Assembly: GCA_003388505.1 (NCBI GenBank)
Contig: QQVO01000006.1
Coordinates: forward strand, 1-64,000
Reading direction: 5' to 3'
Source of the DNA: Planctomycetota bacterium
Lineage (GTDB): Bacteria > Planctomycetota > Planctomycetia > Planctomycetales > Planctomycetaceae
Length of the DNA: 64,000 nt
In this document: positions 1 to 64,000 of the stretch, piece by piece
Numbering within the stretch: the first letter of the stretch is position 1
Layout: the number at the start of each line of letters is the position of its first letter
The notes under the pieces: model-generated
Told to the model about the DNA's origin: nothing
The model's database searches: none
What the model saw: only the letters and a program-made list of their open reading frames with translations
Made by a program: the position numbers and the translations under genes

Positions 1-386
1 GTCTTCGCTTGCCGCGCAGAACTGCCAGTTCCTCACCGCTCTCAGCATCCCACACGCGCACGGTCCCGTCGTTTGATCGGCTGACGACACGCCGGCCATC
101 AGGAGAAAACGCTACGTCGTTGACCCCCCCCTCATGTCCTCTGAGGACAGCCAACTCCTTGCCGCTTTCGCTGTCCCACACTCGCGCGATCTTGTCGTCA
201 CCCCCTGCTGTAACGATTCGCTGGCCATCGGGGGAGTAAATCACCCTGTCGATGGCCGAAACCTCATGCCCACGAAGAACGACCGGTTCCTCCCCGCTGC
301 CAGCGTTCCATAATCGGACCGAACCGTCACAAGACCCGCTGATGATGTGCCGTCCGTCCGGTGAGTATGCGACACTGGTTAGCGGG
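1..386 (-). pseudogene. WD40-repeat gene fragment, open at the window edge
   Basis: The reverse strand reads as about three consecutive WD40 blades. Each has an SPDGR/SPDGQ turn, an R[VL]WD or R[VL]WN strand end and an LRGH-type linker. The frame stays open to base 1, so the gene continues outside the window. Its 5' end has no start codon: it begins exactly where the truncated serine recombinase stops (about 380-386), one frame off. This is therefore the 3' part of a WD40 protein whose front was removed by insertion or deletion. WD40 blades of this kind are common C-terminal to planctomycete Ser/Thr kinases, like the large kinase at 39890, but the original gene cannot be identified here. Confidence 0.75.
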
Positions 387-1035
387 CTTCCAGAGAACGT
401 TGTCGCAGCAGGTCCAGTTCATACTCGTTCAAACTCCCTTTCAGCCCCAGCAGCAAACGATCATTGCTCAGCCGCGGCGCGTAAACGACGTCCTGATCGA
501 TCAGCAGCGTATCAACCAGTCGGCACACTTCGACCAGTTGCTGCCAGTCGCGGCTGTTGCGGGCGAATCGCGACACCTCCTGTGCAGCCACCGCTCCAAT
601 CTTGCCGAGGCACACGTCGGCCACCATCCGTTCGAATCCATCACGCTTCACCGCTCCGGCTGCCGATCGGCCGAGGTCCTCATCCACGACCTCGATCTCC
701 TGCCAGCCCAACTCGCACAGCCGCTCGCGCATGGCGTATTGCAGGCGCCGACTCTCTTCGTTGTGCGTGACCTGATATGACGAAGACTGCCTGACATACA
801 GGATGGCTTTCCGTTCAAGATGATGGTTTGTGATCTTCTCACTCATCGGACACCCCTCTCGTCCTGCGAGTGCGGGATGTCCGGCACGATGCTCCTTCAG
901 CAGCCGCACCAGCAGTGGCAGAGCGGCCTGCCTCACTTCCGGCGGCAGTGTCTTCCAATGCGGCCTCGCGGGGCGACCTTGAAACAGCTTGAGTTGAACG
1001 GGACGACGATGACGGGGGATCGTTTGCATCAGCAT
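379..1035 (-). pseudogene. truncated serine recombinase with in-frame upstream small ORF
   Basis: The recombinase part begins at the ATG at 846 (MSEK) and shows the serine-recombinase N-terminal domain: an LYVRQSS motif with the nucleophile Ser, a D-GRSA segment, the EVSRFARN helix and a GLKGSLNEYELDLLRQR helix. It ends right after LEAR. The family normally continues for several hundred residues (the large serine recombinase C-terminal DNA-binding region), so only about 155 residues remain. The ORF is open upstream through a second conserved small protein (MQTIPRHRRPVQLKLF, from 1029; an ATG two codons earlier gives the 1035 boundary used here). In related elements this is, as I recall, a separate gene. 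The truncation point abuts a WD40 fragment. It is catalytically dead as a full recombinase. The family call is firm; the fusion reading is inference. Confidence 0.8.
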
Positions 1036-1330
1036 CTCCTTTCGATCGCGACGACCGGGAACGGAAATGCTGACTGTCTTTGACACGCTCTGTGGAGACG
1101 AACTCGATCAGCTCACGCAACGACCTGAGTGTCTCACACGTCACCATCGGCTGCTCGGCCGAGACCATCGGCGCGCACGCGGCCTGATCGACCATCCATG
1201 CCGGAATCTCCCGCAACACCGACCGCTGTTCCTGGGCGCACGTGACGTGCAGCAAAGCCTGCTGCCGCTTTCTCAACGACCGCACCACGCGAACGGTCTG
1301 TCCACACCACGGATGCCAGACATAGCACAC
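839..1330 (-). CDS. DUF5372-like small protein of the recombinase element
   Basis: The conserved-looking part is the first 80 or so residues (about 1070-1330). It starts MCYVWHPWCGQ and continues with VRSLRKRQQALLHVTC and an IPAWMVD segment. This resembles the DUF5372 proteins that sit upstream of recombinases of the type found at 379-1035, in the same orientation. Beyond about 1070 the frame runs on through the recombinase leader in another frame and becomes compositionally random, so the real stop was probably lost or shifted. Function is unknown; the only clue is the association with the mobile element. Confidence 0.5.
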   Translation of the reverse strand: MCYVWHPWCGQTVRVVRSLRKRQQALLHVTCAQEQRSVLREIPAWMVDQAACAPMVSAEQPMVTCETLRSLRELIEFVSTERVKDSQHFRSRSSRSKGDADANDPPSSSSRSTQAVSRSPREAALEDTAAGSEAGRSATAGAAAEGASCRTSRTRRTRGVSDE

Positions 1331-1368
1331 GACGACATCAGTACCATGGGCATTCTGTCGTGTGGTTG

Positions 1369-1521
1369 TACAACACGAAGCGTGGTCACTCGACGCGGGA
1401 GAATGTGCTGCCGGCGTGGGAGTCGCCGCCGGAAGAAGTGCAGACGATCAGGCCTTCGGAGGTCGTGTGCACGACGCGGCTGGGTGGGTTGCTGAAGCAC
1501 TACTGGCGGCGCGCGGCGTGA
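1369..1521 (+). pseudogene. C-terminal remnant of an integrase-type (rve) transposase, copy 1
   Basis: This reading frame has no start and ends at a TGA at 1519-1521. It contains YNTKRGHSTREN, then AWESPPEEV, EVVCTTRLGG and LLKHYWRRAA at the stop. That is the C-terminal signature of integrase-core (DDE/rve) transposases of planctomycete insertion sequences, as I recognise it. The same tail recurs at 6507-6626 and 30678-30839 in this window. Downstream (about 1640-1712) lies a sequence shared with the right-hand copies, ending in TCAATCATTTTTGTACGG, which looks like the end of the element. Only the tail of the transposase is left. Confidence 0.65.
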
Positions 1522-1639
1522 CGAAGCTGGTGCTTCTGGCTCTGGAATCTGTGGGACGGTGCGCCCAGGCTTTCCCCGTGGCGCGCGACCACCGGGTTGA
1601 CAGGAATGTTCGAGTTCCTCCAATTCGCAATCGTCGACC

Positions 1640-1712
1640 CCCCGACGCTCGACTTCACTCTTCCTTCGCTGAGCGAAACAAGTCAATCATTTTTGTACGG
1701 GGCAGGGAATTG
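1640..1712 (+). repeat. element-end repeat, copy a
   Basis: The segment contains TTCGCTGAGCGAAAC followed by AGTCAATCATTTTTGTACGG and GGCAGGGAATTGTACC. Matching sequence occurs on the opposite strand at 6308-6372, also downstream of an integrase tail, and again at 6625-6672. It probably marks the terminal sequence of the same insertion-element family. The rest of 1522-2022 holds no gene I can support. Confidence 0.55.
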
Positions 1713-2022
1713 TACCCACTGAAAATCACCGGCTTTCACGACGCACAGTATTTTGACCCTACGGCCACCCGCCTCGGTCACAAGCACTTTAACAGGTCGG
1801 CATTCTTCCGAAACGCACGATCCGCTCGGGTGTTATCAGCCGTTAACGTTGTTACGAATCGGATACACGAGCCGCGAAAGCGGTGAGACGGCAATGTGCT
1901 CGGAATCGCGGATCGATTGCGGGTCCGCAGCCTACGTTTATGACTTGGAATATTGTTTGCAGTGCCCGTACCGAAGCTCCGCCCCCCTTGTATCAGACGA
2001 TCATTCCCCGCGGGCCGCACTC

Positions 2023-2826
2023 ATGACCACACCGACGACACGCTCAGATCTGAGCGTTGTTCTACCATGTCTCAATGAAGCGGAGACGCTACGCGCCTGC
2101 CTGACAAGGATCGAGGAGACGTGCACAAACGCGTCGATCGACGCGGAGATCGTCGTAGCCGACAACGCCAGTACGGATGGCTCGCGCGAGATTGCCATGT
2201 CAAGCTCGGCCCGACTGGTCGAGGTTTCACAGCGGGGGTACGGGAACGCGATTCGAGGCGGTATCGCTGCTTCGACTGGTCAGTACATCATCGTCGGCGA
2301 CGCAGATTGCAGTTACGACTTTTCCGAGATCCCAAAGTACCTGGCCCGGCTGCGCAACGGCTACGATCTCGTGATGGGTTGCCGGCGACCCACCGGCGGC
2401 GGTCAGATTCTGCCCGGAGCCATGCCACTCACGCATCGCTGGATCGGCAATCCCCTGTTTACGAAGCTCTTGCGGGGCTGGTACGGCAGCCCTGTGAATG
2501 ACGTGTTCTGCGGGCTGCGTGGCTTCTCGCGCGAATTCTACGACGGCATTCGCTGGGAGGAGTCGGGAATGACATTCGCCGTGGAGATGGTCATTCGGGC
2601 GGCCCAGACTGGAGCTGCCACGACCGAGATCCCGATTACGCTCTATCCTGACGAACGAACAGTCCACGGGCCGCACCTGAGCACACTACGCGACGGCTGG
2701 CGAACGCTCCGGTACATTCTCTCACAGTATCTGCTACGTGGTGGTGTCCCCGTGACGAGGCAGCCGTCGGCACGACGAGAAACCGCGTCGCCTATTCCCG
2801 TCGATACAGACCTCATGGTTTCCTGA
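2023..2826 (+). CDS. glycosyltransferase family 2 (DPM1/DolP-mannosyltransferase-like)
   Basis: A 267-residue soluble GT-A enzyme. It opens with the family pattern SVVLPCLNEAETL (residues about 10-22), has a VVADNASTDGS nucleotide-sugar segment and a DADCSYD metal-binding DxD near residue 93, and then the VNDVFCGLRGF and MTFAVEMV acceptor-region motifs. Family members transfer a sugar from a nucleotide donor to a polyprenyl phosphate. The start at 2023 (MTTPTTRSDL) lies just before the domain; the in-frame extension back to 1753 looks non-coding. No membrane anchor follows the catalytic domain. The stop is 4 bases before the next start, so the two genes are translationally linked. Likely job: making the lipid-linked sugar donor used by the GT-C protein next door. 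Confidence 0.88.
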   Translation: MTTPTTRSDLSVVLPCLNEAETLRACLTRIEETCTNASIDAEIVVADNASTDGSREIAMSSSARLVEVSQRGYGNAIRGGIAASTGQYIIVGDADCSYDFSEIPKYLARLRNGYDLVMGCRRPTGGGQILPGAMPLTHRWIGNPLFTKLLRGWYGSPVNDVFCGLRGFSREFYDGIRWEESGMTFAVEMVIRAAQTGAATTEIPITLYPDERTVHGPHLSTLRDGWRTLRYILSQYLLRGGVPVTRQPSARRETASPIPVDTDLMVS

Positions 2827-2830
2827 ATCG

Positions 2831-5800
2831 ATGGAAACTGATCGCCGTGACATTTCCCGGAACGTCGCGATCGGTCTGCTGGTGCTGATCCTTCTGCTCG
2901 GTGCGGCGCTACGCTTGCCTGGTATTTCAGATCCCTTTGGCCGCAAGATTGAAGGATGGAGTGGTGCGTTCTATTCGACGATGGCCCGCAACTGTCTTGC
3001 GCTGTCGACCGCTGTGCCTTATCTGAATCCGGACGCGGCCGGCGAGCCGCTGCTACCGTACCTGAATCACCCTCCCGCGACGGTGTGGCTGGTCGCGGGT
3101 TCATTTGCGTTGCTTGGGGAGTCTGAATTCGCGGCGCGGCTGCCGTTTCTGATGGCATCGCTGTTGTCGATTGTCTTTATCTATCGGCTGGGAACGCGGT
3201 GTCGCGGTCGCATCGGAGGCGTGATCACTGCGATCTTTCTGGCGACAACGCCGGTGGCGGTGGTCTATGCAGCGCAGGTCGAAGTCCTGGGCGCGTTCTT
3301 TCTGCTGTGCACGCTGGGAGTTGTACTGGCACACATTGACTTCTATCGCCAGACTAATGTGAGTAACGTAATCCGGCTTGCGGTCTGGACGATACTGGCA
3401 CTCCTTGCTGACTGGCCGTCCGTGCTGCTGATCGGCGTCCTCCAGGTGCATGTCCTGGTTCGCATGCGGCAACGCTGGCGACACGCACTCGCGTGGACCG
3501 GATTCAGCGGGCTGGTTTTCGCCGGGCTACTGACCTGGATGTTTGCAGCCAGCGACGTTGTTGGCGCCGATCATCTGTGGGAGAAGGTCTGGCAGCGATC
3601 GTTTTCGCTGGTGACCGATTCCACGGGGACTGACGAAGGACGGTCGTTCGGCGTCGGTCAATTGTTGTGGCGCTACCTGCGATTGCACTGGACTGTTTTT
3701 GGCTGGGTCCTGCTCCTGCCGGGGGCCGCGTGGCTGGTCTGCCCGATCGAAGACCGCTTTCGGAGTTCAGAGATTCCGATCGTTCTGTGCTCATTTGCTC
3801 TTGGCTTCTATCTCCTAGCACCCCAAGGACATCATCAGCACGACTTCTGGTCGCACGCGGCAGCGGCCGGATACGCGCTGGCGGCAGCTGCAGGCCTGCT
3901 GATGCTGCGTCTGAAGCGTCGAGACACACTCTGGATCGCGGCCCTCATCGCAATCGCGGGCATCAGCGCGACCAGTTCGTATCGGTCGCGCGTTATTCCC
4001 ACGCGATCCGGGTCGGACATTGCTGATTCGCATTTCAAAGTCGAAGAGCTGATCGGGGAACTGCCGGCCGGCGCTATGATCGCCGTCGAGGACGATTCGC
4101 ACTGGCCAACGCTTGCCTATTACCTGCAGCGGGAATTCGTGGCAGTCCAGTGGTCAAATGCCGGACCTGAATCGCCGGCCGGACCATCCTTTGAAGTTGT
4201 ACCGTGGTGGCAGTACCTCGTGACTCATGCGATTGTGCCCAGGAATTCTGATTCGTACCGCCGGCTGGCGGAATTTCAGAGCCAGCCGCCCGTTTGGTTG
4301 GTGACGCGGCGAGACCTTGTCGATGCCTCGGGCGTAGAACAGGTCGCGTCGGAAGGCGGATGGACGCTTCATGAGCTAGGGGAGGTCACTCTGAATTCGA
4401 ACCTGCTCTCTCCGATCGTTGATGGCGAGCGCAGCGATGTCGAGACGGTGCGGACGGCAGACGTGTCGTCCCTCCCCGCAACCGACGTAAGCGAGACGCA
4501 TCCCACCCCGTTTTTGCTCAGCCGACTGTTCCAGCTTCTCGCGCTGGTCGGGTTGTTTCTGGTGACCGCGCTTTCGCTGCGCGTGAGCTGGAGACCCCAG
4601 TTGCTTCGCGTCACCGGGAACCTCGGGGATTGGCTGACCCGTCGTCGCTGGGTTCCGCCCATTGTCTGCGGGGTCACGGCTGTTGTGCTGGCCGGTACGA
4701 TGTCGATGCTCTCCGGAGTGCGACAGCCGCTCGTGCATGACGAATTCGCTTACCTGCTGATGGCAGAGACGTTTCTAGATGCCCGCGTTGCGAATGAGCA
4801 GCATTCGCTGTGGGAACACTTCGAGAGCATGCACATCTTTCATGAACCAGTTTACGCGGCGAAGTATCCGCCCGCGCAGGGCCTCGCGCTGGCCGCCGGC
4901 ACGCTGTTCGGCGGGCATCCGATCGTCGGTGTGTGGATCATTTTCGGACTCGCCTGCGGGGCGATGTGCTGGTGCTTGCAGGCGTGTCTGCCACGACGGT
5001 GGGCGCTGCTGGGCGGGCTTCTGTCAGCGTTCAATCCGGCTCTGCTCTCCCAATGGGGCAATTCCTATTGGGGCGGCGCCGTCGCTATGTTGGGCGGAGC
5101 GCTTGTCTATGGGGGACTGATTCGGACAGTGCAGCGCCCGAACGCTTGGAGTTCGATCGCTCTGGCTGCCGGGCTGGTGATTCTGGCAAACAGCCGACCC
5201 TTTGAGGGACTGGTTGTCTCACTTCCGGCTGTTGCCGTTCTGATCGGTTGCCTACTCCGGAAGCGGTCCGATGACGTGGGCGATGTGCTGCGCAAGATCG
5301 TTCTGCCGGCGGCGGTCGTCGGCGTCCCGGCCGTGGCGGCGATGCTGTATTACAACCTGCGGCTCACCGGAGACCCGTGGAAACTCCCGTACCTGCACCA
5401 TGCGGAAGAATACTCGGTCGCCCCGAATTTTCTGTGGCAATCGCTGCGAACGGTTCCGGACTATCGGCACGAGCAGCTGCGCGAATTGCACCTCGAATGG
5501 GAACTCTCGAAGTATGAGTCCCAACGCGTATCGATCACCGCTTTCTTGCAGCATTCCCTGTGGAAGTCGCAGATTCTTGCAGGATTCTTCATCGGAGCGG
5601 CGCTTCTGGTGGCCTCGGTCTCGACTGCCACTGCGATGTCGAACCGATGGATCCGGTTGATGGCCGCGGGCTGCGCCTTGCTGTGTTTCGTGTTTTTGTT
5701 TCACACGTTTCTGCAACCGCATTACGCGGCGCCGGCAACGGTTCTGGCGGTGGGCGTCCTCGTGCAGTCGTTGCGCTGCCTGCGGACCTATCGCGTGCGC

Positions 5801-6295
5801 AATGTGAGAATCGGGCAATTTGTCGTCGCGGGGCTACTGGGTGTCGCGTTTCTGTCGGTCCCGATTGACATGACCGCCCGCTGGGAACTCGGGTCGCGGT
5901 TGAATCGACGCGCGTACCTCACTCACTGCCTGACGCCCGGGACGAGAGCAGAAGTGTATGAGTACCTTTCCGCGTCCGGCAGAATCCGACACGAGCTGGT
6001 CCGGGAACTCACCACTCGGGGCGGGAAGCACCTGGTCGTGGTGCAATATGGCAACGACCACAATGTGCTGTTCGAGTGGGTCTGGAATTCTGCCGACATC
6101 GACACGGCGCAGATCGTCTGGGCCCGGGATATGGGCCCGGAGGGAAACAGGGACCTGCTGGAGTATTACCGGAATCGACAGGTGTGGTATCTCGACGTCG
6201 ACACCGGCTTTCCGGAGTTTGCCGCCGCCGGTGTGGACGGCCAGCGCGCGCCGGAAAGTTCTGTGGGAATCACCTCCTTTGTCGACCTGAATTGA
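2831..6295 (+). CDS. double GT-C (PMT/ArnT-like) membrane glycosyltransferase fusion
   Basis: An 1154-residue polytopic membrane protein built from two GT-C modules. The first (about residues 12-430) has a short N-terminal TM segment, an exoplasmic loop with the LPGISDPFGRKIEGW region, PYLNHPPATVW, and a run of hydrophobic helices typical of PMT_2/GT39. A soluble stretch (about 395-560) follows, then a TM helix near 570. A second complete-looking module starts near residue 630 with VHDEFAYLLMAETFL, which carries the acidic pair expected in the first luminal loop, followed by AKYPPAQGLAL and GNSYWGGA. These enzymes move a sugar from a polyprenyl-phosphate donor onto protein or lipid outside the membrane. 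Single-module proteins are usually about 500-700 residues, so this is a tandem fusion. It sits directly behind the GT2 gene. Confidence 0.85.
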   Translation: METDRRDISRNVAIGLLVLILLLGAALRLPGISDPFGRKIEGWSGAFYSTMARNCLALSTAVPYLNPDAAGEPLLPYLNHPPATVWLVAGSFALLGESEFAARLPFLMASLLSIVFIYRLGTRCRGRIGGVITAIFLATTPVAVVYAAQVEVLGAFFLLCTLGVVLAHIDFYRQTNVSNVIRLAVWTILALLADWPSVLLIGVLQVHVLVRMRQRWRHALAWTGFSGLVFAGLLTWMFAASDVVGADHLWEKVWQRSFSLVTDSTGTDEGRSFGVGQLLWRYLRLHWTVFGWVLLLPGAAWLVCPIEDRFRSSEIPIVLCSFALGFYLLAPQGHHQHDFWSHAAAAGYALAAAAGLLMLRLKRRDTLWIAALIAIAGISATSSYRSRVIPTRSGSDIADSHFKVEELIGELPAGAMIAVEDDSHWPTLAYYLQREFVAVQWSNAGPESPAGPSFEVVPWWQYLVTHAIVPRNSDSYRRLAEFQSQPPVWLVTRRDLVDASGVEQVASEGGWTLHELGEVTLNSNLLSPIVDGERSDVETVRTADVSSLPATDVSETHPTPFLLSRLFQLLALVGLFLVTALSLRVSWRPQLLRVTGNLGDWLTRRRWVPPIVCGVTAVVLAGTMSMLSGVRQPLVHDEFAYLLMAETFLDARVANEQHSLWEHFESMHIFHEPVYAAKYPPAQGLALAAGTLFGGHPIVGVWIIFGLACGAMCWCLQACLPRRWALLGGLLSAFNPALLSQWGNSYWGGAVAMLGGALVYGGLIRTVQRPNAWSSIALAAGLVILANSRPFEGLVVSLPAVAVLIGCLLRKRSDDVGDVLRKIVLPAAVVGVPAVAAMLYYNLRLTGDPWKLPYLHHAEEYSVAPNFLWQSLRTVPDYRHEQLRELHLEWELSKYESQRVSITAFLQHSLWKSQILAGFFIGAALLVASVSTATAMSNRWIRLMAAGCALLCFVFLFHTFLQPHYAAPATVLAVGVLVQSLRCLRTYRVRNVRIGQFVVAGLLGVAFLSVPIDMTARWELGSRLNRRAYLTHCLTPGTRAEVYEYLSASGRIRHELVRELTTRGGKHLVVVQYGNDHNVLFEWVWNSADIDTAQIVWARDMGPEGNRDLLEYYRNRQVWYLDVDTGFPEFAAAGVDGQRAPESSVGITSFVDLN

Positions 6296-6307
6296 TGCCC
6301 CGACTCT

Positions 6308-6626
6308 CCCCGTGCACAACCCCGCCCCGTACAAAAATGATTGACACGTTGTGCTCGGCGAATGACGAGTGAAACCGTACGCGCGGCCGTCCTCGTTTGC
6401 GTACTGGAAGGACTCGAACTTCCCTGTCAAGAGTCCGGCTGCTTCCGCTGCGGGTAGTCCGCGCACACCGTCCCCGCAGTTTCAAGATCCAGACGCATCA
6501 GCGTGCTCACGCCGCCAGCCGCCAGTAGTGCTTCAACAACCCGCCCAGCCGCGTTGTGCACAACACTTGCGATCGCTGGGTCGTTTCCACGACTTCCGGC
6601 GGTGACTCCCAAGCCGGCGGCCGCTC
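6308..6626 (-). mobile_element. insertion-element right-end remnant, copy 2, inverted relative to copy 1
   Basis: On the reverse strand the segment starts with an integrase tail (ERPPAWESPPEVVETTQ, then VLCTTRLGG and LLKHYWRLAA, stop at 6507-6509). It continues through a non-coding part similar to 1521-1640 (shared TTGACAGG...TTCGAGT...CA.TTCGC... spacing) and ends with TCAATCATTTTTGTACGG at about 6328-6345. Order and spacing match copy 1, so the two are remnants of one element family, pointing inward on either side of the glycosyltransferase pair. Confidence 0.6.
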
Positions 6627-6672
6627 CGTACAAGAATGATTCGCACGTTTCGCTCGGCGAATGATTACCCCC
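6625..6672 (-). repeat. element-end repeat, copy c
   Basis: A third version of the element end (GCTCGGCGAATGATT and CGTACAAGAATGATTCGCAC on the plus strand) directly abuts the integrase remnant at 6507-6626. The arrangement suggests two related elements in tandem, or one inserted at the end of another. Confidence 0.5.
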
Positions 6673-6716
6673 CGCCCGCAAAGACCGAGAACGAATCGGA
6701 AGCCGTGAGTCGGACA

Positions 6717-8165
6717 TCACGCTTGCATGATCTCGTGCCAACTCAACTCGTGTGGCATGATGCCTCTCGCGGCCGACACGGCTGCGGCACGGCCAGCGGC
6801 CTCACCCATCGGGACCGCGTTTCCAGTGACGCGGTAGCTGGAATGTGCGATGAAGTCTCCGCTGATGCACCGGCCGGCCATCAGGAGCCCGTCAACATCT
6901 GCGGCAATGAGAGCTGGATAGGGAATATCGTAGGGTTTCATTCCGCCGCCCTTGAATTCACGGTCGATTTCTCGATTGCCACTCGACTCGAGTGCATGCA
7001 CATCAATCGGGAACGTCGCCCGACAGACAGCCTGCTCGTGCCGGAGACCACTCGCGAGATCGTGGCCTGAGATCACGTACCGTCCGCGGATGCGACGGCC
7101 TTCTCGAACGCCAATCTGCTCGGCGGTGGCAACGATGGACATCTCCTGCCACGGTCCGCCGATCCCGCGAAGACCCGCAACAAGCTCGTGAAGCTCACGT
7201 CTGGCTCGGATAGTGGCCTCGGTAATGGCATCGGCATCAAAAGCTGATACGCCGTATTCATGATTCGTCATGAGCGAGTAGATTTGGCTGTGCAGATGGC
7301 GCAACGTTGGCGCCCGGTATGATGGGGCGACGCCGTTGTCCTCCATGAGCTGGAGCAGACGCCGTTTGGCTTCCGAACCGGTTTCGCGGATGAACGGTCG
7401 AATGGCGTCGGGAGCGACTCCGGTCAGCAGCGCGAGCATCGACATTGGCTGACATGAGCATTCCGCGCCGATGCCCACGTCAAAGCGGCATCCGGCATGG
7501 GCGGCCAGATCGCCGTCACCACTGCAGTCCACGAATCGATTCGCCAGCCAGGCTTCGCGACCGGACTTCGATTCCGTCAGCACGGCGACGACACGATTGC
7601 TGCGATCGATCACCGCCCCAACCAACCGGGTATGCAGCCGAATCCTGATCCCGGCTTCGACACACAGTTCTTCCAGCACCAGCTTGGCGACTTCAGGATC
7701 GTACACCGTTCCGTCAGTGCTTTGCGCGACGCTGCTTCCGCGCGAGGCAAACTCCTGCAACAACTCGGACATGATCCCCGACTTGTTGCCGGCATCGAGC
7801 ACCTTCGTCAGCAGGCCGACCGTCCAGACCCCGCCCAGGCAGCCAGCGACTTCAATCAACTGAACCGAAACGCCGGATCGGGCCGCCGCCAGTGCCGCAG
7901 CGATGCCAGCTGGGCCGCCGCCGCAGACAAGAACATCGGTGCTGCCGGCGACGGGAATAAATCTCTCCGATTCGACCAATGTCCGCCCATCCGCCGACAG
8001 CGAACCGGCCGTCCGTAGCACGTCACCGGTCACCGGATTCGGGATCCGTGTGGCTGCCGGATCATCGTCCGCCTTAACGTCGGGAGAAGTCAGTGACGCG
8101 GAGACAAGTAATCCGCCGGCGGTCGTTTGCAGGAACTGTCTTCGTGATTGATCGAGGCGATTCAT
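6717..8165 (-). CDS. Tat-exported FAD-dependent oxidoreductase
   Basis: A 482-residue protein whose start at 8165 gives a Tat leader: MNRLDQSRRQFLQTTAGG followed by a hydrophobic stretch. The Rossmann FAD motif VLVCGGGPAGIAAALAAARSG lies around residues 77-97, with the acidic residue ending the second strand in VQLIEVAG and a GCLGGVWT segment. The C-terminal part has LLMAGRCISGDFIAHSSYR and a GEAAGRAAA helix typical of the FAD_oxidored family (PF12831), which is expanded in Planctomycetes. The substrate is unknown; several family members act on sugars or aromatic compounds in the periplasm. It stands alone between mobile-element remnants. The longer in-frame start at 8264 would bury the Tat motif and is less likely. 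Confidence 0.88.
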   Translation of the reverse strand: MNRLDQSRRQFLQTTAGGLLVSASLTSPDVKADDDPAATRIPNPVTGDVLRTAGSLSADGRTLVESERFIPVAGSTDVLVCGGGPAGIAAALAAARSGVSVQLIEVAGCLGGVWTVGLLTKVLDAGNKSGIMSELLQEFASRGSSVAQSTDGTVYDPEVAKLVLEELCVEAGIRIRLHTRLVGAVIDRSNRVVAVLTESKSGREAWLANRFVDCSGDGDLAAHAGCRFDVGIGAECSCQPMSMLALLTGVAPDAIRPFIRETGSEAKRRLLQLMEDNGVAPSYRAPTLRHLHSQIYSLMTNHEYGVSAFDADAITEATIRARRELHELVAGLRGIGGPWQEMSIVATAEQIGVREGRRIRGRYVISGHDLASGLRHEQAVCRATFPIDVHALESSGNREIDREFKGGGMKPYDIPYPALIAADVDGLLMAGRCISGDFIAHSSYRVTGNAVPMGEAAGRAAAVSAARGIMPHELSWHEIMQA

Positions 8166-9300
8166 GGACAACGGTGCCTTCTTGTTCACCCAATGAGCGC
8201 CCCATCGTACCAGCAAAGGACCAGAGTTATCGATGCCGAACGCAGTCGCTGGAGAGCCAGGCAACAGCGCCGCGGCGAATTCCAGTGAAGGGATACGACG
8301 GAGAATGCCTTGCTGACAAAGACGATTCTCCGATGCGTCAAATCACGCACGCGCAACCTGCATCGGGCATCTTCACCGGAAGCAGTTCCGTCGCATGGGG
8401 CGGATGCTCAGGTCACATCGTCCTGCGCGGATTCCTTCCGATCCGAGCTCGCCGTTGCACATTGACGGCAGGTTGACAGTCACCGCCTGCACGAGTGAGT
8501 GCTGTTCTTAGCTGTGACACGCGCTGCTCGGAATTGGGACATGACCCGATTTCGATCGTCCCCGGCCGGAAATTGATCCGCATCCCCCCGGTGCATCGTT
8601 CGCGGGACTCCGGATGACCGGTTCGCCAGCCAAGGCGGAAACGGCGTCAAAATAGGTAGGCTGCCGCATTTGCCGTGTTTTCAGTATACTCGTGCACTGA
8701 CACGCAGTGTTTGGGAGCACGCGATATGGACCGACCAAATGGAAGCCGAACCGTCCTGGTACGGATCACCTACGACACGATAGGCGATGTGGCGGGGGAC
8801 GTGCGACCGGTGAGGGGAAGGTGGGCAGAATCCTGTGCTCACGCGCGCGCGAGGCGTGGTCTCTCCAGACTCGTCATGATCTCGGCCCGGCCGTGGGATA
8901 AGGGTCACGGGATAACCAACTCCGCGTCGACTCGGCCCTTCGGCGGCTTCCCGCCCGCGCGCGCGAGGGATTTCCGCGATTCTCTTCCAATGACGGACAG
9001 CGTTCCTGTGGTCGCGTCACCGCTGACAGCGCGGTAAAGTGGTGTTCATCGGGTGAGTCCATGTGCGGTCGCTCCGCGCGGGCTTTCAATCGAGTCAGGG
9101 GACGTCTGCGGCGGAGCGCAGAGCACCTACCTACCGCGACGCCCCGTGGCTCGGCCCGACTTGGTAGGTGCATTCAATGCCGGGCCTTCACAATCCGCCG
9201 CTGGGCGAGTTCGATACTCGCTCCAATTCTCGCGCCCGGCGATTCGTGCGCGCGACTTGGCTGCGCCTCTTTGTCGTTACCGCTGACCAATCAGCACGCC
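8166..9300. other. intergenic stretch without a supported gene
   Basis: Only short overlapping ORFs with random composition are present. It holds one partial copy of the dispersed intergenic repeat (about 8345-8390), and ACCTACC/GGTAGGT half-sites around 9127-9172 that could form a hairpin. No RNA gene is recognisable. Confidence 0.5.
8345..8390 (+). repeat. dispersed intergenic repeat, partial copy G
   Basis: It contains GCGCAACCTGCATCGGGCAT and CTTCACCGGAAGCAGTT, which line up with the reverse complement of the copy at 38756-38825 (GCAACGCGCGTCGGGCAC, then TTTCACCTGAAGCACTT). The GGTCGAC core is not recognisable in this copy. Confidence 0.45.
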
Positions 9301-9471
9301 ATGTTTGAGCAAGCATTCAAGAATGTCGACGACGTTCTCTGGAAATAGACCGGCTGCACCACGGAACTGGACTACACCGAGCAAACCTCATGGCTGCTGT
9401 TTCTGAAGTACCTCGACGGGCTGGAACAGGACAGAGCCGACGAAGCCGCGCTCGACTCCGCTCTTCAACCG
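9301..9471 (+). pseudogene. hsdM: hsdM N-terminal fragment with internal stop
   Basis: The sequence reads MFEQAFKNVDDVLWK, then an in-frame TAG at 9346-9348, then TGCTTELDYTEQTSWLLFL and KYLDGLEQDRADEAAL. This is the start of the type I restriction-modification methyltransferase subunit HsdM, where the stop position normally holds Glu (a single GAG-to-TAG change). Homology fades after about 9471, and the roughly 450 remaining codons of hsdM, as well as hsdS and hsdR, are absent. It is a relic of a type I R-M locus and lies 214 bases upstream of the TIR gene. Confidence 0.8.
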
Positions 9472-9684
9472 CCGAGCACAACGGTGCGACTCATCTCTAG
9501 TACGTGGCGGTCAGTTTCATCGGAAAGCGTCGCCTTCTTCGCTGGACAGCAGCCTCGGGCAAGAGGAAACTGATCTGAATCCATGATGGTTCCATGCACT
9601 TCACCATAGAAGCCGAATTGCACTCGCATCCGAACCCGGATTCTCGATCCGGTGAGACCTGCATCTACCCAATTCCACCTACAG

Positions 9685-11706
9685 ATGCCGACCGTATTCA
9701 TCTCCTACCGACGTGACGACACAGAGTTTCCCGCTCACGCATTATACGACGAGATCGTGCGGGCACTTGGCCGGGACTCCGTATTCGTCGACATCGACTC
9801 CATTCCGGCGGGTGTCGACTTCAGAGATCACCTGAATTCGTGGCTCGTTCGCTGCGACGTTCTTCTCGCGATCGTTGGCACGCAATGGCTAGACGTCCGG
9901 AATTCCACCGGAGAGCGTCGGCTCGACAATCCTGACGACTTCGTCCGCCTTGAAATCGAGTCAGCGCTCTCGCGCGGGATTCGCGTAGTTCCGATCCTAG
10001 TGGGATCGGCCGAGATGCCCTCCCCCAAGAAGTTACCCACCGCACTTGCAGACCTCCCGTTTCGCAATGCCCTTCGGCTGCGCTCCGGCTTCGAGTTCAG
10101 ACAGGATGTCGAGCGTATCATCGCGACAATTCTACAGATCCCCGCTGGCAGTAACAGTACGGAGTTGAGCGTCTCGTTGCATGCTGGCCACCCCGATCTG
10201 CTCCGCTCGTCTGCCGAGCCACCTTCCTCAAGTCGTGATGATCTCGGCAGCCAACCGAGTTTCGCGGAGGACGATGAAGCAGACGACTCTGAATTTGATT
10301 TGGTGCTCGCTGGCTCGGACGACTCTGGAATAGATTTGGAGCTCGTTGACTCGGACGACGAACCGGAGTGCTCCGCGATAAGCTTGGACGATGACGCGGA
10401 CACCATTTTGTTCGACAGTCTGGATGATGAAGACGATGGCGATTTCTCCCTTGAGGATGACATCCAGCTACCTGAGGACAAATCGGATCTCTTTGAACAA
10501 GTGGCCGCCGCGCACTGCGCTCAGATCGAGGCAGTCATGGCACGGGGAAAGTCAGCCAGAGTCTATCTCGCGACCATGATTGGCGACGAATCAGCCTCAC
10601 ACGCCACAGTCGACGATGGGCCATCGTCCGTTCCTGTTCCCGCGGGTAGGTTGGTACCCGATGACCAATTGATCAGCGACAACCCCAGCGTACAGCTGCT
10701 GCGAGCCCTCGAATATCGGTATGGCATCGGTGTCGAACGGAGCGAAGAGATGGCTGCCGATTTTTTCCACAGGGCAGCACAACAGGGGCACGTCTTGGCG
10801 ATGACCTATATGGGGTCCATCTACGCCCAGGGAAATGGCGTTGCCGGAGATCCAGTTCGCGCTGCGGACTGGAATAGGCAGGCTGCGGACAAAGGCAACC
10901 CTGTCGCAGCGACAGAACTCGCCAACGCTCACCTCTCCGGCACTGGAGTAGAGGTCGACTATGACCGCGCCATAGTCCTCTATCAGTCTGCGTCAGAACA
11001 GGGTTACCCGCCGGCCCAGTTCCGCCTGGCACGATGCTATCAGTTGGGGATCGGAACTCCCGAGGACGAACGGACGTCCGAAACGTTGTATCGCAAATCC
11101 GCAGCCGCCGGTTACCTCAGAGCCGTTCCCCAGTTGGCTGATCTCCGCGAGTCAGCAAGCCTCGAAACCTTGTTATTCCTCGCGCGCTGTTATGAGAAAG
11201 GCTACGGAGTAGATCGTGATCACGCGACCAGAATCTCACTGCTTCGACAATCCGCATTACTCGGGCTAAGGCGCGAACATCTTACACTTGCGCAGTATCT
11301 CGAACAGAGTGACGACCATGACGATCAGCACGAGGCCGTCCTATGGTATTTCCGTCTTGCCGCTGCAGGCCTTGATGCGGCCCAACAATGGGTCGCCGAA
11401 CAAGAACAGCACGGCAATCCTCTGACTCAGCTGATGCTCGGACGCTGCTACGAACAGTCCTCAAATGCCGACGCATCACGACTGGACTCGACCCGATGGT
11501 ATCGTCGTGCAGCGGAGGGCGGCTCTGCCGAGGCCCAACTAATCATGGGACATTGCTACCGATTCGGATTTGGAGTGGATCGCGATCTCATGTGCGCTGC
11601 GTCGTGGTATGAAAAGGCAGCCGAACAAGGTTGCGATTTGGCGAGACACGAACTCGAATGGTACCGCCGATGTGCAGAAGACTCAGGAGATGAACGCGGT
11701 GAGTGA
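9685..11706 (+). CDS. TIR domain-acidic linker-Sel1 repeat protein
   Basis: A 673-residue protein beginning MPTVFISYRRDD, the canonical TIR first strand, followed by VFVDIDSIPAGVDF, VLLAIVGTQWL and RLEIESALSRG. The Glu of RLEI (about residue 90) is in the place of the catalytic Glu of NAD-cleaving bacterial TIRs. Residues about 190-285 form a very acidic, Ser/Asp-rich linker. From about residue 340 to the end there are Sel1-type repeats with A-LG--Y--G-GV-D---A--W--KAAEQG spacing (for example YGIGVERS, YAQGNGVAGD, YRFGFGVDRD). Known family roles: TIR as effector (NADase) and Sel1 as a protein-interaction or sensing solenoid, in immunity or signalling. No partner gene is adjacent; a dead hsdM piece lies upstream. 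The antiphage role is inference. Confidence 0.88.
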   Translation: MPTVFISYRRDDTEFPAHALYDEIVRALGRDSVFVDIDSIPAGVDFRDHLNSWLVRCDVLLAIVGTQWLDVRNSTGERRLDNPDDFVRLEIESALSRGIRVVPILVGSAEMPSPKKLPTALADLPFRNALRLRSGFEFRQDVERIIATILQIPAGSNSTELSVSLHAGHPDLLRSSAEPPSSSRDDLGSQPSFAEDDEADDSEFDLVLAGSDDSGIDLELVDSDDEPECSAISLDDDADTILFDSLDDEDDGDFSLEDDIQLPEDKSDLFEQVAAAHCAQIEAVMARGKSARVYLATMIGDESASHATVDDGPSSVPVPAGRLVPDDQLISDNPSVQLLRALEYRYGIGVERSEEMAADFFHRAAQQGHVLAMTYMGSIYAQGNGVAGDPVRAADWNRQAADKGNPVAATELANAHLSGTGVEVDYDRAIVLYQSASEQGYPPAQFRLARCYQLGIGTPEDERTSETLYRKSAAAGYLRAVPQLADLRESASLETLLFLARCYEKGYGVDRDHATRISLLRQSALLGLRREHLTLAQYLEQSDDHDDQHEAVLWYFRLAAAGLDAAQQWVAEQEQHGNPLTQLMLGRCYEQSSNADASRLDSTRWYRRAAEGGSAEAQLIMGHCYRFGFGVDRDLMCAASWYEKAAEQGCDLARHELEWYRRCAEDSGDERGE

Positions 11707-12251
11707 AGGCGCCTTGCAAATGAGCGATTCACGCGTTCTCGAGTTGAATGTGTATGAACTTGGAGCCGGTACCAGGGCCACTGAGCTGGGGACTTTTCCG
11801 CCAAGAAGGGGACCGGACAGTCCGTGGCGGACTACTGCCGATCGTGAATGTCAGCGAGTAAGAGAGCTTTTGATTTGACCGAGAATTGTTCGCCCAGGGC
11901 GGCTGCCAGGGGAGACGAGAGCCCAAATCACTTCAATGCCGTGCTCGAATTGGCTCGCAGCAACTTGCGTGGACCGCCTCCACTAGCTGCAACTTCACGC
12001 TGTTCAATCGAAGCCGCATCTATGGCCGAATTGACGACACTACCAGGCAGCTTGCGGCAACCGTTTGTGGCCGCTGTATCACGCACCGGTCGACAACACC
12101 GCGAGCACTTTCGTGAGTGCGCAACTCGCTTCGGTGAAATCGACCGGGAGCTTGAAACCAAATCTGGCGGCTTCGGTGTGTCGGACCGGAGCGGCTTGAG
12201 GTGACTCGATTGCGAGACCGTGCTGATGGTTAGTGCATCAGCGGCTCACCC
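11707..12251. other. intergenic stretch containing one dispersed repeat
   Basis: No gene is supported between the TIR-Sel1 stop and the ceramidase stop. One copy of the dispersed repeat is at 12085-12155. The 118-residue ORF across it looks like a chance reading of the repeat. Confidence 0.5.
12085..12155 (+). repeat. dispersed intergenic repeat, copy F
   Basis: It contains ACCGGTCGACAACACCGCG followed by AGCACTTTCGTGAGTGCGC and AACTCGCTTCGGTGAAATCG. It aligns with the reverse complements of 36262-36355 and 38756-38825. Confidence 0.65.
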
Positions 12252-13724
12252 CTACTTTGCATTCAGTTCGCCAAGCATGTCGACCAAGGCGTCGACCATC
12301 TTCACCGAAGCGTCGAGTTCCACCTTGTTGACGCCGATCCAGGTTTCGTAGCCGCCGAGTCGGTGTTGCTCGGGGGTCGGCAGGTAGCCATGCGAGCCGT
12401 TGGCGATGGAAATGTTCATCAACGGTTGAATCGGGCTGCGCTGCTTGAGTTCCAGGCCGATCTCCGCAAACACCTCGAACGGCATCGCGGCCACGGCCAG
12501 GTCGCCGATGCGGTGCGTTTGCACGACTACGTCGATGGTCGGCGGCATCTCATCTGAGGCGTAGGCAAGGACGGTGCGGTAAGTGCTGTATCGACTGGTA
12601 CTCATGGGCTCAATCTTCTTGGCCTTAACCGCCTCAGCCCATTCCACCTCCTCCTTCGTTGGGTATCGCCGCTCGAACGTGAGCGTGCGCTGCACCGATG
12701 AGAGCTTCACATGATCGTGCCACTGCAGCGACTTGTGCACCTGCATCACCTTCTCCGCGCACAGGTGCGCTACCTCCCGGGCTTTCTCAAAAGGCTGATA
12801 CCGCTTTCTCGGCTGCGTGCCGCGCTTCGCCAACTCCTCCTCGGAATAGCGTGCGATGTTGTTGACATCGCCGCTGGTGCCGTTGGCCATGATGCCGACG
12901 AACGGCGGATCCTGATACCGGTCGGCACCGAGTAGTTCGCCCACGCGGTCGGCGAAGATCGCGAAGTAGTCGGCCGAAATCGTATTCGCCGGCACACCGC
13001 CGACGTAGTGCAATCCGTAAGACGCCAGCAGTGCAATGGGCCTGCCCGCGGTCGACTGCACCGACAGGAACGTGATCTGTGGGTCGACCGGGCCGGCGGG
13101 TCTCAGCAGACCGCTGTAACCGGGATTCGTGTCGACCTGTTCGATGTTGTCGTGGGCACCGTAGATCGTGCCGCGACTGGGCATCAGGAACCACCGACGA
13201 TTAAACACCTGCGTCGGTTCCTCGGCGACGCCCCAGCCGATCCGTGCCGGTGCGAGTTGATTGACGGCACGCAGTACGCCTTCGGCGATCCGCCGGGTCA
13301 GGAAAGCGCGGTAGTCGTAGTACGGCTCACCCTCACGTTCTTCCAGCTTGGCGCCGGTCGAGGTGTGCGTGTGAGTCGCGGAGACCATCACACATTCCGG
13401 TGGGATGCCGGTCGTCCGCTGGATAATCTGCTTGGCGCTAACCACGACCTCGGCCGAAATGTGCCGCAGGTCGCAGACGACTAACGCCAACTTGGCCTGA
13501 CCATCGTCGAGCACCAGGCAGCGGGCGCGTAGTTCATCGTGTACGTGCGTCGCCTGCCGCTTGCTGGAGCGGACCGTTGAACCCGAACCGATCGGCGGCG
13601 TGATGTTGCTCGTCGCGGCGCCGGCCCGAAACATCGGTTCGTCCGACATCGCGGCGTCGGCTAATCCAAGCGAAATAAATGCGAGGCAAAGACTGGTGAA
13701 GAGGAAGTGAAGTTGGCTGCGCAT
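12252..13724 (-). CDS. secreted neutral/alkaline ceramidase-like hydrolase
   Basis: A 490-residue protein with a clear N-terminal signal peptide (MRSQLHFLFTSLCLAFISLG, small residues near position 25). The mature part matches the neutral/alkaline non-lysosomal ceramidase N-terminal domain: FRAGAATSNITPP at its start, LVVCDLRHIS, and SATHTHTSTG, which carries the zinc-binding and catalytic His residues. Later come GLHYVGG, IMANGTSGDVN and GSHGYLPTPEQ. True ceramidases are longer, with a C-terminal domain, so the N-terminal domain-only form could act on other N-acyl substrates. Such proteins are numerous in Planctomycetes. It is monocistronic; the neighbours on both sides are non-coding. Confidence 0.85.
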   Translation of the reverse strand: MRSQLHFLFTSLCLAFISLGLADAAMSDEPMFRAGAATSNITPPIGSGSTVRSSKRQATHVHDELRARCLVLDDGQAKLALVVCDLRHISAEVVVSAKQIIQRTTGIPPECVMVSATHTHTSTGAKLEEREGEPYYDYRAFLTRRIAEGVLRAVNQLAPARIGWGVAEEPTQVFNRRWFLMPSRGTIYGAHDNIEQVDTNPGYSGLLRPAGPVDPQITFLSVQSTAGRPIALLASYGLHYVGGVPANTISADYFAIFADRVGELLGADRYQDPPFVGIMANGTSGDVNNIARYSEEELAKRGTQPRKRYQPFEKAREVAHLCAEKVMQVHKSLQWHDHVKLSSVQRTLTFERRYPTKEEVEWAEAVKAKKIEPMSTSRYSTYRTVLAYASDEMPPTIDVVVQTHRIGDLAVAAMPFEVFAEIGLELKQRSPIQPLMNISIANGSHGYLPTPEQHRLGGYETWIGVNKVELDASVKMVDALVDMLGELNAK

Positions 13725-14534
13725 GGCGGTAGTTCTTTTAGTTATGGTTGAGAACGTGCAAGGGCAACGACGCAGTCCAAATCGTTCCGGCGCAACGATC
13801 GCCCGCTATGACTTCCGCGTGTTGGACCGCTCGTTCTCGGGGCGCTCGCGGGAGCCGACCTGGGTTACCGGCCGATCATCAAAGTAATCGGAGCGTGAGT
13901 CGCTGCCAATTGACGAATCGTCTGGCCTCGCCAGCGGTCAAGACCCAACCTGCCCAGGTCACATCGACCGACTCAATTTCGATACTTCTCAACTGCTGGC
14001 GGTTGGAGAAACCTGTGTCCCAAACTCGCGTCGGCGACTCCTCCCGAGGGCAGTTTGCCTGGCAGGTATACTGCGCGGCACATCCAGAGTCTGCCATCGT
14101 ACAATACCAAGTTGGAATAACTGCGATCGACACAGTCGGGCAAGTCAAACACTGATTCATAACTGGTTGGTGTCATGCAGGCGACCACGGTCCTCTTTCG
14201 AGATAAGTACAGGCGCCCTGGTCCCCATTACGAACCGTGGCGCAAGCGAATGAAACCCAAACCTCCGATGCCCACCGACAAACCCCTGTCATCAGAAAGG
14301 TGGCGCGTCATTGAGTCTGATTCGGCAGCCTTGTGTGCGACTGAACTGACCGAGGTCGACAACCCCGGACGCAAATTGCTCCAAGTGCAACTTGCGTCGG
14401 TGAGATACACCGGATGGACTTTCGCCAGTGTGTCCTCTGTCGTAATTCGTCGCCCCCACCTGGAAATTGCTGCCCTTCCACGCCCCTTTCTTTGTTGATT
14501 GTTTTCACCAGAATCCGGTTGAGGAGACCTGGCT
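13725..14534. other. intergenic stretch without a supported gene
   Basis: Several overlapping ORFs of 60-135 codons occur on both strands, but none shows a recognisable motif, a consistent start or a family resemblance. No repeat copy or RNA gene was seen. Confidence 0.4.
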
Positions 14535-14927
14535 ATGCGACTTGCCGCCCAGATCAAGGGCGGGTATTACCCCGCACCACCTGACGCCGTGGCGCACTGC
14601 ACCGCGTTCCTCAAGCCGCCTCGGGGCGGCTCTTTCTGTTTACTGGCCCCGTGCTGCGGCGAGGGCGCCGCACTGACGCAACTCGCTGCAACCCTGACTG
14701 TCGCTGCCGATCTCGTCTACTGCATTGAACTCGATCCTGAGCGTAAAGGGCACATCGCCCTGCTGATGCCGTTCGGACATCTGGAGGCATGGTCCAACCG
14801 CGCGGCGAGCCGCCCCATGTCGTACGGGGGACGGCCAGAAAGCCCCAGTATGTCGCAGATGTCGAACAGTCGGACAACGCGGACGGATTTGTGTTCACCG
14901 GAACGGTTTCTGCTATTCGACTTGTGA
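14535..14927 (+). pseudogene. truncated DUF6094-like SAM methyltransferase
   Basis: The first 78 or so residues look real: MRLAAQIKGGYYPAPPDAV, then CLLAPCCGEGAALTQLA, a SAM-binding motif I of the [LI]-[DA]PC[AC]GEG type, then VYCIELDPERKG, motif II with the acidic residue. This is the start of a class I methyltransferase of the DUF6094 type found on plasmids and integrative elements. From about 14770 the reading changes to low-similarity sequence and the catalytic motif (NPPY-like) is missing, so the gene has been cut by deletion or frameshift. Its original role (DNA methylation in a mobile element) is inference. Confidence 0.6.
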
Positions 14928-15211
14928 GTGGCTACACTGTCCGGACCGTGCCGCGTGATCCGGCAGCGTTCGTTCCGATTCACAACTCCAGTATCCTGAT
15001 GGGTTGAATAGCGACAAGCCAACACAGGGCCTCTCGTTCGATCATTGGTCGCAGTGAACCGACCAGCTTCGCAGACGGCAGATCGAGTAATGCCACAGAC
15101 CGATCTTCCGCAACTCAGGCACAGAACGTGCGGAGATCTGCGAAACCGAGTTGCCCGCCGGGGTCGCAGCCAGAATAATGTCTCTGACTGAATCGAACGG
15201 GAGAAGCCAGC

Positions 15212-15718
15212 ATGAGTGAGCGCAAACCGCCTGCCGCATCTGACTTCATGAACTGCCACGTACATCTCGTGTCACCCGACATGTCGCTGGGGGACGTCAT
15301 CCAGTTTCTGATCAGACACGAGATCTCGAATGCTCCCGTCGTCGAGACCGACAATGGGAGGAACAAGCTGGTCGGGTTCATTTCCGAGCGTGACTGCCTC
15401 GCGGTGCTGGCAGGTGTGTCTTACTTCGGTTCCCCCAGTCCCCCGCAAACGGTGCGAACGATCATGCGGCTGCATCCTGTCTGCGTGTCTCCGCAAACGG
15501 AACTCTTCACTCTCGCGTCGATCTTTGTGAATCACGGTTTCCGGCACCTGCCAGTCGTTGAAGACGAAGCCCTGCTCGGAATTGTCAGTCGACGGGACAT
15601 CCTGCGCGCGATGGACGAGTATTATCGCGAAACCCAGGGCGAGCAGAGCCATCGCAAGTTCTTCCGACCGGACCTTCATGAGATCGCCAATCATCGATTC
15701 ATCACAGGTGGTTTCTAA
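15212..15718 (+). CDS. CBS-domain pair protein
   Basis: A 168-residue protein made almost entirely of two CBS motifs. Residues about 13-75 contain HLVSPDMSLGDVIQFL, NAPVVE and LVGFISERDCL. Residues about 83-140 contain PVCVSPQTELFTLASIF, RHLPVVE and LLGIVSRRDILRAM. Such stand-alone pairs bind adenine nucleotides (AMP/ATP/NAD) and report cellular energy state. It lies 105 bases upstream of the cyclic-nucleotide-binding gene and the hydrogenase operon, on the same strand. A likely job is energy sensing for that locus, but it has no DNA-binding or catalytic domain of its own. Confidence 0.88.
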   Translation: MSERKPPAASDFMNCHVHLVSPDMSLGDVIQFLIRHEISNAPVVETDNGRNKLVGFISERDCLAVLAGVSYFGSPSPPQTVRTIMRLHPVCVSPQTELFTLASIFVNHGFRHLPVVEDEALLGIVSRRDILRAMDEYYRETQGEQSHRKFFRPDLHEIANHRFITGGF

Positions 15719-15823
15719 TGCCTGCCGCGGAACGATTTCTGCCGCGCAGAATTCGTTTCGGCGCGTGAACTGAGTATTCTTAGACAAGTACGGGCCGGAG
15801 CGCGTTCAACCGGGAGGGCGGCG

Positions 15824-16330
15824 ATGACACATTCAGCACGCGATGTGAAAGCAACCCTCGCCACGGCGCAGTTCCTGCACAAACTGTCGGCAGAGGATCT
15901 CGAAAAAGTCGCGGCCATCGCGTCGACAAAGTCGCTTGAGGCCGGGGCGGTGCTGTACCAGGAAGGCGAGGCCTGCCGGATGCTGCACGTTGTTTCGTCC
16001 GGGCTCGTGGCGCTCGACATGTGTATGCCACGGCAGGGCTGCACCCGGATCCTGACCGTCGGGCCGGGAGAGCTGCTCGGATGGTCGGCTCTCCTGAGCG
16101 ACGGGACGATGACTGTGAGGGCGACCGCCGTCGAGGAGACAACGCTGATCGCTCTGCCGGCACACAAGCTGCGACAACTCTGCGACGACGACCATGATAT
16201 CGGATACGCCATCATGCAGCAGGTGGCCGTGTCCCTGTCGCGCCGCCTGTTGGCCACGCGCCTGCAGACGCTCGACATGTTCGGCGAGACGCAGCCGGTC
16301 GCCGCTCCCGTTTCCCCCGACAACTCATGA
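15824..16330 (+). CDS. cyclic nucleotide-binding (Crp/Fnr effector) domain protein without HTH
   Basis: A 168-residue protein with a single cNMP-binding beta-roll: AGAVLYQEGEACRMLHVVSSG (residues about 44-65), GPGELLGWSALL and VEETTLIALPAHKL. The C-terminal helix (SRRLLATRLQTLDMFG) is present but there is no helix-turn-helix, so this is not a transcription factor by itself. Comparable proteins are encoded next to group 3b hydrogenase genes in other bacteria. It ends 16 bases before the hydrogenase beta subunit start and is very likely the first gene of that operon. Ligand specificity cannot be read from the sequence. Confidence 0.85.
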   Translation: MTHSARDVKATLATAQFLHKLSAEDLEKVAAIASTKSLEAGAVLYQEGEACRMLHVVSSGLVALDMCMPRQGCTRILTVGPGELLGWSALLSDGTMTVRATAVEETTLIALPAHKLRQLCDDDHDIGYAIMQQVAVSLSRRLLATRLQTLDMFGETQPVAAPVSPDNS

Positions 16331-16346
16331 AGGAACACGCGGATTC

Positions 16347-17522
16347 ATGACTGCTGCCGCGGAGAGCACCCTCAATTCCGAAACCTTCCTGCCGCGGGAC
16401 GGTCTACAGAAACTGATCAGTCATCTTTCGGGTGACGGCTTTACAGTCATCGGACCGAAAGTGGATCAGGGGGCAATTGTCTACGACGAGATCGAGAATG
16501 CGGACGAGCTGCCGCGCGGCTGGACCGACCGGCAGGAACCGGGCCGCTATCGACTCGAGCGGCGCGAAGACGATGCGTACTTCGGCTTCGTCGTCGGACC
16601 ACATTCGTGGAAGCGGTTTCTGTTTCCTCCACGGGCAACCGTTGCGACTGCGGACCGCACGGAGAACGGGTGGGAAATGGCCACGCCGGATGAACCCGCG
16701 CCGCGCTACGCGTTTCTCGGTGTCCGGGCGTGCGAAATCGCCGCGATGAAAATTCAGGACCGCATCTTCACCGGGGGATCATACGTCGATCCGGTTTATC
16801 AGCGCCGTCGCGAATCGGCCTTCATCATCGCCGTGAACTGTACAACCGCCGCGGCGACCTGCTTCTGCGTGTCGATGAACACCGGGCCGCGGTGCGGGAG
16901 CGGCTTTGACCTCGCCCTGACCGAAATCGCCGAGGGATTCGTCATCGAAGTTGGATCCGACGCAGGTTCAGAACTGCTGGCTCGACTGCCGGTCACTCCG
17001 GCAACCGATGAACAACTCAGCCATGCCGACGACGAACGGCAGCAGGCCGTCAATCAGATTCAGCGGACGCTCAACACCGACGGCATCCGCGATCTGCTGC
17101 TGAACAATCTCGAACATCCTCAGTGGTCCGACGTCGCGAAGCGCTGCCTCTCCTGCACCAACTGTACGATGGTCTGTCCAACGTGCTTCTGCTCCACCGT
17201 GACCGAAGTCTCCGATTTGACCGGCGATCATGTCGAACGACAGCGACAGTGGGATTCGTGCTTTAATATCGACTTCAGCTACATGAACGGCGGCATTGTT
17301 CGGGACGATGTCCGCAGCCGTTACCGCCAGTGGCTGACGCACAAGCTGGCCTCCTGGCACGACCAGTTCGACTCGTCGGGCTGCGTCGGCTGCGGACGTT
17401 GCATCACCTGGTGCCCCACCGGCATCGATCTGACTGCGGAAGTGGCTGCCATTCGGAACGCGCCGCGCGCCAAGGCATCGGTCGCGACCGAAACCGTAAC
17501 GCCTCAGGAGGGGTCGGCATGA
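16347..17522 (+). CDS. hydB: group 3b [NiFe] hydrogenase beta subunit (4Fe-4S)
   Basis: A 391-residue iron-sulfur protein of the sulfhydrogenase/hydrogenase beta family (HydB/HyhB). Two cluster-binding motifs are visible in the C-terminal third: [16 protein letters not shown] (residues about 268-283) and [14 protein letters not shown] (about 347-360). The N-terminal part has [17 protein letters not shown], a family hallmark. It passes electrons between the flavoprotein gamma subunit and the hydrogenase dimer. The start at 16347 is preceded by AAGGAA; the longer frame begins inside the previous gene. The stop overlaps the next start (ATGA). Confidence 0.92.
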
Positions 17523-18385
17523 GAGGAACGCCCCCGGTCACCGCCTGCCAGCCCGCCAATCCGTGGCTCGCTTACACCGCGCGTATCCACGCTGTGCGTG
17601 ACGAGACACCGGGCGTCGCCACCTACGACCTCATGTTTGACGATCCGGCTCTGGCTGACGGATTCACGTTCCGGCCGGGACAGTTCAACATCCTGTATCT
17701 GCCCGGCGTCGGCGAAGTCGCCATCTCGATCAGTGGCGACCCTCACGATTTTTCTTCGGTGCCGCACACGATTCGCGAAGCCGGCAACGTGACGCACGCT
17801 CTGGCGCGGATGCGCGAAGGGGAGACCATCGGTGTCCGTGGTCCATTCGGATCGAGTTGGCCGGTGGACGAGTGTCGCGGCAAAGACGTGCTGCTCGTCG
17901 CCGGAGGAATCGGACTCGCGCCGCTGAGACCGGCGATCTATGAACTCCTCGCCAGGCGAGACCAGTTTGGCACACTCACGCTGCTGTACGGCGCACGGTC
18001 GCCGGATGGTCTGCTTTATACGGACGAATACGGCGCATGGCGTAGTGCCGGGATCGATGTGCAGACGACCGTTGACCGTGCTCACACAGGATGGACCGGT
18101 AACGTCGGCGTCGTCACGCTGTTGCTCGACCGTCTGCCGCTGCCGCGAACCAATGACACGCTGCTGCTGACGTGCGGTCCCGAGGTGATGATGTGGTACA
18201 CGATCCAGGCGGCGCAGCGCCGCGGACTTCCGCGCGAGTCCGTTTACGTGTCGCTGGAACGCAACATGAACTGTGCGATCGGTCTGTGCGGCCATTGCCA
18301 GTTCGGTCCCGAGTTTCTCTGCAAGGACGGTCCGGTGTTTCGCTACGACCGGGTGGCTTCGATTCTGAAGGTGGACGACCTGTGA
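17519..18385 (+). CDS. hydG: group 3b [NiFe] hydrogenase gamma subunit, FAD/NAD(P)-binding
   Basis: A 288-residue ferredoxin-NADP reductase-like protein. It has the FAD segment FTFRPGQFNILYLPGVGE (residues about 50-67), GVRGPFGSSWP, the NAD(P)-binding LLVAGGIGLAPLRPAI (about 123-138), and a C-terminal [2Fe-2S] site with Cys spacing as in CAIGLCGHC plus a later LC. It moves electrons between NAD(P)H and the beta subunit. ATGA overlaps at its start (17519) and a GTGA overlap at its end show translational coupling. The NADP preference is that known for group 3b, not read from this sequence. Confidence 0.92.
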   Translation: MRGTPPVTACQPANPWLAYTARIHAVRDETPGVATYDLMFDDPALADGFTFRPGQFNILYLPGVGEVAISISGDPHDFSSVPHTIREAGNVTHALARMREGETIGVRGPFGSSWPVDECRGKDVLLVAGGIGLAPLRPAIYELLARRDQFGTLTLLYGARSPDGLLYTDEYGAWRSAGIDVQTTVDRAHTGWTGNVGVVTLLLDRLPLPRTNDTLLLTCGPEVMMWYTIQAAQRRGLPRESVYVSLERNMNCAIGLCGHCQFGPEFLCKDGPVFRYDRVASILKVDDL

Positions 18386-19206
18386 GCACGCCACGTCAAC
18401 CACGATCGCCGAGCGTTCGGCCGCGGCTGGCGGTCTTCAAGTTCGCCTCGTGCGATGGGTGCCAGTTGTCGCTGTTGGACTGCGAGGACGAACTGCTGGC
18501 TGTTGCCGGCGCCGTCGACATCGCGTACTTCCTGGAAGCGACCAGTCGCATCGAGCCGGGACCGTACGACGTCGCCCTGGTCGAAGGTTCGATTACGACG
18601 CCTCACGACGCCGACCGCATTCAGGAAGTGCGGCGGCAGTCGAAATACCTGATCACGATCGGAGCCTGCGCCACCGCCGGCGGCATCCAGTCGCTCAAGA
18701 ACTGGGCGGACCACGAGGAGTTTCTGCAATGCGTGTATGCCCGACCAGAGTTCATCTCGACGCTCGCCACATCAACCGCGATCGCCGATTACGTCCCCGT
18801 CGACTTTGAACTCCGCGGATGTCCGATCAACCGGCATCAGCTTGTCGAGACGATCGGAGCCCTTGTCCACAGACGCCGGCCGCGGACGCCGCGACACAGC
18901 GTGTGCCTCGACTGCAAACGACGCGGCACGGTGTGTGTCGAAGTTGCTCAGGGCATTCCGTGTCTCGGCCCGATCACGCACACTGGCTGCGGAGCGATCT
19001 GCCCGTCGTATGACCGAGGCTGCTACGGCTGCTTCGGTCCGGCCGCTCAGCCGAATTGCAACGCCCTGACGGATCACTACGCGGTCACCGGTTCTTCGCA
19101 TGAACAGCTCGTGCCACTGCTCCGCAACTTCAACGCAGCCGCTCCGGAGTTCCAAGCCGCCGGCGATCGGCTGGCATCGGCCAGCAGCACGGAGGGCCAG
19201 ACATGA
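18382..19206 (+). CDS. hydD: group 3b [NiFe] hydrogenase small (delta) subunit
   Basis: A 274-residue small subunit of the NADH:ubiquinone oxidoreductase 20 kDa family. The proximal cluster ligands are in FASCDGCQLSLLD (residues about 25-37) and GACATAGG (about 94-101). The further Cys sets CLDCKRRGTVC, CLGP, TGCGAICPSYDRGC and YGCFGP bind the other clusters. It uses a GTG start at 18382 that overlaps the gamma stop. There is no Tat leader, which fits a cytoplasmic group 3 enzyme. Confidence 0.92.
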   Translation: MSTPRQPRSPSVRPRLAVFKFASCDGCQLSLLDCEDELLAVAGAVDIAYFLEATSRIEPGPYDVALVEGSITTPHDADRIQEVRRQSKYLITIGACATAGGIQSLKNWADHEEFLQCVYARPEFISTLATSTAIADYVPVDFELRGCPINRHQLVETIGALVHRRRPRTPRHSVCLDCKRRGTVCVEVAQGIPCLGPITHTGCGAICPSYDRGCYGCFGPAAQPNCNALTDHYAVTGSSHEQLVPLLRNFNAAAPEFQAAGDRLASASSTEGQT

Positions 19207-20507
19207 GCAGCTCAAGAACCATCAAGGTTGAAGCTCTGACGCGCGTTGAAGGCGAAGGCGGCCTGTATGTCCGGCTCGAAGGCAATCACATCGAAGACGT
19301 GAAACTGAGCATCTACGAACCTCCGCGATTCTTCGAGGCCTTCCTTCGCGGCCGGCCGCTGGAGGAGGTCCCCGACATCACGGCCCGCATCTGCGGGATC
19401 TGTCCGATCGCATATCAGATGAGCAGCGTTCATGCGCTGGAGGCGGCCCTCGGCGTGACGATCTCCCCCGAGATCCGGCGGCTGCGACGGCTGCTGTATT
19501 GCGGCGAGTGGATCGAGAGCCACGCGCTGCACATGCACCTGCTGCACGCTCCGGACTTCTTCGGCGTCGACAGCGGCATCGATCTGGCCGAACGCTTTCC
19601 GGAGGAGGTCACCCGCGGGCTGCGGCTGAAGAAGCACGGCAACGAACTGCTCGAAGTGCTAGGCGGGCGAGCCATCCATCCCATCAACATTGCCGTCGGA
19701 GGATTCTACAAAGCACCCAGGAAAGACGACCTGCTGAAGCTGCTGCCCGACTTCGAGTGGGGACTGCAAGCCGCGATTGCGACGACTCGCTGGGTCGCGA
19801 CCCTCGATTTTCCGGACTTCACCCGCGACTACGACATGGTCGCGCTGCAGCATCCCGACGAGTACGCGATGAACGAAGGGCACGTTGCATCAACCAGAGG
19901 CGGTACGGTCGCCGTCATAGACTACGAACAAGCCTACGAGGAATTTCACGTCGAACACTCGACCGCCCTGCACAGCCGCCGCGCGGAAGATCACGCCAGC
20001 TACCACGTCGGCCCGCTCGCCCGCATCAATCTGAACCGTGAGCAGCTCTTTCCGGCGGCCAGGAAACTGGCGGACGAGGTCGGCATCGACTGGCCGTGCC
20101 GGAATCCCTTTCAGGCGATCGTTGCGCGGGGACTGGAAGTCGTCCATGCCTACGAAGAAGCGATCTCGATCATCCGCGACTACAAGCCGTTCGCGCCGGC
20201 GCGGATTCCGTATGACTACCAGGCCTCATCCGGGTGCGCTGCCACGGAGGCGCCGCGCGGCCTGATTTACCATCGCTACGAAATCGACGGCGCCGGCCGG
20301 ATCACGTTTGCAAAGATCGTCCCGCCCACTTCGCAGAACCAGCAGCAGATTGAAGCCGACCTGCGAGACTGGCTGCCACGCGTCCTCAACGGAGACGACG
20401 ACCAGACCGCGATGGAATGCGAACGCCTGGTCCGCTGTTATGATCCCTGCATCAGTTGCTCGACGCACTTTTTGAAACTGACCGTCGATCGCCAGGAGTC
20501 GACATGA
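19203..20507 (+). CDS. hydA: group 3b [NiFe] hydrogenase large (alpha) subunit
   Basis: A 434-residue catalytic subunit. It has the N-terminal ALTRVEGEGG motif, the L1 nickel-binding motif ARICGICPIAYQMS (residues about 61-74) and the L2 motif DPCISCSTHFL near the C-terminus. The residues after the last His (FLKLTVDRQEST) form the extension that the maturation endopeptidase removes after nickel insertion, and the protease gene follows directly. All four nickel Cys ligands are present, so the enzyme should be active. The family reaction is reversible H2 oxidation coupled to NADP(H), with sulfur reduction in some members. Start and stop both overlap the neighbours by four bases. Confidence 0.95.
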   Translation: MSSSRTIKVEALTRVEGEGGLYVRLEGNHIEDVKLSIYEPPRFFEAFLRGRPLEEVPDITARICGICPIAYQMSSVHALEAALGVTISPEIRRLRRLLYCGEWIESHALHMHLLHAPDFFGVDSGIDLAERFPEEVTRGLRLKKHGNELLEVLGGRAIHPINIAVGGFYKAPRKDDLLKLLPDFEWGLQAAIATTRWVATLDFPDFTRDYDMVALQHPDEYAMNEGHVASTRGGTVAVIDYEQAYEEFHVEHSTALHSRRAEDHASYHVGPLARINLNREQLFPAARKLADEVGIDWPCRNPFQAIVARGLEVVHAYEEAISIIRDYKPFAPARIPYDYQASSGCAATEAPRGLIYHRYEIDGAGRITFAKIVPPTSQNQQQIEADLRDWLPRVLNGDDDQTAMECERLVRCYDPCISCSTHFLKLTVDRQEST

Positions 20508-21004
20508 GCGACCAGGGTCACGGCCGATCGCTGTTTGTCGGGATCGGCAGTCCGCACGGCGACGACCGCATCGGTTGGATGGTCGCGGACGCGCTGGTGT
20601 CACGAATGCCGCCGGAAATCGAGATCCGACATGCCGCAACTCCGAGTGAGCTGCTCGACTGGCTGGAAGGCGCCAGTCGTCTGATCATCTGCGACGCCTG
20701 CCTCTTTCGCCGCAACACGACACAAGGTGACGTGCAACTGCACTGCTGGGAGTGGCCGACTCCGAAAGTCGCCGTCCTGCGATCCGCCGACAGCCATTCC
20801 TTCGGTCTCCCGCAGGTCCTGCACCTCGCCGATCGCCTCGGCACGTTGCCTTCGGACGTGTCTGTCTTCGGTGTCGAAGGACTGTGCTTCGACGCCTTCG
20901 CTGAACTGTCACCGGAAGTCGCGACCGCTGTCGATTCGATCGTGCAGCGAATCGCGGCTACGTTTCCGGCGCACCGCATGTCGGAGGCCGCTCATCATGC
21001 ATGA
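20504..21004 (+). CDS. hydrogenase maturation protease
   Basis: A 166-residue protein of the HyaD/HybD/HoxW peptidase family: LFVGIGSPHGDDRIGW (residues about 10-25) carries the first acidic nickel ligand, LIICDACLF the second, and SHSFGLPQVLHLA the family His. It cleaves the C-terminal extension of the large subunit encoded just upstream, with an ATGA overlap. The stop overlaps hypA by eight bases. Confidence 0.88.
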   Translation: MSDQGHGRSLFVGIGSPHGDDRIGWMVADALVSRMPPEIEIRHAATPSELLDWLEGASRLIICDACLFRRNTTQGDVQLHCWEWPTPKVAVLRSADSHSFGLPQVLHLADRLGTLPSDVSVFGVEGLCFDAFAELSPEVATAVDSIVQRIAATFPAHRMSEAAHHA

Positions 21005-21362
21005 AGCCTCCCTGGTTCGGTCGCTGCTGAGTCAGGTCAGCAACCTGCTGCTCGAACACAACGGCGAGTCCGTCGAGATAATTCGCGTGGAAATGGGCCC
21101 GTTGTCGGGCGTCGAACGACTGCTCTTGGAAATCGCCTTCGAGCAGCAGGTCCACGACACACTCTGCCGCGGCGCGACTCTGCAGGTTGAAGAAGTCCCC
21201 CTGTCAGCCGTCTGTCGCGACTGCGGCGACGAATTCGACATCGAACGTTTCCGCTTCGTTTGCCCGTCCTGCAATTCCACCCGTGTCCGAGTCACCGGCG
21301 GCGACGAATTCCGTCTGCTGGACGTCGACATCCAAACGAAAGAGGAAGCCCTTCCCCGGTAG
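20997..21362 (+). CDS. hypA: hydrogenase nickel incorporation protein HypA
   Basis: A 121-residue protein starting MHEASLV, with the nickel-binding His at position 2. Two zinc-binding pairs are present: CRDCGDEF and CPSCNS (residues about 73-95). It delivers nickel to the large subunit together with HypB. The length is normal for the family. Confidence 0.92.
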   Translation: MHEASLVRSLLSQVSNLLLEHNGESVEIIRVEMGPLSGVERLLLEIAFEQQVHDTLCRGATLQVEEVPLSAVCRDCGDEFDIERFRFVCPSCNSTRVRVTGGDEFRLLDVDIQTKEEALPR

Positions 21363-21369
21363 GCCGGCC

Positions 21370-22089
21370 ATGAACACAACAACCACCATCCACGTCAACC
21401 GCGACGTCAAAGCGGAACTCAAACGCCAGGCCGCCGAGATGCGGGAGGAGTTCGCTCGTCGCGGGACACTTGTCATCAACGTGCTTTCGTCGCCGGGTTC
21501 CGGAAAAACCAGCCTGCTTGAAGCCACCGCAAAGCATTGGCACAATCGGCGGCGCATGGCCGTGCTGGTCGGTGATCTCGCGACTGACCGGGACGCGCAG
21601 CGACTGGCTCCGTTCTGTCCTGTCGCGCAACTCACAACCGGCGGCGCTTGCCATCTCGAAATCCCGCTCGTTCAGCGGGGTCTTGAAACATTCGGAACGG
21701 ATGACTTCGAATTCCTGTTCATCGAAAACGTCGGAAACCTCGTCTGCCCGGCGTCTCACGATCTGGCCGAACATCTGCGAGTCGTGTTGCTGAGCGTCAC
21801 CGAGGGCGACGACAAACCGGGCAAGTATCCGAAGATGTTTCGGACAAGCAATGTGGTCGTGATCAGCAAGTCCGACCTGCTGCCGTACGTGCCATTCTCT
21901 GTCAAGGCGGCCGTAGACGACGCTCGCCTCATTCAACACGATCTGCGGGACTTCACTGTCTGCTCGCTGACCGGCGACGGTGTCGCCGGCTGGTGCCGGT
22001 TTCTCGAAGAGACCCGCGAGCAGATGATCGCCGACGCCTCCGCATCCGCGACCCCGACATTGTCCGCAAGGGAGCCGCTTGCCCGATGA
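21370..22089 (+). CDS. hypB: hydrogenase nickel incorporation GTPase HypB
   Basis: A 239-residue SIMIBI-class GTPase. The P-loop is LSSPGSGKTSLLEA (residues about 40-53), followed by VGDLATDRDAQRL, GGACHLE (the metal-switch Cys-His), FLFIENVGNLVCPA and the NVVVISKSDLLPY base-recognition motif. The N-terminal CxxCGC and His-rich nickel-storage extensions of some HypB proteins are absent. It lies seven bases after hypA. Confidence 0.93.
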   Translation: MNTTTTIHVNRDVKAELKRQAAEMREEFARRGTLVINVLSSPGSGKTSLLEATAKHWHNRRRMAVLVGDLATDRDAQRLAPFCPVAQLTTGGACHLEIPLVQRGLETFGTDDFEFLFIENVGNLVCPASHDLAEHLRVVLLSVTEGDDKPGKYPKMFRTSNVVVISKSDLLPYVPFSVKAAVDDARLIQHDLRDFTVCSLTGDGVAGWCRFLEETREQMIADASASATPTLSAREPLAR

Positions 22090-24557
22090 GCAGACTCGCG
22101 CCGGCCGCAAAGACGAAGCAGGCAATCCGGTTCGTGCTGAACGGCCGGGTGCAGGGGCTTGGAGTCCGTCCGGCGATCGCGCGGCTGGCCACGCATCTGG
22201 GTCTGACCGGCACCGTGTCAAATCGGTCGGACGGCGTCCGCGTGCACGTGGAAGGCGACCCAGCGGCATTGAACACTTTTGAAGTTCGGCTTGCGTCGGC
22301 GCTACCGGCCGCCGTGGACGTGCAGCATCTCTCCCGCACGGAGGTCGAATTCCTGGAGTGTGACGCGTTTGTGATTGAGTCAGGTACGGGCCGCAGAGCA
22401 ATCGCCACCGAAGTCCCGTGCGACCGTCCAGTCTGCGAGGACTGCCTGAGCGAAGTTTTCGGCGATGTCGACCGACGGCACCGCTATGCCTTCACAAGCT
22501 GCACAAATTGCGGTCCGAGATACTCGATCATTGAGCGGATGCCCTACGAACGTGAGGGGACGGCCATGCGCGACTTTGCACTGTGCCATTGCTGCCGGGA
22601 CGAGTTTACGACGAGCAACGATCGCCGCTTTCATGCACAGACGAACGCCTGCCCGGACTGCGGCCCCTCGCTGCGCGCCGTCGACAGTTACAGAAACGTC
22701 GTAGCAACCGGTTCGACCGCTGTCGAACTCGCGGCTACCACACTATTCAACGGTGGGATCGTCGCGCTGAAGGGACTTGGCGGTTACCAGCTTGTATGTG
22801 ATGCGAGTCAGACTGCAGCAGTGGAGCGTCTGCGGCTGCGGAAACGTCGTCCGGCTAAACCCCTGGCCGTGATGATCGACGCAACAGTGGCTGAGCTGTT
22901 CACGGACGACGACCACATGGCGTTCACTGAGGCAGCAAACCCGATTGTCGTGCTGTCCCCCGAGAGCGCGGCGCGGCTTCGCGAGAACATCGACCTGTCG
23001 CCCTTGCTCGCCCCCGGCATGAATACCCTCGGAGTTTTCCGGCCTACGACGCCGCTGCACGCACTGCTGATTGAAGCAACTGGACGACCGCTGGTCGTGA
23101 CGAGTGGTAATGTCGATGGCGAGTCCCTGGCGTTCGACGCCGCTGTCGCAGCACGCGAACTCGCGCCGCTTGTCGATCTGATGGTGCAGCACGACCGGCG
23201 GATTGTCCGGCCGATCGATGACAGCGTTGTTCACGTGATCGCCGGTCACTCTGTGACGATCCGCGCCGCCCGCGGTCTCGCCCCTCTGACAACGTGGCGT
23301 ACGCTTCCAGTCTGCGATGATCGGAATGGGCTCCCGAACGCCTGCCGCGACCGGGAAATTGAACCGGAAGCTTGCCCCACTTTGCTTGCTGTCGGGGGGC
23401 ACCAGAAAGTGGCGGTCGCTCTGTGCAACGGTCGGCAAAACGTTCTCGGTCCACACATCGGCGACCTCGATTCACTCGCAACACGCGAACGCTATGTTGA
23501 ACAGACAAGTGAACTGCTCGATCTCTATCAGGCCGAGCCGCAAGCGATCGTCTGCGACCTGCACCCGGACTACTTCAGCACGCGCTTCGCCGAACAGCAG
23601 GCCGACGTACGAGGCGTGCCGCTGATCCGCGTGCAGCATCATCATGCGCACGTCGCCGCCGGGATGGTCGAACACGGCTGGCTCGACCAGACCGTCCTCG
23701 GTGTCGCGTTCGACGGCACGGGTTATGGAACAGACGGCACGATCTGGGGCGGTGAGTTTCTTCTGTCCAGCGCGACGGGCTTTGAACGAGTCGCCTCGCT
23801 GAGGCCGTTCGTTTTGCCCGGGGGTGAGGCGGCGATCCGGGAACCTTGGCGAGTCACGGTGTCGCTGCTGACTCAGGCGCTTGACGATGACACACAGCTT
23901 GCACTTGTTAACTCCACGAAGTCACCAGACGTTGTTGCCGCTACTCGTAACCTCGCGCGGCAGAGAGTCGGACCGCTCTGTTCCAGCGTCGGCCGGTTGT
24001 TCGATGGAGTCGCTGCAATCATCCTCGGCATCGGTGAAGCCCTGTTTGAAGGCGAGCCGGCCATGCGGCTGGAAGCCGCCTGTGATCCGGGCGAAGCCGG
24101 GGCCTACGACCTGCCCATCGACGACTCGGCCGACCTTTTTCAGCTCGACTGGCGACCTCTGATCCGGGAACTGTGTAAAGACCGCCAGAGGAATGCGCCG
24201 GCCGGACGCATGGCGATGAAGTTCCACCGGGGGCTGACCGCAGCCGTTGAGAGCATCGTAGGGAAGTATGCCGACGTTCCCGTCGTCCTCGGCGGAGGGT
24301 GCTTTCAGAACCGCGTTCTTACCGAACTGACCGCCGAACGCTTGGGCGTTCGCACTCAGCCGGTCGGACTTCCCGGGATCATCCCACCGAATGATGGCGG
24401 ACTGGCGGCGGGACAGCTCGCGATTGGGCTGGCGAGACTGAAGCAGTCGGCACGAACAGGAATTGAACAACGGACGTCCCGGCATGCCACTGAGAGACGA
24501 CCCGAAGGAAGTCCGTCCTGTGATTTCGGACCTCAGGAGCGTGCACCATGTGCCTAG
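22086..24557 (+). CDS. hypF: carbamoyltransferase HypF
   Basis: An 823-residue multidomain enzyme that makes the cyanide ligand precursor of the Fe(CN)2CO centre. In order: an acylphosphatase-like domain (VQGLGVRPAIARLA, residues about 20-33), two zinc-finger blocks (CEDCLSEV, CTNCGPRYSI, CHCCRDEF, CPDCGPSL, about 118-198), a YrdC-like domain with ALKGLGGYQLVCDA and KRRPAKPLAVM, and a Kae1-like carbamoyltransferase domain with VQHHHAHVAAGMVEHGW and VAFDGTGYGTDGTIWGGE. Length and order are those of complete HypF. The last 30 or so residues are poorly conserved and overlap the start of hypC. Confidence 0.94.
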   Translation: MSRLAPAAKTKQAIRFVLNGRVQGLGVRPAIARLATHLGLTGTVSNRSDGVRVHVEGDPAALNTFEVRLASALPAAVDVQHLSRTEVEFLECDAFVIESGTGRRAIATEVPCDRPVCEDCLSEVFGDVDRRHRYAFTSCTNCGPRYSIIERMPYEREGTAMRDFALCHCCRDEFTTSNDRRFHAQTNACPDCGPSLRAVDSYRNVVATGSTAVELAATTLFNGGIVALKGLGGYQLVCDASQTAAVERLRLRKRRPAKPLAVMIDATVAELFTDDDHMAFTEAANPIVVLSPESAARLRENIDLSPLLAPGMNTLGVFRPTTPLHALLIEATGRPLVVTSGNVDGESLAFDAAVAARELAPLVDLMVQHDRRIVRPIDDSVVHVIAGHSVTIRAARGLAPLTTWRTLPVCDDRNGLPNACRDREIEPEACPTLLAVGGHQKVAVALCNGRQNVLGPHIGDLDSLATRERYVEQTSELLDLYQAEPQAIVCDLHPDYFSTRFAEQQADVRGVPLIRVQHHHAHVAAGMVEHGWLDQTVLGVAFDGTGYGTDGTIWGGEFLLSSATGFERVASLRPFVLPGGEAAIREPWRVTVSLLTQALDDDTQLALVNSTKSPDVVAATRNLARQRVGPLCSSVGRLFDGVAAIILGIGEALFEGEPAMRLEAACDPGEAGAYDLPIDDSADLFQLDWRPLIRELCKDRQRNAPAGRMAMKFHRGLTAAVESIVGKYADVPVVLGGGCFQNRVLTELTAERLGVRTQPVGLPGIIPPNDGGLAAGQLAIGLARLKQSARTGIEQRTSRHATERRPEGSPSCDFGPQERAPCA

Positions 24558-24856
24558 GCGTCCCCGGACAGGTCATTGATTGGCTGGACCATGACCCCGT
24601 TTTCGGACGAGCGATGGTCCAATTCGATGGCATCCGCCGCGAGTGCCAGATGGCGTGTGTTCCCGATGCGGAGATCGGCGAGTACGTCATCGTGCATGCC
24701 GGCATTGCAATCAGCCGGATTGATTCCGAAGAAGCTCAGAAAGTGCTCGATGAGCTGACTCGGCTCGGAATCCCGGACGAATTCACCGCCGCCATTGGCG
24801 AAGCAGCACAGAACCATTCTGCAGCGGCACGTCCGTTACCGGGGGGCTCGCCATGA
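24548..24856 (+). CDS. hypC: hydrogenase assembly chaperone HypC
   Basis: A 102-residue protein beginning MCLGVPGQVI. The N-terminal Cys2 is the iron/ligand-carrying residue of HypC/HybG chaperones. VMVDFGG-type and EYVIVHAGIAISRID segments follow. It carries Fe(CN)2CO between HypD and the large subunit. It is slightly longer than usual because of a C-terminal tail (about 15 residues) that overlaps the hypD start. Confidence 0.93.
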   Translation: MCLGVPGQVIDWLDHDPVFGRAMVQFDGIRRECQMACVPDAEIGEYVIVHAGIAISRIDSEEAQKVLDELTRLGIPDEFTAAIGEAAQNHSAAARPLPGGSP

Positions 24857-26061
24857 AATTCGTCGACGAATTTCGAGACGCAACGGCAGTTCAGCAACTG
24901 ATCGCTCAGATCCGCAGGCTGGCTACGCGCCGCCACGTGGTGATGGAAGTTTGCGGCGGCCAGACGCACAGTCTGCTGCGCTACGGCATTGATAACGAAC
25001 TGCGGGACGTGGTCGAACTGATTCACGGTCCCGGCTGCCCTGTCTGCGTGACTCCGGTTGGGGACATCGATCTGGCCGTGCGGCTTGCTCTGCAAGAAGG
25101 TGTGACAGTGGCCAGCTTCGGCGACATGCTGCGCGTCCCCGGTGCATATCAATCGCTCAACGATGCGCGCGCTGCTGGCGGCGACGTTCGGATCGTTTAT
25201 TCGCCCGTCGACGCGGTCAAACTCGCCCAGCGGAATCCCGATGAGCACGTGGTTTTTTTTGCGGTCGGTTTTGAAACAACCGCTCCGGCGACAGCGATCG
25301 CCGCGCTGCAGGCAGAGCGACTGCGTCTCGAGAATCTCTCAATGCTTGTGTCACACGTAAGAGTGCTGCCAGCCATGGAAGCGCTCATGCTTGCGCCCGG
25401 CAACCGCGTCGAGGCATTCCTCGCTGCAGGCCACGTCTGCACGGTCACCGGCTTCCGGTCGTACGAAACATTTGCGAAACAATACGGCATTCCAGTCGCT
25501 GTGACCGGCTTCGAGCCGATCGATCTCCTGGAGGGTATCCGCGATTGCGTACGGCAGCTTGAATCAGGCAGGGTGGATGTCACGAACCAATACTCTCGCA
25601 GCGTGCGCCGAGACGGCAACGAACACGCCCGGATGGCAGTCAATCAAGTCTACGAAGTCGCCGACCGCCCATGGCGCGGGTTTGGCGTCATCAAGAATGG
25701 TGGCCTTCGTCTGCGTGCGCAGTTCCGGAAGTTCGATGCACGGCGGCGCTTCGCTCACGTCCAACAGAGTGAGCCGATTGCCGGCATCATCGACGCGGCC
25801 CCTACGGTTGACCTCCCGACTGTCGCACAACCAGACTGTCCCGCCGCCGAAGTCCTGTCCGGTCGTCTGCGTCCGGCCGACTGTCCACACTTTGGAACAC
25901 GGTGTTCTCCGGAGAAGCCGCTCGGTGCTCCGATGGTCTCCTCGGAGGGAGCTTGCGCGGCCTACTACCTCTATCACCGAACAACGGGCGTTGAAGACGA
26001 ATTCAAGCTGACTGCTCTCGGTGCGACGGCGAATCGGAACGAAGGGAGTCCCGATCGATGA
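24853..26061 (+). CDS. hypD: hydrogenase formation protein HypD
   Basis: A 402-residue [4Fe-4S] scaffold for the Fe(CN)2CO unit. Conserved Cys motifs are VCGGQTH (residues about 34-40), GPGCPVCVTP (about 59-68) and a C-terminal cluster region with CPHFGTRCSPEKPLGAPMVS. The FGVIKNGGLRLR motif is also present. The full length and all recognisable Cys residues are retained. It overlaps hypC and hypE by four bases each. Confidence 0.94.
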   Translation: MKFVDEFRDATAVQQLIAQIRRLATRRHVVMEVCGGQTHSLLRYGIDNELRDVVELIHGPGCPVCVTPVGDIDLAVRLALQEGVTVASFGDMLRVPGAYQSLNDARAAGGDVRIVYSPVDAVKLAQRNPDEHVVFFAVGFETTAPATAIAALQAERLRLENLSMLVSHVRVLPAMEALMLAPGNRVEAFLAAGHVCTVTGFRSYETFAKQYGIPVAVTGFEPIDLLEGIRDCVRQLESGRVDVTNQYSRSVRRDGNEHARMAVNQVYEVADRPWRGFGVIKNGGLRLRAQFRKFDARRRFAHVQQSEPIAGIIDAAPTVDLPTVAQPDCPAAEVLSGRLRPADCPHFGTRCSPEKPLGAPMVSSEGACAAYYLYHRTTGVEDEFKLTALGATANRNEGSPDR

Positions 26062-27122
26062 GCACCTCCCTTCCGTTCGGCACGTGTCCCGTTGCCATGC
26101 TGGGCGACGGCGAGCGGATCACGCTGGCTCATGGGGAAGGAGCCCGGATGACGCGTCGGCTGATTGAGCGGACAATTCTTCCGCGACTGGGGTCTGCAGT
26201 CGGGCAGTACGAACTCAACGATGCTGCGCTCCTTTCAATGCCGTCGGACAGGTTGGCGTTCACGACGGACAGCTTTGTGGTTTCGCCGTTGTTCTTTCCC
26301 GGTGGGGACATCGGCCGGCTGGCCGTGTTCGGGACGGCCAATGATCTCGCCGTCTCCGGAGCCCAACCAATGTGGCTGAGCCTGTCACTGATCATCGAAG
26401 AGGGACTGCCGCTCGGCATACTCGAACAGGTGCTCGAAAGCATCAAACGCGCCGCTCAGGAAGCCTGCGTTCAGATCACCACGGGCGATACGAAAGTTGT
26501 ACCGCACGGCGCGGCCGACGGACTGTTCATCAATACAAGCGGCATCGGACCCGCACTGGAACCGCCCGTCTTGGGTCCGGCCTCAATTCAGGCCGGTGAT
26601 GAGCTGCTCGTCTCCGGCCCGATTGGATGCCATGGTCTCGCCATCCTCGCCGCCCGCGAAGAACTCGACCTGCGGCCGCCCCCGGAGTCGGACTGTGCAA
26701 GCCTGTGGCCGCTGGTCAGCGCTCTGCACGCAGCCGACCTGCTGCAACACGTCCGTGCCATGCGCGACGCCACACGAGGAGGTCTCACCGCCGTCCTGCA
26801 CGAGTGGGCCAACGCGTGCGACCTGACGCTGAGAATCGAAGAATCCCGAATTCCGATCACACCGAATGTTCGAGGAGCCAGCGAACTCCTCGGCCTCGAC
26901 CCGCTCTACATCGCCAACGAAGGCACGATGCTGCTGGCTGTCGAACCAAGACACACAGCTCCAATTATGGCCGCGCTCCGCGCTCAGTCGCCTGGCGATC
27001 AGGCCTGTGTCATCGGAGCAGCTCAGCAACGCGCATCAGTCCCCGTCATCGTCAGTAGAGTGACAGGCACACCTCGCCCGCTCGACGAAGCCTCAGGAGT
27101 CCTCCTGCCCCGCATCTGTTGA
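26058..27122 (+). CDS. hypE: carbamoyl dehydratase HypE
   Basis: A 354-residue AIR synthase-like ATPase. Motifs: AHGEGARMTRRLI, FTTDSFVVSPLFFPGGDIG, GDTKVVP, ATRGGL, and a C-terminus ending PRIC, where the terminal Cys accepts the carbamoyl group from HypF and is dehydrated to a thiocyanate. The terminal Cys is intact. It is the last gene of the hydrogenase/hyp transcription unit. Confidence 0.94.
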   Translation: MSTSLPFGTCPVAMLGDGERITLAHGEGARMTRRLIERTILPRLGSAVGQYELNDAALLSMPSDRLAFTTDSFVVSPLFFPGGDIGRLAVFGTANDLAVSGAQPMWLSLSLIIEEGLPLGILEQVLESIKRAAQEACVQITTGDTKVVPHGAADGLFINTSGIGPALEPPVLGPASIQAGDELLVSGPIGCHGLAILAAREELDLRPPPESDCASLWPLVSALHAADLLQHVRAMRDATRGGLTAVLHEWANACDLTLRIEESRIPITPNVRGASELLGLDPLYIANEGTMLLAVEPRHTAPIMAALRAQSPGDQACVIGAAQQRASVPVIVSRVTGTPRPLDEASGVLLPRIC

Positions 27123-27759
27123 ACGATGATGTTTGAACTGCGCTCTCCACCTTGCAGGACTGCAAACTGCGCACCCATGGGTTGACATCGAGTCCGAATC
27201 TGACTCCGCCGGCGGCAGATTCTGACGCTAAGACTGTCTGAGATCGTTTTGCCTTCTGTCGTCAAAAAGGTGGCACGACAAATTCGGCCGCTTGCCTTGT
27301 AAGCCCATGTAAAAGGCGCCCCCGGTCGGCGACCCCCCGTTGAAATGCGCTGATGTGTTTGCTGCGTCAGTCAAAGACACCGAACGCAGATACGCTGAGG
27401 CGTTTTCTGGGCTGATCGGCACGCCGACGCATCTCAGGCAGACATTCGCCGGCGATATCACAGACCGCACAACCTGAGCTGGCAAATCGCGGCGAACACC
27501 CACAGAATTCTGGAACCGAGTTTCGCCGAAAAGAACAAGCCTCTGAGGAGAATCACGTACGGAAGCTCAAATTCGCAAGTCGTGGGTTCACAACCTACCG
27601 TGCGGGCTTTTTGGCGATTCAGTCTCCCCTCGACAGAAACCCCTGCAGGTTGGTCGCGATTGCCGGCGCTCCCACATAACCTGCCTGCGAATCGTACGAC
27701 TGATCCACAGCGGGAGAGCTGCCTGGCGACGTGAATTCGACAGGGCGTGAGGAAGCGGT
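27123..27759. other. intergenic stretch with a repeat and a tRNA-like piece
   Basis: No gene is supported. It contains dispersed-repeat copy E (27320-27385) and, at about 27559-27605, a sequence resembling the 3' part of a tRNA: GTGGG-TTCACAA-CCTAC can form a T-arm, followed by CGTGCGGGCTTTTT. No 5' half or acceptor stem was found, so it may be an integration scar. The promoter of the acyl-CoA synthetase must lie here, but no clear boxes were recognised. Confidence 0.35.
27320..27385 (+). repeat. dispersed intergenic repeat, copy E
   Basis: It contains CCGGTCGGCGACCCCCCGTT, then GAAATGCGCTGATG and GCTGCGTCAGTCAAAG. It aligns with copies at 30563-30630 and 32089-32166. Confidence 0.6.
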
Positions 27760-30441
27760 ATGAGTATTCGAAACTTGAATCACATGTTCCGGCCCAAATC
27801 CGTGGCCCTCGTCGGGGCGTCGATACGACCGCATAGTGTTGGCGCAACGGTCATGAAAAACCTATTGGCCGGTGGGTTTGAGGGCCCGATCATGCCGGTC
27901 AATCCGAAGTACGAGGCGGTCTGCGGCGTATTGGCTTGGCCCAAAGTTACAGACCTGCCGCGGACGCCGGATCTTGCCATCATCTGTACGCCGCCCCGAA
28001 CGCTACCCGATTTGATTGATGAACTCGGTCGGCGAGGCACGAAGGCGGCAGTCGTGCTCACCGCAGGTTTGGATACTGTTGAGGAATCGACGGGAAAGAC
28101 GCTTCAGCAGAGCATGTTGGACGTGGCCCGGGAACACATGTTGCGAATCCTGGGACCGAACTGCGTTGGGCTCATTATCCCGGCACTTGGGCTCAACGCG
28201 AGCTTCGCGCACGCGACGGTAGACGCGGGGCGGATCGCTTTCGTTTCCCAGTCTGGCGCAATGGCAACCGCGGTCCTAGATTGGGCACGGACCAGGCAGA
28301 TTGGCTTCTCGCACTTCGTCTCTCTCGGCAACAGCGCCGATATCGACTTTGGCGACGTTCTCGACTACCTGGGCAGCGAGCCCGTCACACGCTCGATCCT
28401 GCTCTACGTGGAATCGGTCAAACATGCCCGCAAGTTCATGTCGGCGGCACGTGCGGCAGCGCGAAACAAGCCCGTGATCGTGCTCAAGGCTGGCCGGGTT
28501 GCCGAAGGGGCGAAGGCGGCGGCCTCCCACACCGGCGCGCTGGCCGGATCGGATGACGTTTACGACGCCGCGATCCGGCGTGCGGGAATGCTACGGGTGT
28601 ATTCCATCGAGGACCTGTTCGATGCCGTGGAAACGCTGGGGCGGGCAAAGCCAGTTAGCGGCGATCGTCTCTCGATCCTGACGAACGGCGGCGGGCCTGG
28701 CGTGATGGCGACGGATGCGGCGATTGCCCACGGCGCTCGGATTGCAAGACTGTCCGAACAAACGATTCAACGCCTTGATGCGGTGCTGCCGCCCACATGG
28801 TCGAAAGGGAACCCTGTGGACATCATCGGCGATGCACCTGCCCAACGGCATCTGGAAGCTTTGAAGATTCTCGTCGATGATCCGGAAACGGATGCCGTTC
28901 TCTTTATCCATGCGCCGACAGCGATTGTTCCCAGCAACACGATCGCCGAGGCCCTTGTCCCGCACATTCTGGAATCGCGTAAGCCCCTGTTCGCCTGTTG
29001 GCTGGGTGGAGACGCCGTTGCCCAGGCCAAGAAAACGTTCGCCCAAGCTGGGATTCCGACGTACGACACGCCAGAGGACGCGGTGAACGCGTTTCTTCAG
29101 ATCATTATTCATCGCCGGAACCAAGAGGCGCTGATAGAAACGCCGCCGTCCGTGTTGGACGATTTCACTGTGGACACCGCCGCCGCGCGGCGAATCATCG
29201 TTCGTGCCCTCGCAGCCGGTCGCGAACTGTTGACCGAACCAGAAGCCAAAGGAGTCTTGGCAGCCTATGGGATTCCGACGGTCGAAACTCGCATCGCCAA
29301 AGCTCCTAAAGAGTGTGGACGCCTGGCCACAGAGATCGGATTTCCGGTCGCCATCAAGATTCTCTCGCCGGACATCACGCATAAGTCAGACGTCGGTGGT
29401 GTGACGCTCGACTTGGAGTCCGCCGAACAAGTCGCGACCACGGCTGCCTCGATGCTTTCGCGGATCGAGCAACTGAAGCCGGGCGCACACGTTGATGGGT
29501 TCACCGTACAAGCGATGGCGCGCCGGCCAGATGCACACGAGTTGATCGTCGGTGCCAGCGAAGATCCGATATTCGGCCCGGCGCTTCTCTTTGGACAGGG
29601 TGGTACAGCCGTGGAAGTCATTGCCGATCGGGCCGTTGCGTTGCCGCCATTGAATATGACATTGGCAAGAGAACTCGTGTCGAGGACGCGCGTTTCCAAG
29701 CTACTTGCCGGTTATCGCCATCGCCCGTCTGCAGATCTGTCGGCCATCTATCGGACCTTGATTCAGGTCTCTCAGCTCATTTCCGACATCCCCGAAGTAG
29801 CTGAGTTGGACATCAATCCACTGCTGGCCGACGAATCGGGCGTACTGGCATTGGATGCGCGACTGAGGGTGGTGCGAACAGAAACCACCGGCGCCGAGCG
29901 CCTGGCCATCCGCCCCTACCCGCGCGCACTTGAAGAAGAGATCACGTTCGACGATCGCCCCCTCCTCCTGCGTCCGGTTCGGCCAGAGGACGAACCCGCG
30001 CATCGTGAGTTGTTTACGAAGCTTCATCCCGACGACATTCGTTTTCGATTCTTCGGTCTTCTCCGTGAACCTGTCCACAGTGAACTCGCCCGTTTCACAC
30101 AGATCGACTACGAACGCGAAATGGCGTTCATTGCGGCCAGGAGGAGTGAAACAGGCGAACTGGAAGCGTTGGGCGTGGCCAGGGTAGCCACCGATCCGGA
30201 CAACATCGCCTCCGAGTTTGCGATCGTCGTTCGGTCCGATCTGAAAGGGAAAGGCCTCGGATCTGTCCTTCTGCAGAAGCTGATCAACTACTGTCGCGAT
30301 CGCGGCACGTCGCGGATCATTGGCCATGTGCTGAGGGAGAACGCGAGAATGTTGGCTCTCGCAAAGAAATACGGTTTTCAACGCACCCAGCAGGCCGATG
30401 ACGACGTAATCGAGGTGTGCCTTCCGTTGACCAGGAGTTAA
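27760..30441 (+). CDS. ADP-forming acetate/acyl-CoA synthetase fused to GNAT acetyltransferase
   Basis: An 893-residue protein. Residues about 1-135: CoA-binding domain (FRPKSVALVGASIRPHSVG, PKYEAVCGV). About 140-460: succinyl-CoA ligase-like domains with FVSQSGAMATA and SHTGALAGSDDVYDAAI, whose His is the phosphorylated residue in this family. About 480-700: ATP-grasp domain (VAIKILSPDITHKSDVGGV, DINPLLADESG). About 735-893: GNAT domain (EFAIVVRSDLKGKGLGSVLL). The first three make ATP from acetyl- or acyl-CoA plus ADP and phosphate, or run in reverse. Fusions with GNAT in other bacteria (Pat type) act as protein lysine acetyltransferases, and in those the synthetase part may be inactive. Here the key His is present. 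Its position after the hydrogenase suits fermentative ATP production. Confidence 0.9.
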   Translation: MSIRNLNHMFRPKSVALVGASIRPHSVGATVMKNLLAGGFEGPIMPVNPKYEAVCGVLAWPKVTDLPRTPDLAIICTPPRTLPDLIDELGRRGTKAAVVLTAGLDTVEESTGKTLQQSMLDVAREHMLRILGPNCVGLIIPALGLNASFAHATVDAGRIAFVSQSGAMATAVLDWARTRQIGFSHFVSLGNSADIDFGDVLDYLGSEPVTRSILLYVESVKHARKFMSAARAAARNKPVIVLKAGRVAEGAKAAASHTGALAGSDDVYDAAIRRAGMLRVYSIEDLFDAVETLGRAKPVSGDRLSILTNGGGPGVMATDAAIAHGARIARLSEQTIQRLDAVLPPTWSKGNPVDIIGDAPAQRHLEALKILVDDPETDAVLFIHAPTAIVPSNTIAEALVPHILESRKPLFACWLGGDAVAQAKKTFAQAGIPTYDTPEDAVNAFLQIIIHRRNQEALIETPPSVLDDFTVDTAAARRIIVRALAAGRELLTEPEAKGVLAAYGIPTVETRIAKAPKECGRLATEIGFPVAIKILSPDITHKSDVGGVTLDLESAEQVATTAASMLSRIEQLKPGAHVDGFTVQAMARRPDAHELIVGASEDPIFGPALLFGQGGTAVEVIADRAVALPPLNMTLARELVSRTRVSKLLAGYRHRPSADLSAIYRTLIQVSQLISDIPEVAELDINPLLADESGVLALDARLRVVRTETTGAERLAIRPYPRALEEEITFDDRPLLLRPVRPEDEPAHRELFTKLHPDDIRFRFFGLLREPVHSELARFTQIDYEREMAFIAARRSETGELEALGVARVATDPDNIASEFAIVVRSDLKGKGLGSVLLQKLINYCRDRGTSRIIGHVLRENARMLALAKKYGFQRTQQADDDVIEVCLPLTRS

Positions 30442-30562
30442 GAGGGAGGAGCTTCGCTGCCTTTCGATCTGTACGAAAGCCGCGGGCATTGCCAGCAAGG
30501 GTGAATCGTTGCGATGACACGAGCGGGTCCAGCTGGACGGCCGATCGCACCTATCCCAACAC

Positions 30563-30630
30563 GCGTCGGTCGACCACCCCGGCATGAGATACGCCGACGT
30601 CTTCGCTGCGTCGGTGAAACAGAGCGAAGG
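30563..30630 (+). repeat. dispersed intergenic repeat, copy D
   Basis: It contains CGGTCGACCACCCCGGCATG, then AGATACGCCGACGTCTTCGC and TGCGTCGGTGAAACAG. It is closest to copies E and B. Confidence 0.6.
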
Positions 30631-30677
30631 CACTTGGAGACCTCGCCAGAGGCCAGCGATTCCGACGGCTGGATTCC

Positions 30678-30839
30678 TCACTCCGCCCGCCGAGCGTACT
30701 TCTTCAACAAGCCGCCCAACCGCGTCATGCACACGACCTCAGATGGCACGATCGCCTGCACCTCCTCCGGCAGCGCATCCGAGGCCGGCGGAACGTTGCC
30801 GCGCGCCGAATGTCCACGCTCCACCACCAGACGCTGATA
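30678..30839 (-). pseudogene. C-terminal remnant of integrase-type transposase, copy 3
   Basis: The reverse-strand frame contains VVERGHSARGNVPPAS, PEEVQAIVPSEVVCMTRL and GGLLKKYARRAE before a TGA at 30678-30680. It has the same motif order as 1369-1521 and 6507-6626 but is more diverged. No start codon and no catalytic residues remain. Confidence 0.6.
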
Positions 30840-31412
30840 ACGTGCACCACCGCGCACAACGGGCGTTACAGCACGTCCACCACGTGCTGTCTACAGCACG
30901 GATTCTCCCATGCATACGAAAGGAGCAGGTCGTCTCTGGTACGCCAATTGCAGCGATGCTACGAATACTCTCACGCAAGGAGGCAATGTGATCGATTCTC
31001 ACGCGGTACAGGGGAGTGGTTGTCTGTCCGCTGATTGGAGCGCCAGTTGACGCTCAGAAAGAAACCGTGACACCGCTGTGGAGGGGGGACTCGTCGCCGA
31101 GGTGATACCGAATTCTCGGCGACGGCAGACGCGTCGTCGTTGCGTTGCATTTTCTGCGATCCGTCACATGCAATCCAAATACGACGCACTTGCCCCCGCA
31201 GTTGAAGACAATTTCTCGCAAATCAAGGCTGATCGAATTACATTTGAGAGACTCTACGCGAGAATCAGAGGCACATGCGTGAGAAATCTGAAGGATCCTT
31301 ACCTCCCTTCTCGCTCGATCTCATCCTTTGACACATGCGACCTCGAGGCGCGTGAGAGCCAATCGCCTCGGTTACATGCTGGCGTGCCAAAACCTGCGAA
31401 CGATATAGCAAT

Positions 31413-31844
31413 ATGAGCCCTCCCCCGAAGAGATCCGTCGTTGTACCGGTCGATCTTTCCGACGAGTCTTTTTCGGCCGTCGACGTTGGATTGGAATACG
31501 TCAATGACCCGTCCCACCTGCATGTGGTCCACGTCTTGCGTGACGTGACTGCTGCAGAGCTTGAGCAAATCTGGGATGAGATTGACCAACGCGAGTGGCA
31601 GTCGAAAGCGAAGCAAACACTCGAAAAACGTTTTGCGGATGAAAAATACTGCGGGGTTGGGATAGAGGTCGTTTTCGGAAGTCCAGGCGAGAGCATCGTG
31701 GAGTGTGCCGATCGCGTCGGTGCCGAACTGATCGTGATGCCCTCTCATGGGCGTCGCGGCATTTCACGTCTGCTGCTGGGTTCGGTGACGGAGCGGGTGC
31801 TTCGTCTGGCTCATTGCCCCGTCCTTGTTCTGAAAGCAGGCTGA
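31413..31844 (+). CDS. universal stress protein (UspA family)
   Basis: A 143-residue protein with the Usp fold: VVVPVDLSDESFSAVDVGLEY at the start, HLHVVHVL, then AELIVMPSHGRRGISRLLLG and SVTERVLRLAHCPVLVLK. The HG-9X-GS element of the ATP-binding loop is intact, with Pro in place of the first Gly (common in active members). Usp proteins of this type accumulate under starvation or anaerobiosis. It stands alone, downstream of the acyl-CoA synthetase and its debris. Confidence 0.9.
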   Translation: MSPPPKRSVVVPVDLSDESFSAVDVGLEYVNDPSHLHVVHVLRDVTAAELEQIWDEIDQREWQSKAKQTLEKRFADEKYCGVGIEVVFGSPGESIVECADRVGAELIVMPSHGRRGISRLLLGSVTERVLRLAHCPVLVLKAG

Positions 31845-32290
31845 TTCGAGGGGAAGATCGGGTAACCCTACTTGGACGGAGATGCGAGGTCAGACGCTGA
31901 GAGAAATTGCATGGTTTGGGCAGCGGGGGATTCGGATTACCGCATGAGTCGGCCTATAATCTCACCTCGATGCTCCAGTTGACTCACGTATTCAGTGTCG
32001 AATGTAGCCGTTCGTCTCTGAAATCAGTCTGCTGCTGTGATCGTATTGACGACATGATCGCCACCAAATCTGCTTCCACTCAAAGTTGCCTGAACTCCAT
32101 CCGGTCGACAACCCCGCGTTGAGATGGGCTGACGCGGAATCTGCTCCGGTCATTTTCACCGGATGCAGAAAACGAATCTGCGAACTTCGGATCACCTGCG
32201 GTGGCACCCGGTCCTTGCTACAGCAACTGCGCGTTCCGAGAATGCCTGTCAGTTCAGCAGTCCGCGGTGTCTGGAGGTCGCGTGGCCATC
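31845..32290. other. intergenic stretch with one dispersed repeat
   Basis: No gene is supported. Dispersed-repeat copy B is at 32089-32166. Confidence 0.4.
32089..32166 (+). repeat. dispersed intergenic repeat, copy B
   Basis: It contains CTGAACTCCATCCGGTCGAC, then AACCCCGCGTTGAGATGGGC and TGACGCGGAATCTGCTCCGG. The 20 bases up to the GTCGAC core are identical to those of copy A read in the same sense. Confidence 0.65.
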
Positions 32291-33271
32291 ATGGATCGAC
32301 GTTCGCACCGAAGAAGCTACAGCGATCTGCGGCACCTGATTCAGCGGTCGCTCGAGGGCTGTTCGGGATTCGGCAGTCGCATCGAATTAGACGGCAAGCT
32401 CGACCGAATGGCAGAAGGCCTCTGGCATGAGAACTACTGGTTCCGGGTCCGTGCGCGCCCGGATGCGTACATCCTGCGACTTCTTGATGAAAGCGAGGAC
32501 TGGCAGCAGGGGCCCGAACCACGGGATCGCCTGATTCGGGAAGCGGAAACGCTGCAGGTATTGGAGAAGTGTGACTTCGGTCATCCGACGCCCAACTTCA
32601 TCTGCTTCGTCCGGTACGACGAATCAGAACCCATCGGAATGATCGAGACCGGCCTACCTGGGTATTCCCTGTACGGACATGAGGACCGGTCTACGCTGAG
32701 GCTTGTCAGCCGTGTGGCCGCCAACGTTCATCGCCTTACTGCCCAGGAGTTCCCCCATCTTCCGAGCAGCAGTCGCACGGAGCACGTGAAGTCGCAACTC
32801 GCCGAATTCGAGGAGGACTTGTATGTGGAGTTTCCCCTGGCCAGGGAGGTTCGTGACTGGATCGCGGCACAGGTTCCTGCCGACGATCACAGTTGTGTTC
32901 TGCACGGGGACCTGCTTCCGCAAAACCTGCTTTGCGACTGGCCAACCGCGGGTGTTGAGGACCCACCTGTCGGAGTTGTCGATTGGGAAATGGCACGGAT
33001 TGGTGATCCCGCGTACGATCTGGCGATCGTCAGTCGCGGCAATCGAAAGGTTTGTGGCGTCAAGGACGGCTTGAAGATTCTCGTTGAGGAATACCTGGAA
33101 TCGGGGGGGCAACCGGTTTCACTGACTGAAGTCCGTGTTCATGAGTTGATTCTGATCCTTCGGTGGCTGGAGGAGGCGTGGCACGAATATCAGAAGCCTG
33201 TCACGAGGGGCCACGGCCCGGATTTCTACGAAGACAAACTCCAGTCTCTGTTCCGGCGCGCGGCGGGTTGA
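32291..33271 (+). CDS. aminoglycoside phosphotransferase-like kinase
   Basis: A 326-residue protein of the APH/choline-kinase-like fold. The catalytic loop is VLHGDLLPQNLL (residues about 203-214) with its Asp, and the metal-binding motif is GVVDWEMARIGDPAYDLA (about 230-247). The N-terminal lobe has YWFRVRARPDAYILRLLDE. These enzymes phosphorylate hydroxyls on small molecules or act on metabolites; the aminoglycoside name is historical and resistance cannot be inferred. The start was placed at 32291; a GTG at 32282 in the same frame is possible. No operon partner is visible. Confidence 0.8.
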   Translation: MDRRSHRRSYSDLRHLIQRSLEGCSGFGSRIELDGKLDRMAEGLWHENYWFRVRARPDAYILRLLDESEDWQQGPEPRDRLIREAETLQVLEKCDFGHPTPNFICFVRYDESEPIGMIETGLPGYSLYGHEDRSTLRLVSRVAANVHRLTAQEFPHLPSSSRTEHVKSQLAEFEEDLYVEFPLAREVRDWIAAQVPADDHSCVLHGDLLPQNLLCDWPTAGVEDPPVGVVDWEMARIGDPAYDLAIVSRGNRKVCGVKDGLKILVEEYLESGGQPVSLTEVRVHELILILRWLEEAWHEYQKPVTRGHGPDFYEDKLQSLFRRAAG

Positions 33272-33294
33272 AACGGCAATTCGGCGGGCATCGC

Positions 33295-33693
33295 TCAGCC
33301 GGAACCCGGGTCAATTCCGTCCCGCTTGCATTCCATCGCGTACAGGGCGGCAAAATCCTCGGCAAGGTATGCGTCGAGCATCGACACATATTCGACAGGG
33401 TCATGCGGAGAATTCTCACCGGCGCATGCCAGACGCCGTTGCCTGCGAGTGTTGATGACCTGGGGCTCGGACTGCTCGCGCTGGTTCAGATAGTCGGGGT
33501 CGAGTGCAACGCCCAGCTGACTGAGTTCGATGGCGGCGCAGCGCCAGTCAACGCCAAACTGCCGACAGTAGCCGCGAACGACGTTCTTGCCTTTGAATTG
33601 TTGCAGCCAAGACACTGCTGACTGCAGTCGGGCGGAACGAGCCATGCGCTTCGCCCGCGGCACGCCATGGTTGTTCTTTCGTTTCCGTGTCAC
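33295..33693 (-). CDS. conserved hypothetical protein (planctomycete small protein)
   Basis: A 132-residue basic protein: RARLQSAVSWLQQF-like N-terminal part, then GKNVVRGYCRQFGVDWRCAA and ELSQLGV, and a tail with DAYLAEDFAALYAMEC. I recognise the KNLVRGYRK-FGVDWRCA pattern as recurrent in planctomycete and other genomes, without a known function. It lies five bases downstream of the 387-residue gene on the same strand, so the two are co-transcribed. No catalytic motif is visible; a nucleic-acid-related role is only a guess from its basic character. Confidence 0.65.
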   Translation of the reverse strand: MTRKRKNNHGVPRAKRMARSARLQSAVSWLQQFKGKNVVRGYCRQFGVDWRCAAIELSQLGVALDPDYLNQREQSEPQVINTRRQRRLACAGENSPHDPVEYVSMLDAYLAEDFAALYAMECKRDGIDPGSG

Positions 33694-33698
33694 GCCTG

Positions 33699-34862
33699 CT
33701 ACTCCAAGAGCCCATACTTCCGCAGCGACGACTTGAGGTGATTCAGTGTCGGATGTTTCTTTGCGAGATGAGCGGCGTGCATGCGAGTGATCTCCGCCCC
33801 CTCCTCACCTCCGACAGCCTCGCGCAAATCGGACAGGATCTCGGCAGCCGCCTTGTAGTTGCGAGTGCCGCGCGCTGCAACGAGCTTCTCGGCCTCGCGA
33901 AGCCATTTCTGTGGCGCCTTGACCATCAGCTTCATGCGATCCTGACGCTTTCGTTCCTGCTTTGCCGCTTCACGCTGTGCAGCGGCTTCACCTTGCCTCT
34001 GTTCCTGCACATCATGTTCGGCGCACAGGACCTCAGTCCGTTCAAGCAGTTCGGCGAACGAGCGTCCCAAGGCAACGGTTGGCCAGTCAGTTCGAGGCTC
34101 TGATTCACGGAGTGCGGCCAGCATTTCCGCTTTGACAACGGCGGCATCTTCGACAAGCAGCCTCCGCAGCAGCCGTTTCGATTCGCGATCGCTGAACGCC
34201 TCAACATACGCTTCAACGCGCTGTTCGAGATCTTCCTGAGCAGGCAGTGCGGGCGCATCCTCTGAGGCAGCGACAAGGATCAAGGGATCAAGTCCGAAGA
34301 ATTCCAGCAGCGCCCCGCAAGAATCCAGGCACTCGGCAAGACCACCGGGCACCGGAGGCTCATTGCGATCAGGTGAAGCGGACTGGTCGTTCGCGGCACA
34401 GAGCCAGAGCAGATACAACACGCGCGGATCGCCGGCGACCAGGTGGTTCCGAATCTCGACGACGTCATCCAGGTACTCTCCCGGTGACCAGATATCCTCG
34501 AGATCACCCGGTTCGTGAAACGGATCGAGGGTCAGAATCCCACCCTTGCCCTTGAGGTCCTTCTTCTGGGTGAGTCCGTTTTCGCGCACGTAGTCTGACC
34601 ACACCGACGCTGGAAACGGCAGGCCAGCCGGCAGCCTCACTGCGATCTTCCGAACGCCGAAGTTGGCGTAGTGCAGGTGGACGTCGTATCCGTGTCGCAG
34701 CAACCCGTCCGCACTGCCGCGAAAGTCACCGAAGTGATACTCGTTCTCGAAGTGCCAGCGTGTGATTTCTGCTCGTGACGACTGCTGCCTGGCGTAGACA
34801 AGTTCTCGCTGCGTCAGCGGACGGTCGACTGCGCGAAACGCGATGAACTGGTACTCACTCAA
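33699..34862 (-). CDS. conserved hypothetical protein (MSEYQ-family)
   Basis: A 387-residue protein. The N-terminus MSEYQFIAFRAVDRPLTQRE, followed by FGDFRGSADGLLRHGYDVHL and NFGVRKIAVRLP, defines a widespread uncharacterised family that in some genomes sits next to SWIM zinc-finger proteins (recollection). Residues about 285-325 form a charged helix, rich in Glu/Gln/Lys/Arg, which could be a coiled coil, and the C-terminus is helical. No SWIM gene is found here; its only partner is the small gene 5 bases downstream. Function is unknown. Confidence 0.7.
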   Translation of the reverse strand: MSEYQFIAFRAVDRPLTQRELVYARQQSSRAEITRWHFENEYHFGDFRGSADGLLRHGYDVHLHYANFGVRKIAVRLPAGLPFPASVWSDYVRENGLTQKKDLKGKGGILTLDPFHEPGDLEDIWSPGEYLDDVVEIRNHLVAGDPRVLYLLWLCAANDQSASPDRNEPPVPGGLAECLDSCGALLEFFGLDPLILVAASEDAPALPAQEDLEQRVEAYVEAFSDRESKRLLRRLLVEDAAVVKAEMLAALRESEPRTDWPTVALGRSFAELLERTEVLCAEHDVQEQRQGEAAAQREAAKQERKRQDRMKLMVKAPQKWLREAEKLVAARGTRNYKAAAEILSDLREAVGGEEGAEITRMHAAHLAKKHPTLNHLKSSLRKYGLLE

Positions 34863-35192
34863 GACCGCAACCTCCTGTCAGCCGTCTTCCTGGCTCCGAT
34901 CCTTCGGCGAGATGATCGTGAGCGTCATGCTATCAGATCTTGTCGTTGGAGACGTTCTCCATCCAGTTCGGTGTGACTCTGGCGAATCGTGGAATCGGCC
35001 AGCTCCCAACGGTCACAGCTCGGTCGCGTGCTTCTGTGAGAAAGCACCGAAGAGTAGGTTAAACGCGGGGGATTGACTCCCACGAAAAGCATCTTCACCT
35101 CACGACGGGAGGTCAGGCATGATGCACAACAAGGCCACCGGCTGAAGGGATCGGGCATCGGAGCAGGCGCCGGCGGCTCTGGAGCCCAGCCA

Positions 35193-36239
35193 ATGCCGAC
35201 GAGTCTTGAATCTGCTGTCGAGAGCTACATCCGAGCCCGGAATCTGTCATCAGGCACACGGGACGAGTATTCGTCCACGGTCACCAAATGGACGGAATGG
35301 GGCAGCGGTGTACCAATCGAGGAATTGAGGCGCAAGCACATTCGCGAGTTTGTGGACTGGGTCCACGAACACGCTGTCAGACAGCAGGGGACCAATCCGG
35401 GACGCACGGCAAACAAGGCCCGTGAGCATCTTCGCGCGATCCTGTCGTGGGCGTGGGAACAGGACCTCATCGAGTCACCGCCGCGGTTTCCCAAACCGAA
35501 GCCACAGCGCGACGTTGCCGGACGACACTATCTGACGAAGGCCGAACTCAATGCCCTGTATTTCGCGACCCACTTGATGCCGCGCCCGCGAGGTTGGGAC
35601 AGGGCCTTGCACGTCGGCCACTATTGGCGGTGTGCGCTGGTCGTGTTCTTCAACTACGGTGTCGACACCGGGACAATCTGGAAGTGTGCGTCCATTCATG
35701 AGCCGATCCTTTGGCGGCATGTCTCGTGGGATCGGCAGTCACCAGATGGTCAAGTCAACCAGCAGTCTCGGTGGGGCTGGATATTCTATCGCCGGGTGAA
35801 GACCGGCAAGGCGTTCTATCGGCCGATGAACCGTGTCGTCCATGCACACATCCGGAGCATCATGCCGGATGATCTACGGCCGAGCGATCCCGTATTCCTC
35901 GGCGGAGGTTCCCGCCCGAACCAGCGATTTGGAGAGCTCTGCTCAGTGGCCGGCATTCGGCCAAAGACCGACATCGAATCGGGCGAGGAGAAACCATGGC
36001 TGCTGAAGGATCTGCGGAAGACGTGTGCCACCTACTACGACGCGCACATGCCGGAGTCTTCGATTGAGATTCTCGGTCATTCCGTCGGCGGCGTGACGTA
36101 CCGCCACTACGCGCACCGGGATCCGTTAGCGTTCAAGGCGATTATGACCCTGCCGCAACCGACAGCGTTCACCGCCCTCGTGAAAGGGTTCGATGGTGAG
36201 TGCCCCTGCTGCAGACGGCGATTCGCGGAAGCATCATGA
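35193..36239 (+). CDS. tyrosine recombinase/integrase, planctomycete type
   Basis: A 348-residue protein. Residues about 5-90 form the SAM-like core-binding domain (SAVESYIRARNLSSGTRDEY, IREFVDWV, KAREHLRAILSWAWEQ). The catalytic part contains LKDLRKTCATYYD, giving the second Arg with Lys at the usual His position, then ILGHSVGGVTYRHYAH with the GH pair and the Tyr nucleophile. The first Arg of the box I motif is not where expected: NYGVDTGTIWK has no Arg. The start at 35193 gives the domain-appropriate N-terminus; a frame open from 35073 would add 40 low-complexity residues. It is followed directly by a hairpin-forming repeat copy, suggesting element ends close by. Confidence 0.75.
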   Translation: MPTSLESAVESYIRARNLSSGTRDEYSSTVTKWTEWGSGVPIEELRRKHIREFVDWVHEHAVRQQGTNPGRTANKAREHLRAILSWAWEQDLIESPPRFPKPKPQRDVAGRHYLTKAELNALYFATHLMPRPRGWDRALHVGHYWRCALVVFFNYGVDTGTIWKCASIHEPILWRHVSWDRQSPDGQVNQQSRWGWIFYRRVKTGKAFYRPMNRVVHAHIRSIMPDDLRPSDPVFLGGGSRPNQRFGELCSVAGIRPKTDIESGEEKPWLLKDLRKTCATYYDAHMPESSIEILGHSVGGVTYRHYAHRDPLAFKAIMTLPQPTAFTALVKGFDGECPCCRRRFAEAS

Positions 36240-36261
36240 CACGCACCGAGCGGTAATACTT

Positions 36262-36355
36262 CATTCCGGAAACTCGCGTCGGGCACTTTCCCCGATGCGA
36301 GTTTCGCACTTTTCGGAATGCTCGCGGGGTTGTCGACCGGATGGAGTTCAGCGTC
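36262..36355 (-). repeat. dispersed intergenic repeat, copy A, with long hairpin
   Basis: The core reads CTGAACTCCATCCGGTCGAC then AACCCCGCGAGCATTCCG on the reverse strand. Inside it, GAAACTCGCGTCGGG and CCCGATGCGAGTTTC (14 of 15 bases complementary) can fold over a 7-base loop, with an outer ATTCCG/CGGAAT pair. It sits 23 bases after the integrase stop and could double as a terminator, although no T-run follows. Confidence 0.65.
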
Positions 36356-36540
36356 AGGGATGAGCGACTGCGGAGCCCCGGATTCGCGCCACCAATTCGA
36401 TGGCACCGTCCGCCCAACGGGTACTGCACGGCCGGCACCGTGTACGTCAATCACTATTGCAGCGAGTCAGGTAAGACCGAGTACCGGGAGCGGCTCCGCG
36501 GCATGCTGAGATAATACCGTCGCAGGGCAGCGTGAGGATC

Positions 36541-36801
36541 ATGTTCCACTGGCTGAAACGGCGCTTGGTTGGCTGGGTGGAGAATCGGCAGCGGGGCGAG
36601 ATCGCCCGGCTGCAGCAGGAGGCAATGCGACTGAAACAGGAACTGGAGCGGACAACCGGCGAACTGGTGCGGTTGACTCCCGAGGAACGGAGTCTGTTGG
36701 CTCAGAAATCCCGGGGAATCGATCCCGATACGCTGAAGCAGATCTCTGTTCTCGACACTGACGCGCTGATCGACGGCACAGAATCGACCGAGAATCGGTA
36801 G
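36541..36801 (+). CDS. small coiled-coil protein, probable insertion-element accessory ORF
   Basis: An 86-residue protein: FHWLKRRLVGWVENR, a heptad-like charged helix (residues about 16-45, EIARLQQEAMRLKQELERTT), then VRLTPEERSLLAQKSRGIDP and TLKQISVLD. Short ORFs with the LTPE-R--LA-K--GIDP pattern occur near planctomycete integrase-type insertion sequences (recollection). Here no transposase follows, so it is a solo or orphaned copy. ATG at 36541 was chosen; a GTG at 36532 is also in frame. Confidence 0.55.
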   Translation: MFHWLKRRLVGWVENRQRGEIARLQQEAMRLKQELERTTGELVRLTPEERSLLAQKSRGIDPDTLKQISVLDTDALIDGTESTENR

Positions 36802-36930
36802 GCCACCATGCCAGAACCCATGACAGTCGTTCAGTTTTGACGTCGGCTGAGTTTTTTCACCCTACGGGCAATCATTCGTCAAAATATGATCCTGCAGGCG
36901 GCTGCGAAGATTTGAAGGCGCTGCGATTCC

Positions 36931-38337
36931 CTACGAAACCAACTGCGGGATTGGTTCGCTTGCATTAAAGAACTCGACGATGTCGCCCGGAACACCGTCG
37001 GTGACGCGGAGTTCGGCGCGATCCACCAGCAGGTCCATGATGGTGGCGTACATGTTGGCTGTCGTGACGACGTTGCCCTGCGGAATCGACGCCAGACGGT
37101 CCGACTCGCCAATCACCTGGCCCATCGGCAACCCGCCGCCGGCGAACGCCAGCGTGCAAAGATCGCCCCAGTGGCCCCGACCGCCGGAGTCGCTGATCTG
37201 CGGAGTTCTCCCAAATTCCCCGGTAATTACCAGCAGCACCTTCTCACTCAGTCCGCGCTCTGCCAGATCCATTAGAAAGGCGGTGATTGCCTTGTCGGCC
37301 GCCGGACCGAGCACGGGCATGCCGTTGGCGATACTGACATTGTTCTTGTTTCCATGCATGTCCCAACCGACGCTGGCAACCGTCACAAAGCGGCAGTCTG
37401 CCTCAACCAGTCGGCGGGCCAGAAGCATCTGCTTCCCCAGTGAATTGGGCGACGCAGCCCGCTGCTTTTTCTGCAGCGCCGGCGGAAGCCTGAAGCGGCT
37501 GGTGTCGTAGCGGGCGATGAGAGCAGGGTCCTCGTGGCGCAGATCGAAGGCTTTGCTCATTCCCCCAACAATGGCGTCAAACGCCTGCTGCTGGAACTGA
37601 TCGGCGCCACCAAGCAGCTTGGTCTCGTCCACGTGTCGCTTGAAAGAGTCGAGATTCGCCAGCAGCGTCCGCCTGTCTTCCAACCGGCTCCTGGAAAGCC
37701 GCAGTTCCATGTTCTGCACGACCTCGCCGCCGGCGCTCGGATCAAACGGTTTATAGGCGTCCGAGAGGGGGCCGGGATCGGAAATGAATCCGACAAATCG
37801 CTGGCCAATGCCCTGGTATTTGTCACCGACCGCCGGCGGAGTGACGATCGAGGCGTGTGGAATTCCGGTGCGGCTGCTGTTGGCGCCGGCGATGCGCGAG
37901 AAAACCGAGGCCATGTTACTGCCGGCCGGGTTCCCACCCGCCATCACATGCCTTGCCGCATCCTCGTGGTTGCTGATGCCGTGTTGGAAGCAGCGAACGA
38001 CCGCGAGACGGTCGGCGACTGACGCGAGTCCCGGGAAATGGCTGCCGAAGGTGACGCCCGGCAGCGTCGTCTGGACTTCGCCGAACATGGCCCGGTATTC
38101 GGCGGGGGCGGACATCTTCGGGTCGAAGGTCTCGATGTGGCTCGCGCCGCCTTGCAGATTGAGCAGGACAACCGCCTTCTCTTTCAGGAGCGTGCCACCG
38201 GCTGCGGCCCCGGCCTTTGCGGAAAGCAGACTCGACAACGTCAGGCCGCCGATTCCCAGCGTGCCAACCTGCAAGAACTCGCGCCGGCTGGAACCCTCGC
38301 AGGTGTCGTGTCGCCCATCCGTATAAAGTGTCAGCAT
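36931..38337 (-). CDS. DUF1501 domain protein with Tat-type leader
   Basis: A 468-residue protein. The leader SSRREFLQVGTLGIGGLTLS matches the Tat consensus (positions about 16-35). The DUF1501 core has VVLLNLQGGASHIETFDPK, ARHVMAGGNP, VASVGWDMHGNKNN, VITGEFGRTPQIS and GRGHWGD. The fold is related to alkaline phosphatases/sulfatases. Function is unknown; in Planctomycetes these genes are numerous and usually pair with a DUF1549/DUF1553 cytochrome-type gene, which is absent here. Confidence 0.9.
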   Translation of the reverse strand: MLTLYTDGRHDTCEGSSRREFLQVGTLGIGGLTLSSLLSAKAGAAAGGTLLKEKAVVLLNLQGGASHIETFDPKMSAPAEYRAMFGEVQTTLPGVTFGSHFPGLASVADRLAVVRCFQHGISNHEDAARHVMAGGNPAGSNMASVFSRIAGANSSRTGIPHASIVTPPAVGDKYQGIGQRFVGFISDPGPLSDAYKPFDPSAGGEVVQNMELRLSRSRLEDRRTLLANLDSFKRHVDETKLLGGADQFQQQAFDAIVGGMSKAFDLRHEDPALIARYDTSRFRLPPALQKKQRAASPNSLGKQMLLARRLVEADCRFVTVASVGWDMHGNKNNVSIANGMPVLGPAADKAITAFLMDLAERGLSEKVLLVITGEFGRTPQISDSGGRGHWGDLCTLAFAGGGLPMGQVIGESDRLASIPQGNVVTTANMYATIMDLLVDRAELRVTDGVPGDIVEFFNASEPIPQLVS

Positions 38338-38510
38338 GGATGCCTGAATTCTTGGCTCGAGCCTGTCGCGATTCCGCCAGCCAACCTGTCGATCGTCGAT
38401 GCTAGAGCATTCTCGTATCCTCGTCTATCAGGCCTTTGCAAATGCCGGACGGATCACGCTTCAGCGGAGACAACGCAACGAAGGGCACGAGACAACATGG
38501 AAGCAGGTTA

Positions 38511-38687
38511 TTACTCAGCGGCAGGAGGCAACTCATCGGCGCGCTGCATGAGATACGATGACAGCGGGATGCCCTTGGGGGCGTCTTGGCCGATGAAGTC
38601 GGCGAACGCCTCGTTGGACAGGTAGAAGGACGATCCCGTCGGCTCGTCCAAATACCTTCCCGTGCCAGACTCTCTTCGTGTAGAGGG
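38511..38687 (-). pseudogene. C-terminal remnant of an unidentified protein
   Basis: The reverse-strand frame SGTGRYLDEPTGSSFYLSNE, then AFADFIGQDAPKGIPLS and SYLMQRADELPPAAE before a TAA has protein-like composition and codon use and ends in a clean stop. It has no start codon, because a stop at 38688-38690 closes the frame upstream. It is probably the tail of a decayed gene. Family not recognised. Confidence 0.4.
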
Positions 38688-38755
38688 TTACAAGTTGTCG
38701 ACGAACTGCTGACCATTTCATTCAACGTCGTGAGCAGAAGACCCGCATGAGCTTA

Positions 38756-38825
38756 AGTGCTTCAGGTGAAAGTGCCCGACGCGCGTTGCGACTGCACGGA
38801 AATGCTCGCGGGATTGTCGACCGAT
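38756..38825 (-). repeat. dispersed intergenic repeat, copy C
   Basis: The reverse strand reads TCGGTCGACAATCCCGCGAG then CATTTCCGTGCAGTCGCAAC and GCGCGTCGGGCACTTTCACC. It aligns with copies A and F. Confidence 0.65.
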
Positions 38826-39136
38826 GTAGGAATCACCAAGTCCGACCGGCGAACGAATCGCCCGACTTTGTGTCGTCAATGTGATCATCGCAGTGGGCTT
38901 GGCCGAACGAGTGAAGATCGTGTCGGCGGATGCACTTGGACGTGTCCGGTTCCGGCCTGATTGCTGTCCCGGACTATTCATGATCAGCCCTTCAGCCCCG
39001 GTGAGGTCATACGTGCGGTGCCCGATAGTGAACGTTAGAATCTCGCGGTGAGTTCGACAGAAGCCACGGTCGCTGCACCTTCGCATCGAGAGTCTGGCAC
39101 GGGCGCAGGCGAACCGTGACTATTCCAGGTTTGGCT

Positions 39137-39772
39137 ATGGTTGAACAGATCCCAAGTCCTGACGCCCTGGACCGCCACTCCGCTGAGGCGCGCAGCACCG
39201 CTTGGCAGTCGTTTCATCACCGATTGGAATGCGACGACTCCGTCGCGATGCGGCGGTTGTTCGAGGACTACTCGCAGCGGCTGGTCCGCGTCGCCTCGCA
39301 GAATATCCACCCCGCTCTGCTGAAGCGCTTCGACGGCGAGGACGTCGTCCAATCGGTTTTCCGCACGTTCTTTCGCCGGCACGGAGAGGGCCGGCTGCAC
39401 GTCGAGCATTCACAGCAGCTCTGGCGATTGCTGGTGACGATCACGCTCTGCAAGACGCGCAGTCACGCGCGTCGACATACGGCGGATCGTCGGGATGCGA
39501 AGGCGGAGGAAGTCATCGCCAGCGACGCGCTGCTCCTCGAACGAGAGGCCTCGCCGGAAGATGCGCTGGCTCTCTGGGAAGAGATCGACGTTGTTCTGGA
39601 AGGCCTGCCGGAGAAAACCGGAGAAATCCTCTCGAGGCGCTTGGAGGGAATGAACAAGTCCGAAATTGCCTCGGATCTCAACATCTCGCGGCAGACGGTG
39701 CATCGCTTGCTGAACCTGCTGGAAGAGCGGCTGGCCGAGCGGTTGGACCGGCTGGCTGCACAGCCGGAGTGA
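39137..39772 (+). CDS. ECF-type RNA polymerase sigma factor
   Basis: A 211-residue sigma-70 family regulator. Region 2: RRLFEDYSQRLVRVASQNI and FDGEDVVQSVFRTFF. The linker is charged. Region 4: EILSRRLEGMNKSEIASDLN with an ISRQTVHRLLNLLEERLAE helix-turn-helix. Planctomycete ECF factors of this type (GEDVVQSVF signature) are typically encoded beside Ser/Thr kinases with WD40 or other C-terminal domains, as here: the kinase starts 117 bases downstream on the same strand. No anti-sigma gene is adjacent, so the kinase may provide control. ATG at 39137 was preferred; a GTG at 39116 is in frame. Confidence 0.88.
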   Translation: MVEQIPSPDALDRHSAEARSTAWQSFHHRLECDDSVAMRRLFEDYSQRLVRVASQNIHPALLKRFDGEDVVQSVFRTFFRRHGEGRLHVEHSQQLWRLLVTITLCKTRSHARRHTADRRDAKAEEVIASDALLLEREASPEDALALWEEIDVVLEGLPEKTGEILSRRLEGMNKSEIASDLNISRQTVHRLLNLLEERLAERLDRLAAQPE

Positions 39773-39889
39773 TTCTCGGCGATATTTGAAATTCGATGTG
39801 ACAGATCAGATGATGGATTGCGATCACTAATCGGGAGGCAGGCCGAATGAATCGGACTGTCCCAACACCCGATCCTGATCGGAGTCCTG

Positions 39890-42800
39890 ATGCGAGCCAA
39901 ACAGTCAATCTCGGGCCAGGCGGTCGAGCAGCGGAATCGGCTCGAAGCGCTGCTGATGCACTTTGAGCAGGATTGGCGTCCCGGGCTGCTGGACGAATTC
40001 GTTGCGCGCGTCGAATCGGACGCAGCAGGCGTCGATCGCCGTCTCGCGCTCGCCGAACTCGTCAAGATCGACCTGCAGCGCGGCTGGATCTCCGGGCACG
40101 GCAAGCTGATCGAGCAGTATCTCACTGAGTTCCCCGCGCTCGGGACGGCAGCCGACGTCGATCCGGAACTGCTTGCAGTCGAATACTGCGCCCGTCGCGA
40201 AACGGACCCCGAACTGAAGCTCTCCAGCTACAGAGAGCGATTCCCGGGCCGGGCGGATGACCTGTCGCGTCTCGTCGGGGAGGCGGATCAGTCGGGCGCG
40301 GGGCAGCCTGCCACAATCGACACCAGCCGGATTTCCGAAGCCCGGGACACCAGTCCTCGGGGCAAGACGGTCTCTCCCGAGATTCCGCGGGAATTCGGCC
40401 GCTACCGGATCATTCGCGAACTCGGCTCCGGCGCCATGGGCACGGTCTACCTGGCGCACGACACGCAACTGGACCGGCAGGTCGCGCTCAAGACGCCGAA
40501 ATTCAAAGGGGGCGAAGACGCCGAGTTGATTGCGCGGTTCTACCGCGAAGCGCGAGCGGCCGCGACTTTGCATCACCGGAACATCTGTCCGATTCACGAC
40601 GTGGGGCAGATTGACGGTCAGCACTACATGTCGATCGGCTTCATCAAGGGCCGGTCGCTGCAGGAGTTCATCAAGTCCGATCGACTCCCGCCTCCGAAGA
40701 CGGTCGCCATGCTGATCCACCGGCTGGCGCTGGCTCTCGCGGAGGCGCACCGGCACAACGTGATCCACCGCGATCTCAAGCCGGCCAATATCATGATCGA
40801 TCACAAGCGGGAACCGATTGTGATGGACTTCGGCTTGGCCCGGAAGACCGACACCGAAACCCGGATGACTCAGAGCGGGATGCTCGTCGGCACGCCGGCC
40901 TACATGTCGCCCGAACAGGTCACCACCGAGAGCGACGAAGTCGGCCCGGCCGCCGACATCTATGCGCTGGGAGTGATTCTCTACGAACTGCTCACGGGCG
41001 ACATCCCGTTCCGCGGCTCGATCGCACAGGTGGTGTACCAGATTACTTCGGAGGAGCCGAAACCGCCCTCGGAAATCCGCGACGGGATCGATCCGGCACT
41101 GGAATCGATCTGCGCGAAGATGATGGCCAAGCGCGTGGAGGATCGCTACCGGTCGATGGAAGAGGTCGCCGCCGATCTCAAAGCGTATCTGAAAGGCAAA
41201 CCGAATCAGATTGCGAGGAAAGCGGAGCAATCAAGCACAGGTGACTCGGGCGAGGTTTCGGAAACCAACGCGCTGAATGCGTACTTCGCTGCGCAAGCGG
41301 CGGCGGATCCAATGCAGACGGCTTTGGAACCGGCGCTCGCCTCCAAGCCCGCCCCCCGGCGTCGCCCGAGGAAGCAAGACAAGCCCAGCAAACCGCAGAA
41401 GCCGCGCGGATTGTGGATCGGAGCCGGCCTCGCGGGGCTGTTGATTCTGCTCGGCATCGTGTTTCTCTGGCCTACGCCCGAAGGCACGGTCCGCGTCGAG
41501 GTGCTCGGCGACGGTCTGGAGGACCTGGACGTTCTGATCGACGGCGACGCGATCGATATCAAGAATGGAAAATGGGAGGGGGAAGAGACGGCCGAGGAGC
41601 ACCGACTCGCGCTCCGTCTGGGCGGTGATCAACTGCGATTCGACGAAGAGACGAAGCGGTTTGAAATCGACGGACGCGAATTGTCCGTCAAGCTGGCGGG
41701 AGCGGAGATCAGCAGCGACCGGTTTGACGTCGTGAAAGATGGCGAGACGCTGCTGACGATCGCATTCGTACGGTCGGAATTGGATTCAACGCCGGACTGG
41801 AATGCCGATGAGCCGGAAGTCGTCGATCAGGGCCCAATTGTTCAGGTCGCGCGTAAGGTGCTGGCCCATCCGTCTTCCGATCCAGACGATCCATCCTCCA
41901 TCTCGCTGCGCGAGGAACTCCAACTGCTCCGCGTGAAGTATGTGGGACAGCCGGAGGCCAATCAGGTTGCGCAGTTGATGACCGCGGTGCCGTGGCCGCT
42001 GGATTCTCGGCAGCAAAGTGATTTGACGGAAGCTCAACTGATGAACGCCGGAGCGGGCGACACTGCAGCCGTTCCCGAAGCACTCGTTGCGATGTGTGGA
42101 GGAACGACCTCCACTCATTGGTGGCCGCCGAGCATGCTGGCCGTGAGTTCCGAGGGACGTCTTGCCGCGACGGCTGATGCCGGCATTGTCTGTCTCTGGG
42201 ATCTCGAGACAGGCGCGCTGCAACATCGGCTCTTCACAAGCCGGCTCAACATTACCCAAATTGCGCTGAGTCCCGACGGTCGCTTCCTGGCAGCCGTCGG
42301 ATCCGGAGTCGCCATCTGGGACGCTGCCAGCGGCCGGTCGCTTCATCTCCTGACCGAGCGATTCCCGGGCACCATCAGTTGCTGCGCGTTCACCGCATCG
42401 AGTGATCAACTGATCGTCGGAGGCCGACGTTATCTGGGCGTTGTCGACGCGGTTTCCGGAGACGCCGCGAAGCTGGACAGCAGTGACGAATCGTATGATC
42501 TCGTGACGGTCGCTTCGCATGGAGAAGTATTTGCGGCCGTCAACGCGGAGCAGGGCAAGATCACAATCTGGGATATTGATGAACAACGGGAGATCCATAC
42601 CCTGCGGCCGGCACCGGAATCTTCCATTGTCGACGTCGCGTTCGATCGGGACGGCCATCAGTTGGCGATGTCCGACGACCGCCGGATCGAGTTGTGGAAC
42701 ATTAGCGAGCCGGAACCGACCGTTGCCACTCTGTTTGAGCTGAGCGACGGCGAGAGTGTCTACGATGATGGACCGCTTGTCTTTGGAGACGCGGGCGTGC

Positions 42801-45800
42801 TCTACGCGGTGCGCCGCGGTCGCGTGTCCGGCTATTCTCTCGCAACGGGTGAGTGGACCGAACTGACGAACGATTCCGACGCCGCCCCTTTGGCGCTCGG
42901 GTTCTGTCACGGAACAAGCCAGCTTGTGATCCTGGCGCGTTCCTTCGGGCAGGCACGCGGCCACCACCTGCAAGTGCGCGCCGCCGGCCACACCGATCAA
43001 GATTCAGCGGGCGCTGCGATTGAGCTCCTCCCCACCGGCTTGCTTCCGCAAACGCTCTCGAATCCTTTCCCTGCTGTGGATATCAGCGGCGATGCGACGA
43101 TGCTTGCCGTCCTGGACGGAGGAAGCCGTCTGACGCTGCACTCCGTCAGCGGCGCGTGGGCGCCTCGCGTGATCGCCGAACCACTCGGGACACAGGGGCT
43201 TGTCGCCTTTCGGCCGTCGGCGCCGGAAGTCGCGGCGCTCGACAACTTGTCCGGGATTCAGGTGTGGGAGATTCGCCGCGACGGCCGGCCGCGAATCAAA
43301 TGGAAGAAGCCGATCAAACCGATTCGAGGCCAGTCGTTTCCTCAGAACCTGGCGTACACGGCTGGTGGTCGACTCCTGGCGGCGAGTGATACGAACGGGG
43401 TGCATGTCTTCGACGCATCGTCGGGGGCGCCTCCCTCCGGAACAACAGAATTTCAGGACGAGCTTCAGCAGTTCGCCGTCAGCCCGGATGGATCGCTTCT
43501 GGTCGTGTCGACTCAGGGGCCGGAATTGGTGGCGTGGGACAGGTCGACCGGCCGAGAGACGTGGAGCGGGACACTCGATCCGGGTCGGACGATTAGAAAC
43601 CCCTTGCGCAATCTGGAATTCCGCGCGGACGGGACGGAGGTCATGGCTCTCAATCGGTTTCTTTACTTCATCGATCCAACGGACGGGACAGTTCTCGAGA
43701 AGATTGATCCGCGATTTCTGGTCTCCCGAGGCGTGCTTCCGAACTATCGCATGGCGACGAGTTCTGACGGTCGTTGGATTGCTTTCGTGTCCTACGTATG
43801 GGGCGAAGGCGTGCTCCATCTCGTTGATTGGGCCAGCCGCACGCACCGGAAGACAATTCGGTTCGGACCGGTGATGCTCGGGCGCCACGACGTCGCGTTC
43901 GCCCCCGATTCCCGCCACGTGATTGTGGCGAACCTGAACGGGAGTGCATACGTGTTCCGGATCGAGACCTTGGACGAGGCGAGGACGCGGGTCGAGCGGA
44001 GTTTCCAGGCGGGTGAATTCGGCGTGGGCTCCGGCAAGGCAACTCCAATTGTTGAATTCGAGCCTTCCGGGAACGACCGCGAGCCGCCGCGACAGGCTCC
44101 TTCGCAGAATCAGTCCGATGCTGCGTCGCCAACCTCCGCGCCCCAGACAGATGCATCGGCCCGGCAGGGCCGGACGGACGGCGCGCCGACCCCGGTGAAC
44201 GCTCCGTTCGTCCGAAACCTCCGCAGTGCTGTCTTCACCCCTGAGGGCCGAATCCTCGGGTGGACGACGGACCGGCGGCTCATCGTCGTCGCGCACGAGA
44301 CCGGGCAAACGCTGCGGGAACTCGAAACGCGCGGACCCACGGCCGACTTGTCTGCTGGTCGGCTGGCTGTCTCTCCCGACGGCCGCTACGCGTGTTCCTC
44401 TTGGGAGCAAGATGCCGCAAATCAGGCGTCCTACCTGTGGGACTTGAGGAGCGGCGAGTTCCTTAACGAACTGGAGCTCGGGCGCGGCGCCGCCTTCTCG
44501 CCCGACGGGGAGATGATCGTTACCTACTCGTGGAACATCGGTGGGGGGGGATCGCTGCGGCTGTATGAGACGGCAACGGGGCGATTGGTCGCACGGCCCG
44601 AAAACCTCACCGGCAGCATTCACGGGGTCGCCTTCACTCCTGACGGTCGGAAGCTGATCATCGGGGTGTTGGAGGATTCGGTGCGGATGTTGAATCTGGA
44701 CACTTTGGAAACGACCGAGCGTGTCGTCGATCTGGAGAAGACTTCTTGTCTGACGGTCACTCCCGACGGTCAAAGCGCTGTCGTGGGAGGTTTCAACTAC
44801 AACGTCTATCGATGGGACTTTGAAACGTCGAAACCACCGCTGCGTCTCTTTCGGTCCGACACGTCCGTGTCGCGGCTGGCTCTCCACCCGGATGGGCGAT
44901 CGGTCGTGGTCGGTGGGTACGCTGGCGTGCTCCGCCTCATCGAACTGAACACGGGAGATGTCCTCTGGACGGTCCAGGCGCACGAGCACGAGATCGCGAG
45001 TGTGGACATTTCGCCGGACGGACGATTCTGCCTGTCTGCCGGAAGCCACGGGAATAAAGAGAGCCGTCTCCATCCATACGTGGTGCGGCTGTGGCGGCTC
45101 CCGGAAGACGTTCCGTCCGAGACCTCCGATGACGACGTTTCGCAGTTCGCTCCGGCGCCCCCGACCGACGACGCAGCGGCCCCGCAGGACGGTCGGATCG
45201 GCGACGACGCACCGCCCGGTGAAGTGTTCGTCCTCGACCCGCCGGACGAGAAGATCAATCGATGCTCCATTTCTCCCGACGGTCGATGGATTGTTTCGAT
45301 CGAGCGCGACGGCGGGCGCACGGCTCGTCTGTGGTCCAGCCGAGACGGCCGTCAGGTGGCCAGTTGGTCGGGACACCACTCCTACGTCGGTTGGCTGCCG
45401 GACAGCCGTCGCATGGTCTGCATCGACCGGCCGTACGTTCGTGTCCGCACGGTCGATGATCCCTCCCGGATTCTGGCTCAGTGGAACACGCTTGACGCAG
45501 GCATCAAGCACGTCGACGTGTCCCCGGACGGCCGGCGTGCTCTGGTTTCGAGTTGGAGTAGGGCTTACTCATTGTGGGACTTGGAGACCGGAGAGCGACT
45601 GAGGACCATTGAGGACCTCCCGGTACGCGTCGATACCGTCGCCTTCGGCGGAGACGGTGAACGCATACAGTGCTACGGACCCGATGTCAACGCGCCTGGC
45701 GGCGCCACGATCGAAGTGCGCAACGCATCCAGCGGTGAGATCCTCAAGTCCATCCGCGAGGAGTATGGAAGCGAGTTCGCCCGGTTCTCGTCCGACGGGA

Positions 45801-46912
45801 ACCGGATCCTGATCCCCCATTGGAATAGCTCTCGCGTGACTCTGATCGACACGATCACCGGTGCGGAGTTGGCCGAATGGACAACGCCCTCTCAAGTGTC
45901 CTCCGTGGCTCTTTCAACGAAGGGTGTGTACGCCCTCACGGGCGGGAACGACGGCGTCGTCCGGCTGTACGACACCGACCCGCCCCGTATACTGCACGTG
46001 TTCCGTGGTCACACGGATCAGGTCAATTGGCTGGAATTCTCGGCCGATCTACGGTTCGCCGTCTCCGCCGGCGAGGACGGCACACTCCGTGTCTGGCGAC
46101 TGCCGACGGGCCTTTTGCAACGTGCGCCCCAACCCGGCGACGCCGGGAACGGACTGCTGTCCGAGAACCGAATCGAACCGGCATCGACTGCCGACGAGTG
46201 GATCGATCTGTTCAACGGCCGCGATCTGACCGGCTGGGAATTGGCGGACAGCAATAAGAGCGCCTGGAGCGTGCAGGACGGAGCCATCGTCGTCGAGGGG
46301 CGCGGTCGCGGCTATCTCCACCGTGACTGGCGTTTTTCGGACTTCGAAATGACGCTGGAGTATCGCGACGATGGGCGGTCAGATCGCGGCTTCGTCCTGC
46401 GGGCGCCGGATGCCCAGTTGGGTGAGGCCAAGGCGATGGAACTGACGATCATCGATAACGACTCGGTGGAGCACACGCGCTTGATGCAGGACGGCGGACT
46501 CCACGAGAATCCGGTCTTGCTGGATGACGCCGCCCGCGCGGCGGGCGAGTGGAACACGCTTCGCGTCCGGGTCGACGGTTCCGTTTGGCAAGTCTGGCTC
46601 AATCGTGAATTGATGGTCGAGATCGACCGGCGACCACAGCAGCAAGCGAACCAACGCCACACCGCGTTCACCCGCACCGCCGGCCGGGTGGTGTTGCAGC
46701 ATTGGGATTCCAAGCGGGTCGAGTTCCGTAACATCCGCGTGCGGGAACTGGAGCCGGGCGCTTCCGATCCCCGGACGGACGACGCCAACAAGCCGGGTGG
46801 AACCGGCGGCGGGCGAACGAAGAGGGGCGGTGGAGGCTTCGGAGGCGGCGGGTTCGGCGGGGGCGGGGGCGGGAAAGCGAAGCCCAATCGGGCCAACAGA
46901 AATCGAAAGTAG
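39890..46912 (+). CDS. giant membrane Ser/Thr kinase-WD40-DUF1080 fusion
   Basis: A 2340-residue protein. Residues 1-165: N-terminal region common in planctomycete kinases. About 168-430: complete Hanks-type kinase, with P-loop ELGSGAMGTVYLAHD, VALK lysine, HRDLKPAN catalytic loop (near 292), DFGLARK, GTPAYMSPEQV, so it should be active. About 504-527: one TM helix (LWIGAGLAGLLILLGIVFLW). About 737-2075: many WD40-like blades with SPDGR/TPDGR turns, enough for more than one propeller. About 2103-2287: DUF1080/3-keto-disaccharide hydrolase-like domain (WIDLFNGRDLTGWE, WSVQDGAIVVEG, EWNTLRVRVDG, VEFRNIRVREL). About 2297-2325: Gly-rich low-complexity tail. Topology inference: kinase inside, propellers and DUF1080 outside. 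The FHA gene starts four bases later. Confidence 0.92.
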   Translation: MRAKQSISGQAVEQRNRLEALLMHFEQDWRPGLLDEFVARVESDAAGVDRRLALAELVKIDLQRGWISGHGKLIEQYLTEFPALGTAADVDPELLAVEYCARRETDPELKLSSYRERFPGRADDLSRLVGEADQSGAGQPATIDTSRISEARDTSPRGKTVSPEIPREFGRYRIIRELGSGAMGTVYLAHDTQLDRQVALKTPKFKGGEDAELIARFYREARAAATLHHRNICPIHDVGQIDGQHYMSIGFIKGRSLQEFIKSDRLPPPKTVAMLIHRLALALAEAHRHNVIHRDLKPANIMIDHKREPIVMDFGLARKTDTETRMTQSGMLVGTPAYMSPEQVTTESDEVGPAADIYALGVILYELLTGDIPFRGSIAQVVYQITSEEPKPPSEIRDGIDPALESICAKMMAKRVEDRYRSMEEVAADLKAYLKGKPNQIARKAEQSSTGDSGEVSETNALNAYFAAQAAADPMQTALEPALASKPAPRRRPRKQDKPSKPQKPRGLWIGAGLAGLLILLGIVFLWPTPEGTVRVEVLGDGLEDLDVLIDGDAIDIKNGKWEGEETAEEHRLALRLGGDQLRFDEETKRFEIDGRELSVKLAGAEISSDRFDVVKDGETLLTIAFVRSELDSTPDWNADEPEVVDQGPIVQVARKVLAHPSSDPDDPSSISLREELQLLRVKYVGQPEANQVAQLMTAVPWPLDSRQQSDLTEAQLMNAGAGDTAAVPEALVAMCGGTTSTHWWPPSMLAVSSEGRLAATADAGIVCLWDLETGALQHRLFTSRLNITQIALSPDGRFLAAVGSGVAIWDAASGRSLHLLTERFPGTISCCAFTASSDQLIVGGRRYLGVVDAVSGDAAKLDSSDESYDLVTVASHGEVFAAVNAEQGKITIWDIDEQREIHTLRPAPESSIVDVAFDRDGHQLAMSDDRRIELWNISEPEPTVATLFELSDGESVYDDGPLVFGDAGVLYAVRRGRVSGYSLATGEWTELTNDSDAAPLALGFCHGTSQLVILARSFGQARGHHLQVRAAGHTDQDSAGAAIELLPTGLLPQTLSNPFPAVDISGDATMLAVLDGGSRLTLHSVSGAWAPRVIAEPLGTQGLVAFRPSAPEVAALDNLSGIQVWEIRRDGRPRIKWKKPIKPIRGQSFPQNLAYTAGGRLLAASDTNGVHVFDASSGAPPSGTTEFQDELQQFAVSPDGSLLVVSTQGPELVAWDRSTGRETWSGTLDPGRTIRNPLRNLEFRADGTEVMALNRFLYFIDPTDGTVLEKIDPRFLVSRGVLPNYRMATSSDGRWIAFVSYVWGEGVLHLVDWASRTHRKTIRFGPVMLGRHDVAFAPDSRHVIVANLNGSAYVFRIETLDEARTRVERSFQAGEFGVGSGKATPIVEFEPSGNDREPPRQAPSQNQSDAASPTSAPQTDASARQGRTDGAPTPVNAPFVRNLRSAVFTPEGRILGWTTDRRLIVVAHETGQTLRELETRGPTADLSAGRLAVSPDGRYACSSWEQDAANQASYLWDLRSGEFLNELELGRGAAFSPDGEMIVTYSWNIGGGGSLRLYETATGRLVARPENLTGSIHGVAFTPDGRKLIIGVLEDSVRMLNLDTLETTERVVDLEKTSCLTVTPDGQSAVVGGFNYNVYRWDFETSKPPLRLFRSDTSVSRLALHPDGRSVVVGGYAGVLRLIELNTGDVLWTVQAHEHEIASVDISPDGRFCLSAGSHGNKESRLHPYVVRLWRLPEDVPSETSDDDVSQFAPAPPTDDAAAPQDGRIGDDAPPGEVFVLDPPDEKINRCSISPDGRWIVSIERDGGRTARLWSSRDGRQVASWSGHHSYVGWLPDSRRMVCIDRPYVRVRTVDDPSRILAQWNTLDAGIKHVDVSPDGRRALVSSWSRAYSLWDLETGERLRTIEDLPVRVDTVAFGGDGERIQCYGPDVNAPGGATIEVRNASSGEILKSIREEYGSEFARFSSDGNRILIPHWNSSRVTLIDTITGAELAEWTTPSQVSSVALSTKGVYALTGGNDGVVRLYDTDPPRILHVFRGHTDQVNWLEFSADLRFAVSAGEDGTLRVWRLPTGLLQRAPQPGDAGNGLLSENRIEPASTADEWIDLFNGRDLTGWELADSNKSAWSVQDGAIVVEGRGRGYLHRDWRFSDFEMTLEYRDDGRSDRGFVLRAPDAQLGEAKAMELTIIDNDSVEHTRLMQDGGLHENPVLLDDAARAAGEWNTLRVRVDGSVWQVWLNRELMVEIDRRPQQQANQRHTAFTRTAGRVVLQHWDSKRVEFRNIRVRELEPGASDPRTDDANKPGGTGGGRTKRGGGGFGGGGFGGGGGGKAKPNRANRNRK

Positions 46913-46916
46913 CGAG

Positions 46917-47768
46917 ATGAGCACTGACAACTACCAGGACGAGCCGATCGTGCAGACGGTCGCCGAACCGTTGCATCAGATTCTCAAGCAGCAGGCCGGC
47001 ATCACGGAGGCGACCGCTCCGGCGACCACGCCCGCAACAGGGGCCCGGCCGACCGCCCCGAAGACGCTCGCATTCCGTCCCACCGGCCGCCAACCGCTCG
47101 CGATGCTCACCATCCTCGACGACGGCCAGCGCAAGGCGGGGGAAGTCGTGCGGATTCGCGGCCCGCGCCTCGTCATCGGCCGCGAAGAGGGGGACGTCAC
47201 GATCCCGTTTGATCCGGACATCTCCAGCGAGCACGCGGAACTCCGCTGCCAGAAACGCGACGGCAAATTCCAGTGGTATCTCATCGACCTCGGCAGCACC
47301 AACGGGACGTTCCTGCGGGCCTATCGGGCCACGCTGCCGAAGAAGGCCGATCTCGTCCTCGGCAGCCGCCGCTATCAGTTCCAGTTGCCGGAGAGCGTCA
47401 GCAGTGAACAGGATGACGAGATTGCCGAAACCCACCGCTACCGGGCTCCCTCGCGAACGCTGGCGGAGAACTTCCTGCCCCGCCTCGCCGAAGTCGGCGC
47501 GCCCGACGGCCGAGCGTTCCGCTTCGGCAAACCGAGTCTCCTGTTCGGTCGCGATGCGGCCTGCGACATCAGTGTGGCGGACGACCCGTTTCTCAGTCCC
47601 CGTCATGTCCAGTTCTACCAGGATGAGCGCGGGCGGTGGATGATCGAAGACAAGAAGTCGCTCAACGGCGTCTGGCTCAAGATCAAGCGCCTGCCGTTGA
47701 GCCAGCAAGCCGAGTTCCAACTCGGTCAGCAGCGATTCCGATTTCAACCGAATGTCGTCGCCGATTAA
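46917..47768 (+). CDS. double FHA-domain protein
   Basis: A 283-residue soluble protein with two forkhead-associated domains. FHA1, residues about 75-160: LVIGREEGDVTIPFD, DISSEHAELRC, DLGSTNGTFLRA. FHA2, about 195-280: LLFGRDAACDISVADD, LSPRHVQFY, and EDKKSLNGVWLK, where the usual TNG becomes LNG. FHA domains bind phosphothreonine; the GR, S--H and NG contact residues are present in FHA1. There are no TM segments or enzymatic domain. It probably docks on phosphorylated sites of the kinase encoded four bases upstream. Confidence 0.9.
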   Translation: MSTDNYQDEPIVQTVAEPLHQILKQQAGITEATAPATTPATGARPTAPKTLAFRPTGRQPLAMLTILDDGQRKAGEVVRIRGPRLVIGREEGDVTIPFDPDISSEHAELRCQKRDGKFQWYLIDLGSTNGTFLRAYRATLPKKADLVLGSRRYQFQLPESVSSEQDDEIAETHRYRAPSRTLAENFLPRLAEVGAPDGRAFRFGKPSLLFGRDAACDISVADDPFLSPRHVQFYQDERGRWMIEDKKSLNGVWLKIKRLPLSQQAEFQLGQQRFRFQPNVVAD

Positions 47769-47783
47769 GCGATCTTTCAAAGC

Positions 47784-49376
47784 ATGCCACAACAAACCTG
47801 GATCATCGGCTCCGGTCCGGATTGCGATCTCGTGGTCGACAACTCCGCTGTCTCGAGCCGCCACTGCCGGCTCGAAGCCGACGGCGACACGTTGACGCTG
47901 CACGACCTCGATTCCACCAACGGGACGTTCGTCAACGGCGAGCAACTGACTGCATCCCGGGTCGTGACGACGGACGACCAGATCACGCTCGGCCAGTCGC
48001 AGCCGATGCCCTGGCCGCAGGAGATTAAACCGACCCCACAGCCCGCACCGCGGTCAGCGCCGAAAGGGCCGCAACAGCAGGCGATCACCGTCGGTCGAGC
48101 GGCCGGTAACGACGTCGTCCTCAACGAAGCGCACGTCTCCTCCCAGCACGCCCGCCTGACCATAACCGGCGACGACATCCTGTTGGAGGATCTCGGATCG
48201 ACGAACGGCACGGCCGTTGGGAACGTGGAAAACAAGATCAGCCGCGCGACGGTGAAGCCGGGCGATACGGTCTACTTCGGCTCGGCCCCCTACACGGTCT
48301 CGGACCTGCTATCGCGGGCGCAGGCCAGTCCGCGCACGGTCCAGGCCGGCGAAACCGCAAGCGGCCGCATAGTGCCGATCGCCGTTGTGCTCGGCGTCGT
48401 ATTGCTCGGGCTCGTTGTCTGGATTGCGTTTCCCGATCGCGCAGCGAATGACGGGGCGGACGACCCTTCGCCTGCCCTCGCCGAGAACGAACCCGATGAA
48501 CCACCTGCGGTAGCGGAAGTCAACGAATCCAACACGACCGATGCCCCACCGGAGGACGCTTTGACCGACGAAGAACGGCTGGCACATGCGCTGTTCGTCG
48601 TCGTCTGCAGCAATTCGGCGCGACACCCACAGTTCCGCGTAGGAACCGCTTTCGCAGTCGACGAACATCACCTCGCCACGACGGCCTCCGTCATCAGAGC
48701 GATGGAGGATCTCCAGCAGAACGGTTACGAACAGGCGTTTCTGTATTCGCCGCCGACGCAACAGGAACTGCCGCTGCTCTCCACGCACGTACATCCCGAG
48801 TACACACGCGCTAATCAGGAAGCGCGCGCCGCGCAACAGCGCCACGACGACTTGATCGACAATCTGGAGTCGGACCCTCCGGACGAAGCAGCTCTGGAGG
48901 CTCTCAAACAGCAGTTGCTCGCGTCCCGCGTCGAAGCTCTCGACGCCATTGATCGCCAGACCGTGTATGATGTCGCCGTCATCGAAGTCGAATCCCCGCT
49001 CGCCCACTGGTTGTCCGGCGCCCCGCCGGAGACGACGCTTCGCCCCAATTTGCGGCTGACAGTCACGGGACTCGCCTTCGACCTGGAAGACCCCTTCTTC
49101 AACCCCAATGAACCGCTGGAACCGCACAGCATGACCAGTCGCGTCCGGCAACTCGTTCCGGGCGAGTCCGCACAACGGCTGTTGGCCGGCGCGACTAAAG
49201 ATCACCTCGAATACGCCTACCTCGGCAGCCCGGCCCTGAACGCGCAAGGTGAAGTAGTCGCCGTCTACGCGCGTCCCACACCGCCCGCTCCCGATGCGGA
49301 CGAGGCCGAACCACCTGACACCTTCGATGCTCCCTTGTTCGAGCGCATCCGCGAATGCCTCACGCATGCCCCTTGA
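47784..49376 (+). CDS. double FHA-TM-trypsin-like protein with lost catalytic His
   Basis: A 530-residue protein. FHA A, residues about 1-72: WIIGSGPDCDLVVDN, VSSRHCRLE, DLDSTNGTFVNG. FHA B, about 98-165: ITVGRAAGNDVVLNE, VSSQHARLT, DLGSTNGTAVG. One TM helix follows (about 197-217, IVPIAVVLGVVLLGLVVWIA). About 275-520: a trypsin-fold domain with VGTAFAVDEHHLATTASVI, where the motif normally ending in NAHV has Ser instead of the catalytic His, YDVAVIEV holding the Asp, and YLGSPALNAQGEVVAVYA where the Ser would be. This is a likely pseudoprotease, perhaps a peptide sensor outside the membrane. It lies 15 bases after the previous gene. Confidence 0.85.
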   Translation: MPQQTWIIGSGPDCDLVVDNSAVSSRHCRLEADGDTLTLHDLDSTNGTFVNGEQLTASRVVTTDDQITLGQSQPMPWPQEIKPTPQPAPRSAPKGPQQQAITVGRAAGNDVVLNEAHVSSQHARLTITGDDILLEDLGSTNGTAVGNVENKISRATVKPGDTVYFGSAPYTVSDLLSRAQASPRTVQAGETASGRIVPIAVVLGVVLLGLVVWIAFPDRAANDGADDPSPALAENEPDEPPAVAEVNESNTTDAPPEDALTDEERLAHALFVVVCSNSARHPQFRVGTAFAVDEHHLATTASVIRAMEDLQQNGYEQAFLYSPPTQQELPLLSTHVHPEYTRANQEARAAQQRHDDLIDNLESDPPDEAALEALKQQLLASRVEALDAIDRQTVYDVAVIEVESPLAHWLSGAPPETTLRPNLRLTVTGLAFDLEDPFFNPNEPLEPHSMTSRVRQLVPGESAQRLLAGATKDHLEYAYLGSPALNAQGEVVAVYARPTPPAPDADEAEPPDTFDAPLFERIRECLTHAP

Positions 49377-49392
49377 TTGATCGGAGAACCCG

Positions 49393-50553
49393 ATGCGTTC
49401 CTCATCTCAACGCCTTTCGTTGCTGCTGATCGTCCAGTGGGGGTCTCTTGCTGCCTCGGATCTTTCAGCGCAGGTCGTGGTGACTGGTCGCGGATACCGC
49501 TACCCGTATCGCGTGCACTGGGGCGTCTACGACCCCTACTACGCCGTCACCTCGCGCGTTTACGCCCAGGCGGAACTGATCCGCGCCCAGGGCGATGCGG
49601 CCGTCGACTTCGCATACGCTCGGAATCTCAACGCCGAGGCTTACAGCCGCGAACTCGATAACTGGGTCAAGGAAGTACGGGCGCGCTGGGAACGCGAGGC
49701 CACAGGGGAACTCGGGCAAATGGAACTGAACCGCATTCGTCAGATCCGGCGGTTGGAGTTTCTCAACGATCGCAAATGGCAGAACAGCCGGACGTGGAAC
49801 CGGCTCAAGAACCACCCTGAATTAAGCGACGCGAGTATCGAGACGGGCGACGCGCTGAACTTCCTGCTCGATCGACTGGGGGCGTCCGCGCTGCCGTATG
49901 AGTTCGATCCCGCGACGAGCCGGTTCTCGACCGACGTGATTGCCCAACTCCAGCTCGATGACGAGACGTTGTCCCACGTGACGCTGGAACAGGGTTCGTA
50001 TGCATTCCCCGCGAATCAGGAGATGCAGGGAGAGGAAGTGTTGTGGCCCTATCTTCTTCGCTGGGACGAGTTCGAGCCGGAACGGCGCAAGTATGAAGCC
50101 GCAAGGAAGGCGGTCGTGGACGAGTCGGAAGCGAGCGGACAGGCGTCGGTCGAGTCGATTCAGCAACTCCAGGAGTCACTCGACGAACTGACGAACCGGT
50201 TTCATCGATCACGACGCGTCCAGGATTGGCTCCGTGAGCACCTCCGGTTCTCGCAGTACCGTGCGAACGACCGCTTCCTGTGGAATTTGAATCGTGAAAT
50301 CGCTCAATTGGAGAAGACCGGCGACATCCGGCCGTTCCAGGGACGCGGCGGATATAATCCGACGACGGACGGTGATCACGTCCTCAGTCTGCTGTGCTTC
50401 ATGAATCGCAACGGTATCAAGTTTGCCCCTCCGCAACCCGGCAGCGAGTTCGCCTATCACCGGCTGTTCACCCAGATGCGAGCCATCTACCTCACGGTGG
50501 CGGACTACGACGAATCCATTCAGCCCGAGGATCTCACAGAGCTGGTTGAGTAA
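49393..50553 (+). CDS. secreted hypothetical protein of the kinase/FHA cluster
   Basis: A 386-residue protein with a signal peptide (RLSLLLIVQWGSLAASDLSAQ, cleavage likely after the SAQ or nearby). The mature part begins with a Tyr/Arg-rich stretch (GRGYRYPYRVHWGVYDPYY), then long helical, charged segments (for example ELDNWVKEVRARWEREATGE and QQLQESLDELTNRFHRSRRV), with a C-terminal SLLCFMNRNGIKFAPP. No known domain was recognised. It starts 16 bases after the FHA-protease gene and is presumably its co-expressed extracytoplasmic partner. Function is unknown. Confidence 0.75.
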   Translation: MRSSSQRLSLLLIVQWGSLAASDLSAQVVVTGRGYRYPYRVHWGVYDPYYAVTSRVYAQAELIRAQGDAAVDFAYARNLNAEAYSRELDNWVKEVRARWEREATGELGQMELNRIRQIRRLEFLNDRKWQNSRTWNRLKNHPELSDASIETGDALNFLLDRLGASALPYEFDPATSRFSTDVIAQLQLDDETLSHVTLEQGSYAFPANQEMQGEEVLWPYLLRWDEFEPERRKYEAARKAVVDESEASGQASVESIQQLQESLDELTNRFHRSRRVQDWLREHLRFSQYRANDRFLWNLNREIAQLEKTGDIRPFQGRGGYNPTTDGDHVLSLLCFMNRNGIKFAPPQPGSEFAYHRLFTQMRAIYLTVADYDESIQPEDLTELVE

Positions 50554-51062
50554 CCGGTTGCCGTAATGACCTGAAAACACCAAGCCAAGCCAAGCCAGCT
50601 CGGAGCACTCCTTTTCACAACGGTGTAATTGCCAGCAAGACGGGTCGGCCTGCCTATCTCCTTCCCGTAGATCATGCATTCAGCAGAACCTCCCAGACGT
50701 CGAATCGATCTGATACCACAGGTCGCCATCGCAAATTGACTTGTTCGAGTCGCGCGGTCAACTCGATTCTATCCCGAGGCGCTACCTCCACCCGGTGATC
50801 GCGACCGACGCAGTTTTTGAAAGCGCGAAAACCGCATCGGGGAAGTACACCGGACGCAGTTGGCCGCAGTGCCATTGGGCGATTCAAACGAGCGACTCGA
50901 CGCGGACCTGCGTTTCCTTTGCAGCCCCGACAGCACGCAGCCAAAGCGCAGCCTTGTCGTTGGACGTTGCTGGATGACGGGAGACTCAGAAGACTCACCG
51001 TCGCCACAAACGCGGACCACTTGGACGTTTGTGGACTCCAAGGACAAAGGCACAGCCGTACC
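50554..51062. other. intergenic stretch without a supported gene
   Basis: Only short overlapping ORFs occur between the secreted-protein stop and the tRNA-like piece; no motif or repeat copy was recognised. Confidence 0.4.
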
Positions 51063-51111
51063 GTTAGGACTGTCGATCCGGGGGTTGCGGGTTCAAGTCC
51101 CGTCGGCCTCG
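51063..51111 (+). tRNA. tRNA 3'-half fragment (pseudo-tRNA or attachment-site scar)
   Basis: The segment carries a GGACTGTCGATCC anticodon-loop-like element, a well-formed T-arm (GCGGG, loop TTCAAGT, CCCGT) and the 3' acceptor strand CGGCCTC plus discriminator G. The matching 5' acceptor (GAGGCCG) and a D-arm are not found in the preceding 80 bases. Integrative elements often insert within tRNA 3' ends and leave such copies, and an integrase remnant lies 334 bases further on. The original identity (Asn-like or Asp-like) is not certain. Confidence 0.4.
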
Positions 51112-51117
51112 CTGTAC

Positions 51118-51150
51118 ACGCCCGTTGTCCAACCCGGACAACGGGCGTTC
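51118..51150 (+). terminator. strong hairpin after the tRNA fragment
   Basis: ACGCCCGTTGTCC (51118-51130) and GGACAACGGGCGT (51136-51148) form a perfect 13-bp stem with a 5-base loop, followed by a short TC-rich run. Its position just after the tRNA 3' end suggests it was that tRNA's terminator. Confidence 0.6.
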
Positions 51151-51444
51151 TTCATGGGCAATCCCCGGATCGTCGATAATGCCAACGCAACCGCCATGTT
51201 GGTGTCGGAGCGATCGGCGCTTCGCTGCGCATGATCGCTGTCAGCACGAGCGTCCCGTGCTACAGGGAACCCACGAATCGGCGTTGCCTTTCGGATCGTT
51301 GAACTTGCCGAGGTTTACGGCGACGTACTACTTGCCGTCGTGATGACAGAGATCGCCGCGGTGGTTGGCTGAAAGGTGCGAGTCTCAAGTTCAGCGGGGT
51401 TTCCGAGGACTCGATCTTCAAGGTTGCCTGGTAGTTGACAGCGA

Positions 51445-51645
51445 TCAGCCGTTTCGCCGAGTGCTTGGCTCGCACTGCCGGTCAAGTATGTCCCAAAGCT
51501 GTGCTCGACGACGGAGCATTTCTCCTTCGCTGTCCACACGAACGTTGCCAACGGTGAACCGCTTGCCTCCGATCTCGGGACGGACATCGCCTCGCTCTGT
51601 CGGCTTGGGTAGCTTCTGCCCTCGATAGGCTTTGGACGTTTTCAT
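51445..51645 (-). pseudogene. N-terminal remnant of a site-specific integrase
   Basis: The ATG at 51645 opens MKTSKAYRGQKLPKPTERGD, then VRPEIGGKRFTVGNVRVD and SEGEMLRRRAQLWDILDRQC, after which similarity to the family stops and the frame ends at 51445. The GDVRP-IGG-RFTVG pattern is the beginning of planctomycete tyrosine integrase-like proteins, as I recall it; the catalytic domain is missing. Together with the nearby tRNA pieces it marks an abandoned integration site. Confidence 0.5.
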
Positions 51646-51781
51646 GTGCGGATTCCCTGGCAGGACTGACGACAGCGAGGCTACCGAATCCGACACACTT
51701 TCTCACAATGCACTCAAACACACGGGACTGCAGAATCGGCGAAAGCACCGAAGCATATGGCACTCATGGGGATGGGCGCAC

Positions 51782-51808
51782 AAAAAAAAAAGCCGCCCGA
51801 AGGCGGCT
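51782..51808 (-). terminator. Rho-independent terminator of the tRNA-Ala gene
   Basis: On the reverse strand AGCCGCC, a TTCG loop and GGCGGCT are followed by a run of ten T residues. It lies 15 bases downstream of the tRNA-Ala 3' end. Confidence 0.9.
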
Positions 51809-51823
51809 CACGAGTCTTTCGAG

Positions 51824-51896
51824 TGGAGGATAGGGGACTCGAACCCCTGACCTTTTGGCTGCCAGCCAAACGCTCTCCCAACTGAGCTAATCCCCC
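51824..51896 (-). tRNA. tRNA-Ala (anticodon GGC)
   Basis: A 73-nt cloverleaf. The acceptor stem GGGGGAT pairs with ATCCTCC and contains the G3-U70 wobble pair that identifies alanine tRNAs, with discriminator A73. The D-arm AGCTC...GAGC, the anticodon stem TTTGG/CCAAA around loop CTGGCAG, and the T-arm AGGGG/CCCCT with loop TTCGAGT are all intact. The CCA end is not encoded. A terminator follows. Confidence 0.96.
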
Positions 51897-52347
51897 GGTG
51901 GCCGGGCTGCGAAGGAAATTCCCTGTCGCACATCCCTTGTCGTCATCCGCGGCTTCCGGCATGAGCCGAATTGCCGCGACGAGCATCACACTCGGCATTC
52001 GCGCCCTCGGCGAAAGGGTATCGGCCCGGCTCGAAAACTGTCAAGACCGCCGATTCCCTCCCGTTTCTTCAAGTTTTTCGGAAGTCCGCCCAAGCAGTTT
52101 ACCGACCTCTCCGCGTCCATGAAACGGCCTCGCTGATCCACTACACTACGGCAGGCTTGGGGTGGGTCGCTCTGATCGTTGCCGAGGGTGGCGGCGGTCG
52201 GAGCGAAGACGGTCGTCGTTCGGCTTTCTGCGGGCTGACTTCGGTCGACGGCGGCCGCTTTGCAGCTAAGATCACCCACGCCCCGGGGACTGCTCGGCGG
52301 ATCGACGGAGGCGCGTTCAAAACCCTGAAAACAGGAAAAAGCAAGCG
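51897..52347. other. stretch upstream of tRNA-Ala and purE with a tRNA-like sequence
   Basis: On the reverse strand between about 52157 and 52084, a 74-nt segment begins CCCAAGC and ends GCTTGGGC (perfect 7-bp acceptor complement). It includes GTAGTGTAGTGGATCAGC, which resembles a tRNA-Glu D-arm, and a GTTTCAT loop with TTC. However, the anticodon stem is mispaired and there is no TTCRA T-loop, so it is probably a decayed tRNA-Glu copy. The remainder shows no gene. The purE promoter lies to the right. Confidence 0.35.
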
Positions 52348-52842
52348 ATGGCGAGCGAAGGTCAACCACTGGTGGGAATCGTGATGGGCAGCAAGTCCGA
52401 CTGGGACACGATGCAACACTGCCGCAACATGTTGCAGGAATTCGGGATCGAAGCCGACTGCCGGGTGCTCTCCGCCCACAGGACACCGGTCGAGGCGTGC
52501 GAGTTCGCGGCGAAAGCCGAAGAGCGCGGGATCGAAGTGATTGTCGCCGCGGCAGGCGGCGCAGCACACCTGGCCGGCGCAATGGCGGCGCACTCCGTGC
52601 TGCCGGTCCTCGGCGTCCCCATGCAGGCCTGGTCGCTCGACGGGCTCGACTCACTCCTCTCGACCGTGCAGATGCCCCGCGGCATCCCGGTCGGCACGCT
52701 CGCGATCGGCAAGGCGGGCGCCATCAACGCCGCGCTCCTCACCGTCGCTATCCTGGCCGGCAAACAACCCGAACTCCGTGACCAGCTCAAGGCCTATCGT
52801 CGCCAGCAAGCCGAGAAAGCGCTCGCCGACGTCCTCGAATAG
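52348..52842 (+). CDS. purE: N5-carboxyaminoimidazole ribonucleotide mutase
   Basis: A 164-residue class I PurE. Motifs: VGIVMGSKSDWDTM (residues about 9-22), RVLSAHRTPVEACEFA (about 39-54), IVAAAGGAAHLAGAMAAHSVLPVLGVPM, and LLSTVQMPRGIPVGTLAIG. These are the substrate-binding and catalytic segments, with His44 in SAHRTP. It converts N5-CAIR to CAIR in purine synthesis. It is not accompanied by purK in this window. The length is normal. Confidence 0.95.
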   Translation: MASEGQPLVGIVMGSKSDWDTMQHCRNMLQEFGIEADCRVLSAHRTPVEACEFAAKAEERGIEVIVAAAGGAAHLAGAMAAHSVLPVLGVPMQAWSLDGLDSLLSTVQMPRGIPVGTLAIGKAGAINAALLTVAILAGKQPELRDQLKAYRRQQAEKALADVLE

Positions 52843-52850
52843 TCAGCACA

Positions 52851-54455
52851 ATGTGCTGCGTTTCACGAATGCCGACACGGACTCAAGAGATCCGTTCAGC
52901 CGCGACCGGGAGGGCATCGCTCCTATTGAAGTCGCAGCTGCGTGACGGCGTGAGACGGTTGCTCGCCTCCTTCATCGTGTCGGCGATTGGAGCGCTGACC
53001 GGTTGTGGCGGCGAGTCGCAGACTTCGCCGGAGGACTTTCAGCGCCTCTCAGAACAACCGGCCCGCGCGGTGGCCGAACCGGACAAAGACTCAGAGCCAG
53101 TCAGGCTGCCGGACGGCTCGTCCCCGCCGACGGGAGAAACGACCGACTACGCCGACGAAGAACAGCCTGCGCTGCCCGAACTTCAGGAAGTCTACCGGCC
53201 GTCCGACTCCCGTCCCCGGCACGACGATGAGCGGGCTGCGGAACTGGGCATCGCTCGCTACGAGTCGAAGCGTCTGTTGCTCTACACCGACATCGATCCC
53301 GAGGTCGCGGAAACCCTCCCACCGCTGATGGACCAGGCCTACGACGCCTGGGTCGACTACTTCGGCCCGCTGCCGCCAGATCGCGAAGGGACCGAGTATC
53401 AGATGACCGGCTACATCATGCGCGATCGCGACCGCTTCATCGCGGCCGGCATGCTTCCTGAAGCCGCGCAGGGTTCGCTCATTCACGGAGTGCACCGCGG
53501 CAGCGAATTCTGGATGAACGAACAGCAGTACGACTACTACCGGCGGCATCTGATGATTCACGAAGGGACGCACTGCTACACGATGGCCGTTCCCGGCGTG
53601 AGGCCGCCGATCTGGTATCTGGAAGGCATCGCGGAACTGTTCGGCACCCATCAGATGGACAGGACCGGCGAGGCCGAGTTCCGCGTGATGCCCGAAGACC
53701 GGTCGCCCTATGTCGGTTTCGGCCGGATCGAGATGATCCGCAATGCGATCGACGCAGGCGAGTCGCGCTCCGTCGACGGAGTGGTCTCTCTGTCGGACGC
53801 CGATTTCGCCGAATCGCAGGAAGACCCGTATGCCTGGAGTTGGGCCTTCTGCAAGTTCCTCGACGCGAATCCGAATTATCAGGATCGCTTTCGCACGTTG
53901 GCGCACAACGTAGTCGGCCGCGAGTTCTACCGCATCCTAGCCGAGGAGTTTGAAACGGACCGCCGCGAACTCGACATTGAGTGGGAACTCTTCTCGCGAT
54001 CCATCGAATACGGGTACGACATCGAGCGATCGGCGATTGCCTTCCTGAGAGGCGAGCCGCTGCCGGCCGATTCGTCGATCGCGGTAGACGTCGCCGCCGA
54101 TCGCGGCTGGACGTCGAGCGGCGTCTGGCTCGAGGCGGGCCGCAACTATGACATCGCCGCGGAAGGTGAGGTTGTTCTGGCCAACGAACCCGAGCCGTGG
54201 ATCAGCCAGCCGAACGGTGTGAGCATCCGCTACGCCTCCGGAAAACCGATCGGCCGCGTGCTGGGGGTCGTCATCAACACGGCCTCGCGTCTCGACGGGA
54301 CGCCCGCGGCGCCGCTCGAGGTGCTGGACATCGGCGCGAACCGCGCTCTCGAGCCGACCCGCAGCGGAACCCTCTACCTCCGCGTCAACGATTTCTGGAA
54401 CGAACTGGCCGACAACAGCGGAAAGTACCGCATTACGATCCACGCCCGCCCGTGA
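52851..54455 (+). CDS. lipoprotein with gluzincin-like metallopeptidase domain
   Basis: A 534-residue protein. The hydrophobic segment LASFIVSAIGALTGC carries a lipobox (LTGC, Cys near residue 52), preceded by an unusually long N-terminal stretch, so a later start (for example near residue 7) is possible. A Pro/Glu-rich spacer follows. Residues about 230-265 contain LMIHEGTHCYTMAVPG with the HExxH zinc site, and YLEGIAELFG supplies the third ligand Glu (HEXXH + E, as in DUF1570-type peptidases). The C-terminal part (about 420-534) looks like a beta-sandwich (IAVDVAADRGWTSSGVWLEA, GTLYLRVND). It starts eight bases after purE, so it is probably co-transcribed. Confidence 0.75.
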   Translation: MCCVSRMPTRTQEIRSAATGRASLLLKSQLRDGVRRLLASFIVSAIGALTGCGGESQTSPEDFQRLSEQPARAVAEPDKDSEPVRLPDGSSPPTGETTDYADEEQPALPELQEVYRPSDSRPRHDDERAAELGIARYESKRLLLYTDIDPEVAETLPPLMDQAYDAWVDYFGPLPPDREGTEYQMTGYIMRDRDRFIAAGMLPEAAQGSLIHGVHRGSEFWMNEQQYDYYRRHLMIHEGTHCYTMAVPGVRPPIWYLEGIAELFGTHQMDRTGEAEFRVMPEDRSPYVGFGRIEMIRNAIDAGESRSVDGVVSLSDADFAESQEDPYAWSWAFCKFLDANPNYQDRFRTLAHNVVGREFYRILAEEFETDRRELDIEWELFSRSIEYGYDIERSAIAFLRGEPLPADSSIAVDVAADRGWTSSGVWLEAGRNYDIAAEGEVVLANEPEPWISQPNGVSIRYASGKPIGRVLGVVINTASRLDGTPAAPLEVLDIGANRALEPTRSGTLYLRVNDFWNELADNSGKYRITIHARP

Positions 54456-54468
54456 CGTCGCGCCGCTC

Positions 54469-55257
54469 CTACTTGAAGTCCAGATCCTCCGGATACGGCA
54501 GATCGGCCAGTTCCCGCAGGCCGAAGAGTTGCAGAAATCTCTCGGTGGTCCGGTACGAGACCTCGCTGTTGCCGTCGCCGCTCCGGTCGAGGGCGATCAG
54601 CTCGCGCCTCAGCAGTTGTCGCAGCACCGAGCCGGCGTTCTGCTTGCCGTGCCCTTCCACCTCCGCCTTCGAAATCGGCTGGTGGTAAGCGACCAGCGCG
54701 AGAATCTCGAGCGCGTCCTGCGAGAGCTTCACTTCCTTCGGGCCGAGCCCATACACCCGATGCCGGATCCGCTCGAACTCCGATCGCAGAACCAGGCGGT
54801 ACCCCCCTTCAGCCAGCCGCACTTCGTAAGGACGGTTCTGGTCGGCGTACGCGTGAGTCAATTCGTCGAGCAGCTCATCCACCTGCTCGTGGGTGAAACC
54901 CCCTCCCAGCAGATCGGCCAGCCGCTTCCCCGTCAGCGGCTCGCCTCCGACGAACAGCAGCGCTTCCAGCACCTGACGCGGCGACACCGGCGGTCCGTCC
55001 GCTTCCCATTCCTCTTCGCCCGCTGCGACAGCCGGCTGTTGATCCGCCGCAGCGACCTCATCCGCATCTTCAATATCCGCGTCGTGGACGCCGCTGATCT
55101 CGCCGTCGTCGCTCTCTTCGACCGCAACCGCAGTTTCCCCGAGTTCCAGGTCGGCCGACTCCGCAGCCTCCAGCGCCCGCTGGTAGGCGGCTTCAATGGC
55201 CTCCGCCGTCAGGTCGTCCCCGTCGAACGCGGGGTCATCGAACATCTCGGAACTCAC
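54469..55257 (-). CDS. scpB: segregation and condensation protein ScpB
   Basis: A 262-residue protein. A long acidic N-terminal tail (residues 1-90, rich in Glu/Asp/Ala) precedes the ScpB winged-helix pair: SPRQVLEALLFVGGEPLTGK, RLAEGGYRLVLRSEF, LSQDALEILALVAYHQPISK and LRRELIALDR. It is a subunit of the SMC-ScpAB condensin complex. The acidic tail is longer than in most bacteria. scpA is not adjacent. It converges with the lipoprotein gene 14 bases away. Confidence 0.92.
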   Translation of the reverse strand: MSSEMFDDPAFDGDDLTAEAIEAAYQRALEAAESADLELGETAVAVEESDDGEISGVHDADIEDADEVAAADQQPAVAAGEEEWEADGPPVSPRQVLEALLFVGGEPLTGKRLADLLGGGFTHEQVDELLDELTHAYADQNRPYEVRLAEGGYRLVLRSEFERIRHRVYGLGPKEVKLSQDALEILALVAYHQPISKAEVEGHGKQNAGSVLRQLLRRELIALDRSGDGNSEVSYRTTERFLQLFGLRELADLPYPEDLDFK

Positions 55258-55349
55258 GGGCGCGCCTCCTGCACAAGTTCTCTTCCTTGAAGGGGCGAAC
55301 TATAGAGGGCAGCGACGGACTGACTCAAGATAGGTTTGACAGCCGCTGA

Positions 55350-55784
55350 TCAGCGCGCGACGACGCCTCGACCGTCAAAACAGAGTCGTCCCTCCCCACT
55401 GAGTCGATTCTCCGTGAGCGCGTCGTGCGCCCGCGCCGGCGGATGCCGCGCACTCGTCCCGCGAATTGCATCGATCTGCTGACGGCAGCCGGGACAGTGA
55501 TCGATGTGAATCCGGATCTGCTTCATGACAGCCGCATCCAGCGAACCGGCAACATAGTCCTCCGCCATTTCCATCACGTCGCTGCACCAGACCCCGCCGA
55601 TCCTTTGTCCTTCGCCGGAATCGCCCACCGTGAGAAACAGCGTCGCACCGCAGGCGACGACCGCCGCCGCCCCGACGATGCAACGGCCAACCGCCCGCAT
55701 CCTCGTTTGCGACCGCAGTCGGCTGGTCAATGAGGCGACCTCTCCCGCGGGGCATCTGGTCCAGTATTCGTCACCCGAACTCAT
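55350..55784 (-). CDS. membrane protein with anti-sigma-like zinc finger
   Basis: A 144-residue protein with one TM helix (GRCIVGAAAVVACGATLFLT, residues about 30-50), followed on the other side by CSDVMEMAEDYVAGSLDAA and IRIHIDHCPGCRQQI, a HxxxCxxC arrangement as in zf-HC2 anti-sigma factors. The order (TM first, zinc finger after) is inverted compared with standard anti-sigma factors, so an anti-sigma role is uncertain. No sigma gene is adjacent. ATG at 55784 gives MSSGDEYWTRC; the frame is open to 55811. Confidence 0.6.
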   Translation of the reverse strand: MSSGDEYWTRCPAGEVASLTSRLRSQTRMRAVGRCIVGAAAVVACGATLFLTVGDSGEGQRIGGVWCSDVMEMAEDYVAGSLDAAVMKQIRIHIDHCPGCRQQIDAIRGTSARHPPARAHDALTENRLSGEGRLCFDGRGVVAR

Positions 55785-55966
55785 CTCAGCAAGCTCCCTC
55801 GCGAAGTGCACGGATCCGCCAGTCCTGTTGTCGTGCGTTCCGGAATTTCGCGCCTCAATGATCGCGTCCTCGTGCCATCGGCGTCTGTGAGAATCTCAAC
55901 AATCAGCAGCCGGAAGCAGCAGATTGACGAAAATCCCGAGCCGTTCCTCCGGATGCCTTCGACTTC

Positions 55967-56719
55967 TTATGGTTGCAGCCCGGCCGCCCTGGAGACGCGT
56001 GCCAGCGGCGGTTCCGTCGGCAGTCGCGGCGGTTCCGCAGCGATGCAATGGGCCAGCGTCTCCAGTTCCTGCAGCACGATCTGCCTCCGACGGATGATTA
56101 AGCGGCCTTCATTCTGGAGTTCCCCCAGCACCACCGTCACCGTCTCCCGTGTGCTCCCGATAATGCTGGCCAACTCCTGATGCGAGAGCTTAACGCCGAT
56201 CTGGATCCCCTCCTGCGTGCGAACGCCGTACTTCTCAGCCAGTTCGAGGAGCAGGTGAATCAATCGATCCCGATTGGACCGGTACAGCAGCGATTTCAAC
56301 CGCCGTTCCACGCGCTGCCGCCGAAGTCCCATCAGTTTCGTCACCCCCAGAGCCACGCCGGAATGCTGCTCCATCAACGACTGGATCACGTCCCGAGGAA
56401 TCTTCACGACCAGAGCGGGCTCCATCACCTCGGCGAATTCTTCCCGCGCCCCGCCGTCCACCACGGCCAATTCGCCGAACACTTCTCCCGGGTCGATCAA
56501 CGCCAGGAGCGCCTGTTTGCCGTCCGCCGTGATGTGGTACAGCTTCACCCGCCCGGACGAGACCAGAAACACGCAGTCCCCCGCATCGGCGGGCATGTAG
56601 ATCATTTCCCCTCGCGAGAAACGGCGCGCGTGCGACGCTCCCTCGACCGCGACCACCTGGGCGGACGTCAGTCGTTCGAAGAGCGGGCAATTCTTGAGAT
56701 ACCAGAGCTTCTCGTCCAT
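55967..56719 (-). CDS. Crp/Fnr family transcriptional regulator
   Basis: A 250-residue regulator. The N-terminal effector domain has GEMIYMPADAGDCVFLVSSG, VKLYHITADGK and GEVFGELAVVDGG. The dimerisation helix leads to the C-terminal HTH (LSHQELASIIGSTRETVTVVLGEL). There are no N-terminal Cys residues as in Fnr and no clear cAMP-type Arg-Ser pair, so the signal is unknown. It could act on the hydrogenase/stress genes, but nothing here shows that. A gap of about 150 bases separates it from the DUF1501 stop upstream. Confidence 0.9.
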   Translation of the reverse strand: MDEKLWYLKNCPLFERLTSAQVVAVEGASHARRFSRGEMIYMPADAGDCVFLVSSGRVKLYHITADGKQALLALIDPGEVFGELAVVDGGAREEFAEVMEPALVVKIPRDVIQSLMEQHSGVALGVTKLMGLRRQRVERRLKSLLYRSNRDRLIHLLLELAEKYGVRTQEGIQIGVKLSHQELASIIGSTRETVTVVLGELQNEGRLIIRRRQIVLQELETLAHCIAAEPPRLPTEPPLARVSRAAGLQP

Positions 56720-56870
56720 ACGCCCCGATTCATCGCTCTGCAGCGCGTGACAGGAATTCCGAACCGCAGTCCGGGCTGCGTGATCGGCCTCGAACGAGGA
56801 TAGTGCAGCCCCGGCGGCCCCTCAAGCTGCGCATCTTTTGTGTGACCTATCGCACACAGCGGCGTCCCCT

Positions 56871-58289
56871 TTACGCGATGATCTCGTCGATCACCTTCCC
56901 GTGCACGTCGGTCAGGCGGAAGTCCCGGCCGGCGTAGCGATAGGTGAGTTCTTCGTGGTCGAAGCCCAGGAGGTGCAGCATCGTCGCGTGCAAATCATGG
57001 ACGCTCGTGCGGTTCTCGACTGCGGCGAATCCGAACTCGTCCGTCGCCCCGTAGGTGGTCCCCCCCTTGATGCCGCCGCCGGCCAGCCACACCGAGAAGC
57101 CGTAGTGGTTGTGGTCCCGGCCCAGCTTCGACGTCCCGTCGCCCGTCAGTTCCACGGTCGGTGTCCGCCCGAATTCGCCGCCCCACAGAATCAGAGTGTC
57201 GTCGAACAGACCCCGCTGTTTGAGATCGGCGATCAACGCCGCGATCGGCCGGTCGATCTCATCCGCCAGCTTGCGGTGGTTTTCCGCGATCTTGTCGTGG
57301 TTGTCCCACGGTTGCCCCGCCCCGTGCCAGAGCTGGACGTACCGCACGCCGCGCTCCAACAACCGCCGGGCAATCAGCGTCTGCCGTCCATGCACGTGCG
57401 CCCCGTAAGCCTCCTGAACGTGCTGCGGCTCGGCCGCAAGATCAAACGCCTCCGCGGCATCCCGCTGCATGCGAAAGGCCAGCTCGAACGACTGAATCCG
57501 CGCGTCCAGCCGGTCGTCGGTACGTCGCGAGCGATGCTCGGCGTTCAACCGCGACAGCAGATCGAGTTGCCGCCGCTGCGCGTCGGTGGAAATCTGCGGA
57601 TGCTCGATGTTCTCGATCAGCTTGCTCAGTTCGCGATGCTGAGAATCGACATACGTGCCCTGAAACGTCCCCGGCAAAAACGCCGACTGCCAGTTCTCCG
57701 TGTCCTTGATCGGAAGGCCCCCGGGACACATCGCGACGAAGCCCGGCAGGTTCCGGTTCTCCGTCCCCAGTCCGTACAGCACCCACGCCCCGACGCTCGG
57801 CCGCGGCAACACCGAATCGCCGCAGTTCATCAGCATCAGCGACGGCTCATGGTTGGGCACCTGCGCGTACATCGAACGAATCACGGCGATGTCGTCGATG
57901 TGCTCGGCCGTCCGGGAGAATATCTCGCTGACCTCGATCCCCGACTCGCCGCGCGGCTCGAATTTGAACGGCGAAGGAAACGCCGCCCCTGTTTTCCGCT
58001 CCGTCCGCAGCGTCTCGCCCAGCGTCTGCCCCTCGTATTTCTTGAGAGCCGGCTTGTGATCGAACGTATCAACGTGCGAGGGGCCGCCGTTCAAGAAGAA
58101 ATGAATCACCCGCTTCGCGCGCGGCACGAAATGCGGCCGGCGGGCACGCAGCGGGTTCCCCGCCGCGCCTTGCACCTGCCGATCATCAGTGGTCAGCAGA
58201 TCAGCCAGTCCGAGGGAACCAACCCCCAGCGCCGACCGCGCCAAAACGTCCCTGCGGCTGAGCGTTCCGGGAAAGACAGAAGCATGCAC
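56871..58289 (-). CDS. DUF1501 domain protein with Tat-type leader (second copy)
   Basis: A 472-residue protein beginning FPGTLSRRDVLARSALGVGS, a Tat-type signal. Core motifs: VIHFFLNGGPSHVDTFDHK, NHEPSLMLMNCGDS, WQSAFLPGTFQGTYVD, LWHGAGQPWDNHDK, LILWGGEFGRTPTVE and GRDHNHYGFSVWLAGGGIKG. It is a sulfatase-like fold protein of unknown substrate, of the subfamily usually paired with a DUF1549/DUF1553 gene, which is not present. It is only distantly similar to the other DUF1501 protein at 36931. Confidence 0.9.
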   Translation of the reverse strand: MHASVFPGTLSRRDVLARSALGVGSLGLADLLTTDDRQVQGAAGNPLRARRPHFVPRAKRVIHFFLNGGPSHVDTFDHKPALKKYEGQTLGETLRTERKTGAAFPSPFKFEPRGESGIEVSEIFSRTAEHIDDIAVIRSMYAQVPNHEPSLMLMNCGDSVLPRPSVGAWVLYGLGTENRNLPGFVAMCPGGLPIKDTENWQSAFLPGTFQGTYVDSQHRELSKLIENIEHPQISTDAQRRQLDLLSRLNAEHRSRRTDDRLDARIQSFELAFRMQRDAAEAFDLAAEPQHVQEAYGAHVHGRQTLIARRLLERGVRYVQLWHGAGQPWDNHDKIAENHRKLADEIDRPIAALIADLKQRGLFDDTLILWGGEFGRTPTVELTGDGTSKLGRDHNHYGFSVWLAGGGIKGGTTYGATDEFGFAAVENRTSVHDLHATMLHLLGFDHEELTYRYAGRDFRLTDVHGKVIDEIIA

Positions 58290-58333
58290 GGCTCACCCTC
58301 ACTCGTCGAAGTTCGTCAGTGTGCGATCAATTG

Positions 58334-58367
58334 GCAGGCCCTGGCATTATTGTAACACAGGGCCTGC
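58334..58367 (-). terminator. perfect inverted repeat between SLC13 and DUF1501 genes
   Basis: GCAGGCCCTG (58334-58343) and CAGGGCCTGC (58358-58367) form a 10-bp stem with a 14-base loop. It is downstream of the transporter stop and upstream of the DUF1501 start. No T-run follows, so it may be a factor-dependent terminator or a regulator site. Confidence 0.45.
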
Positions 58368-58487
58368 GGAGGTGTGCAATTGGCTGGTGGCTGGTTGTTT
58401 GGGGTTGGGGCTGGCGCATGAACGGGGGAGGGTGCGCGGGGGGGAGGGGCGGGAGTCGAAGGGCGATGGGGAGGGGGAGTTTGACAT

Positions 58488-60263
58488 TCAAAACGGCCAG
58501 AGCAGCGGGATCAGGCAGACGGCGACGATCCACAGACATGTGTTCAGCGGCGCTCCGATGCGCAGGAAGTCGGTGAACCGATAACCGCCCGGCCCGTAGA
58601 CCATCATGTTCGTCTGGTAACCAATGGGCGTCATGAAGCTGGCCGACGCCGAGAGAATGAGCGCCATCAGGAACGGTCGTGGGTCGGCGTTGTATAGCCG
58701 GGCCGTTTCGAGGCAGAACGGAAATAGCAACACTGCCGCAGCGTTATTGGTGATGAGTTCAGTCAAGATCGAACCCAGGAGGTAGATCACTGCCAGCGCC
58801 ACAATCGGCCCTCCTGCCTGAGTCGTATTGACGAGAGTCGTCGCGACGGCGGTTGCCGCGCCGGAGTTTTGCAGCGCCGTACCGACACCGAACGCGGCCG
58901 CAATCGTCACGAGCACCTGCCACTCGACGCTGCGACGCGCTTCGCCCGAGGAAATGCACCCTGCGGCGACCATGAGCACGGCGATCAGTGCGGCAGCGAC
59001 GACGATGGGAACCGAACCGGTTGCCATGAGGACAACCAGTGCCAGAAACAATGCGACGGCGATCCACGCCCGGTCGCGGCGAATCGGTCGCCACTCATCG
59101 ACATCGCTGACCAGATAGAAGGCCGGGTCGTGCCGGTAGGCACGCAGAAAGTGAGGCCGCACTTGCAGGAGCAGCGTGTCGCCGGGCCGCACGGTGATGT
59201 CGCCGATCTTCTTTTCGACGCGCCTGCCGCCGCGATGCACGGCGACCACGGCGGCGCCGTATATCGCGCGGAAGTCCGAATCCCGAATTGTTTTGCCGAC
59301 CAAACGAGAATTCTCGGAAATGACGGCTTCACACAGACGTCGTCCGCGCTGCTGTTTCGGGGAGACCTCGTAGGCGGGGTCTGCAATCGGAACGAGACCG
59401 GGAATCATCTCCAACTCGATGATGCTGCTGACAATGCCGGTGAAGACCAACCTGTCATGGGCGTGGATGACATCATCCGGTCCGACGGGGCCGATGATTT
59501 GCCCGTTCCGGTCGATCTCGATGAGAAACAGCCCCGGAAGTTGGCGCAGACCGGCCCCTTCGACGGATTTCCCAATCAGTCTGCAACCCGGCTGCACCTG
59601 CATCTCTGCGAGGTATTCGCGGCGTGACTCGCCCAACTGTTCCAGCAATTCCTTCCGATCGGGCAACAGCCGGCGTCCTGCGAAGAAGAGGTAGACCAGA
59701 CCAATCACCGCATACGGAACTCCGACCATGCCGATCTCAAAGAGTCTCATTCCCGGCAGGCCGTTCTGAATCATCAGTCCATTGACGACAAGGTTCGTAG
59801 ACGTGCCGATCAGGGTGCAGGTGCCGCCAAGAATCGCCAGAAAAGAGAGCGGAATCAGGAGTTTGGAGGGAGACACCTGATGCCGACGGCTCCAATCCAT
59901 CACGACCGGTACGAACATCGCCACGACCGGGGTGTTGTTGAGGAAGGCCGACATCGGCAGCACGACCGCTGCCAGCCGGGTGAGGACGCCCGCTTCAGTT
60001 CTGGCTCGACCGAGGACATGATGTCCGACGTAATCCAGAACGCCGGTTTCCCGCAGTCCCGCAGCGACGACGAAGAGCACGGCGACCGTCAGCATTCCCG
60101 AGTTGGAGAACCCGGCGAACGCTTCATCGGGCGTAATGATTCCCAAGACGGCCAACAGGGCCGTCGCTCCGAGAAACAACAGATCGGGGGGCGCAAGGTT
60201 CTTCAGCAGTGCGAAGAGCAGAACGGCGACGACCGTGAGCGTGATCCATGCGTCAATGCCCAT
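58488..60263 (-). CDS. SLC13/DASS-type transporter with two TrkA-C domains
   Basis: A 591-residue membrane protein. Two hydrophobic halves flank a soluble centre. Motifs: LFLGATALLAVLGIITPDEA, MSAFLNNTPVVAMFVPVV, a segment seen in CitMHS/DASS permeases, LGGTCTLIGTSTNLVVNG, and in the second half LTELITNNAAAVLLFPF and MTPIGYQTNMMVYGPGGYRF. The centre (residues about 215-385) has two RCK/TrkA-C domains (VQPGCRLIGKSVEGAGLRQL, DVIHAHDRLVFTG, ISENSRLVGKTIRDSDFRA, ITVRPGDTLLLQVRP). Substrates in the family include sulfate and dicarboxylates; the one here is unknown. The start at 60263 is right before the first TM. Confidence 0.88.
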   Translation of the reverse strand: MGIDAWITLTVVAVLLFALLKNLAPPDLLFLGATALLAVLGIITPDEAFAGFSNSGMLTVAVLFVVAAGLRETGVLDYVGHHVLGRARTEAGVLTRLAAVVLPMSAFLNNTPVVAMFVPVVMDWSRRHQVSPSKLLIPLSFLAILGGTCTLIGTSTNLVVNGLMIQNGLPGMRLFEIGMVGVPYAVIGLVYLFFAGRRLLPDRKELLEQLGESRREYLAEMQVQPGCRLIGKSVEGAGLRQLPGLFLIEIDRNGQIIGPVGPDDVIHAHDRLVFTGIVSSIIELEMIPGLVPIADPAYEVSPKQQRGRRLCEAVISENSRLVGKTIRDSDFRAIYGAAVVAVHRGGRRVEKKIGDITVRPGDTLLLQVRPHFLRAYRHDPAFYLVSDVDEWRPIRRDRAWIAVALFLALVVLMATGSVPIVVAAALIAVLMVAAGCISSGEARRSVEWQVLVTIAAAFGVGTALQNSGAATAVATTLVNTTQAGGPIVALAVIYLLGSILTELITNNAAAVLLFPFCLETARLYNADPRPFLMALILSASASFMTPIGYQTNMMVYGPGGYRFTDFLRIGAPLNTCLWIVAVCLIPLLWPF

Positions 60264-60447
60264 TGCTGCTCCACCCATGTTGATGTGGGAAGAAAGAAAG
60301 TGAGAGCTTGGGACTTCCAGGCCTGAAGCTCCCGAGGTATGCGCTGCAAGTTCAGACTGCCGGGCGTTGACACAATGCTTTCCGGAGGCAGGTGGCTTGG
60401 GGTCAAGAACGGATGTGTGAATCGTCAACGACCAGGTTTCGGTGTCC

Positions 60448-61668
60448 TCATGGCTCGGAGACCAGTGCGCCGGCTCCGGACCGCCCTGTGTCGGCACGTT
60501 GATCTCGTCGCGGCAGGAGTAAGCGGATGATCGGTGGTGCAACGACAGTCGTCAGGATCACCATCAGTGTCAAGGCGCTGAAGAGCCGCTCATCCAGCAC
60601 ACCGCGGGACAGGCCGAACTGAGCGAACACGAGTCCCACGGCGCCGCGGGGCACCATCGCCCATCCGATGACGGACTTGCGGCAGGAGAACCAGAACGGG
60701 ACATAGCCGGCCCCCAATTTGCCGATGACCGCCACCACGAAGAGCAAGCCGGTTGTGAGCAGAAACTCGCGGCTGTCGGACGTCGTGGGATTCAGCATTC
60801 GGAGGTTGACGGCCGCACCGACCATGACGAAGAAAATCGGAACGAAGAATCGGCCCAATGGCAGGAAGCCCTCTTCGATGTCTCTCGCCTGCGGCGATCT
60901 TCTCAGCAGAAGGCCGGCAGCGAATGCGCCGATGATCATCGCCGAGCCGACGGCGGCGGCCATCCACGAGAAACCGAACGCAACGATTACGGCCATGATG
61001 GGAGCGCTGCCGGGCAGGTCGAGTTGTGTCATTCGCTGCACCAAGGGTGGGATCATCCGGGCGCCGAGCCACAGCGTACCAGCGAGAAACCCCATCGCGA
61101 TGGCCGCCATCAATACGACCGATCCGACCGTGACCTCCCGTCCTTCGATGGTGGTCCCCACGACGGCCAGCACAATAAGGCCAACCATGTCATCGATGAC
61201 CGCAGCACCCAGGACAATCCGGCTCTCCACGTCATCGAGCCGCCCGAGATCGGAGAGGATCCGGGCAGTGACTCCGATTCCTGTTACAGACAACACCGCC
61301 CCCGTTGCGATGGCGGCCGAATGCTCGAAACCGAACGCACGGCACAAGGCGTAACCCATCAACAGGGGCAGGAGCATGCCGGCGACTGCAACGGCACAGG
61401 CCGGTCCCCAGACGGCGATCAGTTTCCGCAGGTCGGTCTCCATGCCGATCTGGAACAACAGCAGCACGACGCCGACCTGGGCCAGCAGTCGCAGCACTTC
61501 GTCCTGCGGGTCGATCAGTTGAAACAGCGACGGCCCGATGACGATACCGGCCAGCAACTCACCCAAGACCGCGGGCTGCCCGAACCAGCGCGAGAGGATG
61601 CCTGCGATCCGTGCAACGCTGAGGATAACGAACAGCAGACCAAGAAGCTGGGGGACGTCGTGCTGCAA
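60448..61668 (-). CDS. CPA2 monovalent cation:proton antiporter
   Basis: A 406-residue protein with 12-13 predicted TM segments: RWFGQPAVLGELLAGIVIGP, LLLFQIGMETDLRKLI, ATGAVLSVTGIGVTARIL, LGAAVIDDMVGLIVLAVV with the paired Asp residues of the transport site, FFVPIFFVMVGAAVNLRML and MVPRGAVGLVFAQFG. The core matches Kef/NapA-type Na+/H+ or K+/H+ exchangers. There is no C-terminal TrkA-N domain, so it is not a full Kef. It is encoded upstream of the SLC13-like gene on the same strand (185-base gap). Confidence 0.9.
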   Translation of the reverse strand: MQHDVPQLLGLLFVILSVARIAGILSRWFGQPAVLGELLAGIVIGPSLFQLIDPQDEVLRLLAQVGVVLLLFQIGMETDLRKLIAVWGPACAVAVAGMLLPLLMGYALCRAFGFEHSAAIATGAVLSVTGIGVTARILSDLGRLDDVESRIVLGAAVIDDMVGLIVLAVVGTTIEGREVTVGSVVLMAAIAMGFLAGTLWLGARMIPPLVQRMTQLDLPGSAPIMAVIVAFGFSWMAAAVGSAMIIGAFAAGLLLRRSPQARDIEEGFLPLGRFFVPIFFVMVGAAVNLRMLNPTTSDSREFLLTTGLLFVVAVIGKLGAGYVPFWFSCRKSVIGWAMVPRGAVGLVFAQFGLSRGVLDERLFSALTLMVILTTVVAPPIIRLLLPRRDQRADTGRSGAGALVSEP

Positions 61669-62082
61669 GGGATCAGGCCAGGTCTGGTTGAGAATCGCAG
61701 CAATCGTTGCCTGCGTTTCTGAGTAAATGCATACATGAGAATGATTCTACGGGCGCTTGAAGGGCATCGGTAGAATCCGCAGACGACATGCTCCGGACCT
61801 TGTCAACCGACAGATCGCACTCCCGCCGCACCCAAACCCCTCTCGCCAGATCGTCATGAGCCCCAAGACCCACGGCAGTACATTGGCACTCTGGCGATCG
61901 TGATTGGAGTGATCCTTGTGCAAGCCTATGCCTCGCACGGCCCCGTAAATCCTGCTGAGGGACATGCACCTGACCCAGCAGCAAGCGTTGACGACAAGTA
62001 GGTGGGAAGCAAGTCTGCTTTGGAATCGGCGGCTGTCGGCTGATTGCGGTGTGCATCACTGTTGAACTGGGATTCATTCGCT
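61669..62082. other. intergenic stretch with a possible membrane-protein remnant
   Basis: The plus frame 61774-62001 ends ...YIGTLAIVIGVILVQAYASH then GPVNPAEGHAPDPAASVDDK before a TAG. It has a TM-like helix and a Pro/Ala-rich tail but no start codon (stop at 61771-61773), so it may be the tail of a lost gene or chance. Confidence 0.35.
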
Positions 62083-63174
62083 TCACTCCAACTGCGCGTG
62101 GTTTCTCCTGAGAACCGCGCGAAACACGCCGGTGGCAAGCGTAATCACGGTGAGCGGAACGACGAACCCGAGCATCGCCGTACCGAACGTGCGGGTCCAT
62201 TCGGATGCTGTTGCCGACAGGATGAGATAGCCAATGTACGCAACGTAATAGGCAACAAACACACCGCCTTCCCAGCGCGCGATCACGTGTCCAGTGAAGA
62301 ATATCGGCAGGCAGGCAACGGCGGCGGCGATCATCACGGGAAAGTCGAGTCGAAACGCCGTCTCGGAAACCGCCACGCCGTCTGCCGCGAGGAGGCTGCA
62401 CGTTCCGACAACGCCCATCATGTTGAACAGGTTGCTGCCAATGACATTGGCCACGGCGATATCCCGCTCACCGCGGAGCGCCGCCGTGATCGAAGTCGCC
62501 ACCTCGGGGAGCGACGTTCCCGCAGCGACGATCGTCAAGCCGATGACCAATTCGGAGACGCCCAAATAGCGTGCCATCGTGATCGCCGACTCGACAAACC
62601 AGTGAGAGCCGAGGATCAGGCAGCCGAGGCCGGCGATTATGAAGCTTCCGTTCCGCAGCGCCTGCCCAGTCATTCCGGTCTGCGGGTCGACTCGGAACGC
62701 GGCTTGAACTTCGCTCGAAATTCCCGCTGGTACTTTTCGGCCCTTGTTGACAACCCACACGGTGTAGATCAACAGTCCCGCTGTGAGGAATGCCCCATCG
62801 AGTCGGCCGAGGCGACCGTCGATCGAAAACCCCATCAGTACGATCGAAAGGGCAACCATCAGAGGCACGTCTGCTTGCAGAATCTGCTGCGAAACCCGGA
62901 GCGGGATAATCACCGCAGAGATTCCAAGGATCACCAACACGTTGAAGATATTGCTGCCAATGACGTTCGCGAGGGCGACATCAGGCTGTCCGGCAAGCGT
63001 CGACTGGACGCTGACGACGAATTCCGGCGCACTGGTGCCGTACGCCACGACCGTCAGACCGACGACCAAGGGGGACAACCCGAGGGTGACCGCCAATCGG
63101 GACGCTCCCCGGACCAGCAGTTCAGCTCCGATGAAGAGAGCCGCCAGTCCAAAAATCAGAAGCACAAGAACCAT
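62083..63174 (-). CDS. calcium/sodium (CaCA family) antiporter
   Basis: A 363-residue membrane protein with the two inverted alpha-repeats of CaCA exchangers: GLTVVAYGTSAPEFVVSV with VIGSNIFNVLVILG in the first half and GLTIVAAGTSLPEVATSI with VIGSNLFNMMGVVG in the second. The Glu and Asn ligand positions of both repeats are present, so it should exchange Ca2+ (or another divalent ion) for Na+ or K+. It is the third ion transporter in a row on this strand. Confidence 0.93.
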   Translation of the reverse strand: MVLVLLIFGLAALFIGAELLVRGASRLAVTLGLSPLVVGLTVVAYGTSAPEFVVSVQSTLAGQPDVALANVIGSNIFNVLVILGISAVIIPLRVSQQILQADVPLMVALSIVLMGFSIDGRLGRLDGAFLTAGLLIYTVWVVNKGRKVPAGISSEVQAAFRVDPQTGMTGQALRNGSFIIAGLGCLILGSHWFVESAITMARYLGVSELVIGLTIVAAGTSLPEVATSITAALRGERDIAVANVIGSNLFNMMGVVGTCSLLAADGVAVSETAFRLDFPVMIAAAVACLPIFFTGHVIARWEGGVFVAYYVAYIGYLILSATASEWTRTFGTAMLGFVVPLTVITLATGVFRAVLRRNHAQLE

Positions 63175-63246
63175 CTCAGTCTTCGAGCTTGTGGTCGTTC
63201 GAATGAAATCGCCACTGCCGGGGAGTGCCCGGGCGGATTCGATGAG

Positions 63247-63816
63247 TCAGGCAGCTTCGCGCAAAGGTGGAGTTTCGGGAGTCGTGGTGTCAGGTCGCAT
63301 CGACGGATCTTCGACTTCGCCGGGGGCGTAGTCGATCTGAACCGGAACGGAGGGTTCCAGGCCGAGTTTCCAAGCCATCCAGTGATGCCATGAAAGGCCG
63401 GCGACCCACTCCTCCAGCGTTCTCTTCAGACGGATGACAGATGGATGATCGCGTTCGGAGACTTCCCGGAGGACGTCAAGGCATCCGGCGGGATGGTTCG
63501 TGAGAAGGAGAATCGTGGCGAAATTCGTGCGGTAGATGACCGGCAAGTCCGGCTTCATCCACATGCAGCCGGGAGCCAGGACCAGCGACCGGAACAGCCG
63601 CAATGCATCATCGAGCCTCGTCAGTCGCATCAGACAGACGCCGCGGGCGTTAACAAACGCGGGGGAATTCAGGTTCGATCGGTCAAGCAACGCCAGTGCC
63701 TGTGCCGGCTGGCCTTCGCTGAGGAGTTGAGCAACTTTGTGCAACAAGCCATCTGACTTCGAGTCTTGACGGTCAACGGGCGACGGGGAGACCTTGTGCG
63801 AATCACGTGGTTTCAT
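63247..63816 (-). CDS. TPR-like hypothetical protein
   Basis: A 189-residue protein with a helical core: LLHKVAQLLSEGQPAQALAL, LDRSNLNSPAFVNARGVCLM and RLTRLDDALRLFRSLVLAPG resemble two tetratricopeptide repeats, followed by a segment with SWHHWMAWKLGLEPSVPVQI and a Pro/Thr tail. No signal peptide. The start at 63816 was chosen because the upstream extension is unlike coding sequence. It is 72 bases from the antiporter start and could be co-transcribed. Beyond 63817 no gene is supported. Confidence 0.65.
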   Translation of the reverse strand: MKPRDSHKVSPSPVDRQDSKSDGLLHKVAQLLSEGQPAQALALLDRSNLNSPAFVNARGVCLMRLTRLDDALRLFRSLVLAPGCMWMKPDLPVIYRTNFATILLLTNHPAGCLDVLREVSERDHPSVIRLKRTLEEWVAGLSWHHWMAWKLGLEPSVPVQIDYAPGEVEDPSMRPDTTTPETPPLREAA

Positions 63817-64000
63817 AGTGACATCTACCTTAGAAAATGGGGCCGTCAGCACGACCTCATGTGGCTGGAGAGAATGCCGGGCCAACACACACTGAGCACG
63901 GCTGAAACAAAGCAGCGAACCACACAACCGCGAGCGGCTCTTCACGAGTTGCTCACAGCTCCGTCAGCCGCTTCATGATCGCAGATGGAAAGCAAGAGCG

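What the first reader, a model, noticed from the sequence alone, without database searches (positions are those of the whole stretch)
39137..50553. Five-gene transmembrane phospho-signalling module: ECF sigma, kinase/WD40/DUF1080, two FHA proteins, secreted partner
Five genes on one strand, four of them separated by 4-16 bases, encode a sigma factor, an apparently active Hanks kinase with a huge WD40 and DUF1080 ectodomain, a soluble double FHA, a membrane double FHA with a trypsin-like ectodomain, and a secreted protein. The topology is matched: phospho-donor and phospho-readers inside, beta-propeller, carbohydrate-hydrolase-like and protease-like domains outside. I infer a sensor in which an extracellular ligand changes kinase activity, FHA proteins relay it, and the sigma factor executes the response.
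Basis: partly seen in the sequence, partly recalled or inferred. Interest (0 to 1): 0.75.

Follow-up and report, generated by a model that had tools for sequence, protein, structure and literature searches.

The report
Planctomycete kinase-FHA-pseudoprotease signalling cluster
A planctomycete gene cluster whose recurring core is a membrane protein with a phosphopeptide-reading domain inside and a dead protease-like domain outside, next to a secreted partner and usually a protein kinase, where repeated threonine motifs look like the tags being read; its function is untested.

Summary
The five genes are real and as placed. Comparison redraws the module. Its recurrent core is the last pair: an FHA-TM-trypsin-like protein (FHA2) and a secreted protein without a Pfam family (SEC). 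FHA2-like proteins sit beside SEC in 14 of 17 SEC loci of a 150-genome family sample, and SEC beside FHA2 in 6 of 6 loci of a second family. A Ser/Thr kinase lies in the fetched stretch of 17 of 20 loci. The trypsin domain is a pseudoprotease: catalytic His absent in 20 of 20, Ser in 19 of 20. The linked sigma factors are divergent and keep DxxDxxQ, so EcfP-type activation is unlikely. New: the soluble FHA protein's tail carries T[VTMIL]xE (13 of 18 homologues; shuffle mean 1.4), and in the second family the motif stands 3-5 times in an FHA-kinase linker (27 in 6; shuffle mean 1.1). FHA2 proteins keeping SxxH and xNG have a motif-bearing partner (13 of 13), those without do not (0 of 7), phylogeny uncorrected. 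Best reading: phosphothreonine tags gather FHA proteins around a membrane pseudoprotease receptor. No bench evidence.

The parts
39137..39772 (+). ECF sigma factor; acidic core-binding motif DGEDVVQ (DxxDxxQ) at 39332-39352
   Evidence: Pfam Sigma70_ECF 50.2 bits; alignment of 10 sigma factors; translation
39797..39823 (+). candidate promoter or operator TGTGACA-N14-TTGCGA in the sigma-kinase gap
   Evidence: conserved in the same gap of L056; the pattern with a 13-15 base spacer has 2 matches in G000 (this one and one on contig C66, spacer 13) and 1 in G085, its homologous gap; reversed-pattern control 0 and 1
39890..46912 (+). transmembrane Hanks kinase with WD40/propeller and 3-keto-disaccharide-hydrolase-like (DUF1080) ectodomain; TM at 41411-41467
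40403..41158 (+). kinase domain with GSGAMG, HRDLKPAN, DFG
41315..41332 (+). juxtamembrane QTALEP, resembling the FHA1 tail motif
46196..46744 (+). 3keto-disac_hyd (DUF1080) domain, predicted extracytoplasmic
46917..47768 (+). FHA1: soluble double-FHA protein (FHA matches 47172-47345 and 47541-47720)
46953..46970 (+). QTVAEP, the T[VTMIL]xE motif in the FHA1 tail (candidate phosphothreonine epitope)
   Evidence: motif in 13 of 18 homologous tails against 1.36 in shuffles
47784..49376 (+). FHA2: two N-terminal FHA domains, one TM (48369-48425), pseudo-trypsin ectodomain
47799..47993 (+). FHA domain A of FHA2: keeps SxxH and STNG, lacks the Arg of the GR motif (G-S instead)
48084..48281 (+). FHA domain B of FHA2: canonical GR, SSQH, STNG
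48642..49265 (+). trypsin-like ectodomain; catalytic His position is S302, Ser position L480; helical insert about 48795-48965
49393..50553 (+). SEC: predicted secreted protein without a Pfam family; hydrophobic signal-like stretch 49393-49470

Best explanation
A transmembrane phospho-signalling module built around a pseudoprotease receptor. Extracytoplasmic side: the FHA2 ectodomain (inactive trypsin fold with a helical insert) and SEC form a complex, and the kinase ectodomain is an interchangeable sensor. Cytoplasmic side: the kinase phosphorylates Thr in T[VTMIL]xE epitopes (QTVAEP in the FHA1 tail, perhaps QTALEP in its own juxtamembrane region). FHA domain B of FHA2, and the FHA domains of FHA1, bind them, gathering kinase, FHA1 and the FHA2-SEC receptor into one assembly. 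The linked sigma factor gives a transcriptional arm, perhaps acting on the candidate promoter in front of the four-gene unit, by a mechanism other than filling a missing charge in region 2.2. Shown by sequence: gene content, co-occurrence, lost catalytic residues, FHA residues, motif enrichment. Inferred: phosphorylation, binding, the complex, signal direction, the role of sigma.
For: FHA2-like protein beside SEC in 14 of 17 SEC loci; SEC beside FHA2 in 6 of 6 second-family loci found through FHA2. Kinase in the fetched stretch of 17 of 20 loci; the window genome has 61 Pkinase matches in 6.78 Mb. His lost 20 of 20, Ser lost 19 of 20. FHA1 domain 1: GR, SxxH and xNG invariant in 9 of 9. Motif in 13 of 18 FHA1 tails, shuffle mean 1.36, largest 7, 0 of 10,000 reach it. 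The pattern was fixed there before the second family's FHA-kinase linkers were read; these hold 27 copies in 6 linkers, shuffle mean 1.08, largest 7, 0 of 10,000. Exact RQT[VIM]xE DNA matches within 500 bases of each other occur only in module genes: G265 (4), G502 (3), G043 (2), none in G000, G085, G041. FHA2 keeping SxxH and xNG goes with a motif-bearing FHA1 or FHA-kinase in 13 of 13, the others in 0 of 7. A sigma factor is recognised in 12 of 20 loci.
Against: No biochemical data. The motif was first noticed in the tails tested, and many rows are related: the second-family loci are one clade, and type B needs only 2-3 changes on weakly supported trees, one origin not excluded. Only 9 of the 13 'competent' FHA2 proteins also keep the GR arginine; the four with a single domain A do not. 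Five of 18 FHA1 tails lack the motif; five other FHA-kinases lack it (0 of 5); 7 of 10 TM-kinase juxtamembranes lack even a looser pattern, and one that has it (L066) is type B. FHA1 homologues also pair with FHA-ABC transporters, so FHA1 is not specific to this module. Three of 20 loci show no kinase and 8 of 20 no sigma. The module is patchy: SEC in 17 of 170 family genomes. The SEC model failed (pLDDT 36).
Confidence: 0.5

Rival explanations
1. Inside-out control: the kinase and FHA proteins regulate an envelope machine. Phosphorylation clusters FHA2 and thereby assembles or gates the pseudoprotease-SEC complex outside, as FHA proteins act in T6SS assembly or in the ABC transporter Rv1747. 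Sigma is only a co-regulated neighbour.
For: FHA1 homologues also stand next to FHA-ABC transporter genes (L069, L074, L109, L110, L119), and L069 carries both an FHA-ABC transporter and FHA2-SEC. In four second-family loci no sigma or TM sensor kinase was recognised in 20 kb, only an FHA-kinase, FHA2 and SEC. Rv1747 condenses on phosphorylation by PknF (PMC9312465, passages), and a PpkA-Fha axis positions T6SS (PMC12607579, passages).
Against: A sigma factor is recognised in 12 of 20 loci. The window kinase has a very large predicted ectodomain, which looks like an input. No transport machinery in the window cluster.
Confidence: 0.25
2. One reading: an extracellular ligand alters the kinase, the FHA proteins pass the signal on, and this sigma factor is the end effector.
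For: Gene order, sigma 117 bases before the kinase, same-side topology. ECF-kinase pairs that work by phosphorylation exist (EcfP-PknT, EcfK-PknS; PMC8999054, PMC13147305, passages), and planctomycete members of several ECF groups are tabled as regulated by phosphorylation.
Against: The sigma factors at the loci are divergent, largely keep DxxDxxQ unlike EcfP, and none is recognised in 8 of 20 loci (L057 was searched only with the window sigma). Nothing found links sigma to an FHA protein.
Confidence: 0.15
3. Coincidental neighbourhood: a common planctomycete ECF-kinase unit lying beside an unrelated FHA2-SEC operon.
For: Kinases are common here (61 Pkinase matches in this genome); three of 20 loci show no kinase.
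Against: The association recurs in 17 of 20 loci with different kinase architectures and gene orders, and the motif goes with FHA2 residues. The last four genes are spaced 4-16 bases.
Confidence: 0.07

Closest known systems
EcfP-PknT and EcfK-PknS (ECF43 sigma with Ser/Thr kinase)
   Same: ECF sigma gene paired with a Hanks kinase
   Different: ECF43 members replace the acidic DxxD and are activated by phosphorylation there (PMC8999054, PMC13147305, passages); the window sigma has DGEDVVQ. FHA or pseudoprotease partners are not mentioned in the passages read.
ECF59, ECF61, ECF62, ECF217 (tabled examples from planctomycetes)
   Same: Tabled as regulated by phosphorylation; a passage, cut in what I read, says other such factors exhibit a DAED or similar acidic motif (PMC8999054)
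   Different: Group of the window sigma not assigned here; FHA2, SEC and the T-motif are not mentioned in the passages read
Planctomycete membrane kinases with WD40, TPR, DUF1080 or sulfatase-modifying domains
   Same: Cytoplasmic kinase, single TM, mostly periplasmic WD40 or DUF1080 (PMC11032199, passages); WD40 neighbours often sigma-70 factors and DUF1501 (PMC5587647, passages)
   Different: The passages read treat kinases or WD40 genes, not an FHA1-FHA2-SEC partnership
Rv1747-PknF (FHA-FHA-ABC transporter)
   Same: Membrane protein with two cytoplasmic FHA domains and a kinase; phospho-dependent clustering (PMC9312465, passages)
   Different: Its membrane part is an ABC transporter, not a pseudo-trypsin ectodomain
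T6SS PpkA-Fha axis
   Same: Membrane kinase phosphorylating an FHA protein at the inner membrane (PMC12607579, passages)
   Different: No T6SS component among the neighbour proteins I scanned with Pfam
GarA/OdhI (recalled)
   Same: FHA protein with a phosphorylatable N-terminal Thr motif
   Different: The motif (ETTS, recalled) differs; FHA1 has two FHA domains; self-binding untested

Membership tests
ECF43 / EcfP-type phospho-activated sigma | Kinase gene next to the sigma gene | tested here: met
   39137-39772 followed by 39890-46912
ECF43 / EcfP-type phospho-activated sigma | Acidic DxxD/DAED motif in region 2.2 replaced by uncharged residues with a Thr (QTTA or STTA) | tested here: not met
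   DGEDVVQ at 39332-39352; in the 10 sigma factors aligned D69 and Q72 are invariant and D66 nearly so
Trypsin-like (S1) peptidase | Chymotrypsin-type fold | tested here: inconclusive
   Trypsin_2 19.4 bits, below cut-off; 9 of 14 ectodomains hit it at E up to 0.1; partial model, top matches chymotrypsin-fold proteases, best E 0.0041
Trypsin-like (S1) peptidase | Catalytic His-Asp-Ser triad | tested here: not met
   His 0 of 20; Ser 1 of 20 (L065); Asp 18 of 20. The contig-end L075, outside the 20, has Ser but no His
FHA phosphothreonine reader | GR, SxxH and xNG residues (recalled as the binding set) | tested here: met
   FHA1 domain 1 in 9 of 9; FHA2 domain B of the window. FHA2 domain A lacks the Arg
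Hanks kinase, active | Gly-rich loop, catalytic Lys, HRDLKPxN, DFG | tested here: met
   activity itself not tested
Rv1747-type FHA-ABC transporter | ABC ATPase and ABC2 membrane domains | tested here: not met
   In none of the seven window proteins scanned; present in related loci L069 and L073, ATPase only in the cut-off L074
Known anti-phage defence system | PADLOC model match | tested here: not met
   0 families for sigma, FHA1, FHA2, SEC; the kinase was not scanned there
Kinase-linked ECF groups (ECF59, 61, 62, 217) | Group-specific profile match | not testable with these tools
   No ECF group profiles at hand

The most novel reading that the evidence does not exclude
A distinct class of bacterial transmembrane signalling in which a catalytically dead trypsin-fold receptor with its dedicated secreted partner is wired to kinases by a short phosphothreonine code (T[VTMIL]xE), written one to three times in an adaptor tail or 3-5 times in a kinase linker and read by partner FHA domains; loss of the code and loss of FHA binding residues go together.
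Probability: 0.35. Interest if true: 0.75.

Novelty: new variant of a known kind. Interest (0 to 1): 0.55.

Why it matters
Planctomycetes carry many membrane kinases whose substrates and readers are mostly unknown (recalled). This module offers one defined candidate set: a kinase, a predicted phosphosite, a predicted reader domain and an outside partner, testable by peptide binding. It would also be a bacterial example of a pseudoprotease used as a receptor domain.

Tried and rejected
EcfP-type sigma activation: rejected because DxxDxxQ is intact. Active protease outside: rejected. Known defence system: no PADLOC match for four of the five proteins. DUF1080 or WD40 as the defining sensor: rejected, because homologous kinases carry FGE-sulfatase, DUF1080 in another order, or nothing recognised. 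SEC function: no Pfam family for P0005 and only scattered weak hits among 17 members (11 families, the commonest in 2 members, best E 8.8e-5); PDB sequence matches are designed helical proteins and ZapA (4 in all); model pLDDT 36. Conserved sigma promoter upstream of 39137: no convincing block against L056; sigma-70 and terminator scans at or below chance. The element in the sigma-kinase gap rests on two genomes; in the window it has 5 matches at up to 2 mismatches against 1.73 expected. SEC in plasmids: no match. The window's genus holds no other genome here. Literature: the listings of searches (no paper) and 82 did not show this gene set; passages of PMC8195603 and PMC7159879 describe trypsin, FHA and Hsp70 conflict systems but, in what I read, not this one. 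Rfam: only a tRNA in the window at gathering scores.

Selection and drops: 17 loci came from SEC hits; in L067 (truncated SEC), L070 and L071 no FHA2-like protein lies beside SEC. L068 has a trypsin-profile protein beside SEC but is left out of the 20-row counts, as is the contig-end L075. Of the 20, 14 were found through SEC (one of them L076) and 6 through FHA2. The two G144 SEC hits and the weak hits were not examined. FHA1 tails were cut by a regular expression, one of them (G017b) too long at 233 residues.
Full report
What is there. The five ORFs, domains and spacing are as described. The kinase has Gly loop, catalytic Lys, HRDLKPAN and DFG. Hydropathy gives one TM in the kinase and one in FHA2, with kinase and FHA domains N-terminal of it, hence on the same side, and a hydrophobic N-terminal stretch in SEC (no dedicated topology program was at hand). 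The genome is 6.78 Mb in 78 contigs, with 61 Pkinase and 32 FHA matches. A named relative of the cluster is in the MAG 'Pirellulaceae bacterium KatS3mg111' (L076); that the window is from that family is inference.

Comparison. P0005 (SEC) matches 17 places in 16 of 150 family genomes, and its profile 17 of 170 genomes and 14 of 58 genera. Of the 17 places, 14 have a trypsin-profile (FHA2-like) protein beside SEC; the exceptions are L067 (truncated SEC), L070 and L071. A phylum sample searched with the FHA2 ectodomain profile gave matches in 17 of 392 genomes: strong ones in three of the window's family and six of a second family of the same class, weak partial ones in eight others, not followed. 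All six second-family loci have SEC next to FHA2.

Types. Type A (window, L056, L057, L058, L059, L076): FHA1, FHA2, SEC after a TM kinase; in L057 a transposase ORF lies between a short kinase ORF and a WD40 ORF; L057, L058 and L059 also have an FHA-kinase. Type B (L060-L066): no FHA1 found; FHA2 has an FHA remnant without SxxH and xNG (7 of 7); an Hsp70 gene or fragment lies nearby in L060, L061, L062 and L063; in L064 a gene of similar size and place was not scanned. Type C (L097-L102): FHA-kinase, FHA2, SEC close together on one strand; L098 and L100 also have a sigma factor and a DUF1080 kinase or kinase pieces. L069 has FHA1 and an FHA-FHA-ABC transporter beside FHA2 and SEC.

Counts over 20 FHA2 loci (window, L056-L066, L069, L076, L097-L102). 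SEC adjacent 20 of 20, partly by selection, since 14 were found through SEC. Kinase in the fetched stretch 17 of 20 (not L060, L061, L069; the last two stretches are 9.8 and 13.5 kb). Sigma recognised in 12 of 20 (window, L056, L058, L059, L062-L066, L076, L098, L100), not always next to the TM kinase; L057 was searched only with the window sigma.

Pseudoprotease. At the position of the catalytic His none of 20 has His; at the Ser position one (L065) has Ser; Asp is kept in 18. L075, outside the 20, has Ser but no His. The ectodomain has a helical insert: helices at residues 80-105 and 110-136 of the ectodomain model, in its better part (block pLDDT mostly 74-84); its second half is unreliable and the mean is 55. 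PDB matches have best E 0.0041 and TM-scores about 0.25; the 50 listed are nearly all entries of chymotrypsin-type proteases.

Sigma. Ten sigma factors aligned: L056 56% identical to the window's, the other eight 19-24%; D69 and Q72 invariant, D66 nearly so. ECF43 factors replace DxxD by uncharged residues and are activated by phosphorylation (PMC8999054 and PMC13147305, passages); EcfK also needs linker sites, so another site in this sigma is not excluded. The sigma-kinase gap holds TGTGACA-N14-TTGCGA, also in the homologous gap of G085; two genomes are thin evidence.

Phospho-code. FHA1 tails carry T[VTMIL]xE (13 of 18 tails, 17 copies; shuffles mean 1.36 tails, largest 7). Six control patterns with one position changed occur in 1-4 tails (same call). 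Read afterwards, the FHA-kinase linkers of type C hold 3-5 copies each, 27 in all, against a shuffle mean of 1.08, typically R-x-T-[IM]-x-E. Five other FHA-kinases have none. In six genomes searched with a DNA pattern for RQT[VIM]xE, matches within 500 bases of each other lie only in module genes (G265 4, G502 3, G043 2). Totals against the reversed-pattern control are G000 12 and 23, G085 10 and 8, G041 28 and 11, G043 23 and 6, G502 12 and 8, G265 15 and 2, so single matches mean little. The window and L056 kinases have QTALEP and HTVIES before the TM; of 10 TM kinases three match the slightly looser pattern, one of them type B (L066). FHA2 with SxxH and xNG and a motif-bearing FHA1 or FHA-kinase coincide: 13 of 13 against 0 of 7 (1 in 77,520 if the loci were independent; they are not). 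Only 9 of the 13 also keep the GR arginine, and three of the 7 type B proteins keep a GR. Trees place type C as one clade; A and B are not resolved, B needing 2 (FHA2) or 3 (SEC) changes with one origin not excluded.

Reading. The cluster works like kinase-FHA systems that gather membrane proteins on phosphorylation (Rv1747-PknF, PpkA-Fha; passages), but the membrane protein here is a pseudoprotease receptor with a secreted partner. Direction of signal and the role of sigma remain open. The listings of the searches named in Tried and rejected did not show this gene set; the library holds only open-licence papers.

Noticed in passing
L069:5774-9114; L074:3828-6308; L109; L110; L119: FHA1 homologues sit directly beside FHA-ABC transporter genes, suggesting a shared adaptor for several membrane FHA proteins.
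   Followed up: partly
L060:16931-18481; L061:6300-6902; L062:12463-14088; L063:11823-13544: Hsp70-like genes or fragments lie near SEC and FHA2 in type B loci.
   Followed up: no
L057:6812-11185: A transposase ORF (7740-8912) and an ORF without a Pfam family lie between a short kinase ORF and a WD40 ORF, so the TM kinase seems interrupted, while FHA1, FHA2 and SEC stay open.
   Followed up: no
window 51072-51112: Sequence resembling the 3' part of a tRNA (T-arm GCGGGTTCAAGTCCCGT) downstream of the cluster; ARAGORN calls only tRNA-Ala at 51823-51896.
   Followed up: no
window 36931-38337: A DUF1501 gene lies upstream on the other strand; DUF1501 is reported as a frequent neighbour of planctomycete WD40 genes (PMC5587647 passage).
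   Followed up: no
L099:11158-13431; L099:4394-5980; L102:13326-14846: An MMPL-type transporter and ApbE/DUF2271 genes flank second-family loci.
   Followed up: no
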